Part shown: piece by piece, positions 1-42,614 of the stretch
How the letters are laid out: each line of letters starts with the position of its first letter
Position numbering within the stretch: position 1 is the stretch's first letter
DNA from: Pseudomonadota bacterium
Lineage (GTDB): Bacteria > Desulfobacterota > Syntrophorhabdia > Syntrophorhabdales > Syntrophorhabdaceae
Direction: 5' to 3'
Assembly (NCBI GenBank): GCA_026388315.1
Contig: JAPLKA010000087.1
Span: 1 to 42,614, forward strand
DNA length: 42,614 nucleotides
Position numbers and translations under genes: made by a program
Notes under the pieces: generated by a model
Databases searched by the model: none
Told to the model about the DNA's origin: nothing
What the model saw: the letters and a program-made list of their open reading frames with translations, nothing else

Positions 1-496
1 CCATAAGTAAAAAGAACAGGTAAAAAAAGCCCTTTTTTTCGGTATAGTAAAACCAGAAGAAAGATAAAAGGCTGCCGGCGACAAAGACCGAAAAGATCAT
101 GTCAACCTGAAGGTACCTTGCCTGCCAGTAATACAGAGGTGCACTCAAGAGGATGAGTGAGGAAAACATGGCGTTTTTGCTATCAAAGAACTTCCATGTG
201 GTGAGAAGAAAAAATATCACTCCGGCGATGGCAAAGACGGCAGTAGAGAATCGCATGGAAACTTCATCTTTTGTAAAGGATAAGATGTTTTTAGATGCAT
301 AGGTGATATAGTAGAATAATGGTGGTTTCTCGCCGTAGGGCGTTCCATTGAGATGGGGTACGGTAAAGTCGTCTTTCAGCTCTGTTACGATTTCTGCGAA
401 GTCGCCCTCATCGGGTGCCCAGAAGTCTCTTACCCCAAGATTACAAAGAAACAAAGAGACACACAATATGCATATAACAGGTAGTAATATTTTCAT
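1..496 (-). CDS. ArnT/PMT-like membrane glycosyltransferase, N-terminal part
   Basis: Reading the minus strand from ATG at 496 gives an open frame to the left edge of the window, so about 165 N-terminal residues are visible and the rest lies outside. The protein begins with a hydrophobic segment (MKILLPVICILCVSLFLC) followed by RDFWAPDEGDFAEI, the acidic motif of the first periplasmic loop in the ArnT/dolichyl-phosphate-mannose mannosyltransferase (GT-83/GT-39) clan, and then YGEKPPLFYY, also typical. Further membrane segments follow. Such enzymes move a sugar from a polyprenyl-phosphate donor to lipid A or proteins at the outer face of the inner membrane; the actual substrate cannot be read here. 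Its ATG follows directly on the stop of the upstream kinase gene, so the two are probably co-translated. Confidence 0.8.
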   Translation of the reverse strand, partial: MKILLPVICILCVSLFLCNLGVRDFWAPDEGDFAEIVTELKDDFTVPHLNGTPYGEKPPLFYYITYASKNILSFTKDEVSMRFSTAVFAIAGVIFFLLTTWKFFDSKNAMFSSLILLSAPLYYWQARYLQVDMIFSVFVAGSLLSFFWFYYTEKKGFFYLFFLLM

Positions 497-1039
497 TTAA
501 CAATCTGATTTTGCTACATGGTTTTTAATAATCTGTTCAAGCCTTGTAAAGGCATCTTTTATGCTTCCGGTGTTGAGAATATATTCATCGGCTAATGCTA
601 CAGGTGTGGCAGTACCATATGCAATTTCCCGCATATCGCGTTCTTCAAAGGCATCGGGAGAATCATCCGGCCTTCCTCTTGAGGTTATCCGGTTTAATCT
701 CAAAGACTTTGGTGCAAGGAAAGCAACCACAATACACGTTGCCTTTCTGCGGATCAATTCAATTTCAGGCCACGATCGCATCCCTTCAAGAAAAACAAGG
801 GGGTTCTTTGTGTCAACGGCCAACAACAAAGCCTTTCTTGTAACGCCCATGCCGTCAATACCTCTTAATTCTGTGGAAACCCCTGCCGTATTTTCTGCAT
901 TTGGTTCAAGACCCCGTTTTTTGACCTCTCCCCTCACTACATCTCCCGTCGCATAGTAGGGGATGTTTTTTGAATCAGCATATATGCGTGCGATATTTTT
1001 GCCGGAAGCAGGCATTCCAACGATAACGAAGATTGTCAT
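497..1039 (-). CDS. UPF0200-like P-loop nucleotide kinase
   Basis: A 180-residue protein with an N-terminal Walker A loop, GMPASGKN (residues 8-15), followed by a TGDVVRGEVKKRGLEP segment and a late SRGRPDDSP / EERDMREI segment. This pattern matches the UPF0200 family of dephospho-CoA-kinase/adenylate-kinase-like proteins, best known from archaea. The substrate of the family is not established, so only nucleotide or nucleoside phosphorylation is suggested. The usual Ser/Thr after the P-loop lysine is Asn here. The gene lies between RNase P RNA and a glycosyltransferase, with the stop TAA immediately followed by the next ATG. Start ATG is preceded on the minus strand by AAGGGGGAA. Confidence 0.75.
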   Translation of the reverse strand: MTIFVIVGMPASGKNIARIYADSKNIPYYATGDVVRGEVKKRGLEPNAENTAGVSTELRGIDGMGVTRKALLLAVDTKNPLVFLEGMRSWPEIELIRRKATCIVVAFLAPKSLRLNRITSRGRPDDSPDAFEERDMREIAYGTATPVALADEYILNTGSIKDAFTRLEQIIKNHVAKSDC

Positions 1040-1079
1040 TGTTCCCCCTTTTACCAGCTATCAGATGCATTAAAAAAAA

Positions 1080-1498
1080 GAAGGGTAGACTATAAGCCGG
1101 GTCTTGTTTCCCGCCTGTGGCGGGATGGCAATCATTTCTCTCGGATTCAGGTTATCCTGAACCTCATGCGGCCTACCCGAGTTAAAGGATGGGCAATCCT
1201 CGCTGCCGGTTATGACAGCCCCCTTTTTGGCCTTGCATCGGATGGGGTTTGCCAAGCTGCTTAGTCGCCTAAGCACTGGTGAGCTCTTGCCTCGCCTTTT
1301 CACCCTTACCTTGCCGGGGCTGAAGCCCCGGAGTTTATAGTTTCAAAAAACCCATAACTCTCGCCGAAGGCGAGCAGGGCGGTGTCTTTTCTGTGGCACT
1401 TTCCTTAGGGTTTTCCCCAGTCCCCGTTAGGGACCATCCTGCCCTTCGATGCCCGGACTTTCCTCCCCGTTGAACGGGGCGATTACCCGTCTACCCTT
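1080..1498 (-). ncRNA. rnpB: RNase P RNA, bacterial type A
   Basis: On the minus strand the region starts with GGGTAGACGGG, has the diagnostic GAGGAAAGTCCGGGC near the 5' end, the P4-forming segments, a GC-rich hairpin (GCCGGGGCTTCAGCCCCGGC at about 1313-1332), and ends with ACCCGGCTTATAGTCTACCC. The outer arms GGGTAGAC and GTCTACCC pair as helix P1. This is the catalytic RNA that trims tRNA 5' leaders. A run of eight T on the minus strand (1072-1079) follows P1, so P1 plus this run may end transcription. The 5' end overlaps the RNase HI stop codon (1491-1493). Confidence 0.96.
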
Positions 1499-1892
1499 TT
1501 TTATTTACTCCATTTTTTGCAAGTTTATCAGCTAATCTATTTTCTGTTCTCGGTATATATTGTATGTCAAAATTATTGAAATGTTTAATAATGGTTTTTG
1601 CCTTTTTAACATATTTGCTTAATTGGTGATTTTTTACTTTATACTTCCCCTGTATCTGATACGCCACGAGTTGAGAGTCTGTATAAATGAACAGGTCATG
1701 GACAGATGCTTCTTCTGCTTTTTGTAATGCAACGATGAGGGCTGAATACTCGGCCATATTATTTGTCATATGTCCAAGGTAAATGCTTTCATTGAGTATT
1801 TCATTTCCCTTTTCATCAAATGCAATAATACCTGCCCCGGCCTCCCCTGGATTACCGGAAGATGCCCCATCAATGTATATATGCCATGCCAT
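1491..1892 (-). CDS. Ribonuclease HI family protein
   Basis: A 133-residue single-domain RNase H fold. The four catalytic acidic residues are visible: D8 in IYIDGASSGNPG, E48 in NNMAEY, D72 in IYTDSQ and D122 in NRLADKLA. It should cleave the RNA strand of RNA-DNA hybrids with Mg2+. It lacks the basic protrusion of E. coli RNase HI, as in the short bacterial and archaeal rnhA-like proteins. Its ATG overlaps by one base the stop of the upstream zinc-ribbon gene (TAATG), which implies translational coupling. Its own stop lies within the first bases of RNase P RNA, so rnpB either has a promoter inside this gene or is processed from the same transcript. Confidence 0.92.
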   Translation of the reverse strand: MAWHIYIDGASSGNPGEAGAGIIAFDEKGNEILNESIYLGHMTNNMAEYSALIVALQKAEEASVHDLFIYTDSQLVAYQIQGKYKVKNHQLSKYVKKAKTIIKHFNNFDIQYIPRTENRLADKLAKNGVNKKG

Positions 1893-2611
1893 TATTGTTC
1901 TTCAAATTCTTCTTGAAAATAGAATATCCTGTTGCAGCTCGGACAGAGTATAAGTTGTCTGTTTTTTGTGGCCTCGATAAAAAGCTGCGGAGGAATGTTC
2001 ATAAAACAGCCAAGACAGACACCGTTTTTAAGATTTACAACAGCAGTTCCTGCTCTCTTTTCGATAAGGGTTCTGTAAGTAGCTTTCAAATTCTTGCTTA
2101 CAATACTCAGTAAATTGTCCCTTTCTTCTTTGAGTTTCCTCACATCTTTGTCTATGGTCTCAACCTCTTTTAACAATTTGTTCTTTTTCTGCTCAAACTC
2201 TTTTTCACTCTTTTTTAATTGTGCAGATAAATGTTCAAAATCTTTTTTGAGTTCTTCAACCTTTTCCATCAAAATCAATATATCTTCTTCTGTTTTGTCA
2301 TTTGTCGCTTTTGCCGTTTCAATTTCTTTAAGTAAGGCTTGGTACTCTTTGTTCGTCTTAACCTCATAAAGCTTGGATTCATGCTTTTTTATCTTCTCTT
2401 TATCAATATCGAGCTCTTTTTCTTTTTTTCGTCTTTCCTTTTCCAGTTCATCTATAATTTCTTTTTCTTTTAATATTTTGCTTTTCAGTTCCTCGATTTC
2501 TTGATCCATTGCTTCAATCATCATTGGAGCTGAAACCAACTTTTTTTCCTTTTCAATTATCTGTGTATCTAACTGTTGTGCTTCATGGATAGTTTTTAAT
2601 TCGTGCTCCAA
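1892..2611 (-). CDS. Coiled-coil protein with C4 zinc ribbon (COG1579 family)
   Basis: A 239-residue protein, nearly all charged heptad-rich coiled coil up to about residue 175, followed by a C-terminal zinc ribbon with C199-x2-C202 and C223-x2-C226. This layout is that of the COG1579 family, found next to nif3/dnaG/rpoD or RNase H in many bacteria. A nucleic-acid-linked role has been proposed but the function is unproven. The start is supported by GGAGGG at about 2619-2624 (minus strand). A GC-rich hairpin lies just upstream, between this gene and tRNA-Met. Confidence 0.88.
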   Translation of the reverse strand: MEHELKTIHEAQQLDTQIIEKEKKLVSAPMMIEAMDQEIEELKSKILKEKEIIDELEKERRKKEKELDIDKEKIKKHESKLYEVKTNKEYQALLKEIETAKATNDKTEEDILILMEKVEELKKDFEHLSAQLKKSEKEFEQKKNKLLKEVETIDKDVRKLKEERDNLLSIVSKNLKATYRTLIEKRAGTAVVNLKNGVCLGCFMNIPPQLFIEATKNRQLILCPSCNRIFYFQEEFEEQ

Positions 2612-2631
2612 TTCAGTCCCTCCAAAAATTT

Positions 2632-2663
2632 AAAGGGGGGTGAACCATTTGGAACACCCCCCT
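2632..2663 (-). terminator. Hairpin between tRNA-Met and the zinc-ribbon gene
   Basis: GGGGGGTG (2635-2642) pairs with CACCCCCC (2655-2662) around a short ATTT loop. Read on the minus strand it is followed by TTTAAATTTTT, so it probably ends the tRNA transcript. Because it sits inside the 5' region of the next gene it could also act as an attenuator. Confidence 0.6.
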
Positions 2664-2713
2664 CAATAAATGTTATTTCATTTTTTAATATATTCATATA
2701 AAAAATATCTTTT

Positions 2714-2786
2714 TGGGCCCACCTGGGCTCGAACCAGGGGCCTACCGGTTATGAGCCGGTGGCTCTTCCAACTGAGCTATGGGCCC
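2714..2786 (-). tRNA. tRNA-Met (CAT)
   Basis: The minus strand folds as a full cloverleaf: acceptor GGGCCCA/TGGGCCC, a D arm AGCTCAGTTGG, anticodon stem ACCGG/CCGGT with loop CTCATAA (anticodon CAT) and a T arm with GGTTCGAGCCC. The 3' CCA is not encoded. Anticodon CAT could also be a lysidine-modified tRNA-Ile2, but the body resembles elongator tRNA-Met. Confidence 0.92.
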
Positions 2787-2940
2787 ATTTTTTATAGAAT
2801 AACCGATACCGTTATTCTTTGTCAAGGGCATGGAAGATTAGTGTATAAAAATTAAATATTTTCCTTTGAATTTTCGTTAATTATCTATAAAATGTTTTCA
2901 GCAAATATCCTCGAAAAAAATCTTTAAGGAGGGGCATTGT

Positions 2941-4287
2941 ATGGAAGCTTCAAAAGTAACCAAGGAAGAACTCATTGAGAAGGCAAAAAAACCGGCACAG
3001 GATGCAATGAAGATGCATCCCTTCTACAAAGGGAAGATTGAGATTGTGCCAAAATGTGTTATCAGGGACATTAAAGACTTTGCCATATGGTACACGCCCG
3101 GGGTTGCAGAGCCGTGTATGGACATTTATAGGGATCCCGAAAAAGTTTTTCAACACACCAATAAAGCCAATATGGTCGGCATTGTTACGGATGGGACAAG
3201 GGTGCTTGGCTTAGGCGATATAGGTCCTATGGCAGCGCTTCCTGTCATGGAAGGCAAGGCGCTTCTCTTTAAATATCTTGGCGGAGTGGATGCATTTCCT
3301 ATTTGCCTTGATACAAAAGACCCCGATGAAATAATCAGAACAGTTAAGATAATATCCCCGACGTTTGGTGGAATAAACCTTGAAGATATCGCGAACCCGA
3401 AATGTTTTTACATCCTTGACAGGTTAAGGGCCGAGGCCTCCATCCCCGTCTGGCATGATGACCAGCAGGGAACTGCCGCAGTCACCCTGGCAGGCCTCAT
3501 TAACGCCTTGAAGGTGGTGAAAAAGAGAATTGAGGATGTGAAGATCACCATGATCGGTATAGGCGCAGCCAATGTATGTATAACGAAGATGATCATAAAG
3601 GCAGGAGCGGACCCGAAGAAGTTTCTCGTTGTTGACAGTAAGGGCATACTCAGCAGGAAAAGGGATGATATAAAGCCAACCCATAAAGAAAAACTTGAAT
3701 TCTGTCAGATAACCAACGCTGAAAACAGGGATGGCGACATGGAAGAAGCGATAAAAGGGCAGGATGTGGTGATTGCCCTTTCAAAACCGGGGCCTGATAC
3801 GATCAAAAAGGAATGGATAAGTCAAATGGCAGATGATGGTATAGTGTTTGTCTGTGCAAACCCCATACCCGAGATATGGCCATGGGAAGCAAAAGAGGCA
3901 GGCGCCAGGGTAGTTGCCACCGGCAGAAGTGATTTCCCGAATCAGGTAAACAACTCTGTAGGATTCCCTGCGATTTTCAGGGGCACCCTCGATGTGATGG
4001 CGCGAACCATTACAGATGAGATGTGCATTGCTGCAGCCTACGAACTTGCAAAATGTGCAGAAGATAAAGGATTGCGTGAAGATTATCTTCTCCCTACTAT
4101 GGATGAATGGGAAATATTCCCGCGGGAGGCTGTTGCCGTCGCAAAGAAGGCAATGGAACAGGGTGTTGCACGTTTGAAATTCACTGAGAAAGAACTTTTT
4201 CAGATGGCAGAGACTAAGATAAAAAGGGCCAGGGATGAAGTGGGTCTGCTTATGGATAAGGGCATTATTGAGGCATACGTAGAATAA
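2941..4287 (+). CDS. Malic enzyme (oxaloacetate-decarboxylating malate dehydrogenase)
   Basis: A 448-residue protein that converts malate to pyruvate and CO2 with NAD(P). The N-terminal malic domain shows YTPGVAEPC (about residues 51-59) and the active-site stretch GDIGPMAALPVMEGKALL. The link VWHDDQQGTAAVTLAGL leads into a Rossmann domain with IGIGAANVC. The length fits the short bacterial type without a phosphotransacetylase domain. The C-terminal extension beyond the NAD-binding domain is moderate. Start ATG has AAGGAGG at about 2925-2931. It heads a plus-strand set with both fumarase subunits, so the cluster links fumarate, malate and pyruvate. Confidence 0.93.
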   Translation: MEASKVTKEELIEKAKKPAQDAMKMHPFYKGKIEIVPKCVIRDIKDFAIWYTPGVAEPCMDIYRDPEKVFQHTNKANMVGIVTDGTRVLGLGDIGPMAALPVMEGKALLFKYLGGVDAFPICLDTKDPDEIIRTVKIISPTFGGINLEDIANPKCFYILDRLRAEASIPVWHDDQQGTAAVTLAGLINALKVVKKRIEDVKITMIGIGAANVCITKMIIKAGADPKKFLVVDSKGILSRKRDDIKPTHKEKLEFCQITNAENRDGDMEEAIKGQDVVIALSKPGPDTIKKEWISQMADDGIVFVCANPIPEIWPWEAKEAGARVVATGRSDFPNQVNNSVGFPAIFRGTLDVMARTITDEMCIAAAYELAKCAEDKGLREDYLLPTMDEWEIFPREAVAVAKKAMEQGVARLKFTEKELFQMAETKIKRARDEVGLLMDKGIIEAYVE

Positions 4288-4327
4288 CAATGAAGAGTGA
4301 AGAATTGATTTCAATATGGGGTGAATT

Positions 4328-5167
4328 ATGAGAGAAATCCATGTAGATAAAATAGTTTCTGCTATAGAGAAACTATTTATTGATGCAAACTACAACCTCT
4401 CCGACAACGTTTTAGATGCATTGAGTAAGGCAGCAGAGAGAGAAGGATCTCCTGTCGGCAAAGAGGTTATCAAAGAGTTGATTGTCAATGCGAATCTTGC
4501 CAGGGAAGAGCACATACCTATTTGCCAGGATACCGGGCTTGCAGTAACGTTTATGGAAATTGGTCAGGATGCTCATATTGTTGGCGGGTCACTGGTTGAT
4601 GCCGTTGCTGAGGGGGTAAGGAGAGGATACAAAGATGGATATTTGAGGAAGTCCTGTTGTGATCCTCTTACAAGGAAAAATACAGGTGATAATACGCCGC
4701 CTATTGTTCATACAAAAATTGTTCCGGGGGATAAAATAAAGATTGTAGCTTTACCAAAGGGCGGTGGAAGCGAGAATTATGGGGAAGCAAGAATGCTTGT
4801 TCCTTCTCAGGGCAAAGATGGCGTAAAATCATTTGTACTTGATATGGTAAACAAAGGTGGGCCTAATCCGTGTCCGCCAATTATTGTTGGTGTAGGAATA
4901 GGGGGCAATTTCGAAACCTCCGCCCTTTTATCAAAAGAAGCCTTAATGGTTCCCCTCGGCAAAAGAAGCAATGATCCTGTTATTGCTGCCATTGAACTGG
5001 AACTCCTTGATGAAATAAACAAAACAGGTATTGGCCCGCAAGGTTATGGTGGCACCGTCACCGCACTGGATGTGCATATTAAAATGATGCCATGCCACAT
5101 AGCTTCGCTCCCTGTAGCTGTGAATATACAGTGTCATGCGCACAGGATTAAGGAAGTAATTATATAG
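4328..5167 (+). CDS. Class I fumarate hydratase, alpha subunit
   Basis: A 279-residue protein with the 4Fe-4S fumarase/tartrate dehydratase alpha signature: IPICQDTGLAVTF carrying the first cluster cysteine, KSCCDPLTRKNTGDNTPP, and PNPCPPIIVGVGIGG with a further ligand cysteine. With the beta subunit it hydrates fumarate to malate in the cytoplasm and is oxygen-sensitive, which fits an anaerobe. The start is supported by GGGGTGA upstream. It lies 40 bp after the malic enzyme gene. An L-tartrate dehydratase assignment cannot be excluded from sequence alone, but the malic enzyme neighbour favours fumarase. Confidence 0.92.
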   Translation: MREIHVDKIVSAIEKLFIDANYNLSDNVLDALSKAAEREGSPVGKEVIKELIVNANLAREEHIPICQDTGLAVTFMEIGQDAHIVGGSLVDAVAEGVRRGYKDGYLRKSCCDPLTRKNTGDNTPPIVHTKIVPGDKIKIVALPKGGGSENYGEARMLVPSQGKDGVKSFVLDMVNKGGPNPCPPIIVGVGIGGNFETSALLSKEALMVPLGKRSNDPVIAAIELELLDEINKTGIGPQGYGGTVTALDVHIKMMPCHIASLPVAVNIQCHAHRIKEVII

Positions 5168-5226
5168 CGTAGAGCGTAGAGATAAACCCTCTGCTATTAG
5201 CTATCCGCTAAAAATGAGGTGAAAGA

Positions 5227-5778
5227 ATGGAAATTAAAAAAATTACAACTCCACTGGAAGATAGTGTTATTGAAGGGTTAAAGGCTGGCGAGAAAGTGTT
5301 TTTAAGCGGGTATATATATACCGCAAGGGATACTGCTCACAAAAGATTTATCGATGCTTTAGAAAAAGGTGAGAAACTTCCTCTTGATATAAAAGGACAG
5401 ATTATTTATTATTGTGGGCCATCACCGGCTCCTCCCGGCAAAGTCATAGGAGCATGTGGACCAACAACAAGTTCAAGGATGGATACGTACGCCCCGAGGT
5501 TACTTTCCCTGGGTCTGAAAGGTATGATAGGCAAAGGGAAAAGGTCTCAACCGGTAAAAGATGCCATAAAACAGTATAAATCCATATACTTTGGCGCAAC
5601 CGGCGGAGCAGGCGCTCTTCTTTCAAAAAGCGTGGTATCTTCAGAAATCATAGCTTATGAGGAACTTGGACCTGAGGCAGTAAGAAAACTTGAGGTGAAA
5701 GATTTACCGTTATTTGTGATAAATGATATACATGGAAATGATTTGTATGAAGCAGGTATACAACGTTATAAGAAATAG
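5227..5778 (+). CDS. Class I fumarate hydratase, beta subunit
   Basis: A 183-residue protein matching the C-terminal half of class I fumarases, here a separate subunit. It opens with a TPLEDSVIEGLKAG motif and contains GYIYTARDTAHKR, YYCGPSPAPPGK and CGPTTSSRMD, which shape the dicarboxylate site. It completes the heteromeric enzyme with the preceding gene. GAGGTGA lies a few bases before the ATG. The 59-bp gap before it holds no obvious terminator, so co-transcription with the alpha subunit is expected. Confidence 0.92.
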   Translation: MEIKKITTPLEDSVIEGLKAGEKVFLSGYIYTARDTAHKRFIDALEKGEKLPLDIKGQIIYYCGPSPAPPGKVIGACGPTTSSRMDTYAPRLLSLGLKGMIGKGKRSQPVKDAIKQYKSIYFGATGGAGALLSKSVVSSEIIAYEELGPEAVRKLEVKDLPLFVINDIHGNDLYEAGIQRYKK

Positions 5779-5845
5779 GCCTCCATATTTTATTTTGACA
5801 TTTTAAGACAAATATTTTAAAAGAAAAAAATCATAAGGGGTCAGG

Positions 5846-6937
5846 ATGGGAGAAATACGCATTGGTGTAGTTGGTGTTGGTAATTGTGCGAGTTCCCTGA
5901 TACAGGGGCTTAATTACTACTCAAAAAAGAAGGATGAAGTAATTGGCCTCATGCACTATGAGATATGTGGTTACAGACCTGAGGATCTAAAGATTGTAGC
6001 CGCCTTTGATATTGATAAGAGAAAAGTCGGAAGCCCCATCGAAGAGGCAATATTCGCAAATCCAAACTGCACAAAGACAATTGAAAAAGACATTCCCAAA
6101 TCAAATGTATTTGTTTCCATGGGCCACGCCTTAGATGGTATTTCTCCGCATATGAAAGACTATCCTGAAAACAGGACGTTTGTCTTATCTGATAAGAAAC
6201 CGGAAGATGTGGTTTCGGTGCTCAGGGAAAAAAATGTAGAAATCCTTATCAACTATTTACCGGTTGGCTCTGAGGAAGCGGCTCGCTTTTATGCCCGGTG
6301 TTGCCTTGAAAGCGGGGCAAGTCTTGTAAACTGTATCCCTGTTTTTATTGCTTCAGATAAGGACTGGGTTAAGAAATTTGAAGAGAAGAAAATACCTATT
6401 GTAGGTGATGATGTTAAATCTCAGATAGGCGCCACGATTGTTCACAGGGCACTTGTAAAATTATTTGATGACAGAGGGGTTAAAATAGACAGGACGTACC
6501 AGCTCAATACTGGCGGGAATACTGATTTTTTAAATATGCTCAACAGAGACAGGCTTGTTTCAAAAAAGATTTCCAAGACTGAAGCAGTCCAATCGTCGTT
6601 AAGTATACCTATTTCATCAGAGAATATTCATATAGGGCCTTCTGATTATGTCCCCTGGCAGAATGACAATAAGGTATGCTTCATAAGAATCGAAGGCAGG
6701 ATTTTTGGAGACATACCAATAAACCTGGAACTCAGACTTTCCGTAGAAGATTCGCCAAATAGCGCCGGTTGTATGATAGACGCTATACGATGCTGCAAAG
6801 TTGCAAGAGATAGAAAGGTCGGAGGAGTGCTGGAATCCATATCGGCCTATACAATGAAGCACCCCCTTAACCAATTCCCCGATAATGAGGCCAGGGAGAT
6901 GGTGGAGGCATTCATAAAAGGCGAAAGGGAAAGATAG
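5846..6937 (+). CDS. Myo-inositol-1-phosphate synthase
   Basis: A 363-residue enzyme of the short bacterial/archaeal Ino1 type, which isomerises glucose-6-phosphate to inositol-1-phosphate with bound NAD. The N-terminal Rossmann motif VGVGNCASSLIQGLNYY, the central YLPVGSEEAARFYA, and the catalytic-domain segments DDVKSQIGAT and LNTGGNTDF are all present. RBS AAGGGGTCAGG precedes the ATG. The next gene, nine bases after its stop, is a CDP-alcohol phosphatidyltransferase, which points to use of the product as a phospholipid head group rather than as an osmolyte. Confidence 0.93.
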   Translation: MGEIRIGVVGVGNCASSLIQGLNYYSKKKDEVIGLMHYEICGYRPEDLKIVAAFDIDKRKVGSPIEEAIFANPNCTKTIEKDIPKSNVFVSMGHALDGISPHMKDYPENRTFVLSDKKPEDVVSVLREKNVEILINYLPVGSEEAARFYARCCLESGASLVNCIPVFIASDKDWVKKFEEKKIPIVGDDVKSQIGATIVHRALVKLFDDRGVKIDRTYQLNTGGNTDFLNMLNRDRLVSKKISKTEAVQSSLSIPISSENIHIGPSDYVPWQNDNKVCFIRIEGRIFGDIPINLELRLSVEDSPNSAGCMIDAIRCCKVARDRKVGGVLESISAYTMKHPLNQFPDNEAREMVEAFIKGERER

Positions 6938-6946
6938 GCATCGCAT

Positions 6947-7546
6947 GTGATTAGTGCAAAGATAGGCCATGCCCTTGACCCTGTATTCCTTAAAATTTAC
7001 TCTCTATTCTTTAAAAACAAAGTTATAAACCCCAACGTTTTTACTATAGCGGGAATGGTCTTTGCGATCATCTCATCTTTCTGCATAGCCTTCGGTTTTC
7101 TGCTGTTTGGCGCCATCTTCCTCCTTGTTTCAGGGTTTTTCGATCTTATGGACGGAGCTCTGGCAAGAAATACCGGCAACGTCACAATATTCGGAGCTTT
7201 TCTTGATTCTGTTCTTGACCGGTATTCAGACCTTTTCATTATGTTTGGTTTGTTTATTTTTTTTGCAATGCAGGGCGATACCCTCTATGCCATTCTGACG
7301 TTCTTTGCTTCCATAGGTATTGCAATTATTCCCTATGCCAAGGCAAGGGCTGAGGCATCTTCCATCCAATGCAACACCGGCATACTGGAAAGACCCGAAC
7401 GGTTAATAATATTGTTTATCGGATTGCTTTTTAATCTTTTACCTTATGTTGTTATAATCCTTGCAGTGTTAACCCACGTAACGGTTATTCAAAGGATTCT
7501 CTTTGTAAAGAAAAGTACTGACACGATTAAAGGCGAATTCCAATAG
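6947..7546 (+). CDS. CDP-alcohol phosphatidyltransferase, probable phosphatidylinositol-phosphate synthase
   Basis: A 199-residue integral membrane protein with about five to six hydrophobic helices. It carries the full CDP-OH-P signature D-G-x2-A-R-x8-G-x3-D-x3-D: D69, G70, A73, R74, G83, D87 and D91, plus D66. These residues bind the metal and CDP-diacylglycerol. The start is GTG at 6947, because the ATG two bases earlier runs into a stop. Pairing with inositol-phosphate synthase suggests it joins inositol-1-phosphate to CDP-diacylglycerol, as in mycobacterial PgsA1-type or archaeal AIP synthases. Other polar alcohols are possible. Confidence 0.88.
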   Translation: MISAKIGHALDPVFLKIYSLFFKNKVINPNVFTIAGMVFAIISSFCIAFGFLLFGAIFLLVSGFFDLMDGALARNTGNVTIFGAFLDSVLDRYSDLFIMFGLFIFFAMQGDTLYAILTFFASIGIAIIPYAKARAEASSIQCNTGILERPERLIILFIGLLFNLLPYVVIILAVLTHVTVIQRILFVKKSTDTIKGEFQ

Positions 7547-7547
7547 T

Positions 7548-7602
7548 CAAATAACAAATTCCAAATTGTTTGTGATTTGGAAGATTGGTTATTGGTTATT
7601 TG
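7548..7602. terminator. Inverted repeat between convergent genes
   Basis: CAAATAAC (7548-7555) pairs with GTTATTTG (7595-7602), with an inner CCAAAT/ATTTGG pair. It lies between the convergent phosphatidyltransferase and ispG genes and overlaps the last codons of ispG. It may serve as a bidirectional terminator, but it is AT-rich and has no clean T-run. Confidence 0.4.
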
Positions 7603-8677
7603 CCCCTTGCCCCTCTTGCCGCGCTGTCATATTAAAAATCTCTTCTTTCAGTAAATCCTTAGCCATTTCTTTTGGAATATTATTTTTTATGACAACGCCT
7701 TTTGAAAAGAGCATGGCTTTGTTTGCACCAAAAGCAATTCCAATATCCGCCTCTCTGGCTTCGCCTGGACCATTGACTTCACATCCCATGATGGCAACGT
7801 TTAAGTGCCCATCAAAATGGTTAATTTCCTTTTCAAAATTATCAACTATTTCCATTAGATTTGTTTTACATCTTCCGCAGGTCGGGCATGATATAATATT
7901 TATTCCTCGTTTTCTGAGCCCCAAGTTTCTCAGTATATGGTAGGCCGCATCAACTTCATAGACAGGATTGCCGGTCAAAGAAACCCGTATGGTGTCGCCG
8001 ATACCTTCATAGAGAAGTATCCCAATACCGAGAGCGGATTTAATAACACCTGAGAAAATTGGCCCAGCCTCGGTGATTCCGACATGGACGGGATAGTCAG
8101 ATACTTCTGAAAATTTTTTATTGGCCTCTATCGTCTGAAAGATGTCTGATGCTTTCAATGAAACCTTCAGTTCGGTCCAGCCCGAATCTTCGAACATTTT
8201 TGTATAATAAAGTGCGCTTTCAACCATGGCATCTGCGTTTGGTTTCCCATGCTTTTTCAGTATTCTCTTCTCTATGGACCCAACGTTGATACCTATTCGC
8301 ACAGGGGTTTTTGTTTCTTTTGCACAACGGATGACTTCTTTTACCTTCCTTACGTTATTGATCGTGCCAGGATTTATCCTTATGGCATTAATACCTAATT
8401 CCATGGCCTTGAGTGCGATCTTGTGGTTGAAATGGATATCGCCAATCAGCGGCATGTTAATTTCTTTTTTGAAAAACGGGATGATTTTGCATGTATCTTC
8501 CTGCGGCAGGGCCATCCTTATCAGCTCACATCCGGCTTTTTTCAACTCTCTTGCCTGGTTCAATGTTTCCTGAATATTATCCGGGTCTGTTTTGAGCATT
8601 GATTGAACAACTATAGGGCTGTCTCCCCCGACCGATATTTTACCGATTTGGATTTTTTTTGTCTTTTTTCTTTCCAT
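7589..8677 (-). CDS. ispG: 4-hydroxy-3-methylbut-2-en-1-yl diphosphate synthase
   Basis: A 362-residue IspG (GcpE), which reduces methylerythritol cyclodiphosphate to HMBPP in the MEP isoprenoid pathway. The N-terminal TIM barrel begins with VGGDSPIVVQSM. The C-terminal 4Fe-4S domain shows CPTCGRC and MGCEVNGPGEA, containing the three ligand cysteines and the conserved glutamate. The length is that of the ordinary bacterial form without the insertion found in plant and Chlamydia enzymes. The gene stands alone on the minus strand, and a strong promoter is visible about 70-95 bp upstream of its start. Confidence 0.97.
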   Translation of the reverse strand: MERKKTKKIQIGKISVGGDSPIVVQSMLKTDPDNIQETLNQARELKKAGCELIRMALPQEDTCKIIPFFKKEINMPLIGDIHFNHKIALKAMELGINAIRINPGTINNVRKVKEVIRCAKETKTPVRIGINVGSIEKRILKKHGKPNADAMVESALYYTKMFEDSGWTELKVSLKASDIFQTIEANKKFSEVSDYPVHVGITEAGPIFSGVIKSALGIGILLYEGIGDTIRVSLTGNPVYEVDAAYHILRNLGLRKRGINIISCPTCGRCKTNLMEIVDNFEKEINHFDGHLNVAIMGCEVNGPGEAREADIGIAFGANKAMLFSKGVVIKNNIPKEMAKDLLKEEIFNMTARQEGQGANNQ

Positions 8678-8744
8678 TTATACAGTCCTGTGTTGATTTT
8701 TTTAGACTATTTCATATTCACAATATTTCTGCCGGTGAATCAAT

Positions 8745-8772
8745 TGTATACCTTGCATTTATTGATTGTCAA
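8745..8772 (-). promoter_or_regulatory. Sigma70-type promoter for ispG
   Basis: On the minus strand TTGACA (8772-8767) and TATACA (8750-8745) are separated by 16 bp. The implied start near 8738 gives a leader of about 60 nt before the ispG ATG. Confidence 0.7.
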
Positions 8773-8904
8773 TGTGAGAATGTGTATTGTGAAAAGTTAT
8801 ATGTAATGAATTGGACAAGTACACTCTTGTATTGTAAATTATGGAATATTATCACTGCAAAGGATAAAAATTATAATTTTGAATGAATTATGGAGTATTG
8901 AGCG

Positions 8905-10929
8905 ATGAGTGAGCTTGCAAGACTCAGACAGAAGATCAGTGAACTTGAAAAATCTGAGGCAGAGCTGAGGCGTGTAGAAAAGGCCTTGCGGGAAAGCGAG
9001 GAGCGGTATAGGTCGCTCATTAAACAATCGTCAGACGGGGTCTACATATTTGATCCTAATTCAGGGAAAATCCTCGAGGCAAATAATCAGTTTTTAAAAA
9101 TGCTCGGTTATTCTGAAGATGAGATTCTGCACCTCTCGATGTACGAAATTGTTACATTGGACAGGGCAACCATAGACATAAATATCCAGAAGGTATTTCA
9201 GAACAGGGAATATTTATCCGGCTTACGCCAGTATGTATCAAAGAATGGTAAACTTATTGATGTGGAGATAAGCTCCACGTTGATCAGTTATGGCGATTCC
9301 CACGTTATAATGGTGAATGTTCGAAATGTCACAGAGCGGTTGAAGACGGAAAATGAGCTTAAAAAGCAGGCAGACAGGTTAAGAGAACAGGCTGAATTGC
9401 TCGATATTGCGGAGGATGCAATAATTGTGAGTGATATCAGCGGAACAATTATATTCTGGAATCATGGTGCCGTGGAAAGATATGGATGGTCAAAGGATAA
9501 AGCCTTTGGTAAAAATATTCATGAACTCCTGAAAACGGAATTTCCTGAACCGTTTGATAATATAAAAAAGGAATTATTTGAAAAGGGACGCTGGGAGGGC
9601 GAGCTTACTCATAAAAGCATTGGAGGGAAAAGGATTATCGTTGAAAGCCGTTGGGCTTTAAGAAAAGATGTAAATAATAATCCAGTTGCCATTATGGAGA
9701 TTAATAATGACATCACAAAATATAAGCAGGCCGAAGAAGCATTACAGAAAGCAAAGGATGGGCTTGAACACAGGGTAGGGGAGCGAACCGCCGAATTGAG
9801 AGGGGCCAACGAAAGACTCGTTCTTGAACTAAACAGGCGAAAACTTATTGAAGAAATGCTCCGCAAAGGAGCTGAGCGGTATAAAAACCTGTTTGAAAAT
9901 TCCCCTATCGGCATCTACCGGACCAATCCGGATGGCCGCATACTTATGGCGAACCCGACCCTTGTGAGGATGCTCGGTTATAATTCATTTAATGAACTGG
10001 CATCATCTTCTTCAAAAAAGGCAGATTATGAGCCGACGTATCTGAAAAAGAAGATCAAGAAGAGGCTTGAAAAGGGGGAGCGGGTCAGGGGTTTTGAAGC
10101 AAAATGGAAACGTCACGACAATAGCGTTATTTATGTTCGCGAAAACGCAAAGGCGATCCGGGCAGCCGATGGAGCAGTCCTGTATTACGAAGGGACTGTT
10201 GAAGATATAAGCGAGCAGAAAAAAGCTGAAGAGAAAATAGATTCCTATCAAAAACAACTGCGGTCTTTAGCCTCTGACCTGTCTCTGGCCGAAGAGCGAG
10301 AAAGACGTCGCATAGCAACAATACTTCATGACCATATCGGTCAGATCCTCGCTATTTCAAAGATAAAACTCGGCGCACTGCTCGAACTGGCAAAAACAAG
10401 TACTTTTATAGATAATTTAAAAGAGGTTCGTGAACACATAGAGCAGGCAATCCGTTACACAAGGTCACTAACTTTTGAGCTCAGCCCGCCGATCCTCTAT
10501 GAATTGGGGCTTGAAGCTGCGCTGGAGTGGCTTACGGAGCAGGTCCATGAGCAGCACGCCATCATGTATGAGTTTGAAAACGATAACCATCCAAAACCGG
10601 TAAGCGATGAAATCCGTGTTTTTCTCTTTACCGCCGTCCGTGAGCTGCTTGTGAATGTAGCAAAACATGCGGGCGCACAAAAAGTTAAGGTAACAGTGAG
10701 AAGAATAGGCGATACTATTTCAATCCATGTTGCCGATGATGGGATTGGTTTCAGTGTCTCCAGGATGAATTCCTATCTGGATAAAAATAAAGGGTTTGGA
10801 CTTTTCAGTATTCGGGAGAGACTGAGTCATTTAGGGGGACAAATGGATATCCGGTCACAGAGAGGACGCTCAGCCAGGATTTGCCTTGTAGCGCCTCTCG
10901 CACCTGAAATAAAAAAAAGGGGAATATAA
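8905..10929 (+). CDS. PAS-domain sensor histidine kinase, NarX/DegS (HisKA_3) type
   Basis: A 674-residue kinase with no clear membrane segment, so probably cytoplasmic. Coiled-coil linkers separate three PAS domains at about residues 33-145, 162-275 and 323-438. The dimerisation domain has EERERRRIATILHDHIGQ with H475 as likely phospho-acceptor. The HATPase domain has N584 in the N box (LLVNVAKHAG), DDGIGF at 611-616 and GFGL at 630-633. The stop lies one base before the ATG of a LuxR-type regulator, its obvious partner. The signal is unknown; the PAS domains show no readable cofactor ligand such as a haem histidine or LOV cysteine. Confidence 0.93.
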   Translation: MSELARLRQKISELEKSEAELRRVEKALRESEERYRSLIKQSSDGVYIFDPNSGKILEANNQFLKMLGYSEDEILHLSMYEIVTLDRATIDINIQKVFQNREYLSGLRQYVSKNGKLIDVEISSTLISYGDSHVIMVNVRNVTERLKTENELKKQADRLREQAELLDIAEDAIIVSDISGTIIFWNHGAVERYGWSKDKAFGKNIHELLKTEFPEPFDNIKKELFEKGRWEGELTHKSIGGKRIIVESRWALRKDVNNNPVAIMEINNDITKYKQAEEALQKAKDGLEHRVGERTAELRGANERLVLELNRRKLIEEMLRKGAERYKNLFENSPIGIYRTNPDGRILMANPTLVRMLGYNSFNELASSSSKKADYEPTYLKKKIKKRLEKGERVRGFEAKWKRHDNSVIYVRENAKAIRAADGAVLYYEGTVEDISEQKKAEEKIDSYQKQLRSLASDLSLAEERERRRIATILHDHIGQILAISKIKLGALLELAKTSTFIDNLKEVREHIEQAIRYTRSLTFELSPPILYELGLEAALEWLTEQVHEQHAIMYEFENDNHPKPVSDEIRVFLFTAVRELLVNVAKHAGAQKVKVTVRRIGDTISIHVADDGIGFSVSRMNSYLDKNKGFGLFSIRERLSHLGGQMDIRSQRGRSARICLVAPLAPEIKKRGI

Positions 10930-10930
10930 T

Positions 10931-11584
10931 ATGAGTACAAGAATTCTTTTAGCGGATGACCATAAAATCATAAGGGAAGGTCTCCGGGCTTTGTTGGAAA
11001 AGGAGCCGGACATGGAGGTTGTAGGTGAAGCTCAAGACGGTTTGACAACCATAAAATTAGCAAAAAAGCTGCTGCCAAATATTATTATTATGGATATAGG
11101 GATGCCCGATATGAACGGTATTGATGCAACGCGACAGATATTTTCAGAGACACAGGGGATAAAGGTGATAGCCCTTTCCATGCACTCTGACAGAAGGTTT
11201 GTCCTTCAGATGTTAAAGGCAGGCGCTTCCGGATACCTTTTAAAAGACAGCGCCTTTGAGGAGCTGGCATTGGCCATAAAAACTGTCATGGCTGGGCAAC
11301 CCTATTTGAGCCCCAAAATAACGGATGTGGTTATCAAAGAGTATATTGTCTCTCTTCCAAAGAATGAAGAATCAGTTTTTACAAAAATCACTGTAAGGGA
11401 AAGGGAGGTGCTCCAACTCCTTGCAGAGGGAAAGGCAACAAAGCAGATAGCCGCATTTTTGAATGTGAGCGTTAAAACCATAGAAACCCATCGCCAGCAG
11501 ATCATGGAGAAACTTGACATTCACAGCGTAGCGGAATTGACCAAGTACGCAATCAGGGAGGGTCTTACCTCCCTCGAACCATAA
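10931..11584 (+). CDS. Response regulator, NarL/LuxR family
   Basis: A 217-residue two-domain regulator. The receiver has acidic D9/D10, phospho-acceptor D55 in IIIMDIGMPDMNG, and a conserved lysine in YLLKDS. The C-terminal LuxR-type helix-turn-helix carries LTVRE-like ITVREREVLQLLAEG and NVSVKTIETHRQQIMEKL. It is translated directly after the histidine kinase, with a one-base gap. Its targets are unknown; the closest downstream genes are those of the OadG/OadB/transporter group beginning at 11977, separated by a hairpin-rich stretch. Confidence 0.95.
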   Translation: MSTRILLADDHKIIREGLRALLEKEPDMEVVGEAQDGLTTIKLAKKLLPNIIIMDIGMPDMNGIDATRQIFSETQGIKVIALSMHSDRRFVLQMLKAGASGYLLKDSAFEELALAIKTVMAGQPYLSPKITDVVIKEYIVSLPKNEESVFTKITVREREVLQLLAEGKATKQIAAFLNVSVKTIETHRQQIMEKLDIHSVAELTKYAIREGLTSLEP

Positions 11585-11600
11585 GAAATTCATTAAGACC

Positions 11601-11630
11601 GCTCAAACCGTTTTAACCCTTTGAGCATTT
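11601..11630 (+). terminator. Weak hairpin after the response regulator
   Basis: GCTCAAA (11601-11607) pairs with TTTGAGC (11620-11626), followed by ATTTAAAAT. The stem is only seven base pairs and the U tract is poor, so this is a tentative terminator. Confidence 0.35.
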
Positions 11631-11638
11631 AAAATGAA

Positions 11639-11770
11639 GAGGGGGCGACCCCCTTACGGGGACAGGTGTGAGTTCCCGGTCAAGACAATGAGCCTTAGCA
11701 CGTGCAGCGTGCGAGAGGGGAAGGCTCCGGCAGCTTTGCTGCTGGAGGGGGCGACGTAAGCCCCGATAAT
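11639..11770. ncRNA. Hairpin-rich GC-rich region, candidate structured RNA
   Basis: No ORF of note lies here, but stems are dense. GAGCCTT (11690-11696) pairs with AAGGCTC (11721-11727) and encloses GCACG/CGTGC (11698-11702/11708-11712). CTCCGGCAGC (11725-11734) pairs with GCTGCTGGAG (11738-11747). GGGGC (11748-11752) pairs with GCCCC (11760-11764). GAGGGGGCGAC occurs twice, near 11639 and 11746. The strand is unclear because stems read the same both ways. I do not recognise a known riboswitch or intron core. It could be an RNA gene, the leader of the following operon, or a remnant of a mobile element. Confidence 0.4.
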
Positions 11771-11912
11771 AGTGAAAAAATGAACGAAATGATTGTATGG
11801 CTCTCTCAGGTTTTTCGAAGATGAAAATCAGGAATTTCCTGATTGTTACCTCGGTGATAATAAATTACCGTATACTTTATACTACAAAGTGTTATATTGT
11901 GAAAACATTCTC

Positions 11913-11941
11913 TTGACAATATACCCTGATAATTATATGAA
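11913..11941 (+). promoter_or_regulatory. Promoter upstream of the OadG-like gene
   Basis: TTGACA (11913-11918) is followed after 17 bp by TATGAA (11936-11941), within AT-rich DNA just before the strong GAGGAGG ribosome site of the small gene at 11977. Confidence 0.5.
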
Positions 11942-11976
11942 ATACGAAACAAAAAAACCTTCGAGGAGGCAGGCCT

Positions 11977-12108
11977 ATGATGGATAAATGGACGTTCGGC
12001 TTAACCATGCTTGTAGTCGGGATGGGCGGAACAATTGTAACCCTCATTCTTTTCAGTTTTATCATGTCGGCTTTGAAAAAGATTTTTCCGTACAAAAAAG
12101 AAGACTAA
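11977..12108 (+). CDS. OadG-like small subunit of a sodium-pumping decarboxylase
   Basis: A 43-residue peptide starting at ATG 11977 behind GAGGAGG. It has one membrane helix (about residues 7-30, from FGLTMLVVGMGG to FSFIM) followed by a basic tail ALKKIFPYKKED. The motif G-L-T-M-L-V-V-G-M-G-x-T is the typical N-terminus of the gamma subunit (OadG/MmdD) of oxaloacetate and methylmalonyl-CoA decarboxylases. The periplasmic/cytoplasmic Pro/Ala-rich tail of long OadG proteins is missing, so this is a minimal form. It lies 20 bp before an OadB gene, which supports the call. Confidence 0.8.
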   Translation: MMDKWTFGLTMLVVGMGGTIVTLILFSFIMSALKKIFPYKKED

Positions 12109-12128
12109 AAGGGAAGGAGGGAAGGTAT

Positions 12129-13268
12129 ATGATTGATGCAATGTTAGGCGGTTTATCCGGACTTATAGCAGGTTTTGCAGCGCTTCAATGGTCAAATGCG
12201 TTAATGATGATAATCGGTGGAACTCTCCTTTATCTCGGCATTAAAAAAGATTTTGAACCGTTACTTCTCGTTCCGATTGGTTTCGGGTGTATTATTGTGA
12301 ATGTTCCTCTTGCAGATCTTATGGAAAAAGAAGGCTTTCTCAGGACCCTCTATGATATGGGTGTTATAACGGAATTGTTCCCCTTGCTCATTTTTGTCGG
12401 TATCGGGGCCATGACGGATTTCAGGCCTGTACTTGAAAGCCCCTATACTTTTCTATTGGGGGCCGCAGGGCAGCTCGGTATATTCCTGGTACTTCTTATT
12501 GCCCTTTGGATGGGTTTTCCCTATAACGAAGCTGTCACCATCGGAATCATAGGCGCCTGCGACGGGCCAACAGTTATCTTTGTAGCATCCAAATATGCAA
12601 AGGAACTGCTTGGTCCATGCACGGTTGCGGCATACTCGTATATGTCATTAGTACCGGTGCTTCAACCGCCGATTATGAGGATGCTCACCACAAAGAAAGA
12701 ACGTGAGACTATCATGAAGACACACAAGAAGACTGTTTCAGATACCACAGCCCTCCTTTTCCCTGTTGTCATCACCGTAGTGGGCGGACTTATTGCACCG
12801 ATGGGCTTGCCGCTTCTTGCAACGATCATGCTCGGCAATTTTATGAAAGAGTCCGGTGCAGTTGCCAGACTTACCAAGGCATCTGAAAATGAGATAGCCA
12901 ACATCGTTACCTTGTTTCTCGGATTATCAATCGGCGCTACAATGAACGGACCGTTATTTATGAAACCTACAACTTTAATTATTCTTGCACTGGGTCTTTT
13001 GGCCATATGCCTTGACACGGTGGGCGGCGTACTCTTCGGAAAGATACTTTATTACGTGACAGGCGGAAAGGTGAATCCGCTTATCGGTGCGGCAGGTATC
13101 TCCGCTTTCCCTATGTCTGCCCGTGTTGTTCAGAAGGAAGGTCAGAAATATAACAAGAAAAATTATCTCCTTATGCATGCAATGGGCGCCAATGCAGGCG
13201 GTCAGGTCGGTTCGGTTATGGCGGCAGCGGTTATGCTCTCCGTGTTGAAAGGCATGGGAGTTATTTAA
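12129..13268 (+). CDS. Sodium-translocating decarboxylase beta subunit (OadB family)
   Basis: The start is ATG 12129, just after GGAAGGAGGG; an upstream in-frame start would overlap the small subunit gene. The 379-residue membrane protein has many helices and the family hallmarks: LLLVPIGFGCIIVNVP, IFVGIGAMTDF, and GACDGPTVIF with the aspartate linked to Na+ transport, and a late MHAMGANAGGQVGS. The beta subunit decarboxylates carboxybiotin and exports Na+. The biotin-carrying and carboxyltransferase alpha subunit is not nearby, so it must be supplied by other genes or this is an orphan module. Confidence 0.92.
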   Translation: MIDAMLGGLSGLIAGFAALQWSNALMMIIGGTLLYLGIKKDFEPLLLVPIGFGCIIVNVPLADLMEKEGFLRTLYDMGVITELFPLLIFVGIGAMTDFRPVLESPYTFLLGAAGQLGIFLVLLIALWMGFPYNEAVTIGIIGACDGPTVIFVASKYAKELLGPCTVAAYSYMSLVPVLQPPIMRMLTTKKERETIMKTHKKTVSDTTALLFPVVITVVGGLIAPMGLPLLATIMLGNFMKESGAVARLTKASENEIANIVTLFLGLSIGATMNGPLFMKPTTLIILALGLLAICLDTVGGVLFGKILYYVTGGKVNPLIGAAGISAFPMSARVVQKEGQKYNKKNYLLMHAMGANAGGQVGSVMAAAVMLSVLKGMGVI

Positions 13269-13317
13269 ACTGCCCATTATATATGAAAGAAATGGTGTTT
13301 TTTATGCAGAATCATTC

Positions 13318-13351
13318 AGGGGTGGGGGAAATCCTCCCGCCCCTATTTTTT
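13318..13351 (+). terminator. Rho-independent terminator after oadB
   Basis: A GC-rich hairpin, AGGGGTGGG with TCCCGCCCCT around an AAATC-containing loop, is followed by TATTTTTT. It separates the OadB gene from the transporter gene at 13385, so the transporter may have its own promoter or depend on read-through. Confidence 0.7.
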
Positions 13352-13384
13352 AAAGAAGCTATATAATAAAATATCAGGGGGTAC

Positions 13385-14725
13385 ATGGAGATGGATTTTC
13401 TGCAAATAGCGGCATGTGTTATTTTTCTCGCCAGCATAATTCTTGTTATTACGGGCTGGATTGACAGTGTTATCGCGGCGCTCCTGGGGATCATTCTGAT
13501 GATCTTTGCGGGTGTATACAGCGACATTGATGCGTTTAAAGTTGTTGACTGGAATGTTATAGCTATACTTCTCAGCATCTGGATCATATCGGGCTATTTC
13601 GGAAAATCCGGTGTGCCGGATTTTTTAGCCGCCATCATCTTAAGAATGTCTAAAGGAAACGTGGCAATATTTGTTACAGTCCTTGGCGCACTTGCAGGGC
13701 TTGTCTCCATGCTGATTGATAATGTTGTTGTTGTCCTCATGTTTGCCCCGGTTGTTTTTCATGCATGCCGGCGATTTAATTTTCCCGCCTTTGCGCCAGT
13801 CATGTTTGTAGGTTTGTGCGCAAACTTTATGGGTACCGCTATGCTGTTGGGTGACCTACCGCCGCAGATGCTCCACAGTGTCTCAGGCATTGAATTCAGT
13901 GGTTTTATATGGTATCTCGGAAGGCCATCGTCATTTTTTATTCTCTGTATTTCATACTTTTTTACATGCGCGTACTTTTACTGGCTGTTTTCGAGAAAAT
14001 ATAAGGATATCAAAATGGATATCGCCTCCATGGCTGGCGAGAAACCTTCCGACCTGATTAAGGACAAACCATTTGCAATAATTACCTGCAGTATCTTTGT
14101 TCTTACAATCATTGCCATGGCTTTGCGGCCGATATTCGGCTATACCCTGGGATTCATCGCCATGTGGGGCGCCATCGCAATCATCCTTGTGTTTGAAATA
14201 TTTAAAGACCGTTTTACCCTCGAAATCCCCAATGTTGAACAGGTCCTCTCCGAGCTCGACTGGAGGGCGGTTTTTTTCTACGTTTCCCTCTTTGCCCTGG
14301 TGGGAGGGCTGGAACATGCGGGCGTAATAAAGCTGGTATCCAATGCGATCACGCCGTTAATCCAGCAGAGCCTTATTGTCGGAAGCACTGTGCTTTACTG
14401 GGTTACTGCTCCGATTGTCGGTATCGTGGAACATGATGCCTATATTCTTACCATGCTCTATGTCATCAGAGATCTTGCCAAGGATACTGGAATAAATCCA
14501 TGGCCTCTTTACTGGATGCTCCTCTGGGCAGGCACTCTGGGCAGTAACCTGACCGTTGCAGGCGCCCCGGCATTATTTGTCGCTAAGAACCTCGGTGAAA
14601 AGGAAGACCAGAGAAAGGTTAGCCTGAAAGAATTCCTCGGTATTACAGTGCCTTACGTCATCATATCATTGATCTTCTGCTATATTCCGGCTATGCTTAT
14701 ATGGGTTATACCATTCGCAAAATAA
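13385..14725 (+). CDS. ArsB/NhaD/SLC13-type ion transporter
   Basis: A 446-residue protein with about eleven to twelve hydrophobic segments, of the ion transporter (IT) superfamily that includes ArsB, CitM and NhaD. Characteristic elements are WNVIAILLSIWIISGYFGKSG near residue 55, and LIDNVVVVLMFAPVV, a variant of the N/D-rich re-entrant loop; a second related loop lies near APIVGIVEHDAYI. The substrate could be a dicarboxylate, citrate or Na+/H+. The OadGB neighbours favour a carboxylate or a sodium-linked role. RBS AGGGGG precedes the ATG at 13385; a second ATG two codons in is also usable. Confidence 0.8.
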   Translation: MEMDFLQIAACVIFLASIILVITGWIDSVIAALLGIILMIFAGVYSDIDAFKVVDWNVIAILLSIWIISGYFGKSGVPDFLAAIILRMSKGNVAIFVTVLGALAGLVSMLIDNVVVVLMFAPVVFHACRRFNFPAFAPVMFVGLCANFMGTAMLLGDLPPQMLHSVSGIEFSGFIWYLGRPSSFFILCISYFFTCAYFYWLFSRKYKDIKMDIASMAGEKPSDLIKDKPFAIITCSIFVLTIIAMALRPIFGYTLGFIAMWGAIAIILVFEIFKDRFTLEIPNVEQVLSELDWRAVFFYVSLFALVGGLEHAGVIKLVSNAITPLIQQSLIVGSTVLYWVTAPIVGIVEHDAYILTMLYVIRDLAKDTGINPWPLYWMLLWAGTLGSNLTVAGAPALFVAKNLGEKEDQRKVSLKEFLGITVPYVIISLIFCYIPAMLIWVIPFAK

Positions 14726-14738
14726 TAAGGGGGAATAT

Positions 14739-15575
14739 ATGGCAATATTGACCATAGCAAGGGAATACGGAAGCGGCGGGAAAGAGATTGGACAAGCCGT
14801 GGCAGCAGCCATGGGCTACGAATATGTCGATAGAAAAAAGATTCTTGAGGATATGAAAAAGGTGGGTATCAAGTGGGAGGAACAGGCAAAGATGTTCGAC
14901 GAGGTTCGGCCAAGCACTTGGGACAAACACAAGTGGTCTTTCAGGGCATTTGTTGCGCTGAACCAGTATCATATCCTGGGCTATGCCATGAAGGATAATG
15001 TCGTAATAATGGGCAGGGGTGGAAACTTTCTGCTTAAAGACATTCCTTTTGCACTAAGAATACGAACAGAAGGACCTATCGAGAAAAGAATTGAAAATGT
15101 TATGAAATGGCAGGAGGAAACAAACAGTGAGTATGCGCGCTGGCTCATTGAAAAGGCCGATAAGGATATGGCAGGTGCGGTTTATATGATTTATGGAAGC
15201 CAATGGAATGACCCAAAGCAATACGACATGGTATTTGATACAGGCGTTAAGACTTATGATGAGATTGTTGCCATTATAAAAAATGAACTGGTAGAAAAGG
15301 ATCAATTTAAAACAGAAAAGGCTAAGAAGGTTTTAGAGTTGAGAACCCTTGCTGCAAAAGTAAAGGCCGAGATCGCAATCAATTCCGAATTTTTTATTTC
15401 ATCTCTTGATGTTATAGTTAAAGAAGAAGGATTGTCTCGATATGGATTAACCTTACGAGGCGTTGTTTATGTTTATGAAGATATAAAACGTATTGAAGAA
15501 TTGGCAAAGACTTTAGCTGGAAACATACCGATTGAATGTAAAATGCTTTTTCGCTGGCAATCTCGATTCAAGTAA
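14739..15575 (+). CDS. Cytidylate-kinase-like protein with C-terminal BON-like domain
   Basis: A 278-residue protein. Residues 1-185 resemble the cytidylate-kinase-like family (Cytidylate_kin_2): ITIAREYGSGGKEIGQAVA replaces the classical P-loop, with the later VVIMGRGGNFLL and RIRTEGPIEKRIENV. From about residue 195 the pattern of hydrophobic strands and helices (ALAAKVKAEIA-like start, RYGLTLRGVVYVYEDI, ELAKTLAGNIPIECKML) resembles a BON domain. The gene starts 14 bp after the transporter stop with AAGGGGGA as RBS, so the two are likely one operon. CMK-like proteins beside transporters suggest a nucleotide-sensing or regulatory role rather than CMP kinase proper; this is inference. Confidence 0.78.
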   Translation: MAILTIAREYGSGGKEIGQAVAAAMGYEYVDRKKILEDMKKVGIKWEEQAKMFDEVRPSTWDKHKWSFRAFVALNQYHILGYAMKDNVVIMGRGGNFLLKDIPFALRIRTEGPIEKRIENVMKWQEETNSEYARWLIEKADKDMAGAVYMIYGSQWNDPKQYDMVFDTGVKTYDEIVAIIKNELVEKDQFKTEKAKKVLELRTLAAKVKAEIAINSEFFISSLDVIVKEEGLSRYGLTLRGVVYVYEDIKRIEELAKTLAGNIPIECKMLFRWQSRFK

Positions 15576-15600
15576 AAATTTATTAAGGAAGTAAAGTTCA

Positions 15601-15642
15601 TTGAGGGTTGCGGGTTTATTACCTGCAACCCTCAACCGTTTT
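15601..15642 (+). terminator. Terminator after the cytidylate-kinase-like gene
   Basis: TTGAGGGTTGC (15601-15611) and GCAACCCTCAA (15625-15635) form a perfect 11-bp stem with a 13-nt loop that can pair further (GGGT/ACCT). It is followed by CCGTTTTG. Confidence 0.75.
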
Positions 15643-15753
15643 GTGTCAATTATTATCAAGAATTCAGCACGACCCCCGGCTCTGTTGACATCGTAATATA
15701 TATTGCATTATTTGGGTTAAGAAGGAGCGGTTCAGGTATAAACTAATATTAGA

Positions 15754-16023
15754 TTACATTTCTATTCTTGTGACAACGCCGTGAAGTTTGTTGGGGGGTA
15801 AATCGTGGAACTGTACAAAGGGGGGTGCAAGCCTTTTGAATATAGAAAATATTTTCCATATGACATGATGTGTAGCAATCTCTTCGAGCCCGTAAAAGAT
15901 GCCTTTCTCGACAATCCCGGCCTTTTTGAGTATTTCTTCAATATCTACAACCTCCATATAGCCCATCCGAATTTCAAAAATCCTTAACCCGTCGGCAAGC
16001 TGCTCTTTAAAGTGGCCGTTAAC
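15754..16023 (-). pseudogene. C-terminal remnant of a Kup-type potassium transporter
   Basis: On the minus strand an open frame of 89 codons runs from a TGA (16026-16024) to a stop at 15754-15756. It contains HFKEQLADGLRIFEIR, RMGYMEVVDIEEILKKAGI, IFYGLEEIATHH and FVQFHDLPPNKLHGVVTRIE. This resembles the extreme C-terminal cytoplasmic domain of Kup K+ transporters as found in Deltaproteobacteria. The twelve-helix membrane part is absent: upstream is the AsmA-like gene on the other strand. A frame opening at an internal ATG would give a 70-residue product, but no good RBS is seen. I read it as a deletion remnant; family assignment is from memory of the domain. Confidence 0.6.
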
Positions 16024-16024
16024 T

Positions 16025-16043
16025 CAGATATACATGTTATATC
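16025..16043. promoter_or_regulatory. Short palindrome upstream of the AsmA-like gene
   Basis: AGATATA (16025-16031) and TATATCT (16037-16043) form a perfect inverted repeat with a 5-nt spacer about 80 bp before the start of the next gene. It has the form of an operator, but nothing identifies a binding protein. Confidence 0.3.
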
Positions 16044-16119
16044 TAAATTTATCTACTTGAAAAGGTGGACACTTGAACAAAAATGCATATACTTAAAATA
16101 AGCAAATATCTGTATCAGG

Positions 16120-17562
16120 GTGAAAGCTATCAGGACAGAAAGAAAAAAAGGTCTGATCATCGCGGGCGGTGTAGTTGCTTTGATTGTAATCGCTGCAATC
16201 GTAGCTGTATTATTATTCGATATCAATTCTTACAAGTCGAAGATCGAAACCGTTGCCTCCGTGACTACCGGCTTAGATGTAAGGATCAATGGGAAGATGG
16301 GGCTCTCTTTCTTTCCCTTTGGCATATCGGCAAAGGATGTCCATGTTGCCGTCAAGGGCGGCGGAATCCTTTCACTTGAACGCCTCAGACTATGGGCGGA
16401 GTTGATGCCTTTGCTGAGGAAACAGCTCAAGGTCACTGGTTGCGAGCTTGTCAAACCGGCTGTCACTATCGTGAAGGACGCCGAGGGAAAATACAATTTC
16501 GAGAGTACTGAAAAGAAATCGACGAAAGGGGGGCCGGGAACGTCTTTGAGCCTGAAGGAGTTCAAGCTGTCCAAAGGGTCCCTTGTCTATCTTGACAAGA
16601 AGACGGGCGAAAAAACCGAGTTGAAAGAAATCAATCTGGTTATCAAGGATCTTTCGATAGCGGACACCTCAGGGGACATTATAAGGCACATCTCGTTCGC
16701 GGGAACCATGGACTGCATGGAGATGCGAAAAAAAGACCTCAAAATTGACAGTATCAGGGGCAGTATAAAAGCGGAGAAGGGGGTATTTTCCCTTAAACCC
16801 CTTACCATGGATATCTTCGGCGCGAAGGGCGAAGGAGATGTCACAGCAAACAAGTCGGAAGCCGACACTGAGTATAAAATCAATATAAATGTGTTGAAAC
16901 TGGACTTCGAAAAACTTCAGGAATCCTTTGGTGTAAAAAGGCTGATCAGCGGGAAGGGTGATTTTGTTGCCTCCTTGACGGTGAAAGAAAAAAGGGGCCG
17001 CAGCCTGATGAGCGGCATGGATGGTACTTTGTCTCTCCAGGGTAATAATCTCACCACTTATACTGTGGACCTCGACAAGGTTCTCTCAACGTTTGAAACG
17101 AGCCAGAAGTTCAACCTTGTCGACATCGGTGCTTTTTTCGTAGCCGGCCCTCTTGGTTCCGCTGCCCTCAAAGGGTACCGTTACGGGGACGTTTATTACC
17201 AAGCCCAGGGAGGGCGGGGCGCCATCACGCAGTTTGTCTCCCACTGGAAGATTAAGAGCGGTGAGGCCGACGCCAGGGACTGCGCATTTGCGACGCGCCA
17301 TAATCGGGTAGCCCTTAAAGGCAAACTCAATCTTGTCAGCGAGCGATATAATAACGTAACAGTGGCGCTTCTCGACGCCAGGGGATGCGCAAAATTCAAA
17401 CAAAGTATCAGCGGTCCGTTCGGTGCTCCCCAAGTCGGTGTGGTAAGCACGGTCGAGTCCCTTGCCAGCCCGATCTTGAATCTTTACAAGCAAACAAAAC
17501 GCTTTGCCCAAGTCGGCAAATGCGAGGTCTTCTATAGCGGTTCCGTGCAGCAACCCCGCTGA
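16120..17562 (+). CDS. AsmA-family protein
   Basis: A 480-residue protein beginning at GTG 16120. A basic N-terminus (KAIRTERKK) precedes a membrane anchor (about residues 11-32), followed by FDINSYKSKIETVASVTTGLDVRINGKMG, typical for AsmA-like proteins where the first beta-groove repeat starts. The rest is rich in beta strands alternating with short charged segments and would lie in the periplasm. AsmA-like proteins form groove-shaped bridges implicated in lipid transport and outer-membrane homeostasis. No Shine-Dalgarno is evident before the GTG, and no ATG near it fits, so the start is uncertain by a few codons. GC content is visibly higher than in the preceding intergenic region. Confidence 0.8.
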   Translation: MKAIRTERKKGLIIAGGVVALIVIAAIVAVLLFDINSYKSKIETVASVTTGLDVRINGKMGLSFFPFGISAKDVHVAVKGGGILSLERLRLWAELMPLLRKQLKVTGCELVKPAVTIVKDAEGKYNFESTEKKSTKGGPGTSLSLKEFKLSKGSLVYLDKKTGEKTELKEINLVIKDLSIADTSGDIIRHISFAGTMDCMEMRKKDLKIDSIRGSIKAEKGVFSLKPLTMDIFGAKGEGDVTANKSEADTEYKININVLKLDFEKLQESFGVKRLISGKGDFVASLTVKEKRGRSLMSGMDGTLSLQGNNLTTYTVDLDKVLSTFETSQKFNLVDIGAFFVAGPLGSAALKGYRYGDVYYQAQGGRGAITQFVSHWKIKSGEADARDCAFATRHNRVALKGKLNLVSERYNNVTVALLDARGCAKFKQSISGPFGAPQVGVVSTVESLASPILNLYKQTKRFAQVGKCEVFYSGSVQQPR

Positions 17563-17614
17563 CTCCAGAAAGGAATAAATAAAATAATTCTTTAATTTGT
17601 GCTATTCTTGTCCC

Positions 17615-18505
17615 ATGAAACAGAAGCAGGAAAATGGGGGCTGGACACTGAAAGGATTTTTCAGATTCTCGCTGAGGGTATTGCGCAGTTTTAAGCGCAA
17701 TCAGGGTCTGCTCTTATCCGGCGCCCTTGCATACTACGCCCTTTTGTCGATCGTGCCCATGTCAATACTCACCCTTATTGTGCTGTCCCATTTTATCGGG
17801 GAAGAACAATTGTTTCAAACCTTATCCACGTATTTAGAAATGGTGATACCCGGCTATGCAGCAATATTGAAGGAGCAGGTGCGGGTATTTCTTGTGCACC
17901 GTAAGGTGATCGGTATTATCGGATTTCTGGTCATGCTGTTTTTCAGCTCCATAGCCTTTACAGTGCTCGAAAACGCCATGTCGGTGATCTTTTCTCATCG
18001 TGCCAGAAAACAGCGCCGCCGTTTTCTCGTTTCCGCTCTTATTCCTTATCTATACGTCTTCGCAATGTGTCTCGGCATTTTGCTCGTTTCATTCATTGCG
18101 GGGGTATTGGACACATTGGAAAAAAGGCAACTGATAATCCTTGGATGGACCTTGAGCCTTGAAGGCGCTTCCAGAATTGCGCTATATCTCCTGGGAATCA
18201 TTGGCGAGGTGCTCATGCTCGCTTCCATATACCTGGTGATGCCCACTGTACGTATCAGTTTTCATTATGCGCTGATCGGCGGGATAACCGCAACGGTTCT
18301 ATGGGAGATCACCCGCCGTGTGATGGTGTGGTATTACTCGGCTCTATCCATGGTAAATCTGATTTACGGTTCCTTCGCCACAGCGGTGGTGGCTCTTCTC
18401 ACCACAGAGGCGGCAGCCTTAATCCTCTTGTTGGGCGCTCAGGTTATATCTGAGCTTGAGCGTAAAACCGTGAAATCGGCCAGGAAAAATCTGCCAGAGG
18501 CTTGA
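17615..18505 (+). CDS. YihY/BrkB-family inner-membrane protein
   Basis: A 296-residue protein from ATG 17615; a TTG six codons earlier is in frame but less likely. The YihY (UPF0761, formerly RNase BN) family pattern is clear: LLLSGALAYYALLSIVPM near residue 30, six predicted helices, WEITRRVMVWYYSALSMVNLIYGSFATAVVALL near the C-terminus. The old RNase BN assignment of this family was wrong; proposed roles include membrane transport or envelope stress. It follows the AsmA-like gene after about 50 bp, and both are probably envelope proteins of one transcript. Confidence 0.88.
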   Translation: MKQKQENGGWTLKGFFRFSLRVLRSFKRNQGLLLSGALAYYALLSIVPMSILTLIVLSHFIGEEQLFQTLSTYLEMVIPGYAAILKEQVRVFLVHRKVIGIIGFLVMLFFSSIAFTVLENAMSVIFSHRARKQRRRFLVSALIPYLYVFAMCLGILLVSFIAGVLDTLEKRQLIILGWTLSLEGASRIALYLLGIIGEVLMLASIYLVMPTVRISFHYALIGGITATVLWEITRRVMVWYYSALSMVNLIYGSFATAVVALLTTEAAALILLLGAQVISELERKTVKSARKNLPEA

Positions 18506-18605
18506 GACATGAAAGTGAATGCTATGTAAGAATGGGAAATAACATTCATTCCATACGCGATATTATCCTTTGTATACAATATTTTGCCAATGCTGCTCTT
18601 TTTTA

Positions 18606-18634
18606 TTGACAAAAAAATTACAAGATATTATTAA
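18606..18634 (+). promoter_or_regulatory. Promoter for the liv operon
   Basis: TTGACA (18606-18611) with a 17-bp spacer to TATTAA (18629-18634) lies about 110 bp before the binding-protein ATG. A TATTAT three bases upstream is an alternative -10 with a short spacer. Confidence 0.5.
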
Positions 18635-18741
18635 AGACATACATGGTTTACTGGAAATATGGGGAGTTTTTTTTGAGGGGCTTATCTATCAAGCCATTTC
18701 GTTACACAACAAAATTTTATTAAAGTAAGGAGGAACACAAC

Positions 18742-19932
18742 ATGAAACGTTTCTCGGTAATTGTAGCATGCATGTTTTTATTGAGTCTTTTTGCGCCTCA
18801 ACTATTTGCACAGGATGTATTAAAACTTGGTATTCCGCTGCCGCTCACCGGTACGAACGCTAAATTTGGCGAAATCGAGAAAAAATCATACGAAATTGCC
18901 CTGGAGGAAATAAACGCAAAAGGAGGCATTAAGGGAAAAAAAGTAGTGCTGGAATTTGAGGATTCTCAAGGAAAACCGGAAGTATCACGTTCAATAGTCG
19001 AGAGGCTTATTGATGTCAAAAAACAACCTGTTATTTTCGGTGAGTATAGCTCTTCCTGTTCGAAGGCCGTTGCAGCAGTAGCCGAGGAAAGAAAGATTCC
19101 CTATCTGGTAGTTACGGGTGCAACGGATGACATTACCCAACAGAAATACAAATATGTATTCCGTATGAACCCTACAAACGCTTATTATGCAACAGGGCTT
19201 ATGTCCTTTCTGAAGGAAGTTGTAAAACCAAAAACAATTGCAATCCTCTATGAAAGTTCCGATTTCGGTACATCAGGCGCTGAGGATATGGTGAAGCAGG
19301 CAGCTAAAGTGGGTATAAAAGTCCTTGTAAAAGAACAGTACGAAAAAGGCGCTGTGGATTTTAAACCAATCTTATCGAAGGTTAAAGCAGCAAAACCGGA
19401 TGTTATTTACATGGTGTCTTATGTCATGGATGCAGCGCTTCTTATGAGGCAGATAAAAGAATTGAGAATTGATGCAAACCTTTATGCCGGCGGCGCTGCA
19501 GGTTTTGCAATCCCTGAATTTATACAAAATGCAAAAGAGGCCTCAGAATTGGTAGTCACAGCAACCCTCTGGAGCCAACAGGTAACGTATCCAGGTTCAA
19601 GGGAGTTTGCGGAAAAATACAAAAAGATGTACAAAGATTATCCCTCTTATCACGGCGCAGAGGCATACTCAGCTCTTTATATCATAAAGGACGTTTTAGA
19701 ACGGGCAAAATCCTGGAAACCTGATGATATCCGTGCTGCCTTTAAAGCAACGAGCATGATGACAGCCTTTGGTCCTGTAAAATTTGAGGACAAGGAAGGT
19801 TACACGAATCAGAACTTCATGGATACCCTTGTAATGCAAGTCATTAAGGGCAAACATGAAACCATCTGGCCTCTAAAATATGCAAGCGCAAAATACGTAT
19901 ATCCTATTCCAAAGTGGAGAGACAGAAAGTAA
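18742..19932 (+). CDS. livK: Branched-chain amino-acid ABC transporter, periplasmic binding protein
   Basis: A 396-residue periplasmic binding protein of the Peripla_BP_6 (LivJ/LivK) family. A signal peptide covers residues 1-24 (hydrophobic core VACMFLLSLFAPQLFA). The mature part begins DVLKLGIPLPLTGTNAKFGE and contains VVLEFEDSQGKPEVS and RMNPTNAYYATG. The usual ligands of these proteins are Leu, Ile and Val, but homologues bind aromatic acids, amides or urea, so the substrate is open. AAGGAGG lies just before the ATG. It is the first gene of a five-gene operon. No disulfide cysteine pair like that of E. coli LivJ is obvious. Confidence 0.92.
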   Translation: MKRFSVIVACMFLLSLFAPQLFAQDVLKLGIPLPLTGTNAKFGEIEKKSYEIALEEINAKGGIKGKKVVLEFEDSQGKPEVSRSIVERLIDVKKQPVIFGEYSSSCSKAVAAVAEERKIPYLVVTGATDDITQQKYKYVFRMNPTNAYYATGLMSFLKEVVKPKTIAILYESSDFGTSGAEDMVKQAAKVGIKVLVKEQYEKGAVDFKPILSKVKAAKPDVIYMVSYVMDAALLMRQIKELRIDANLYAGGAAGFAIPEFIQNAKEASELVVTATLWSQQVTYPGSREFAEKYKKMYKDYPSYHGAEAYSALYIIKDVLERAKSWKPDDIRAAFKATSMMTAFGPVKFEDKEGYTNQNFMDTLVMQVIKGKHETIWPLKYASAKYVYPIPKWRDRK

Positions 19933-19951
19933 AGTAATATAAGGGGGATTA

Positions 19952-20875
19952 ATGGCCCAGCTTGAACTTTTTCTTCAGACACTCATATCCGGTTTTCTAT
20001 TAGGGGGCCTTTATGCCCTGATAGCTCTTGGTATGGCGCTTATCATGGGGGTTATGAGGGTTATCAACCTTGCCCATGGGGATTTTATGATGATAGCCAT
20101 GTATATTGCATACTGGCTCTTTACTTTCTTTGGTATAGACCCGTATGTATCTGTCTTTATCGCTGGTCCCGCGCTCTTTTTCTTTGGGCTTGCTATCCAG
20201 AAATACCTTTTAACCCCTGTAATGAAAGTAGACTCTATACTACCTCATAATCAGGTAATACTCACAGTGGGTCTGGCTATGGTGTTTTCGAACCTCGCAA
20301 CCGTGTTTTTCACAGGCGACTATCGTTCTACGCCGGTAAGCTATGCATCAAGCGCCTGGTATCTGACTGATTTCTGGAAAAATTCTCCTGTAGAGCTATC
20401 CCTTTCCATGCCGTGGACAATATCATTCGTCATTGCTGTCATGATTACAATTGCTTTATGGATGTTCCTCACAAAAACCGATACCGGCAAATCAATCAGG
20501 GCTACGGCGCAAGACCTTGATGCAGCGCTCCTTATGGGCGTAAATGTAAACTGGGTGAGGATGGTGACGTTTGGCATCGGGTTGGTCCTGGTTGCCGTCG
20601 CAGGCTGTCTTTTTCTCCCCATTTATTATTTATACCCTGCACTGGGAAAACAATTTACAAATATCGGATTCGTCATTGCTGTCATAGGCGGCATGGGTTC
20701 TACAGATGGAGCAGTCATTGGTGGTCTGATCCTCGGAATTTTTGAATCTATGACAGCTACATATATTGGTATGGGGTGGGCACCCGCAGGAAGATTCTCA
20801 ATATTCGTGGCAGCCCTTGTATTTCTCCCTGGAGGAGTAGCGTCGATTCTCAGAAAGCGGAGGTTAGGAAAATGA
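19952..20875 (+). CDS. livH: Branched-chain amino-acid ABC transporter permease LivH
   Basis: A 307-residue inner-membrane permease. It begins with LFLQTLISGFLLGGLYALIALGMALIMGVMRVINLAHGDFMM, the family signature of the first two helices and the GxxNLAHG motif, seen here as RVINLAHGDF. Late IGFVIAVIGGMGSTDGAVIGG holds the EAA-like coupling segment. It forms the transmembrane channel with LivM. The stop TGA overlaps the ATG of the next gene by four bases (ATGA), so translation is coupled. Confidence 0.93.
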   Translation: MAQLELFLQTLISGFLLGGLYALIALGMALIMGVMRVINLAHGDFMMIAMYIAYWLFTFFGIDPYVSVFIAGPALFFFGLAIQKYLLTPVMKVDSILPHNQVILTVGLAMVFSNLATVFFTGDYRSTPVSYASSAWYLTDFWKNSPVELSLSMPWTISFVIAVMITIALWMFLTKTDTGKSIRATAQDLDAALLMGVNVNWVRMVTFGIGLVLVAVAGCLFLPIYYLYPALGKQFTNIGFVIAVIGGMGSTDGAVIGGLILGIFESMTATYIGMGWAPAGRFSIFVAALVFLPGGVASILRKRRLGK

Positions 20876-21816
20876 AAAAATTCCTTCCTCTGATAATATT
20901 AGCGATCCTGTGCACCTTACCATTTATAGGCCTGAGCACTTATGCTATGCACATATTCATACTTGTTCTCATATGGTCTATAATCGGTATGGGTTGGAAT
21001 ATCCTCGGCGGATATACAGGTCAGGTTTCTTTTGGTCACGCTGCATTCTTTGGTATGGGTGCATATGCAGCGGGGCTTCTCTACCAACACCTTGGCATAT
21101 CTGCCTGGTGGGGGCTACCTGTTTGTGTGTTGATACTCACAGCGCTATCACTTGTCGTTGGATATATTTGCCTTCGGCTGAGAGGCGCCTATTTTGCCCT
21201 TGCAACCCTTGCGCTTGGAGAAATTTGCAGAGTTGCAGCAGAAAACCTTGTAGACTTTACCAAGGGCAACATGGGTATTATGCTCAGAGAAAGGACATGG
21301 GTTGATAAAACGTGGTATTTTTACATAATTCTCCTGCTTGCTGCCGGAACGTACATACTGATTAAGATGGTCATGGAGTCAAAGCTTGGATACTATTTTG
21401 TTGCAATCAGGGAGGACCAGGATGCAGCAGAATCGCTCGGGATAAACACGACCTTTTACAAAACGATCTCTCTCTGTATAAGCGGGGTCTTAACCGGAAT
21501 CGCAGGCGCCTATTATATGAATTATATGGGTTATATTGACCCATCTACAGTATTTCCACTCTCGGAAGTATCAATTGCTACTGTTGTGGTTGTTATGGTT
21601 GGAGGCGCTGCCACATACTGGGGTCCCATTGTAGGTGCGGTAATCATGGTTTTTCTTGCCGAAGAAATACGCTCTATCCCTTTTATAGGGGCTGCCCATC
21701 AGACAATATTTGGTATTATACTGATTCTTATTGTCATGTTCCTCCCGAATGGTATTGTTGGTGATTTCCGGAAACTGATTAAACCTTTCAAGGGCAAAAA
21801 GGGAGCGTCATCATGA
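20872..21816 (+). CDS. livM: Branched-chain amino-acid ABC transporter permease LivM
   Basis: The true start is ATG 20872, behind AGGTTAGGAA and overlapping the livH stop; earlier in-frame codons lie inside livH. The 314-residue protein shows the LivM signature [30 protein letters not shown], then [18 protein letters not shown] and the coupling-helix segment [12 protein letters not shown]. It lacks the N-terminal extension of E. coli LivM. Its last bases overlap the start of livG (ATGA). Confidence 0.93.
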
Positions 21817-22538
21817 GTTTAATTGAGGTTAGAAATGTTTCTAAGCAATTTGGTGGGCTCGCAGCTCTCACGGATGTTTCTTTTGTTTTGAACAAAGGAG
21901 AGATCCTTGGCCTTATCGGGCCGAATGGCGCTGGTAAAACAACAATGTTTAATGTAATCAATGGGTTTTACCCACCCACTAAGGGCGATGTCCTTTTAAA
22001 AGGGGAAAAGGTATCAAACCTGAAACCTCACGTCTTGTGCAAGCTTGGGGTTGCAAGAACTTTTCAGGTAGTAAAGCCTTTACAAAGAATGTCCACTCTC
22101 GACAACGTAATAGCTTCTGCCTTTATACGCACAAAGACTAAGGCTCAGGCTGAAGAAATTTCCATGGAAGTGCTGAAGTTTACAAATCTTTATGAGGACA
22201 GAAACGTTATCTCAAAGAGCCTGCCGCTTGGTAGAAGAAAAAGGCTTGAGATCGCCCGTGCACTTGCCACAAAGCCTGAGATTATTCTGCTTGATGAGTC
22301 TTTTGCAGGGCTTAACCCTACAGAGATTAACGAACAGATAGAGATCGTAAACAAGATAAGAACGGAGCGAGGCATCACTATACTGATTATCGAACACCAT
22401 ATGAGAGTAATCATGTCTATCTCTGACAGAATTGTTGTGTTGAGCTATGGCCAGAAAATAGCAGAAGGGGCACCGTTAGAAATCGGCCGTAATCCCGTTG
22501 TGATTGAAGCTTATTTAGGAGAGGCACACAATGCTTGA
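21813..22538 (+). CDS. livG: Branched-chain amino-acid ABC transporter ATPase LivG
   Basis: A 241-residue ABC ATPase. Walker A is GPNGAGKTT, followed by [15 protein letters not shown]. Walker B is [13 protein letters not shown], with Ser in the position where E. coli LivG has the Pro of the more common DEP motif. The signature motif is degenerate: where LSxGQ is expected the sequence has [17 protein letters not shown], a known LivG-type variant. The H loop is IIEHHM. It overlaps livM upstream and livF downstream by a few bases. Confidence 0.93.
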
Positions 22539-23235
22539 GATAAAAAATATTGATGTTTTCTATGGTGATGTTCAGGTAATCTGGGATATCTCTTTTGAGG
22601 TAAAACAAGGCGAGATCGTTGCCCTCATTGGCGCAAACGGTGCAGGGAAATCAACAACCTTAAAAACAATATCAGGCATATTGAGACCCAGAAGAGGTGA
22701 GATACTCTTTAATGATATACCTCTTCACAGGTTGGAGCCATACAAGCTGATAGAAACCGGGATAGTCCATGTTCCTGAGGCAAGAAGGCTTTTTGTGGAA
22801 ATGACCATTGAAGAAAACCTCGACATGGGTTCTTTAAAAGGAGAAGCAAAAAAAGAGCGTGAGATAACCAAACAACTTGTGTTTGAGCTATTTCCGAGAC
22901 TTCTTGAGCGAAGAAGACAGCTTGCAGGCACTCTCAGCGGTGGTGAACAGCAAATGCTGGCCATAGGCAGAGGGCTTATGGGCAAGCCAAAATTACAAAT
23001 GTTTGATGAACCATCTCTCGGCCTTTCCCCCATACTTGTAAAAGATATTTTTAATGTCATTAAAAGGATCAAAGAAGAGGGTACCACTGTATTGATTGTA
23101 GAGCAGAATGTAAAACTGACGCTCGCAATAGCCGACCGGGCCTATGTAATGGAAAACGGCAGGATAGTATTACAGGGGACAGGTGAATCATTACTCAATA
23201 ATGAGCACGTAAAGACAGCCTACCTTGGCGTTTAA
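22531..23235 (+). CDS. livF: Branched-chain amino-acid ABC transporter ATPase LivF
   Basis: A 234-residue ABC ATPase that pairs with LivG. Walker A is GANGAGKST, the signature LSGGEQQMLAIGRGLMG, Walker B LQMFDEPSLGLSP and the switch region LIVEQNVK. The motif HVPEARRLFVEMTIEENL is the LivF hallmark. It closes the liv operon. About 320 bp without a gene follow before the next promoter. Confidence 0.95.
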   Translation: MLEIKNIDVFYGDVQVIWDISFEVKQGEIVALIGANGAGKSTTLKTISGILRPRRGEILFNDIPLHRLEPYKLIETGIVHVPEARRLFVEMTIEENLDMGSLKGEAKKEREITKQLVFELFPRLLERRRQLAGTLSGGEQQMLAIGRGLMGKPKLQMFDEPSLGLSPILVKDIFNVIKRIKEEGTTVLIVEQNVKLTLAIADRAYVMENGRIVLQGTGESLLNNEHVKTAYLGV

Positions 23236-23498
23236 TTTATTATGTTCCATTGTTCCTCGCATCTCGTATCGCGACCCTTCACTACTTTCCTTCCTTCCCT
23301 GCCTGCTGCCATCTGCAGGAATATAGGATTAATGTATTTCATAAATATCAATATTCGCAGGAACACTGTTTAGCTCCCTGCTCATATTCCATTATCATTT
23401 GTTGTATGTATATTTGGGCAACAGGCTGTAAATATTTGACCCCATTCCCATCCAGGGCTGAGCCCATTTCTTTTTATGAGGACCTTCTCAATTAAAGG
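23236..23498. other. Intergenic stretch without a recognisable gene
   Basis: The 263 bp between livF and the promoter at 23499 contain pyrimidine-rich runs (CTTTCCTTCCTTCCCTGCC near 23286) and only short ORFs without ribosome sites. I see no clear terminator for the liv operon and no RNA structure. Confidence 0.5.
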
Positions 23499-23526
23499 TT
23501 GACATTTATAAAAAGTAACGTAATAT
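23499..23526 (+). promoter_or_regulatory. Strong promoter of the small exported-protein cluster
   Basis: TTGACA (23499-23504) and TAATAT (23521-23526) are separated by 16 bp, only 30 bp before the first ATG. This near-consensus promoter is among the best in the window and suggests high expression of the cluster that follows. Confidence 0.75.
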
Positions 23527-23556
23527 AGTAAATGAACTAAAAAAAAGGAGGGCGTT

Positions 23557-23934
23557 ATGGATCACAAAAAACATTTTTCAAAGGTCATTTGTTTTGGTTT
23601 TGCAAGCATGATGATACTCATGCTAATGGTGTCGTCAGTGGGAGCTCAATCGCAAGCATGCGTCTTTTTGAAAGTAGGCGCAGGGTACGCTGCAGAGATG
23701 CGGGTAACCTCAGCCAGTTGGCAGACCGATTGGTCAGGCAGTTTCCCCATTGGCAGCACCAAATGTCAACCGTTAGCGAACCTCGCATCCGGCGCGTCGT
23801 ATACCGTCGAGGTAAAGGCAATAATGGGGAAAACGGTATCCTGTAGTCCCCAAATCCCCTACAACCCTTCCTATACAGGTAATATAACATACTTTGCTTC
23901 CGGAACTACCCTGAGCGTCAAATGCGAACAGTAA
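23557..23934 (+). CDS. Small secreted four-cysteine protein (family A)
   Basis: A 125-residue protein I cannot assign to a named family. A signal peptide spans about residues 1-31 (hydrophobic core ICFGFASMMILMLMVSS, cleavage near GAQ). The mature part of about 94 residues is predicted all-beta from its alternating pattern and has four cysteines, in ACVFLKVG, STKCQPL, TVSCSPQ and SVKCEQ. The protein encoded at 24480-24821 has the same layout, with a cysteine near the start, then G-(Y/F)-x-A-x-(M/L)-x-V, then G-x-T-K-C-x-x-L, and a final cysteine in the last strand. RBS AAAAGGAGGGCG is very strong. It is the first gene behind the promoter at 23499. Confidence 0.82.
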   Translation: MDHKKHFSKVICFGFASMMILMLMVSSVGAQSQACVFLKVGAGYAAEMRVTSASWQTDWSGSFPIGSTKCQPLANLASGASYTVEVKAIMGKTVSCSPQIPYNPSYTGNITYFASGTTLSVKCEQ

Positions 23935-23960
23935 TACGCTGACATGGTCGTTCCTTTGGG

Positions 23961-24015
23961 ACAAGTCTTTGCTTTGCACAACAATGTATGTCAACGATAA
24001 GGGCTTGTCCCGTTT
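23961..24015 (+). terminator. Possible attenuating hairpin after the first family A gene
   Basis: GGGACAAG (23961-23968) and CTTGTCCC (24003-24010) form a perfect 8-bp stem with a 34-nt loop, followed by GTTTTAAAA. It could terminate part of the transcripts and so keep the first gene more highly expressed than the rest. Confidence 0.45.
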
Positions 24016-24045
24016 TAAAATAGCAGGAAAATTGTGGGAGATGTG

Positions 24046-24406
24046 ATGAAGAATCCACTCCCGCTCGTTTTCTTATTGGTTTTTTGCCGTCAGTGTTTTT
24101 GTTGAGGGTTGCACTATGAGAGAAAAAGCTGCCAACCCTGAAGCATCTACAATCAATGATCTCCGTAAAATGGCTAAAGATTACCTGAAATACCATTACC
24201 ATTCCAACTACACAACTACAACTTTCAGTATGTGCTGGAGCTGGAAGCGTTTTCAGTGCAAACCCTGTAGCGGCGAGGGTAAATGGAGCTACCTCGCCGG
24301 ATGGTGCAATGGTAACTACGAAGGGCGCAAAGATAATTGCTGCGCATGCTGGTCAAACGAGAACTGCGGCTTTAATAAACAGGGAGATGAGGACTGCCAA
24401 TATTGA
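24046..24406 (+). pseudogene. Cysteine-rich lipoprotein (family B) interrupted by a one-base frameshift
   Basis: From ATG 24046, behind GGGAG, the frame reads MKNPLPLVFLLVF and then leaves frame to end at TGA 24103-24105. Removing one T from the T6 run at 24080-24085 restores a complete lipoprotein signal, VFAVSVFVEGC, joined to the open frame ending at 24406. That frame carries the cysteine-rich domain FSMCWSWKRFQCKPCSGEG, WSYLAGWCNGNYE and a C-terminal CCAC/C/C group. The joined product would have about 119 residues. Translation from ATG 24116 alone would lack a signal. The cause may be decay, a sequencing error in the homopolymer, or phase variation by slippage. The same domain recurs at 26085-26519. 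Confidence 0.7.
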
Positions 24407-24479
24407 AAGCAACATGGACCTGGAAATATTGTTTATATGTTTGATAAAAAAATCGGCTGTTTAATAAAGGAGGTTTCAC

Positions 24480-24821
24480 ATGAGAAAGATATTTATGATC
24501 TTTATTACGTTTTGTCTTTTTTTTGGATTTGGCAACATTACCAAAGCAGATTCAAAGACTATATGCTTGCATAACAAGGGGGGTTTTGTTGCCAAGCTTG
24601 TTGTCCATGCGGACACACAGGAATATGAAACGGGCGATGTCACACTCGGGCTCACAAAATGCGTTCAGATTCTCGAGGCTGTCCCCAACATAGAAGCGGA
24701 TGTTACCCTGGTAGGGGGCGGGGGCAGTTGTACCTACAATTGGTCTACCGGGAATCCCCTCCCTGACTCCTTCACAATCACCACGAAAGGTACGATCTTT
24801 AACTTTAGCTGCTCACCCTAA
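24480..24821 (+). CDS. Small secreted four-cysteine protein (family A)
   Basis: A 113-residue protein with a signal peptide of about 24 residues (IFMIFITFCLFFGFG, cleavage near KA-DS). The mature part has four cysteines in the same order as the protein at 23557-23934: TICLHNKGGF, LTKCVQIL, GGSCTYNW and NFSCSP. Shared spacing and the late (Y/F)-x-(A/T)-(S/K)-G-T-x-(L/F) strand make the two clear paralogues despite low identity. No named domain is recognised. RBS AAAGGAGGTTTCAC lies immediately upstream. It probably folds in the periplasm with two disulfides. Confidence 0.82.
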   Translation: MRKIFMIFITFCLFFGFGNITKADSKTICLHNKGGFVAKLVVHADTQEYETGDVTLGLTKCVQILEAVPNIEADVTLVGGGGSCTYNWSTGNPLPDSFTITTKGTIFNFSCSP

Positions 24822-24914
24822 CTGCACAAGCGTGCCGTAGCAGGATGATCTGCAAAGGAGGGATTTGTGATCCAGATATATAATATATCAAAAATTCCGA
24901 GAAGGAGGAATGTT

Positions 24915-25289
24915 ATGAAACTGACAGTATTGGTGGTCCTATTTATGACGGTGAGTATTCTGGGATTTGCAGGATCTGGTTATGCCGACTGCTCGAACTT
25001 CACGGCTTACTGTTATGCAAATGCCGGAAATGGAAGCTATTTAGGAAATGCCAGTTGCCCCTGTTGCTACAAATGGTATGATCTTAGCTGTGAATTTTGT
25101 GGTGGAGACGCCTCACCGGCTAATCACTGCAACGGCGATTATTCAGCGTGTCAGGGCAACTGCTGGGGATGTAGCACCAAACTGGACGGTTACCAGCCAG
25201 CCTGCTGGGACAACAACGGTAATTGTTACGGAGCAGGATGCTCTGGTTCTTCTATCGGCCGCAAAAAATCATCCGATTCTAAGCGTTGA
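24915..25289 (+). CDS. Small secreted cysteine-rich protein (family B)
   Basis: A 124-residue protein started at ATG 24915 behind AGAAGGAGG, which gives a clean signal peptide (residues 1-25, cleavage near GYA-DC). A GTG at 24867 also has a GGAGGG but would add 16 residues before the signal. The mature part has eighteen cysteines in about 80 residues, including CPCCYKW, CEFCGG, HCNGDYSACQGNCWGC and CYGAGC. The CNGxYxxCxGxCxGC motif is shared with the gene at 26085 and, in weaker form, with that at 24046. The tail GRKKSSDSKR is basic and cysteine-free. The density suggests a disulfide-locked or metal-binding miniprotein. Function unknown. Confidence 0.8.
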   Translation: MKLTVLVVLFMTVSILGFAGSGYADCSNFTAYCYANAGNGSYLGNASCPCCYKWYDLSCEFCGGDASPANHCNGDYSACQGNCWGCSTKLDGYQPACWDNNGNCYGAGCSGSSIGRKKSSDSKR

Positions 25290-25372
25290 ACCGGACGGGG
25301 TATGTTGTGTATTCGGTCAGGTACGGGCTGGAGATGGCTACAGAATATTACAAAGAACAGGAGGTACCACCA

Positions 25373-26071
25373 ATGAAAAAGCTTTTAATCTTTTATTTTG
25401 CCCTCATGATCCTCACCGTTTTTTCAACCGCCGACCTCAGCGCCGCGGAAAAGACACAACCTGCACCAAAGAAGGCAGCGTCCAAGAAGGTGGAACGTTC
25501 TATGATACAGACCTTTGCCGGAAGGGTAAAGACAGTTAATATTGAGAAGAAGACCATCACCATTGCCGCCATGATCGAGACCGAATACTACTTTTCTGAA
25601 GGAGATACCCTTTTTAAAGAGTTTGAGACCGATGAGATGGACATCGCCTTCGATGTCTCCACGGCAAAGTTCCAGGGGGTTAAAGACATCTCCGGCGTTG
25701 TCAGAGGCCAACTTATCCGGGTAGGCTACGATAAGAAAGGAAACAGCTATATCGCACATACCGTCCTTATCATCCCTAAAAGACAGCCCCGTTCCTCCAT
25801 CCAGACCTTCTTGGGGAAAGTGACTGCCTTTGATCCCGCAAAGAAGACCATGACCGTAAAGGCGACCATAGAAGGAGAGTTTTTCCTCCAAGAGAAGGAT
25901 ACGGTTCTTAAGGAACTTGTCATCGATGAAGTGGACATTGCCTTCAATACCTCAGAGGCCACCATCGTGGGCAACAAGACTATCAAACCCGGTGATACCG
26001 TCCGTGTAGGTTATAACAAAAAAGGAAACACCTACATAGCCCATACGGTACTGAAGATTGAGAAGAAGTAG
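25373..26071 (+). CDS. Secreted protein with two tandem copies of one beta domain
   Basis: The start is ATG 25373, nine bases after AGGAGG; the frame is open further upstream but overlaps the previous gene. The 232-residue protein has a signal peptide (residues 1-25, cleavage near SAA-EK), a Lys/Ala/Pro linker, and two repeats at about 43-136 and 141-232. Paired landmarks are IQTFAGRV/IQTFLGKV, DEMDIAF/DEVDIAF, RVGYDKKGNSYIAHTVL and RVGYNKKGNTYIAHTVL. It has no cysteine. Each repeat looks like a small beta barrel of the kind seen in periplasmic OB-like proteins. No named family is recognised. It lies between cysteine-rich genes and may be a periplasmic partner or chaperone of them, which is only a guess. 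Confidence 0.8.
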   Translation: MKKLLIFYFALMILTVFSTADLSAAEKTQPAPKKAASKKVERSMIQTFAGRVKTVNIEKKTITIAAMIETEYYFSEGDTLFKEFETDEMDIAFDVSTAKFQGVKDISGVVRGQLIRVGYDKKGNSYIAHTVLIIPKRQPRSSIQTFLGKVTAFDPAKKTMTVKATIEGEFFLQEKDTVLKELVIDEVDIAFNTSEATIVGNKTIKPGDTVRVGYNKKGNTYIAHTVLKIEKK

Positions 26072-26084
26072 AAAAAGGAGGTAT

Positions 26085-26519
26085 TTGCACATCTCTGTTG
26101 CCGTGATTTTCTCCCTTGGTGTGTTCTCCGGACACGCCGATGCATTCTGCGACGACATGAAAATTGGCTGAGATATCGACGGGAGCGCATCTCAGACTGT
26201 GGCGACTACCACTTTCAGCATGTGCTATAGTTGGAAACACTCTGAGTGCAAACCCTGTCACGGTAGCGGTCAATGGAGCTACCTCGCCGCGTGGTGCAAC
26301 GGCAGCTATGAAAAATGCGGGGGAAAGTGCCAGGGGTGTCAGCACAGTTCAAGCTGTTGTGTTGACACAGGAGGAAAATGGCACAACTGCCATGGGACAC
26401 CTTATTGGCAGCAAACATCACGGGGAGAGTGGAGAAGAAGAGGAGTCCGGTTAAGGCAGGTATGCACCGTCCCGGCTTACGAAGATAGTGGCAAAGCCGG
26501 CCCTTATCTGATATTATAG
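26085..26519 (+). pseudogene. Cysteine-rich protein (family B) with in-frame TGA
   Basis: A strong AAAAGGAGG (26073-26081) precedes TTG 26085, which opens a hydrophobic leader (HISVAVIFSLGVFSGHADAFC). After 28 codons comes TGA (26169-26171), and the same frame continues to 26519 with TTTFSMCYSWKHSECKPC, WSYLAAWCNGSYEKCGGKC and more cysteines, clearly homologous to the gene at 24046. The leader lacks the usual basic N-terminus. TGAGAT at the stop pairs with ATCTCA (26188-26193), making a hairpin that begins at the TGA. It is either a decayed gene or a selenoprotein; a start at GTG 26199 would give a leaderless product. The tail after about residue 65 of the domain (SRGEWRRRGVRLRQ) is unlike the paralogues and may be frameshifted. 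Confidence 0.6.
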
Positions 26520-26528
26520 GGTAAGTAC

Positions 26529-28031
26529 ATGAAAAAGTTCTGGTTAATTTTTGTTATTCTCATATTCCTGTCTCCTCAGGGATATTCTGAGGAAGTCCAG
26601 GAAAACCAACAGAAAAAACTGCCAAAGATGACCCTTGCCGATTGTGTAATGCTGGCCGTAAAGAATAACCTCGACATCAGGAGCAATTTTCTGAGTCGTA
26701 TCAGCGATAGGTTTAATCTCAAGGTTGCCGAATATAAGTTTACCCCTTTCGGCGTGGGCGCCATTCAGCTCTCAAGCCAGCGCATTTCGACAAACCCGCA
26801 GGATATACCAAGGACAACGGGTTCCAATCAGGACGCCCTATTCAGCACTTTGGTGACTATTCCTACGGGAGGCACATTCAATTTTACCTGGGATAACCCT
26901 GCAAACAAAGCGGATGTTCAGCAACTCAACCAATATTCTCCCACCTGGTCGCTCTCTTTTGCGCAGCCTCTTCTAAGGGGCGGCGGGGTCGAGGTCACTA
27001 CAGCATCGGTGAAGATCGCACGTGTTAGTGAAGAAATCAGCGTCCTTAATTTAAAGGGGACAATAATCAATACAATAGTCTCGGCCATACAGCAATATAG
27101 AACCTACTCCCAGGCACTGAGCCAGCTCAAGATAGATCAGGAGGCGCTGGACACATCGCAGAAGACTTACGAGACAAACAAGAAACTGATAGATGCCGGA
27201 AGGATGGCAAGAACGGAGCTTGTCCAGTCAGATGCCGATATATCCCAGAGAAAACTACAGATTGTCCAGGACAGGAACAATATTGAATCTGCGCGACTCG
27301 CCCTGATCCAGATACTCAACATCGACCAGAACACCTTTTTCGAGCCCGTGGACGAGGGCGATGTGAAGGCTACTCCTCCTTTTTTTCAGGAAGCCATGGA
27401 GATAGCCAGGAAAAACAGCCCTAACTACCTGCAGGCATTGCAGAACGTTGAGACAGCGAGATTAAATTACGTGGTAGCGAAAAACAACCGCCTCTGGGGT
27501 CTTTCCCTGGGGGCAGGCGTTGGACGCAGCGGCATAACCGGCACCCAATACCCCTTTGTCTATGATGCATTAGCAAGCGCGGGGAAGAGTGACTGGAATG
27601 CGGGAATAACCCTTTCCATCCCTTTTAATGACCTGACCTATGAGCAAAATTATCTCACCAACAAGGTAGCCTATGACCAGGCAAAGGTTAGCCTGAAAAA
27701 AACGGATATTACTCTATCGATAGCCGTACAGAATGCTATACGGACCGTAGAAATGCAGTTTCAACAACTGGAGCTTGCCAGGCAGACGCGCGTTTTTTCG
27801 CAGCAAAAACTTGATATAGAAAACAAAAAATTGAAAGCCGGCCAGACCTCTAATTTTCAATTGGTCAGCTTCCAGAATGATCTCATAAATGCGCAGAACA
27901 ATGAACTTTCTAATTTTATCAATTACATTAATGCCCTGACGAACCTCGATCAGACGCTCGGTACTACATTAAAAACATGGAGGATCGAGGTAAAGAAGGA
28001 TGACAATGAAGTAAAGGTGGCAGACAAATGA
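26529..28031 (+). CDS. TolC-family outer-membrane efflux protein
   Basis: A 500-residue protein with a signal peptide (residues 1-20, cleavage near GYS-EE). Residues 30-490 show the two long alpha-helical hairpin repeats of the OEP family: LADCVMLAVKNNLDIRS at the start of the first and EAMEIARKNSPNYLQALQNVETARLNYVVAKNN at the second. Gly/aromatic strands between them form the barrel. It would act as the trimeric exit channel through the outer membrane. It is the first of four genes encoding a complete tripartite ABC exporter and starts ten bases after the cysteine-rich reading frame ends, which links export to those small proteins. Confidence 0.9.
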   Translation: MKKFWLIFVILIFLSPQGYSEEVQENQQKKLPKMTLADCVMLAVKNNLDIRSNFLSRISDRFNLKVAEYKFTPFGVGAIQLSSQRISTNPQDIPRTTGSNQDALFSTLVTIPTGGTFNFTWDNPANKADVQQLNQYSPTWSLSFAQPLLRGGGVEVTTASVKIARVSEEISVLNLKGTIINTIVSAIQQYRTYSQALSQLKIDQEALDTSQKTYETNKKLIDAGRMARTELVQSDADISQRKLQIVQDRNNIESARLALIQILNIDQNTFFEPVDEGDVKATPPFFQEAMEIARKNSPNYLQALQNVETARLNYVVAKNNRLWGLSLGAGVGRSGITGTQYPFVYDALASAGKSDWNAGITLSIPFNDLTYEQNYLTNKVAYDQAKVSLKKTDITLSIAVQNAIRTVEMQFQQLELARQTRVFSQQKLDIENKKLKAGQTSNFQLVSFQNDLINAQNNELSNFINYINALTNLDQTLGTTLKTWRIEVKKDDNEVKVADK

Positions 28032-28048
28032 TGAGAGGTGATGACAGT

Positions 28049-29506
28049 ATGGCAGAACCGGAACAACCAGATAAGACCCATACCAATTCTTTCGAGGAAA
28101 TGATAGAAAAGCACGAAAAGCTCAGGGAGGCATATCTTGAGGTTGAGCGTGAATGTAATACCATCATGGCAGACTTGAAAAAGGCACATAAGATACGCAT
28201 CTTTGTAACACTCTTTATTATTCTGGTATTTGTGGTCGTCGGGCTTTATGTATGGAAAAAGATGCCTTACATAGAGAGACGTGTAGAGAAAAGCCTGCAC
28301 ATGAAGGAAAAGACGTCGACAGTGAGGACATTCACAGTAAAACCCGGACCAATATCGGAAAGCATTGCCCTGGAGGGGACGTTGAAACCCAGCGAAGTAG
28401 TAAATATCGTGAGCCCCTTTGACGGAGTTGTAAAAGAAACATCATTCCAGTACGGAGCATTTGTAAAAAAAGGTCAACCCCTGTTAGAACTGGATATATC
28501 CGATATTGAAGTTAAATATGACGGGGCAAAGACAGATTACATAAAGGCGGCCGACAAAGTAAAGGATATGCGGGACTGGGAAAACAGTGATGATGTGATG
28601 AAAGCGAAGCGCTCCCTTTCCAAATCAAAAATGACATTAGAAGCTCAAAAAAAGACGTTTCAGGCTACCGAAGGTCTGTTTAAAGAAGGGATTGTCGCCG
28701 AAACGGAGTATGAAAACGCCAAGCAACAATATTCGAGCTCCAAGCTTGACTATGATAATGCAGTTGATGAGTTGAAAAACGCGAGGGCAAAAGGCGCTGG
28801 GAATTATCTTGAAGTAGCTGTATTGGATATGAAAAGCGCTAAAATAAAATTCGACGAATTAAAAAAACAATTTGACCGGGCGAATGTGACTGCACCCATT
28901 GACGGAATCGTTGTCTTGCCTTCTTCCGGAGATAAAGACAAGAAAGGTAAAAGGGTTGACAAAGGTGTTTCCTTCACTCGCGGGGAGACGCTTATCACAA
29001 TAGGAAATATCGAGAATCTTTCCGTTCAGGTTGATGTAGACGAAATAGAGGTGCTGAAAATAAAAAACGGTCAGGATGTGACGGTAACAGGGAATGCCTT
29101 TCCCGGCATAGTGCTGAAAGGAAAGGTATCCAGCATCTCATCACAGGCAACACAGGATGAGGCACAGAAAGGGCCGCCTTCCTTCAGGGTGATCATCCTC
29201 CTCGGCGGACTTCCCCAGTCGGAGATGGATAAGATTCGTCTCAAGGGGATACCTCAGTCGGTGATGGAGAAGATACGCCTTGGCATGTCCGCCGACGTTA
29301 AAATATTAACCTACTCAAGGGCTGATGCCCTTACCGTCCCTATCAAGGCAGTAACAGAGGGGGATGGGCGTTATTTCCTTGCCGTGAGAGATAAGGGAAC
29401 CGGCAAACCCGTGAGGGTGCAGATTGAGACCGGCATTACCACCCCCGATTCGGTGGAGATTATCAACGGTATAAAAGAAGGCGATGAAGTGCTGATTGAG
29501 GAATGA
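28049..29506 (+). CDS. MacA/HlyD-type periplasmic adaptor protein
   Basis: A 485-residue membrane fusion protein. I prefer ATG 28049, eight bases after GAGGTG; ATG 28028, overlapping the tolC stop, is an alternative. A cytoplasmic coiled segment of about 45 residues precedes one membrane helix (FVTLFIILVFVVVGLYV). Then come a biotinyl-lipoyl half motif (VSPFDGVVKETSFQYGAFVKKGQPLLEL), a long helical hairpin, the second half (VTAPIDGIVVLPSSGD) and beta-barrel and membrane-proximal domains ending in GDEVLIEE. It would connect the ABC permease with TolC. The long N-terminal cytoplasmic part is unusual for MacA. Confidence 0.9.
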   Translation: MAEPEQPDKTHTNSFEEMIEKHEKLREAYLEVERECNTIMADLKKAHKIRIFVTLFIILVFVVVGLYVWKKMPYIERRVEKSLHMKEKTSTVRTFTVKPGPISESIALEGTLKPSEVVNIVSPFDGVVKETSFQYGAFVKKGQPLLELDISDIEVKYDGAKTDYIKAADKVKDMRDWENSDDVMKAKRSLSKSKMTLEAQKKTFQATEGLFKEGIVAETEYENAKQQYSSSKLDYDNAVDELKNARAKGAGNYLEVAVLDMKSAKIKFDELKKQFDRANVTAPIDGIVVLPSSGDKDKKGKRVDKGVSFTRGETLITIGNIENLSVQVDVDEIEVLKIKNGQDVTVTGNAFPGIVLKGKVSSISSQATQDEAQKGPPSFRVIILLGGLPQSEMDKIRLKGIPQSVMEKIRLGMSADVKILTYSRADALTVPIKAVTEGDGRYFLAVRDKGTGKPVRVQIETGITTPDSVEIINGIKEGDEVLIEE

Positions 29507-29509
29507 TTC

Positions 29510-30199
29510 GTGCTGCGGTTAATCGACATACACAAGACATATAAGGTCGGCCCTGAAGAGGTGGAAGTTCTCAAGGGCATCTCCATGACAATAGAGAAAG
29601 GGGAGCTGTTCGCCATCATCGGGCCGTCAGGTAGTGGAAAATCAACGTTGATGAATACCATGGGGCTCCTCGATAAACCGACATCGGGATCGTATTTTAT
29701 TGAAGATACACAGATAACCTATGATGATGACAGGGTGATTTCAACCCTGCGGAACAGGAAGATAGGTTTTGTGTTTCAATCATACAATCTTCTTCCCCGT
29801 AAGACCGCCATTGAGAACGTTGGCATCCCGCTCATATATCGAGGCCTTAAAAAAAACGAGATCAAAGAGCAATCAATGGAATATCTCAAGAGGGTTGAGA
29901 TGGATAAGTGGGCCAACTATAAGCCGAACGAACTTTCAGGGGGTCAGCAACAAAGGGTTGCAATCGCACGGGCCCTGGTAGGAAACCCGGCAATTATCCT
30001 TGCCGATGAACCGACCGGCGCCCTCGACACCCAAACAGGGCAGGAAATTTTAACATTTTTCAAGCAGTTGAACGAGAAGGAGGGGATTACCTTTGTGATT
30101 ATTACCCATGACCCTGATATAGCGAGGCAGTGCAAGAGAATGGCGGAACTTAGGGACGGAGTCATCACCGACAGACAGGATCCAACAGGCAAACAATGA
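29510..30199 (+). CDS. MacB/LolD-type ABC transporter ATPase
   Basis: A 229-residue ATPase starting at GTG 29510, three bases after the adaptor stop. Walker A is GPSGSGKST, the signature LSGGQQQRVAIARALVG, Walker B IILADEPTGALD, and the switch histidine lies in FVIITHDPDIA. The RNRKIGFVFQSYNLLPRKTAIENV segment is diagnostic of the MacB/LolD/FtsE group, which drives periplasmic processes mechanically. In E. coli MacB ATPase and permease are fused; here they are separate as in YknYZ. Its stop overlaps the permease ATG (ATGATG). Confidence 0.93.
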   Translation: MLRLIDIHKTYKVGPEEVEVLKGISMTIEKGELFAIIGPSGSGKSTLMNTMGLLDKPTSGSYFIEDTQITYDDDRVISTLRNRKIGFVFQSYNLLPRKTAIENVGIPLIYRGLKKNEIKEQSMEYLKRVEMDKWANYKPNELSGGQQQRVAIARALVGNPAIILADEPTGALDTQTGQEILTFFKQLNEKEGITFVIITHDPDIARQCKRMAELRDGVITDRQDPTGKQ

Positions 30200-31380
30200 T
30201 GCTTCGGGTCAATATAAGTGAGGCATTGGAGAGCCTCTCAAGCGCCAAGCAACGGACTGTTTTGGCGCTCATCGGTATTATTATAGGTATTGGTTCTGTT
30301 ATCGGTATGATATCCATCGGGGAGATAGTCAAGAATCAAGCCCTTAAACAGTTCGAGGATATGGGCATTAACATCATAACGGTCTCTAAGGATTACGACA
30401 GCCCGAACAAAACGGCAACGTTCCCCCTTTCGGGAACCCTCGCCCTTGGCAAACATGTTCCCGGCATTGCAAGTGTTGCACCCTATATTGTTTCTGGTAC
30501 CCAATTTTCACATGGCAGCAAAAACGCTTTCATCGACATGCTTGGTGTGACACAATCTTTTTTTGATATATGCAAACTGACAGTCCGCGAGGGACGACTG
30601 ATATCCGACCTCGACAGCTACAGATATTTTTGTATCATAGGGTCCGATTTTGCAGATTTTTTGCAAAAATCGGGGACCAAAAATGTCCTTGGGTCGGATT
30701 TTAAGTTCGGAAAGCGCATCTACACAGTTATCGGGGTTATCAATAAGGTTTCTGAAGGCGGGGGAATGCTGCCGGGTGGGCTCAATAAAGGAGTAATCAC
30801 CCATATCACCACTGCATCGAGGAGCTTTGAAGAAAGAGGTATCAACACGTTTCTGGCAAGACTGAAAAAAATTCAGCCCGTTTCTGTCCTGCAAAAAGAA
30901 TTAAACCACTATTTCGGTGCAAAACAGAGAGGGCTCACCATAAAGGTAAGCACTGCCGAGCAGTTGATAGAAGACATGGGCAAACAGATGCGGCTTTTTA
31001 CGCTTCTCCTTGGCGCTATCGGAAGTATATCTCTTATCGTAGGCGGTGTCGGCGTAATGAATGTAATGCTCGTTTCCGTTACGGAGAGGAGAAAGGAGAT
31101 CGGTATCCGCCGGGCCCTTGGCGCTCAGCAAAGTGACATACAGAGTCAGTTTATCGTAGAATCTGTTACCCTCTGTCTTGCAGGGGGCATCATTGGTATA
31201 CTGCTGGGGATTACAGTTTCTTATATCTTCGCATACTTTGCGAAGTGGGATTTTATTGTATCCTATGCTGCGATTCTTCTTGGTGTCGGTGTTTCAACCG
31301 CAGTCGGTGTTTTTTCCGGTTTCTATCCTGCCCGTGAAGCAGCACGGGTTGATCCCATTACCGCACTCAGGGGTGAATAG
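30196..31380 (+). CDS. MacB/FtsX-type ABC transporter permease
   Basis: A 394-residue permease. The N-terminal helix (TVLALIGIIIGIGSVIGMISIGE) is followed by a large periplasmic MacB_PCD domain (about residues 45-235) and an FtsX domain with three helices, containing the conserved GGVGVMNVMLVSVTERRKEIGIRRALGA and ending EAARVDPITALRGE. This is the normal full-length form. With the three preceding genes it makes a complete TolC-MacA-MacB system. A short inverted repeat GAATAG/CTATTC follows the stop, but no convincing terminator. Confidence 0.92.
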   Translation: MMLRVNISEALESLSSAKQRTVLALIGIIIGIGSVIGMISIGEIVKNQALKQFEDMGINIITVSKDYDSPNKTATFPLSGTLALGKHVPGIASVAPYIVSGTQFSHGSKNAFIDMLGVTQSFFDICKLTVREGRLISDLDSYRYFCIIGSDFADFLQKSGTKNVLGSDFKFGKRIYTVIGVINKVSEGGGMLPGGLNKGVITHITTASRSFEERGINTFLARLKKIQPVSVLQKELNHYFGAKQRGLTIKVSTAEQLIEDMGKQMRLFTLLLGAIGSISLIVGGVGVMNVMLVSVTERRKEIGIRRALGAQQSDIQSQFIVESVTLCLAGGIIGILLGITVSYIFAYFAKWDFIVSYAAILLGVGVSTAVGVFSGFYPAREAARVDPITALRGE

Positions 31381-31622
31381 AGGCTATGCTATTCACCTGT
31401 GGAACACACCAATTATGTGATTCTCAGGTATACCTAATGTTTTCACGACCGATTCTTTTGTGAATGCAATTTCCTTGGATAGGTCTTCGGGCCTCCGTGT
31501 GAAATGAATTTGCTACTCTATTTCACCGGGGTTTGGTCCGACCCCGATTACTCCCGATTACCAATTACTCTGTAATCCTCTTCCTGTGTCCGGGCAATGA
31601 AAGACGGCATGCAGGGTAATTG
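31375..31622. other. Intergenic region between convergent genes
   Basis: This 240-bp region between the permease and autotransporter genes has no gene. It contains short inverted repeats, GAATAG/CTATTC at 31375-31394 and CGGGGT/ACCCCG at 31527-31546, without T-runs, so transcription end points are not obvious. Confidence 0.4.
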
Positions 31623-34600
31623 TCAGAACCCCATCCTCAGCCCTGCATTCACGCTTTGGGCCACATATTTGTTCTCGCCGATCTGAACATCATAGTTTAT
31701 GTAGACAGACATATCGCGGACGGTAAAAGCGGTAATCCCTGCACCGAGGGAGAGAAAGTTCCTGTCAGGGGACATGGTCTGGATACTGAAGGGTGAGCTC
31801 CCCTGTGCGAGACGTGAAGTAACGTTCTGGCTGTCCCGTGAAAACTCATATCCGTAGGAGGCGCGGATACCCGGCATGATGACTGCCTTATCGGTCTGCC
31901 AGGTATAGGACACCCTGGCTCCTGCATTCCCCAGAAGGGACTCGGTGTTCTGTCTGTCCACATTGAGATTTATGGCGCCTGCACCACTCTCGGTATAGCT
32001 GTCTGTATTGAGTTTGGTATATTGTAAGGATACATTCGGGGTGATGATCCAGTTGCTTTTGCGGAGGTCGTAGCCTGTACCTGTGTAAGCGGTAAACTGG
32101 TTGCCGTTAGGGGATGATGCTGCAGTACGGTCAAGTCCAGGGAAGACGATACGGCGGGTATTGTCGTAGTTGGCAAAGCCGTAGCTTATGCTGCCGTCCA
32201 TGTAGAAGTTCTTTTTATAGTAGGTCCCGTAGGTTCCCAGGGTATAGCTGTCCATCTTCACCTTGCTGCCCATATTGTCCACATTGGCCCTGGAGTTGTT
32301 GAGCCCTAACATGAGACCGGCGATAAAGCTTTTGGAAAAGTGGTAGTCGGAACCCATGGTGATACCCACACTGGTGAAGTTATACCCTGTCATATCCGGT
32401 GTGTCTTTCTGGTCCCCGTAGACGGCATTGCCCTTCACAAAGAAACCCCATCTTTCATCCACCCCCGAGGGAAGCATACCGGTAAGATCCGGATTGATAT
32501 CAGCAAGCATTACCGGTGCTCCATTCCCGTTCTTGAAGTACAGCCCCTTGAGACTCGTACCCCGTATCCCGTACCTGAGATCGCTTAAGCGTTCAGAGAG
32601 ATTCCCTGTCTGGAAGGAGGCGCTGCTAATCCCCATGCCGGATTGGGCATCACTGCCCTTGGGGGCAAGCTGATCTAAGGCATATGCTGTCTGTCCATAT
32701 GCGGGGAGGGCATCAATGACGGTTAAGACTGTATCAAGGTCCCCTGTTGCGGTATTCCCCACAGAATTGAGCATGGAGCCTACCGCCCTCTGGTTCACGG
32801 TGAGGTAGGGGAGGAGGGTCTGGTTGGTGTAGTCTCTCTCTACCATGAGGTACGCCTGGTTGGGAATATCATACTTGGGTTTAAAGAGTACCGTCGGGGT
32901 AATATTGGTAAGAAGAGAGGAGAACTGTCCCGTTATCCCTGATGAAGCAGTAAGGATGGTGAATTTATTCTGCGGCTCCGGGACGTATCCACCTGACCAT
33001 AGAACCTTGAGGCTACCGCTGAGGTTGGCTGTACCGTTTATGGCAAGGAGATCCTTGCTGGTCGTGGAGGCTATCTCGATATCAAGGGTTCCCCCTGGGC
33101 CTTGGGTATAATTGCCGATAATATTGAGGGTGCCGATGGACCCTCCCGGCGATACAACTCCATTGTTGTTCACGTTGCCAAGCGTCCCGTAACCACCCAC
33201 TGTGGCCCCTGGATTCACGGTCAGCGTGCTGCTATGGGAAGCCCCCGAGGTAAGGAAGAGCATCCCTTCGGACACGGTGCCCTGACCGGTATAGGTATGG
33301 ACGCCGGAAAGCGTTAGGGTCCCGGTCCCCGCCTTTGTGAGACTTCCTGGACCGGAGATGACGCCGGAAAGCGTCAGGGCATTCCCATTGGTATCGAACG
33401 TACCGCCGCCGGAATTGAGGGTTGTGTTCCTGGCTGATGTCATGTCCGCCGACACCTGCAGGGTTCCTCCATTAAAAAGCAGGCCGCCGGACAATGCCCC
33501 CAAACTGGCGTCCTGTGTGACATTGATGACGCCGCCATTGAGATACGTACCCCCGGTATAAGATGCGGGGCCCCGTAAGGTCAGTGTTCCCGATCCGGTT
33601 TTGTAGAGGCTGCCGGAGCCGTTGAGGGTTCCGTTGTTGGTGAAGGCGTTGTTGCCGGCATCGAACCAGATGTTTCCCGAAATGGTACCGGAATTAACGA
33701 GGGTATTCCCTGTGCCCAGAAACTTCGCTGCGTAGGAGTCTGTTCCGGAAGCGCTGAGGGTGCCGGTATTGGTGAGGATGTTATTATCGCCCTGGGCTAA
33801 AAAAGCGACACTGTTTGTTCCCGAAACCGCGACCGTACCCTGGTTAACCACCGTGTTTCCGGTATTGACCCATATTCCCCACAGGTCTGTCGAGTTTCCC
33901 GTGATGTTTCCGGCTACAGTGTTTGTTATTGTATTGTTGTCGTAGACGTGGATGCCGTTTCCGCCGGACAACGGGGTGATACTGCCGGAATTAGTGATGA
34001 TGTTGTTGCTGACAGCGTCTATGCCGGTGATGACGTTGCTTATGGCAGCGCTGTTGTTGATGGTGTTGCTGCTTCCCGCAAGGATGCCTGTAGGCTGTTT
34101 CTCTGCCGAGTCCGGTGCGATGGCGGCCGTGTTGGTGATAGTGGAATTGTTCACTCCGGAATTGTCGAAAAACTGAAACCAATCGATAAATTGATTAGCC
34201 TGGTCAAGTACACTTACGGTGACGTATCTGCCGTTGACGGAAACGGTAGCGTAGTTGTAACGTAGGGCAAGGATGTCGCCGGGGTAGAAGATGGTAAGGT
34301 TGCACTCCTCACCGGTTTCGCACCCTATAGGGGCTCCGCCGGTACCGGCGAGCACTTCATGTGTTCCGTCATGAAGGGTGCGGAAGTAGAGGTGCTCATG
34401 TCCGGCAAACAGAATGGAGGCATTGGTATTTGTAGCACTGCCTGAAGTGGTGATCATTTGCCAGAAATCCGCCATATTGCTGTCGACCGAAAGATGTCCA
34501 GGAGTCCATGACGGGACATGGGTAAGCATGAAAGTATGGGCTGAGTTGTTGTTTTGCAGAAGGCCTTTTATCCAGTCCTGTTGCGCCTGGCTGACGCCGT

Positions 34601-35222
34601 ATGACGGCTCAATCGCGTTTGAGGTAGCATAAAAACTGTCGGCAACGATGAAGAGAGAATTGCCTATACGGAATGAGAAGGCCAACTTATCGTAACCGGC
34701 GGGGCCGTTCTGCATCACGATGGGGGAGAGGTCGCTTGGCTTGTTAAACATGGCCTGGAATTCCGTCTGCCTGTCCAGGGGGGCCGGGGTTTCCCCACTC
34801 CTCGTGTATATCTCATGGTTGCCTATGGCGAAAGCCACGGGGATGCCCGCGCCCTCTATGCGATCCGTAAACCCGGTTTTGAAATCTGTCAAATTGGTCG
34901 TGCCACCCCTGTAGGCTGCGTCGCCGCCGAAGATCACTACCTTTGGGGCGGGGTTCTGGGCAAGGATAGAGTTCACGATGGGGATGAGAACACTCCAACT
35001 GATGACATCGCTGTTTGCATCCCCACGGGTGTCTGCCACCCAGACGAAACTCTGTGATTGGTCCGCATATACTGGAGTAACCCGGCAGATGATTGCAATA
35101 ACAAGTGAGAATGTCATGAGAAGAAACGCAGATATCACATATCCGCTTCTGATTGACGTCATTTGCGGAATCCGGGACAAAATATATTGAACACAGACTG
35201 ATAGGAATTTACTTTTCAGCAT
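31623..35222 (-). CDS. Autotransporter with N-terminal metallophosphoesterase passenger
   Basis: About 1,199 residues from ATG 35222; TTG 35240 and ATG 35162 are alternatives. A long basic/hydrophobic leader (helix ISAFLLMTFSLVIAIIC, cleavage near VYA-DQ) is followed at about 58-330 by a calcineurin-like phosphoesterase: FVWVADTRGD, VVIFGGDAAYRGG, AIGNHEIY, LTHVPSW and LFAGHEHLY. The first motif has DTR in place of D-x-H. Residues 350-790 are Asn/Thr/Gly-rich beta-helix repeats, with two or more passenger-associated repeats (GTLTLRGPASYTGGTYLNGG, GTLTLSGVHTYTGQG). From about 910 a 12-strand barrel ends in LRMGF. It would put a phosphodiesterase or phosphatase at the cell surface. The substrate is unknown. 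Confidence 0.9.
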   Translation of the reverse strand: MLKSKFLSVCVQYILSRIPQMTSIRSGYVISAFLLMTFSLVIAIICRVTPVYADQSQSFVWVADTRGDANSDVISWSVLIPIVNSILAQNPAPKVVIFGGDAAYRGGTTNLTDFKTGFTDRIEGAGIPVAFAIGNHEIYTRSGETPAPLDRQTEFQAMFNKPSDLSPIVMQNGPAGYDKLAFSFRIGNSLFIVADSFYATSNAIEPSYGVSQAQQDWIKGLLQNNNSAHTFMLTHVPSWTPGHLSVDSNMADFWQMITTSGSATNTNASILFAGHEHLYFRTLHDGTHEVLAGTGGAPIGCETGEECNLTIFYPGDILALRYNYATVSVNGRYVTVSVLDQANQFIDWFQFFDNSGVNNSTITNTAAIAPDSAEKQPTGILAGSSNTINNSAAISNVITGIDAVSNNIITNSGSITPLSGGNGIHVYDNNTITNTVAGNITGNSTDLWGIWVNTGNTVVNQGTVAVSGTNSVAFLAQGDNNILTNTGTLSASGTDSYAAKFLGTGNTLVNSGTISGNIWFDAGNNAFTNNGTLNGSGSLYKTGSGTLTLRGPASYTGGTYLNGGVINVTQDASLGALSGGLLFNGGTLQVSADMTSARNTTLNSGGGTFDTNGNALTLSGVISGPGSLTKAGTGTLTLSGVHTYTGQGTVSEGMLFLTSGASHSSTLTVNPGATVGGYGTLGNVNNNGVVSPGGSIGTLNIIGNYTQGPGGTLDIEIASTTSKDLLAINGTANLSGSLKVLWSGGYVPEPQNKFTILTASSGITGQFSSLLTNITPTVLFKPKYDIPNQAYLMVERDYTNQTLLPYLTVNQRAVGSMLNSVGNTATGDLDTVLTVIDALPAYGQTAYALDQLAPKGSDAQSGMGISSASFQTGNLSERLSDLRYGIRGTSLKGLYFKNGNGAPVMLADINPDLTGMLPSGVDERWGFFVKGNAVYGDQKDTPDMTGYNFTSVGITMGSDYHFSKSFIAGLMLGLNNSRANVDNMGSKVKMDSYTLGTYGTYYKKNFYMDGSISYGFANYDNTRRIVFPGLDRTAASSPNGNQFTAYTGTGYDLRKSNWIITPNVSLQYTKLNTDSYTESGAGAINLNVDRQNTESLLGNAGARVSYTWQTDKAVIMPGIRASYGYEFSRDSQNVTSRLAQGSSPFSIQTMSPDRNFLSLGAGITAFTVRDMSVYINYDVQIGENKYVAQSVNAGLRMGF

Positions 35223-35304
35223 GCAATACGAATAACACAAGAAAAGTAAACTATCAATACGAACGTGCCGATATGAATCTGTTGACGCATAACTGCCGAA
35301 ACCG

Positions 35305-35415
35305 TCAAGAGGTTCTTTTGGGTTGTTTCTCCAGTTTTTTTGCTGTTTTCTGTTGCTGCTTGTCAGTATTTTGCTTCTGGCCTTTTTCTTTGTCCTTCTT
35401 TCCCTTGTCTCCCAT
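35305..35415 (-). CDS. Tiny Lys/Gln-rich protein
   Basis: A 36-residue protein from ATG 35415, behind GGGGAGGAAAACA on the minus strand, to TGA at 35305. The sequence MGDKGKKDKEKGQKQN continues with KQQQK and ends KKLEKQPKRTS. Such hydrophilic MGDKGKKDKEK proteins occur as short conserved hypotheticals in many bacteria, from memory. The near-perfect ribosome site and the absence of hydrophobic residues support translation as a soluble, probably unstructured protein. It lies just upstream of, and on the opposite side from, the 73-bp repeat at 35461. Function unknown. Confidence 0.65.
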   Translation of the reverse strand: MGDKGKKDKEKGQKQNTDKQQQKTAKKLEKQPKRTS

Positions 35416-35460
35416 TGTTTTCCTCCCCTTCCTGTTGTCCTGCTATGTTGTTAGTTCCCG

Positions 35461-35533
35461 CCCCTTTTTGTCTTTCATCTTCCTGCAATTTCAGACAGTT
35501 GTCAAGAAAAATATAATTACAAAACAGCTATAT
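35461..35533. repeat. 73-bp direct repeat, copy 1
   Basis: Identical at 69 of 73 positions, without gaps, to 38416-38488. The best conserved core runs from TTCCTGCAATTTCAGA to AAAACAGCTATAT. It marks the left side of a 3-kb patch of accessory genes. On the minus strand it contains TTGACA and lies upstream of the tiny Lys/Gln-rich gene. Confidence 0.85.
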
Positions 35534-35626
35534 GACTCTTTATGTTTTTCAAGGCAATTGTTCTCCGAATCCCGGGAAATATTTTTAAAAGCAAAAGCGT
35601 GCGAAACAAGGTGGATATTGACTTTA

Positions 35627-35671
35627 CGGAGATTTCAAAAGTGGTAGCAAATGTTGCTACCACTTTCTCAG
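35627..35671. repeat. Palindromic repeat, copy 1
   Basis: AGTGGTAGCAA (35640-35650) and TTGCTACCACT (35654-35664) form a perfect 11-bp palindrome with loop ATG. Outer arms CGGAGA (35627-35632) and TCTCAG (35666-35671) can pair. The downstream TTTCTCAGATACG resembles copies 2 and 3. Confidence 0.75.
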
Positions 35672-35765
35672 ATACGTCCTCGTGCCTTCGATTGCAATCA
35701 AAGTTTTATACCCATAACTGATAACATATTATACTTCACGGATTTGCTTGGCTGTATTGCTTTTT

Positions 35766-35810
35766 CGGAGATTTTAAGAATTGCTGACACATTGTCAGCA
35801 ATTTTCTCCG
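35766..35810. repeat. Palindromic repeat, copy 2
   Basis: ATTGCTGACA (35780-35789) and TGTCAGCAAT (35793-35802) are perfect arms with loop CAT. Outer arms CGGAGA (35766-35771) and TCTCCG (35805-35810) pair exactly. The flank TTTTCTCCGATGCGCATCC matches copy 1 and copy 3 while the stem sequence differs. Confidence 0.75.
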
Positions 35811-35875
35811 ATGCGCATCCCGGTCTCCGTCCCTTGGCAACATTATGTTCAATTTCCTGTCTTTTCAAGAGGCTG

Positions 35876-36205
35876 TCAATTTGTTTTACTTCGTTTTTGT
35901 TTGGGAACCGGAAGTTCTTGTGCTGTTATCTTGATTAAACCCCTGATCCATTCCCGATCTTCAAATGCATCTTCTATTAGAAAATACAACTTAGCTCCGG
36001 GATATGGTGCAGCTTCAACAATATTGCTTATATACGCTCTGCCACCTTCAGTTGGTTTTATAAAAAGCTGATTATCACAAACGAGCGCCACGACTTTACT
36101 GTCACAATATATTGCATACTCACCGAACATTTTCTTGTGAGAAATAAATCCAGCATTTCCCATTTGGTCTACGATAAATTCAATGAAACTTTTGTCAGAT
36201 GCCAT
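35876..36205 (-). CDS. TfoX N-terminal domain protein
   Basis: A 109-residue protein matching the N-terminal domain of TfoX/Sxy: a helical start (SFIEFIVDQM), KKMFGEYAIYCDSKVVALVCDNQLFIKP and YPGAKLYFLIED. The C-terminal helix-hairpin-helix domain of full Sxy is absent, as in many stand-alone TfoX_N proteins. Sxy activates competence genes with CRP in Enterobacteria and Pasteurellaceae, but single-domain members have no assigned role. It lies alone between the palindromic repeats and a gene of unknown function. Confidence 0.85.
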   Translation of the reverse strand: MASDKSFIEFIVDQMGNAGFISHKKMFGEYAIYCDSKVVALVCDNQLFIKPTEGGRAYISNIVEAAPYPGAKLYFLIEDAFEDREWIRGLIKITAQELPVPKQKRSKTN

Positions 36206-36291
36206 TTTGATCCTCTTCGTGTCTATGAATTAATACAAAAGTGTTACCTATGTACCCGGAATAATCTGTTGCTTATGTGTCCGTTCGGTCA

Positions 36292-37125
36292 TTATGGCCA
36301 CCTTTTCTTTCTAAGAATGTATGGTCTATTGAACCACGCGAAATCAAGAAATTCATTCATGAATGGAACCCTAGGTTTGTTCCTCATTTCACCATCGTGA
36401 AGCTGGATTGCCATAGTTGTTACGAGCGACAAGAGCATCTTAAGTGGTTTGATAATCACCATCACATGGTAAATTACATGTTTTGCGGCAATGTCCTGTA
36501 ATGTCGGCTGCAAAACCATTGTTTTAAGATCGAGAGGTCGGTTTTCCAGATCGTGGCCAACAACAACCGAGCGGCTCTCAATAAGCGAAGAAATAACGTT
36601 AGTTTTTTGCGTTATTTTTTTGATGTGTCTCGCTGAAACATCGCTTTCAAGCACTTTTTTCAGGATTTTTGACCACTCCGCCAGCGGATCTTTCGGCACA
36701 GTTTTGCCTGTCAGATGATCCAAATTGTGGTACCTATCGGTTTTTGCAAAATCCGACAGAAACTTAATAATTCGATCCTCGATTGAATCCTGCTTGATTT
36801 CTAAAAATTCCTTTACGTCTCTCGCGGTATCAAGTGATTTGCATGCAGAAAATAGACCCACCAAGTCATGACCTAAGCTCTTCAGCTTCAGTCCCGGTGG
36901 AATTGTTAGGCGGTTCTTGTTCATATGATCAATAACTAATATAGTCTTCATTAGCCTTTCAAAACCGATAGAAAGCTCAAAGAAGGCCAAATAGTACCCT
37001 CCTTTATTGCTTAAGTTTGCATTACGCAAGCCTGTGAGACCTGCACAAAGAGAGGAGCGGAAGAGATAACCCTCTTTTTGAAGTAGTACATACGTGGTAT
37101 CGAATTCAAGAAAAGGTATGTCTAT
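36292..37125 (-). CDS. Unknown protein with HEPN-like motif, apparent ATA start
   Basis: The open frame extends upstream of TTG 37029 to a stop near 37138 without ATG, GTG or another TTG. A GGAGG (37138-37134) lies eight bases before an ATA at 37125 that would begin IDIPFLEFDTTYVLLQKEGYLF, so I place the start there, giving 277 residues; the next best is TTG 37029. The protein is mainly helical. Two R-x5-H motifs are visible, RYHNLDH (R131-H137) and RSVVVGH (R185-H191); the second, after SSLIE and before DLENRP, resembles the HEPN ribonuclease motif. This is a weak match and the family is unnamed. It follows a membrane protein gene by about 38 bp. Confidence 0.6.
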   Translation of the reverse strand: MDIPFLEFDTTYVLLQKEGYLFRSSLCAGLTGLRNANLSNKGGYYLAFFELSIGFERLMKTILVIDHMNKNRLTIPPGLKLKSLGHDLVGLFSACKSLDTARDVKEFLEIKQDSIEDRIIKFLSDFAKTDRYHNLDHLTGKTVPKDPLAEWSKILKKVLESDVSARHIKKITQKTNVISSLIESRSVVVGHDLENRPLDLKTMVLQPTLQDIAAKHVIYHVMVIIKPLKMLLSLVTTMAIQLHDGEMRNKPRVPFMNEFLDFAWFNRPYILRKKRWP

Positions 37126-37162
37126 GGCTATTGCCTCCTATTTTATTTGGCTAACGCGGGCG

Positions 37163-37777
37163 TCACCCGGAGCTGGCTTTTTCGGCGATCGGGTGCACGC
37201 CATGGTTATGCCTTGTTCTATCGCCCCAAATATGTTCAATTTCGTGACCAAGCTCTATCGCCTGTTTGAGGATTGAAAGGGCTTCAGCGAATGGCTCTGC
37301 ACGTTGAGCGGCAACGGATAGCAAACCGCCTGGCTTAACGTCCTGAATGATTGCTTCAAGCAGTTGATAAAATGTCACGACTTTCACCCGGATGCTACGA
37401 TGAATTAGGTCGACCCGGTCCAGGTTGGCGTGATAGATTTTGAAATAGTTATCTGGGACCACAACCTGAAGCTGCCGAGTGCTACCTGGTGTTGAAAAAA
37501 GGTTTGCAACAATCTGTTCAGTGGTCTCGAGGTACCTGCGGTGCTTGATTATTGTGAGTATTGCCGACACCTCACAGACTATGGAGTCGGAAAGAGCGTT
37601 TACTGCTCGTCGTTCTTTAAGTCTTTCGATTATCATATTTGGAATAATCGCGGCAATAGCACCAGCCAAGGCGCCACCAATGGCCGCATAGACCGGAATC
37701 CACGGATTTTGCTGACCGAGTAATGCTTTCATGCTTTGTAAAATCTGCATGATTTTCTGTACGTCATCAAGGTTCAT
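37163..37777 (-). CDS. Unknown membrane-anchored protein
   Basis: A 204-residue protein with a short helical N-terminus, one hydrophobic segment (about residues 28-49, IPVYAAIGGALAGAIAAIIPNMI) and a basic start of the cytoplasmic part (ERLKERRA). The remainder is helical and charged, with the C-terminal segment ELGHEIEHIWGDRTRHNHG rich in histidine. I recognise no named domain. The ATG at 37777 follows GAGGAC. Its stop is 25 bases before the ribosome site of the next gene, so the two form an operon, possibly a two-protein effector and membrane-anchor pair. Confidence 0.7.
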   Translation of the reverse strand: MNLDDVQKIMQILQSMKALLGQQNPWIPVYAAIGGALAGAIAAIIPNMIIERLKERRAVNALSDSIVCEVSAILTIIKHRRYLETTEQIVANLFSTPGSTRQLQVVVPDNYFKIYHANLDRVDLIHRSIRVKVVTFYQLLEAIIQDVKPGGLLSVAAQRAEPFAEALSILKQAIELGHEIEHIWGDRTRHNHGVHPIAEKASSG

Positions 37778-37813
37778 GAAGTCCTCATAGGCATAACAAT
37801 TAACTATACATCT

Positions 37814-37975
37814 CTACAGCAATATATCCCGATATTCCTCTCCTGGTGCTGTATTTCCCCCTCCATGGCCGGGATATACAGCACACCCTGAAATACGTAC
37901 AACCTTTCTATCCATCGAGGGGCTCCTCACGCTGATTCCCGGCTTGCCCAGCACGTGGAATATAGGGTCATATCT
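37814..37975 (-). pseudogene. C-terminal fragment of a metallo-beta-lactamase-fold protein
   Basis: Between a TAA (37978-37976) and a TAG (37816-37814) the minus strand reads 53 codons, including DPIFHVLGKPGIS, VVRISGCAVYPGHGGGNT and APGEEYRDILL. YPGHG followed by T and a glutamate is the usual C-terminal region of glyoxalase II-like hydrolases, containing a metal-binding histidine. The rest of the gene is missing, so it is a remnant. It lies just upstream of the membrane-protein operon. Confidence 0.5.
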
Positions 37976-37978
37976 TTA

Positions 37979-38415
37979 CGGTCTGTTGCCCAAACAACCA
38001 TCGGGCACATTTGAGGTAGCAAGCCGGAAGAACTTTTTGCGAACCGCGACTTCGAGCATTTCTTGGGACCCTGCCGATAGGCTGAAATGGGCCTGCGGCC
38101 AGGCCACGTTCAGGCCAATTTTCATGTTCGAAGACCAGGTCAAGTTTGAAAATTGAATGGAAGCATATCGATGCATGGGTAAGAAAGCGCAGGGAGCAGA
38201 GAGTAAAACAGTGTTCCGGCGTGAAATAGATTTGAGCAACAGGGCGCTTATTATTGACAGCAGAGCCATGGAGTACCAAATGAGAGAGGACATTCCACAT
38301 CACAATGTCATTATTTTTTTGATAGTTTGATATCCCCCTGATGCTTTTCAACCCCGATTCCCCCATGAATCTAAAAGGGCAGCTTCCGAAGATGTGATGG
38401 TTTATGCCGACCCAG
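37979..38415. other. Stretch without a convincing gene
   Basis: Overlapping ORFs exist on both strands (about 70-130 codons), but none has a convincing ribosome site and none resembles a known protein. Plus-strand WKHIDAWVRKRREQRVKQC at about 38155-38211 has a faint look of the C-terminal end of a group II intron reverse transcriptase, too short to call. The stretch is probably degenerate. Confidence 0.4.
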
Positions 38416-38488
38416 CCCTTTTTTGTCTTTAATATTCCTGCAATTTCAGATAGTTGTCAAGAAAAATATAATTACAAAACAGCTATAT
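38416..38488. repeat. 73-bp direct repeat, copy 2
   Basis: Matches 35461-35533 in the same orientation with four mismatches. It is followed within six bases by the third palindrome, whereas copy 1 is followed by the first two palindromes after about 100 bp. Confidence 0.85.
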
Positions 38489-38493
38489 CACGA

Positions 38494-38514
38494 TTGCGGA
38501 CACTGTGTCCGCAA
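38494..38514. repeat. Palindromic repeat, copy 3
   Basis: TTGCGGACA (38494-38502) and TGTCCGCAA (38506-38514) are perfect arms with loop CTG. The flank ATTCCCTCCGATACACACCC resembles the flanks of the copies at 35640 and 35780. No outer arm corresponding to CGGAGA is found on the left. Confidence 0.7.
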
Positions 38515-38583
38515 ATTCCCTCCGATACACACCCAGGTCCAGTAATGCAAGAAAACAAAACCTGACCGTGATAGTTTCTATCC

Positions 38584-39528
38584 TTACCATGGTAAGGGTT
38601 TTCTATGATTTAGAACCTCCCATAACTCATGTGTAACAGGAGTCTCGATCTCTAACCGCTTACCGAGGCGAAGGATCGTACCACCGAACAAATCACGTTC
38701 ATCTGGTTTGTTCATGCACTCAAAATCACGCTGGAATGAAGTTTTTGTTTCATATGGGAAATTGCGACCTTTTTGATAGGAATCCATTATGATTGTCTCC
38801 GGCAAAACAATCCCTATCTTTCTGGAAAGCGCTACAATTTCATTCATGACAGAAAGGACGTAATTGCTCAAAGAACTCGATTCTATAACTTGTCCAAGCG
38901 TTTTATCAAAACTTGCCGTTACGAGACCAAAGGCTGCAATAAAAACATACTTTCCCCAGATTTCAGGGTAAACATCTTCAAACCATTCATACTTGATGCC
39001 ACTTGTATGAAAAAGCTCGAAGAGTGGGTGGGGAGCTGCGTTAGCTGCTTGCGGGTCTTTACCGAGGAAAATTTTGCATGCTCCACCTTTTTGGGTCACT
39101 TTCCCATATGTTTCAATATGGGTACCCACATAGACACAAGCGGGCAAAATGTTAGCGGTGCTGAGGGTTTCTCTTATCCTTTCGTAGATATCAATACCAT
39201 TCAGCAAGGGAACTATTAAGGTTGACCCCGATACTTTTCTCTGAAGCTGCAAGACGACATTCCTAAGGTCATAGGATTTAACACACAACAAACAGACATC
39301 AAGAACAGGCAGCTCTTCGATACGATCTGTAGCGAAAGTTGGCATGCAAACCCAATCCCCTTCAGCTGCGGTGCTGACATGGAGCCCATTCTTACGGATT
39401 TCGTCAAGGTGCTTGCCTCGTGCAATGAAGTAGGTGTTTATCCCTTGCGCAGTCCCCAGTTTGCAGATCTTACCACCGAAGTATCCACCAACACCCCCTA
39501 CACCGATAATTCCAATATTTATGTTCAT
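38584..39528 (-). CDS. 2-dehydropantoate 2-reductase family protein
   Basis: A 314-residue protein of the ketopantoate reductase (PanE/ApbA) family. The N-terminal Rossmann motif is GVGGVGGYFGGKI, followed by a VCLLCVKSYDL strand and the substrate-domain helices, with KYVFIAAFGLVTA containing the probable catalytic lysine. The family reduces ketopantoate to pantoate with NADPH in pantothenate synthesis; several paralogues act on other 2-keto acids. No pantothenate gene is adjacent, so the substrate is not certain. A 16-bp palindrome, CCTTACCATGGTAAGG (38582-38597), overlaps its stop and may help end transcription. It follows ruvB by 20 bp. Confidence 0.88.
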   Translation of the reverse strand: MNINIGIIGVGGVGGYFGGKICKLGTAQGINTYFIARGKHLDEIRKNGLHVSTAAEGDWVCMPTFATDRIEELPVLDVCLLCVKSYDLRNVVLQLQRKVSGSTLIVPLLNGIDIYERIRETLSTANILPACVYVGTHIETYGKVTQKGGACKIFLGKDPQAANAAPHPLFELFHTSGIKYEWFEDVYPEIWGKYVFIAAFGLVTASFDKTLGQVIESSSLSNYVLSVMNEIVALSRKIGIVLPETIIMDSYQKGRNFPYETKTSFQRDFECMNKPDERDLFGGTILRLGKRLEIETPVTHELWEVLNHRKPLPW

Positions 39529-39548
39529 TTGCCTCGCATTATACTATA

Positions 39549-40592
39549 TTAATCGAATAGTTCGCCTGATTTAACCTTATGGGGTATTGCAAGGTGGGCA
39601 TATGCCTTCTCAGTGGCCTTTCTTCCCTGGGATGTTCGTATTATGAAACCCATTTTTAATAGGAACGGTTCTACCACTTCTATGAGGACATCGCTTTCAA
39701 GCTGAAGCGTTGCGGCAATGGCTTCGATGCCTACAGGCCCTCCTTTATAATTCAGTATAATCGTTTTCAAAAACTTTCTATCAGTTTCGCCGAGCCCGTA
39801 TTCATCAACACCTTCTAATTTCATGGCTTCAAGGGCAACTTCCTTCGTGATATGTCCTTCAGCCCTTACCTGGGCATAATCGCGGATACGCTTTAGAAGC
39901 CTGTTGGCTGTTCTTGGCGTTCCTCTTGCCCTTTTTGCTGTCTCATAGGCCCCATCTTCATCTATTGCAATCTGGAGGATTGAAGCGGAGCGTTTGATGA
40001 TGTGGACCAGGTCTTTTTCAGCATAAAAATCCAGGTCCCGCGTGATACCGAACCGATCCCTTAATGGCGATGAAAGAAGTCCCGCCCTCGTTGTAGCGCC
40101 GATTAACGTGAACAGTTCCAGTCTGTACCTGTGGGTTCGTGCATGCACCCCTTTATCAAATATGAAGTCAACGGCAAAATCTTCCATGGCGGGATACAGA
40201 AATTCCTCGACGACCTTTGGAATCCTGTGGATTTCATCGATAAAAAACACATCTCCTCTCTCCATGTGGGTAAGGAGACCCATCAAATCGCCGCCTTTTT
40301 CCAGCGCAGGCCCGGAAGAGGTGATAATTTTCGTTCCCATCTCGTTTGCAATGATATGCGCAAGGGTAGTTTTTCCAAGGCCGGGGGGGCCGTTAAAAAG
40401 AATGTGCTCCAAGGGCTCATTTCTCTTTAAAGCAGCCTCTATTGCTATTTTTAGTGTTTCTACAGCCTTGTCCTGCCCGACATATTCCGAGAGCATTTTC
40501 GGCCGTAAATTGATGTTTAATGCTTCATCCTGGTCTTGAACCACATCCTGTTTTGCAGCATGTGATGTTTTTACAGATTCTTCGTTTATCAC
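39549..40592 (-). CDS. ruvB: Holliday junction branch migration ATPase RuvB
   Basis: A 347-residue AAA+ protein. Walker A is [12 protein letters not shown], Walker [10 protein letters not shown], sensor 1 lies in [20 protein letters not shown] (with the arginine finger region), and the C-terminal winged helix ends [12 protein letters not shown]. Hexamers pump DNA through the RuvA-bound Holliday junction. The N-terminal extension of about 25 residues before [12 protein letters not shown] is a little longer than usual. The start overlaps the ruvA stop by four bases. Confidence 0.97.
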
Positions 40593-41203
40593 TGTTTTTG
40601 ACCTCTGTATACCTCTTCAAACAATTCCTCCGAAGATGCGATGTCGGGATTCCGTTTTATTGCCTCCTCGATCATCCTCCGGGCCTCTATTGTCTTATGG
40701 CCTAATTGATTGATGAGGACATATTCGACTTCCTTTTTGAAATCTTCTTTTGCTTCAACTGGCAGCGAAACTTCCGGTATCAATGCATATTTGGCAACTT
40801 TTCCCTTTAATGTGGCAACGATTTTCTCGGCCTTCCTTTCGCCAATGCCCTTTAAACGTTTCAATGCCTTTATATCCTTTTCCTCAATTGCACGGGCTAT
40901 ATCCCTTACCGGCATGACAATAGCCTTAATCGCTGCAACGGGCCCGATATCCTCAACGGAAATGAAAAGCTCAAAAAATTGCCTGTCTAATTCATTTTTA
41001 AACCCTACAAGAATAGGTTTGGGCTGCCTTTCGGTCTGGTTAAATGAGATATAAAGGCTTATTTCCGTATCCGGATCATGAGATTTCCTGATTTCACTCA
41101 TTACATATGCAGGAATCAGTACATCGTAACCAATACCGCTCACCAGCAGGGTAATGCGATCGTCATATATCCTCTTCAGTTTCCCTTCCAGATAATTTAT
41201 CAT
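40589..41203 (-). CDS. ruvA: Holliday junction DNA helicase subunit RuvA
   Basis: A 204-residue protein. The N-terminal OB fold starts [19 protein letters not shown]. Two helix-hairpin-helix motifs follow: [15 protein letters not shown] and [19 protein letters not shown]. The C-terminal domain III, which binds RuvB, includes [22 protein letters not shown]. It clamps four-way junctions as a tetramer. It overlaps both ruvC and ruvB by four bases, so the three are translated together. Confidence 0.97.
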
Positions 41204-41688
41204 TTGACTCCCCGAAAGCTTTTTCTGTAATAGGCGGTAAGCGCTATTGCCAGTGCATCTGCCGAATGAAACGACAAGAGTTCACTGATTTTGAGCGCCT
41301 TCTGCGTGGCTTCTTTTATCTGTTTTTTGTTTGCGTTGCCGTATCCCGCAAGAGAACTTTTTACTTCTTTAGGTGTAATCTCAACCATTCGGATATTATT
41401 CTGAAAGACGGATAAGTATATAATGCCAAGCACCCCGCCTAACAATATGCCGGCCTTTGGATACCTGACTAAGGAAAAAATATTCTCGACAGCTACAAGC
41501 TCAGGATTGATAGATGTTATAAGGTGCTCCATATCATTGTATATCTGGGCCAGCCTGTCAGAAATATGGAGTCCGGGTGATGTCCTTATGCAGCCACATT
41601 TGAGGAGGGAAGGGGAAGCGCTATCATTGAATGTGATTGCACCAAAACCGGTACTGGCTAAACCAGGGTCGATGCCAAGAATGACCAT
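41200..41688 (-). CDS. ruvC: Holliday junction resolvase RuvC
   Basis: A 162-residue endonuclease of the RNase H fold. Acidic residues expected for catalysis are seen in LGIDPGLASTG (D7), VAVENIF and SFHSADALAIAL. It cuts Holliday junctions symmetrically at preferred sequences after RuvAB migration. The length is normal. It lies six bases downstream of yebC. Confidence 0.96.
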   Translation of the reverse strand: MVILGIDPGLASTGFGAITFNDSASPSLLKCGCIRTSPGLHISDRLAQIYNDMEHLITSINPELVAVENIFSLVRYPKAGILLGGVLGIIYLSVFQNNIRMVEITPKEVKSSLAGYGNANKKQIKEATQKALKISELLSFHSADALAIALTAYYRKSFRGVK

Positions 41689-41694
41689 AAGGTC

Positions 41695-42450
41695 TCATTT
41701 GCCGCTTGTTAATCTTTCCATTTCCTCAAAGGAAATGTCAAAGTTGGCGTATACATTTTGCACATCGTCGGAATCTTCAAGCATCTCCATGAGTTTTAGC
41801 ATTGTTTCGGCGTTTTTGCCGTCAAGCTTTACCGATGTCTGAGGGATCATACTGATTTCGGAAACGGTATATTTTATCCCATTTGAGTCGAATACCTTTT
41901 TTACATTCTCGAAATCTGAAATATCGGTAATCACCTCTATCTCATTTTCATCTGCCGTAACATCTTCGGCACCTGCCTCAAGGGCAAGCTCCATAATTTT
42001 ATCTTCATCAACGGTTTTTTTATCGAAGGATATATACCCTTTTTTATTAAACATCCAGGATACGCAGCCTGCTTCGCCCATATTACCGTTTAACCTCGAA
42101 AGGGTGTGCCTGACCTCTGCGGTTGTACGTTTTTTATTATCCGTTAACACCTCGATCAATATGGCTACTCCACCTGGTCCATACCCCTCGTATGTATACT
42201 CTTCATAACTCTCACCTTCAAGGCCCCCGGTACCTTTTTTGATTGCCCTGTCGATGTTATCTTTCGGCATATTTTCAGTTTTTGCCTGTGCAACGGCAAC
42301 CCTCAATCGTGCATTTGCTTCCGGGTCGCCGCCTCCAATCCTTGCCGCAGTGGTTATTTCCTTGATGAGCTTGGTAAAGATTTTCCCTCTTTTTGCGTCG
42401 GCTGCACCTTTTTTGTGCTTTATTGAACTCCACTTGCTATGTCCTGACAT
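41695..42450 (-). CDS. yebC: YebC/PmpR-family protein
   Basis: A 251-residue protein from ATG 42450, which begins the conserved [28 protein letters not shown] lies upstream, while an earlier in-frame codon would add six residues and is unlikely. Other landmarks are [33 protein letters not shown] and the final FEEMERL. Members bind DNA as regulators or help ribosomes at proline-rich stalls. Position directly ahead of ruvCAB is common in bacteria. Confidence 0.95.
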
Positions 42451-42471
42451 TGGACCCCCTGAAAACAAAAA

Positions 42472-42548
42472 TGGTGGGCAGTATAGGAGTCGAACCTACG
42501 ACCTCTGGTATGTGAGACCAGCGCTCTAACCATCTGAGCTAACCGCCC
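42472..42548 (-). tRNA. tRNA-Val (CAC)
   Basis: The minus strand folds into a cloverleaf: acceptor GGGCGGT/ACTGCCC, D arm AGCTCAGATGG, anticodon stem CTGGT/ACCAG with loop CTCACAT (anticodon CAC), T arm GTAGGTTCGACTCCTAT, and an encoded CCA end. It lies 21 bases ahead of yebC. Confidence 0.95.
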
Positions 42549-42614
42549 ATATTTTAATAATACACTATTTGCAAAATTAAAGTCAATGTTATCAACAATT
42601 TTAAAATAAGTGAA

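What the first reader, a model, noticed from the sequence alone, without database searches (positions are those of the whole stretch)
23499..31380. Small cysteine-rich exported proteins encoded in one cluster with a split MacAB-TolC-type exporter
Six consecutive small genes, nearly all with signal peptides and very strong ribosome sites, lie behind a near-consensus promoter and run straight into TolC, MacA-like, ATPase and FtsX-like genes with short gaps or overlaps. It is established that E. coli MacAB-TolC exports the Sec-translocated, disulfide-bonded heat-stable enterotoxin II. By analogy this cluster may secrete its own disulfide-rich miniproteins after periplasmic folding. I know no described system with these two protein families. 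Whether they are toxins, signals, metal binders or surface coats cannot be read.
Basis: partly seen in the sequence, partly recalled or inferred. Interest (0 to 1): 0.78.

Follow-up and report, generated by a model that had tools for sequence, protein, structure and literature searches.

The report
Split MacAB-TolC exporter, small secreted proteins
A syntroph-related bacterium keeps a conserved three-part export pump beside two undescribed families of small exported proteins; comparison with relatives ties only one family closely to the pump, while the cysteine-rich family is a separable cassette whose copies here are partly broken.

Summary
The locus is real: a split MacAB-TolC-type exporter (TolC, MacA-like adaptor, ATPase, MacB/FtsX permease) lies behind small exported proteins with no convincing Pfam, NCBIfam or PDB relative. 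Relatives in one family of Syntrophales bring three corrections. (1) Two of the six small genes, both of family B, are not intact. B1's signal peptide is out of frame. B2 lost its start and charged n-region, has an in-frame TGA and runs on at its end. (2) Family B and the Cys-rich gene at 24915 are one family with eight invariant Cys. It occurs mostly away from the exporter (18 of 24 copies). (3) Family A is the constant companion: 7 of 8 copies adjoin this exporter, and its promoter is conserved. I therefore favour family A as cargo of a two-step (Sec, then MacAB-TolC) exporter. B2's TGA falls on an invariant Cys and the genome decodes UGA as selenocysteine, but there is no FdhA-like SECIS, so decay is likelier than a selenoprotein.

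The parts
23499..23526 (+). Promoter-like site of A1 (TTGACA, 16 nt, TAATAT)
   Evidence: chance-level count in the window; -35 region and flanks conserved in G024 and G020
23557..23934 (+). A1, family A, 125 aa, signal peptide
   Evidence: 98% identical in G024, 83% in G020; no Pfam, NCBIfam or PDB match
24046..24406 (+). B1, Cys-rich family; signal peptide (from ATG 24046) and body (from ATG 24116) lie in different frames: frameshifted gene or assembly error
   Evidence: G024 reads the signal peptide as one frame with a lipobox-like VEGC and has lost the body
24480..24821 (+). A2, family A, 113 aa, signal peptide
   Evidence: 96% identical in G024, 54% in G020; weak similarity to A1
24915..25289 (+). 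C, intact Cys-rich protein, 124 aa, 14 Cys, signal peptide
   Evidence: Same family as B; 57% identical to the G020 copy
25373..26071 (+). D, 232 aa exported two-repeat protein without Cys; constant neighbour of Cys-rich genes
   Evidence: All 5 strong hits in the family adjoin Cys-rich genes
26085..26519 (+). B2, Cys-rich family; weak TTG start, no charged n-region, in-frame TGA at 26169-26171 on an invariant Cys, run-on C-terminus: probable pseudogene, or selenoprotein
26529..28031 (+). TolC-type outer-membrane factor, 500 aa
   Evidence: PF02321 3.7e-36; 98% in G024, 85% in G020
28028..29506 (+). MacA-like periplasmic adaptor, 492 aa, inner-membrane anchored
   Evidence: HlyD_D23 5.6e-19, TIGR01730 above cut-off; 95% G024, 79% G020
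29510..30199 (+). ABC ATPase, MacB/LolD type, 229 aa
   Evidence: Best NCBIfam match MacB, 253 bits, below the full-length cut-off
30196..31380 (+). MacB-type permease (MacB_PCD + FtsX), 394 aa, separate from the ATPase
   Evidence: PF12704 2.3e-31, PF02687 5.9e-23

Best explanation
Genes 26529-31380 form a MacAB-TolC-type tripartite exporter in which the MacB ATPase and permease are separate proteins. Its most likely dedicated cargo is family A (A1, A2), small exported proteins. They would cross the inner membrane by Sec, lose the signal peptide and fold in the periplasm. The MacB-type permease, driven by the cytoplasmic ATPase, would then push them through the adaptor and TolC, as proposed for STII (MacAB-TolC) and Aap/CexE (Aat). 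The Cys-rich B/C proteins and protein D form a separate exported cassette that sits beside this exporter in two genera and elsewhere in others. In this genome C and D are intact, while B1 and B2 look decayed. Shown: gene order, homology, conservation, co-distribution, lesions. Inferred: Sec export, family A as cargo, direction and purpose of export.
For: Exporter domains. The block A1...TolC-MacA-ATPase-permease is kept in G000, G024 and G020, two genera, although the flanking genes differ. Family A is found in 4 of 39 genomes; 7 of 8 copies adjoin this exporter, and G024 has three. The -35 region of A1 is conserved across both genera. Cys-rich plus D occur without the exporter in G036 and G034, and Cys-rich without D in G031, G032, G033, UBA4054 and G354. 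G024 has no C or D and only a remnant of B1, but keeps A and the exporter. MacB-family pumps are described as exporting periplasmic substrates, including a Sec-translocated disulfide-bonded protein (PMC5985334), and the Aat system exports small Sec-translocated proteins with split MacB-like parts (PMC7943197).
Against: No direct link between any small protein and the pump. The same exporter (about 45% identical adaptor, 58-60% permease) lies in seven genomes of genus g12; in the six whose surroundings were read, no family A or Cys-rich gene was found nearby, and in the one read in detail (G031) it lies with STAS and HATPase genes instead. One family A copy (G034:C61) has no exporter nearby. 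All seven genomes of the family with Cys-rich genes also have the exporter (Fisher p 8e-6, not corrected for kinship), which leaves room for a functional link with that family too.
Confidence: 0.45

Rival explanations
1. One reading: the exporter is dedicated to both families, including the Cys-rich miniproteins, which fold with disulfides in the periplasm before export.
For: Cys-rich genes adjoin the exporter in G000 and G020. All seven genomes of the family with Cys-rich genes have the exporter somewhere. STII is a real precedent.
Against: 18 of 24 copies are away from the exporter. G024 keeps the exporter without intact copies. Three exporter genomes have none. In this genome two of three copies are damaged. 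The Cys number in the mature part is odd in 5 of 15, so full pairing is not general.
Confidence: 0.2
2. The exporter serves something else (envelope stress, lipid or toxic compound efflux) and the small proteins are neighbours only.
For: In genus g12 the exporter has no small-protein neighbours of these families; in G031 it sits with STAS and HATPase genes and its adaptor has an N-terminal PAS domain, which suggests signal-controlled efflux.
Against: Family A is held next to the exporter in two genera despite changed flanks.
Confidence: 0.3
3. The Cys-rich proteins are periplasmic or surface metal-binding proteins of a metal-handling cassette, independent of the exporter. (This rival concerns the Cys-rich family only and can hold together with the best explanation.)
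For: The most distant homologue (G354) lies beside a metal-sensitive repressor and a cation-efflux transporter. A broken copy in G031 lies within about 2 kb of a cation-efflux transporter. Odd Cys numbers in a third of members. D shows only a very weak CusF-like hit.
Against: Most copies have no metal genes beside them; the D hit is far below cut-off.
Confidence: 0.2

Closest known systems
E. coli MacAB-TolC (exports heat-stable enterotoxin STII from the periplasm)
   Same: TolC, MacA-like adaptor, MacB_PCD/FtsX permease, MacB/LolD-type ATPase; proposed two-step route after Sec
   Different: ATPase and permease are separate proteins; the outer-membrane factor gene is in the same gene row; candidate cargo genes adjoin and match no known family
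Aat system (AatPABCD) exporting Aap (dispersin) and CexE
   Same: Split permease (AatP) and ATPase (AatC), TolC-like AatA, adaptor AatB; cargo is a small Sec-exported protein often encoded nearby (PMC7943197)
   Different: No acyltransferase (AatD/Lnt-like) recognised among the genes read around the exporter; cargo acylation not testable; permease matches MacB best here, while AatP and AatC are described as closer to Lol proteins
PvdRT-OpmQ and other MacB-type tripartite exporters
   Same: Same transporter class, export from the periplasm
   Different: No biosynthetic or maturation enzyme seen beside the small genes

Membership tests
MacAB-TolC-type tripartite exporter | MacB-like periplasmic core and FtsX permease domains | tested here: met
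   PF12704 and PF02687 above cut-offs
MacAB-TolC-type tripartite exporter | Periplasmic adaptor and TolC-type outer-membrane factor in the same unit | tested here: met
   HlyD_D23, TIGR01730, OEP; 4-base overlap TolC/MacA
E. coli-type MacB (curated equivalog) | ATPase fused to the permease in one protein | tested here: not met
   Two proteins, each below the 966-bit cut-off; so MacB-type, not MacB itself
MacAB-TolC-type tripartite exporter | Exports substrate from the periplasm | not testable with these tools
   Needs an export assay
Aat lipoprotein secretion system | Lnt-like acyltransferase AatD | tested here: inconclusive
   None recognised by eye among the genes read around the exporter; the rest of the genome was not searched
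Aat lipoprotein secretion system | Cargo related to Aap/CexE | tested here: inconclusive
   No Pfam or PDB-sequence match for family A; fold model too poor (pLDDT 53) to decide
Selenoprotein (B2) | Genome decodes UGA as Sec | tested here: met
   SelB 371 bits, tRNA-Sec with anticodon TCA, FdhA with in-frame TGA
Selenoprotein (B2) | TGA aligns with a conserved Cys in homologues | tested here: met
   Cys in all 14 other aligned members; but about 20-24% of single-step nonsense changes in such Cys-rich genes would also hit a Cys codon
Selenoprotein (B2) | bSECIS hairpin downstream of the TGA | tested here: inconclusive
   Weak hairpins, not more stable than shuffles; lacks the GGUCU apical loop of the genome's own FdhA
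Selenoprotein (B2) | Intact gene with a usable start | tested here: not met
   No ATG; TTG only 3 nt from GGAGG; ATG and charged n-region absent against homologues

The most novel reading that the evidence does not exclude
B2 is a functional exported selenoprotein: the UGA at 26169 inserts selenocysteine at an invariant cysteine of an exported Cys-rich protein family, encoded directly before a MacAB-TolC-type exporter.
Probability: 0.13. Interest if true: 0.65.

Novelty: new member of a known kind. Interest (0 to 1): 0.38.

Why it matters
MacAB-type pumps have few known protein cargoes. Family A, confined in these searches to four genomes of one Syntrophales family and held next to this exporter, is a short list of testable candidates. 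The Cys-rich family, with eight invariant Cys and no match in the libraries searched, is an undescribed exported family worth naming, but it should not be presented as the cargo of this pump.

Tried and rejected
Sec reading of B2's TGA: kept as the novel case, judged unlikely because of the lost start, the missing FdhA-like SECIS loop, the run-on C-terminus and a damaged sister copy. PDB sequence profiles: nothing convincing. Viral contigs: no Cys-rich homologue. Phylum-wide search of 395 genomes: one homologue outside the family. Two paper searches for a described system of this make-up gave none that fits by title and abstract, and one on exported Cys-rich selenoproteins likewise. RiPP-type peptide reading dropped: signal peptides in intact copies and no modifying enzyme seen next to them.

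Full report
What is in the window. The window is the whole of contig C87 of a 3.80 Mb draft genome; its relatives are Syntrophales, and the one named homologue is Syntrophaceae bacterium UBA4054. The four exporter genes are as described: TolC-type factor, MacA-like adaptor, ATPase and MacB_PCD/FtsX permease, overlapping or nearly so. NCBIfam places ATPase and permease closest to MacB, but each far below the full-length cut-off because the two halves are separate proteins.

The small genes. A1, A2, C and D are intact, with plausible signal peptides and GGAGG sites 5-8 nt from ATG. B1 and B2 are not. B1's signal peptide and body lie in different frames; in the near relative G024 the same stretch reads as one frame with a lipoprotein-like end, and most of the body is deleted there. 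A signal-peptide-like stretch from 26085 leads to a TGA at 26169-26171 and then to the Cys-rich body. Against four homologues the ATG and the charged n-region are missing, and the sequence just before tolC that G024 and G020 share is replaced in the window by B2's run-on end.

Families. B and C belong to one family: eight invariant cysteines over 15 members, including the position of B2's TGA. No Pfam match reached cut-off and no PDB sequence matched convincingly; the members scanned against NCBIfam gave nothing. The family is narrow: 7 of 46 genomes of the class, and one genome outside the window's family among 395 of the phylum. A1 and A2 are a second, also unmatched family.

Does the exporter travel with them? 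The adaptor has orthologues in 10 of 39 family genomes: the window's own, G024 (95%), G020 (79%) and seven of genus g12 (about 45%). In G020 the small genes (L013) and the exporter (L097) are on two contigs that both break inside tolC, so the block is very probably conserved in another genus, but A1 points the other way there. In G024 the exporter stands with three family A genes and without C, D or an intact B. In the g12 genomes read, the exporter stands without any of these genes; in G031 it has STAS and HATPase genes upstream and a PAS domain on its adaptor. Cys-rich genes: 6 of 24 copies adjoin the exporter and 18 do not (counted by hand). Family A: 7 of 8 copies adjoin it. Protein D: every strong hit adjoins Cys-rich genes. 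At genome level the Cys-rich set is nested in the exporter set (Fisher p 8e-6), but the genera are clustered by descent, so this is only weak support.

Mechanism. MacB-type pumps are described as working on substrates already in the periplasm, with STII as a protein example (PMC5985334), and Aat as a split relative with small Sec-exported cargo (PMC7943197). Applied here, the best candidates are A1 and A2. This is inference; nothing in the sequence proves export.

The TGA. The genome has SelB, tRNA-Sec with anticodon TCA and a formate dehydrogenase with in-frame TGA, so UGA decoding is possible. Yet 20-24% of single-step nonsense changes in these Cys-rich genes would also hit a Cys codon. The hairpin after FdhA's TGA has a clear GGUCU loop and B2's has not, and the gene shows other lesions. 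I put the selenoprotein at about one in eight.

Limits. The genomes are drafts, so contig ends may hide neighbours in some g12 cases (for example G032 and G036). No same-species genome was available to check the lesions. Signal peptides were judged by a simple hydropathy script. Structure models were too weak to use.

Noticed in passing
window 31623-35240 (-): Autotransporter with a calcineurin-like phosphoesterase passenger and PATR repeats, also next to the exporter in G020 but not found in the stretch read of G024.
   Followed up: partly
L100 7157-11412 (G031): Exporter of genus g12: STAS and HATPase_c_2 genes upstream and a PAS domain fused to the periplasmic adaptor; in L102 and L103 the scanned stretch showed no PAS, but it began inside the frame.
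   Followed up: partly
L085 9031-10826 (G354): Most distant Cys-rich homologue beside a metal-sensitive repressor and a cation-efflux transporter.
   Followed up: partly
L055 16-1985 (G034): Four tandem Cys-rich genes with a half-length protein D between them.
   Followed up: no
L013 9325-10269 (G020): Protein of 314 aa with a signal-peptide-like start between D and A2, no Pfam match above cut-off.
   Followed up: no
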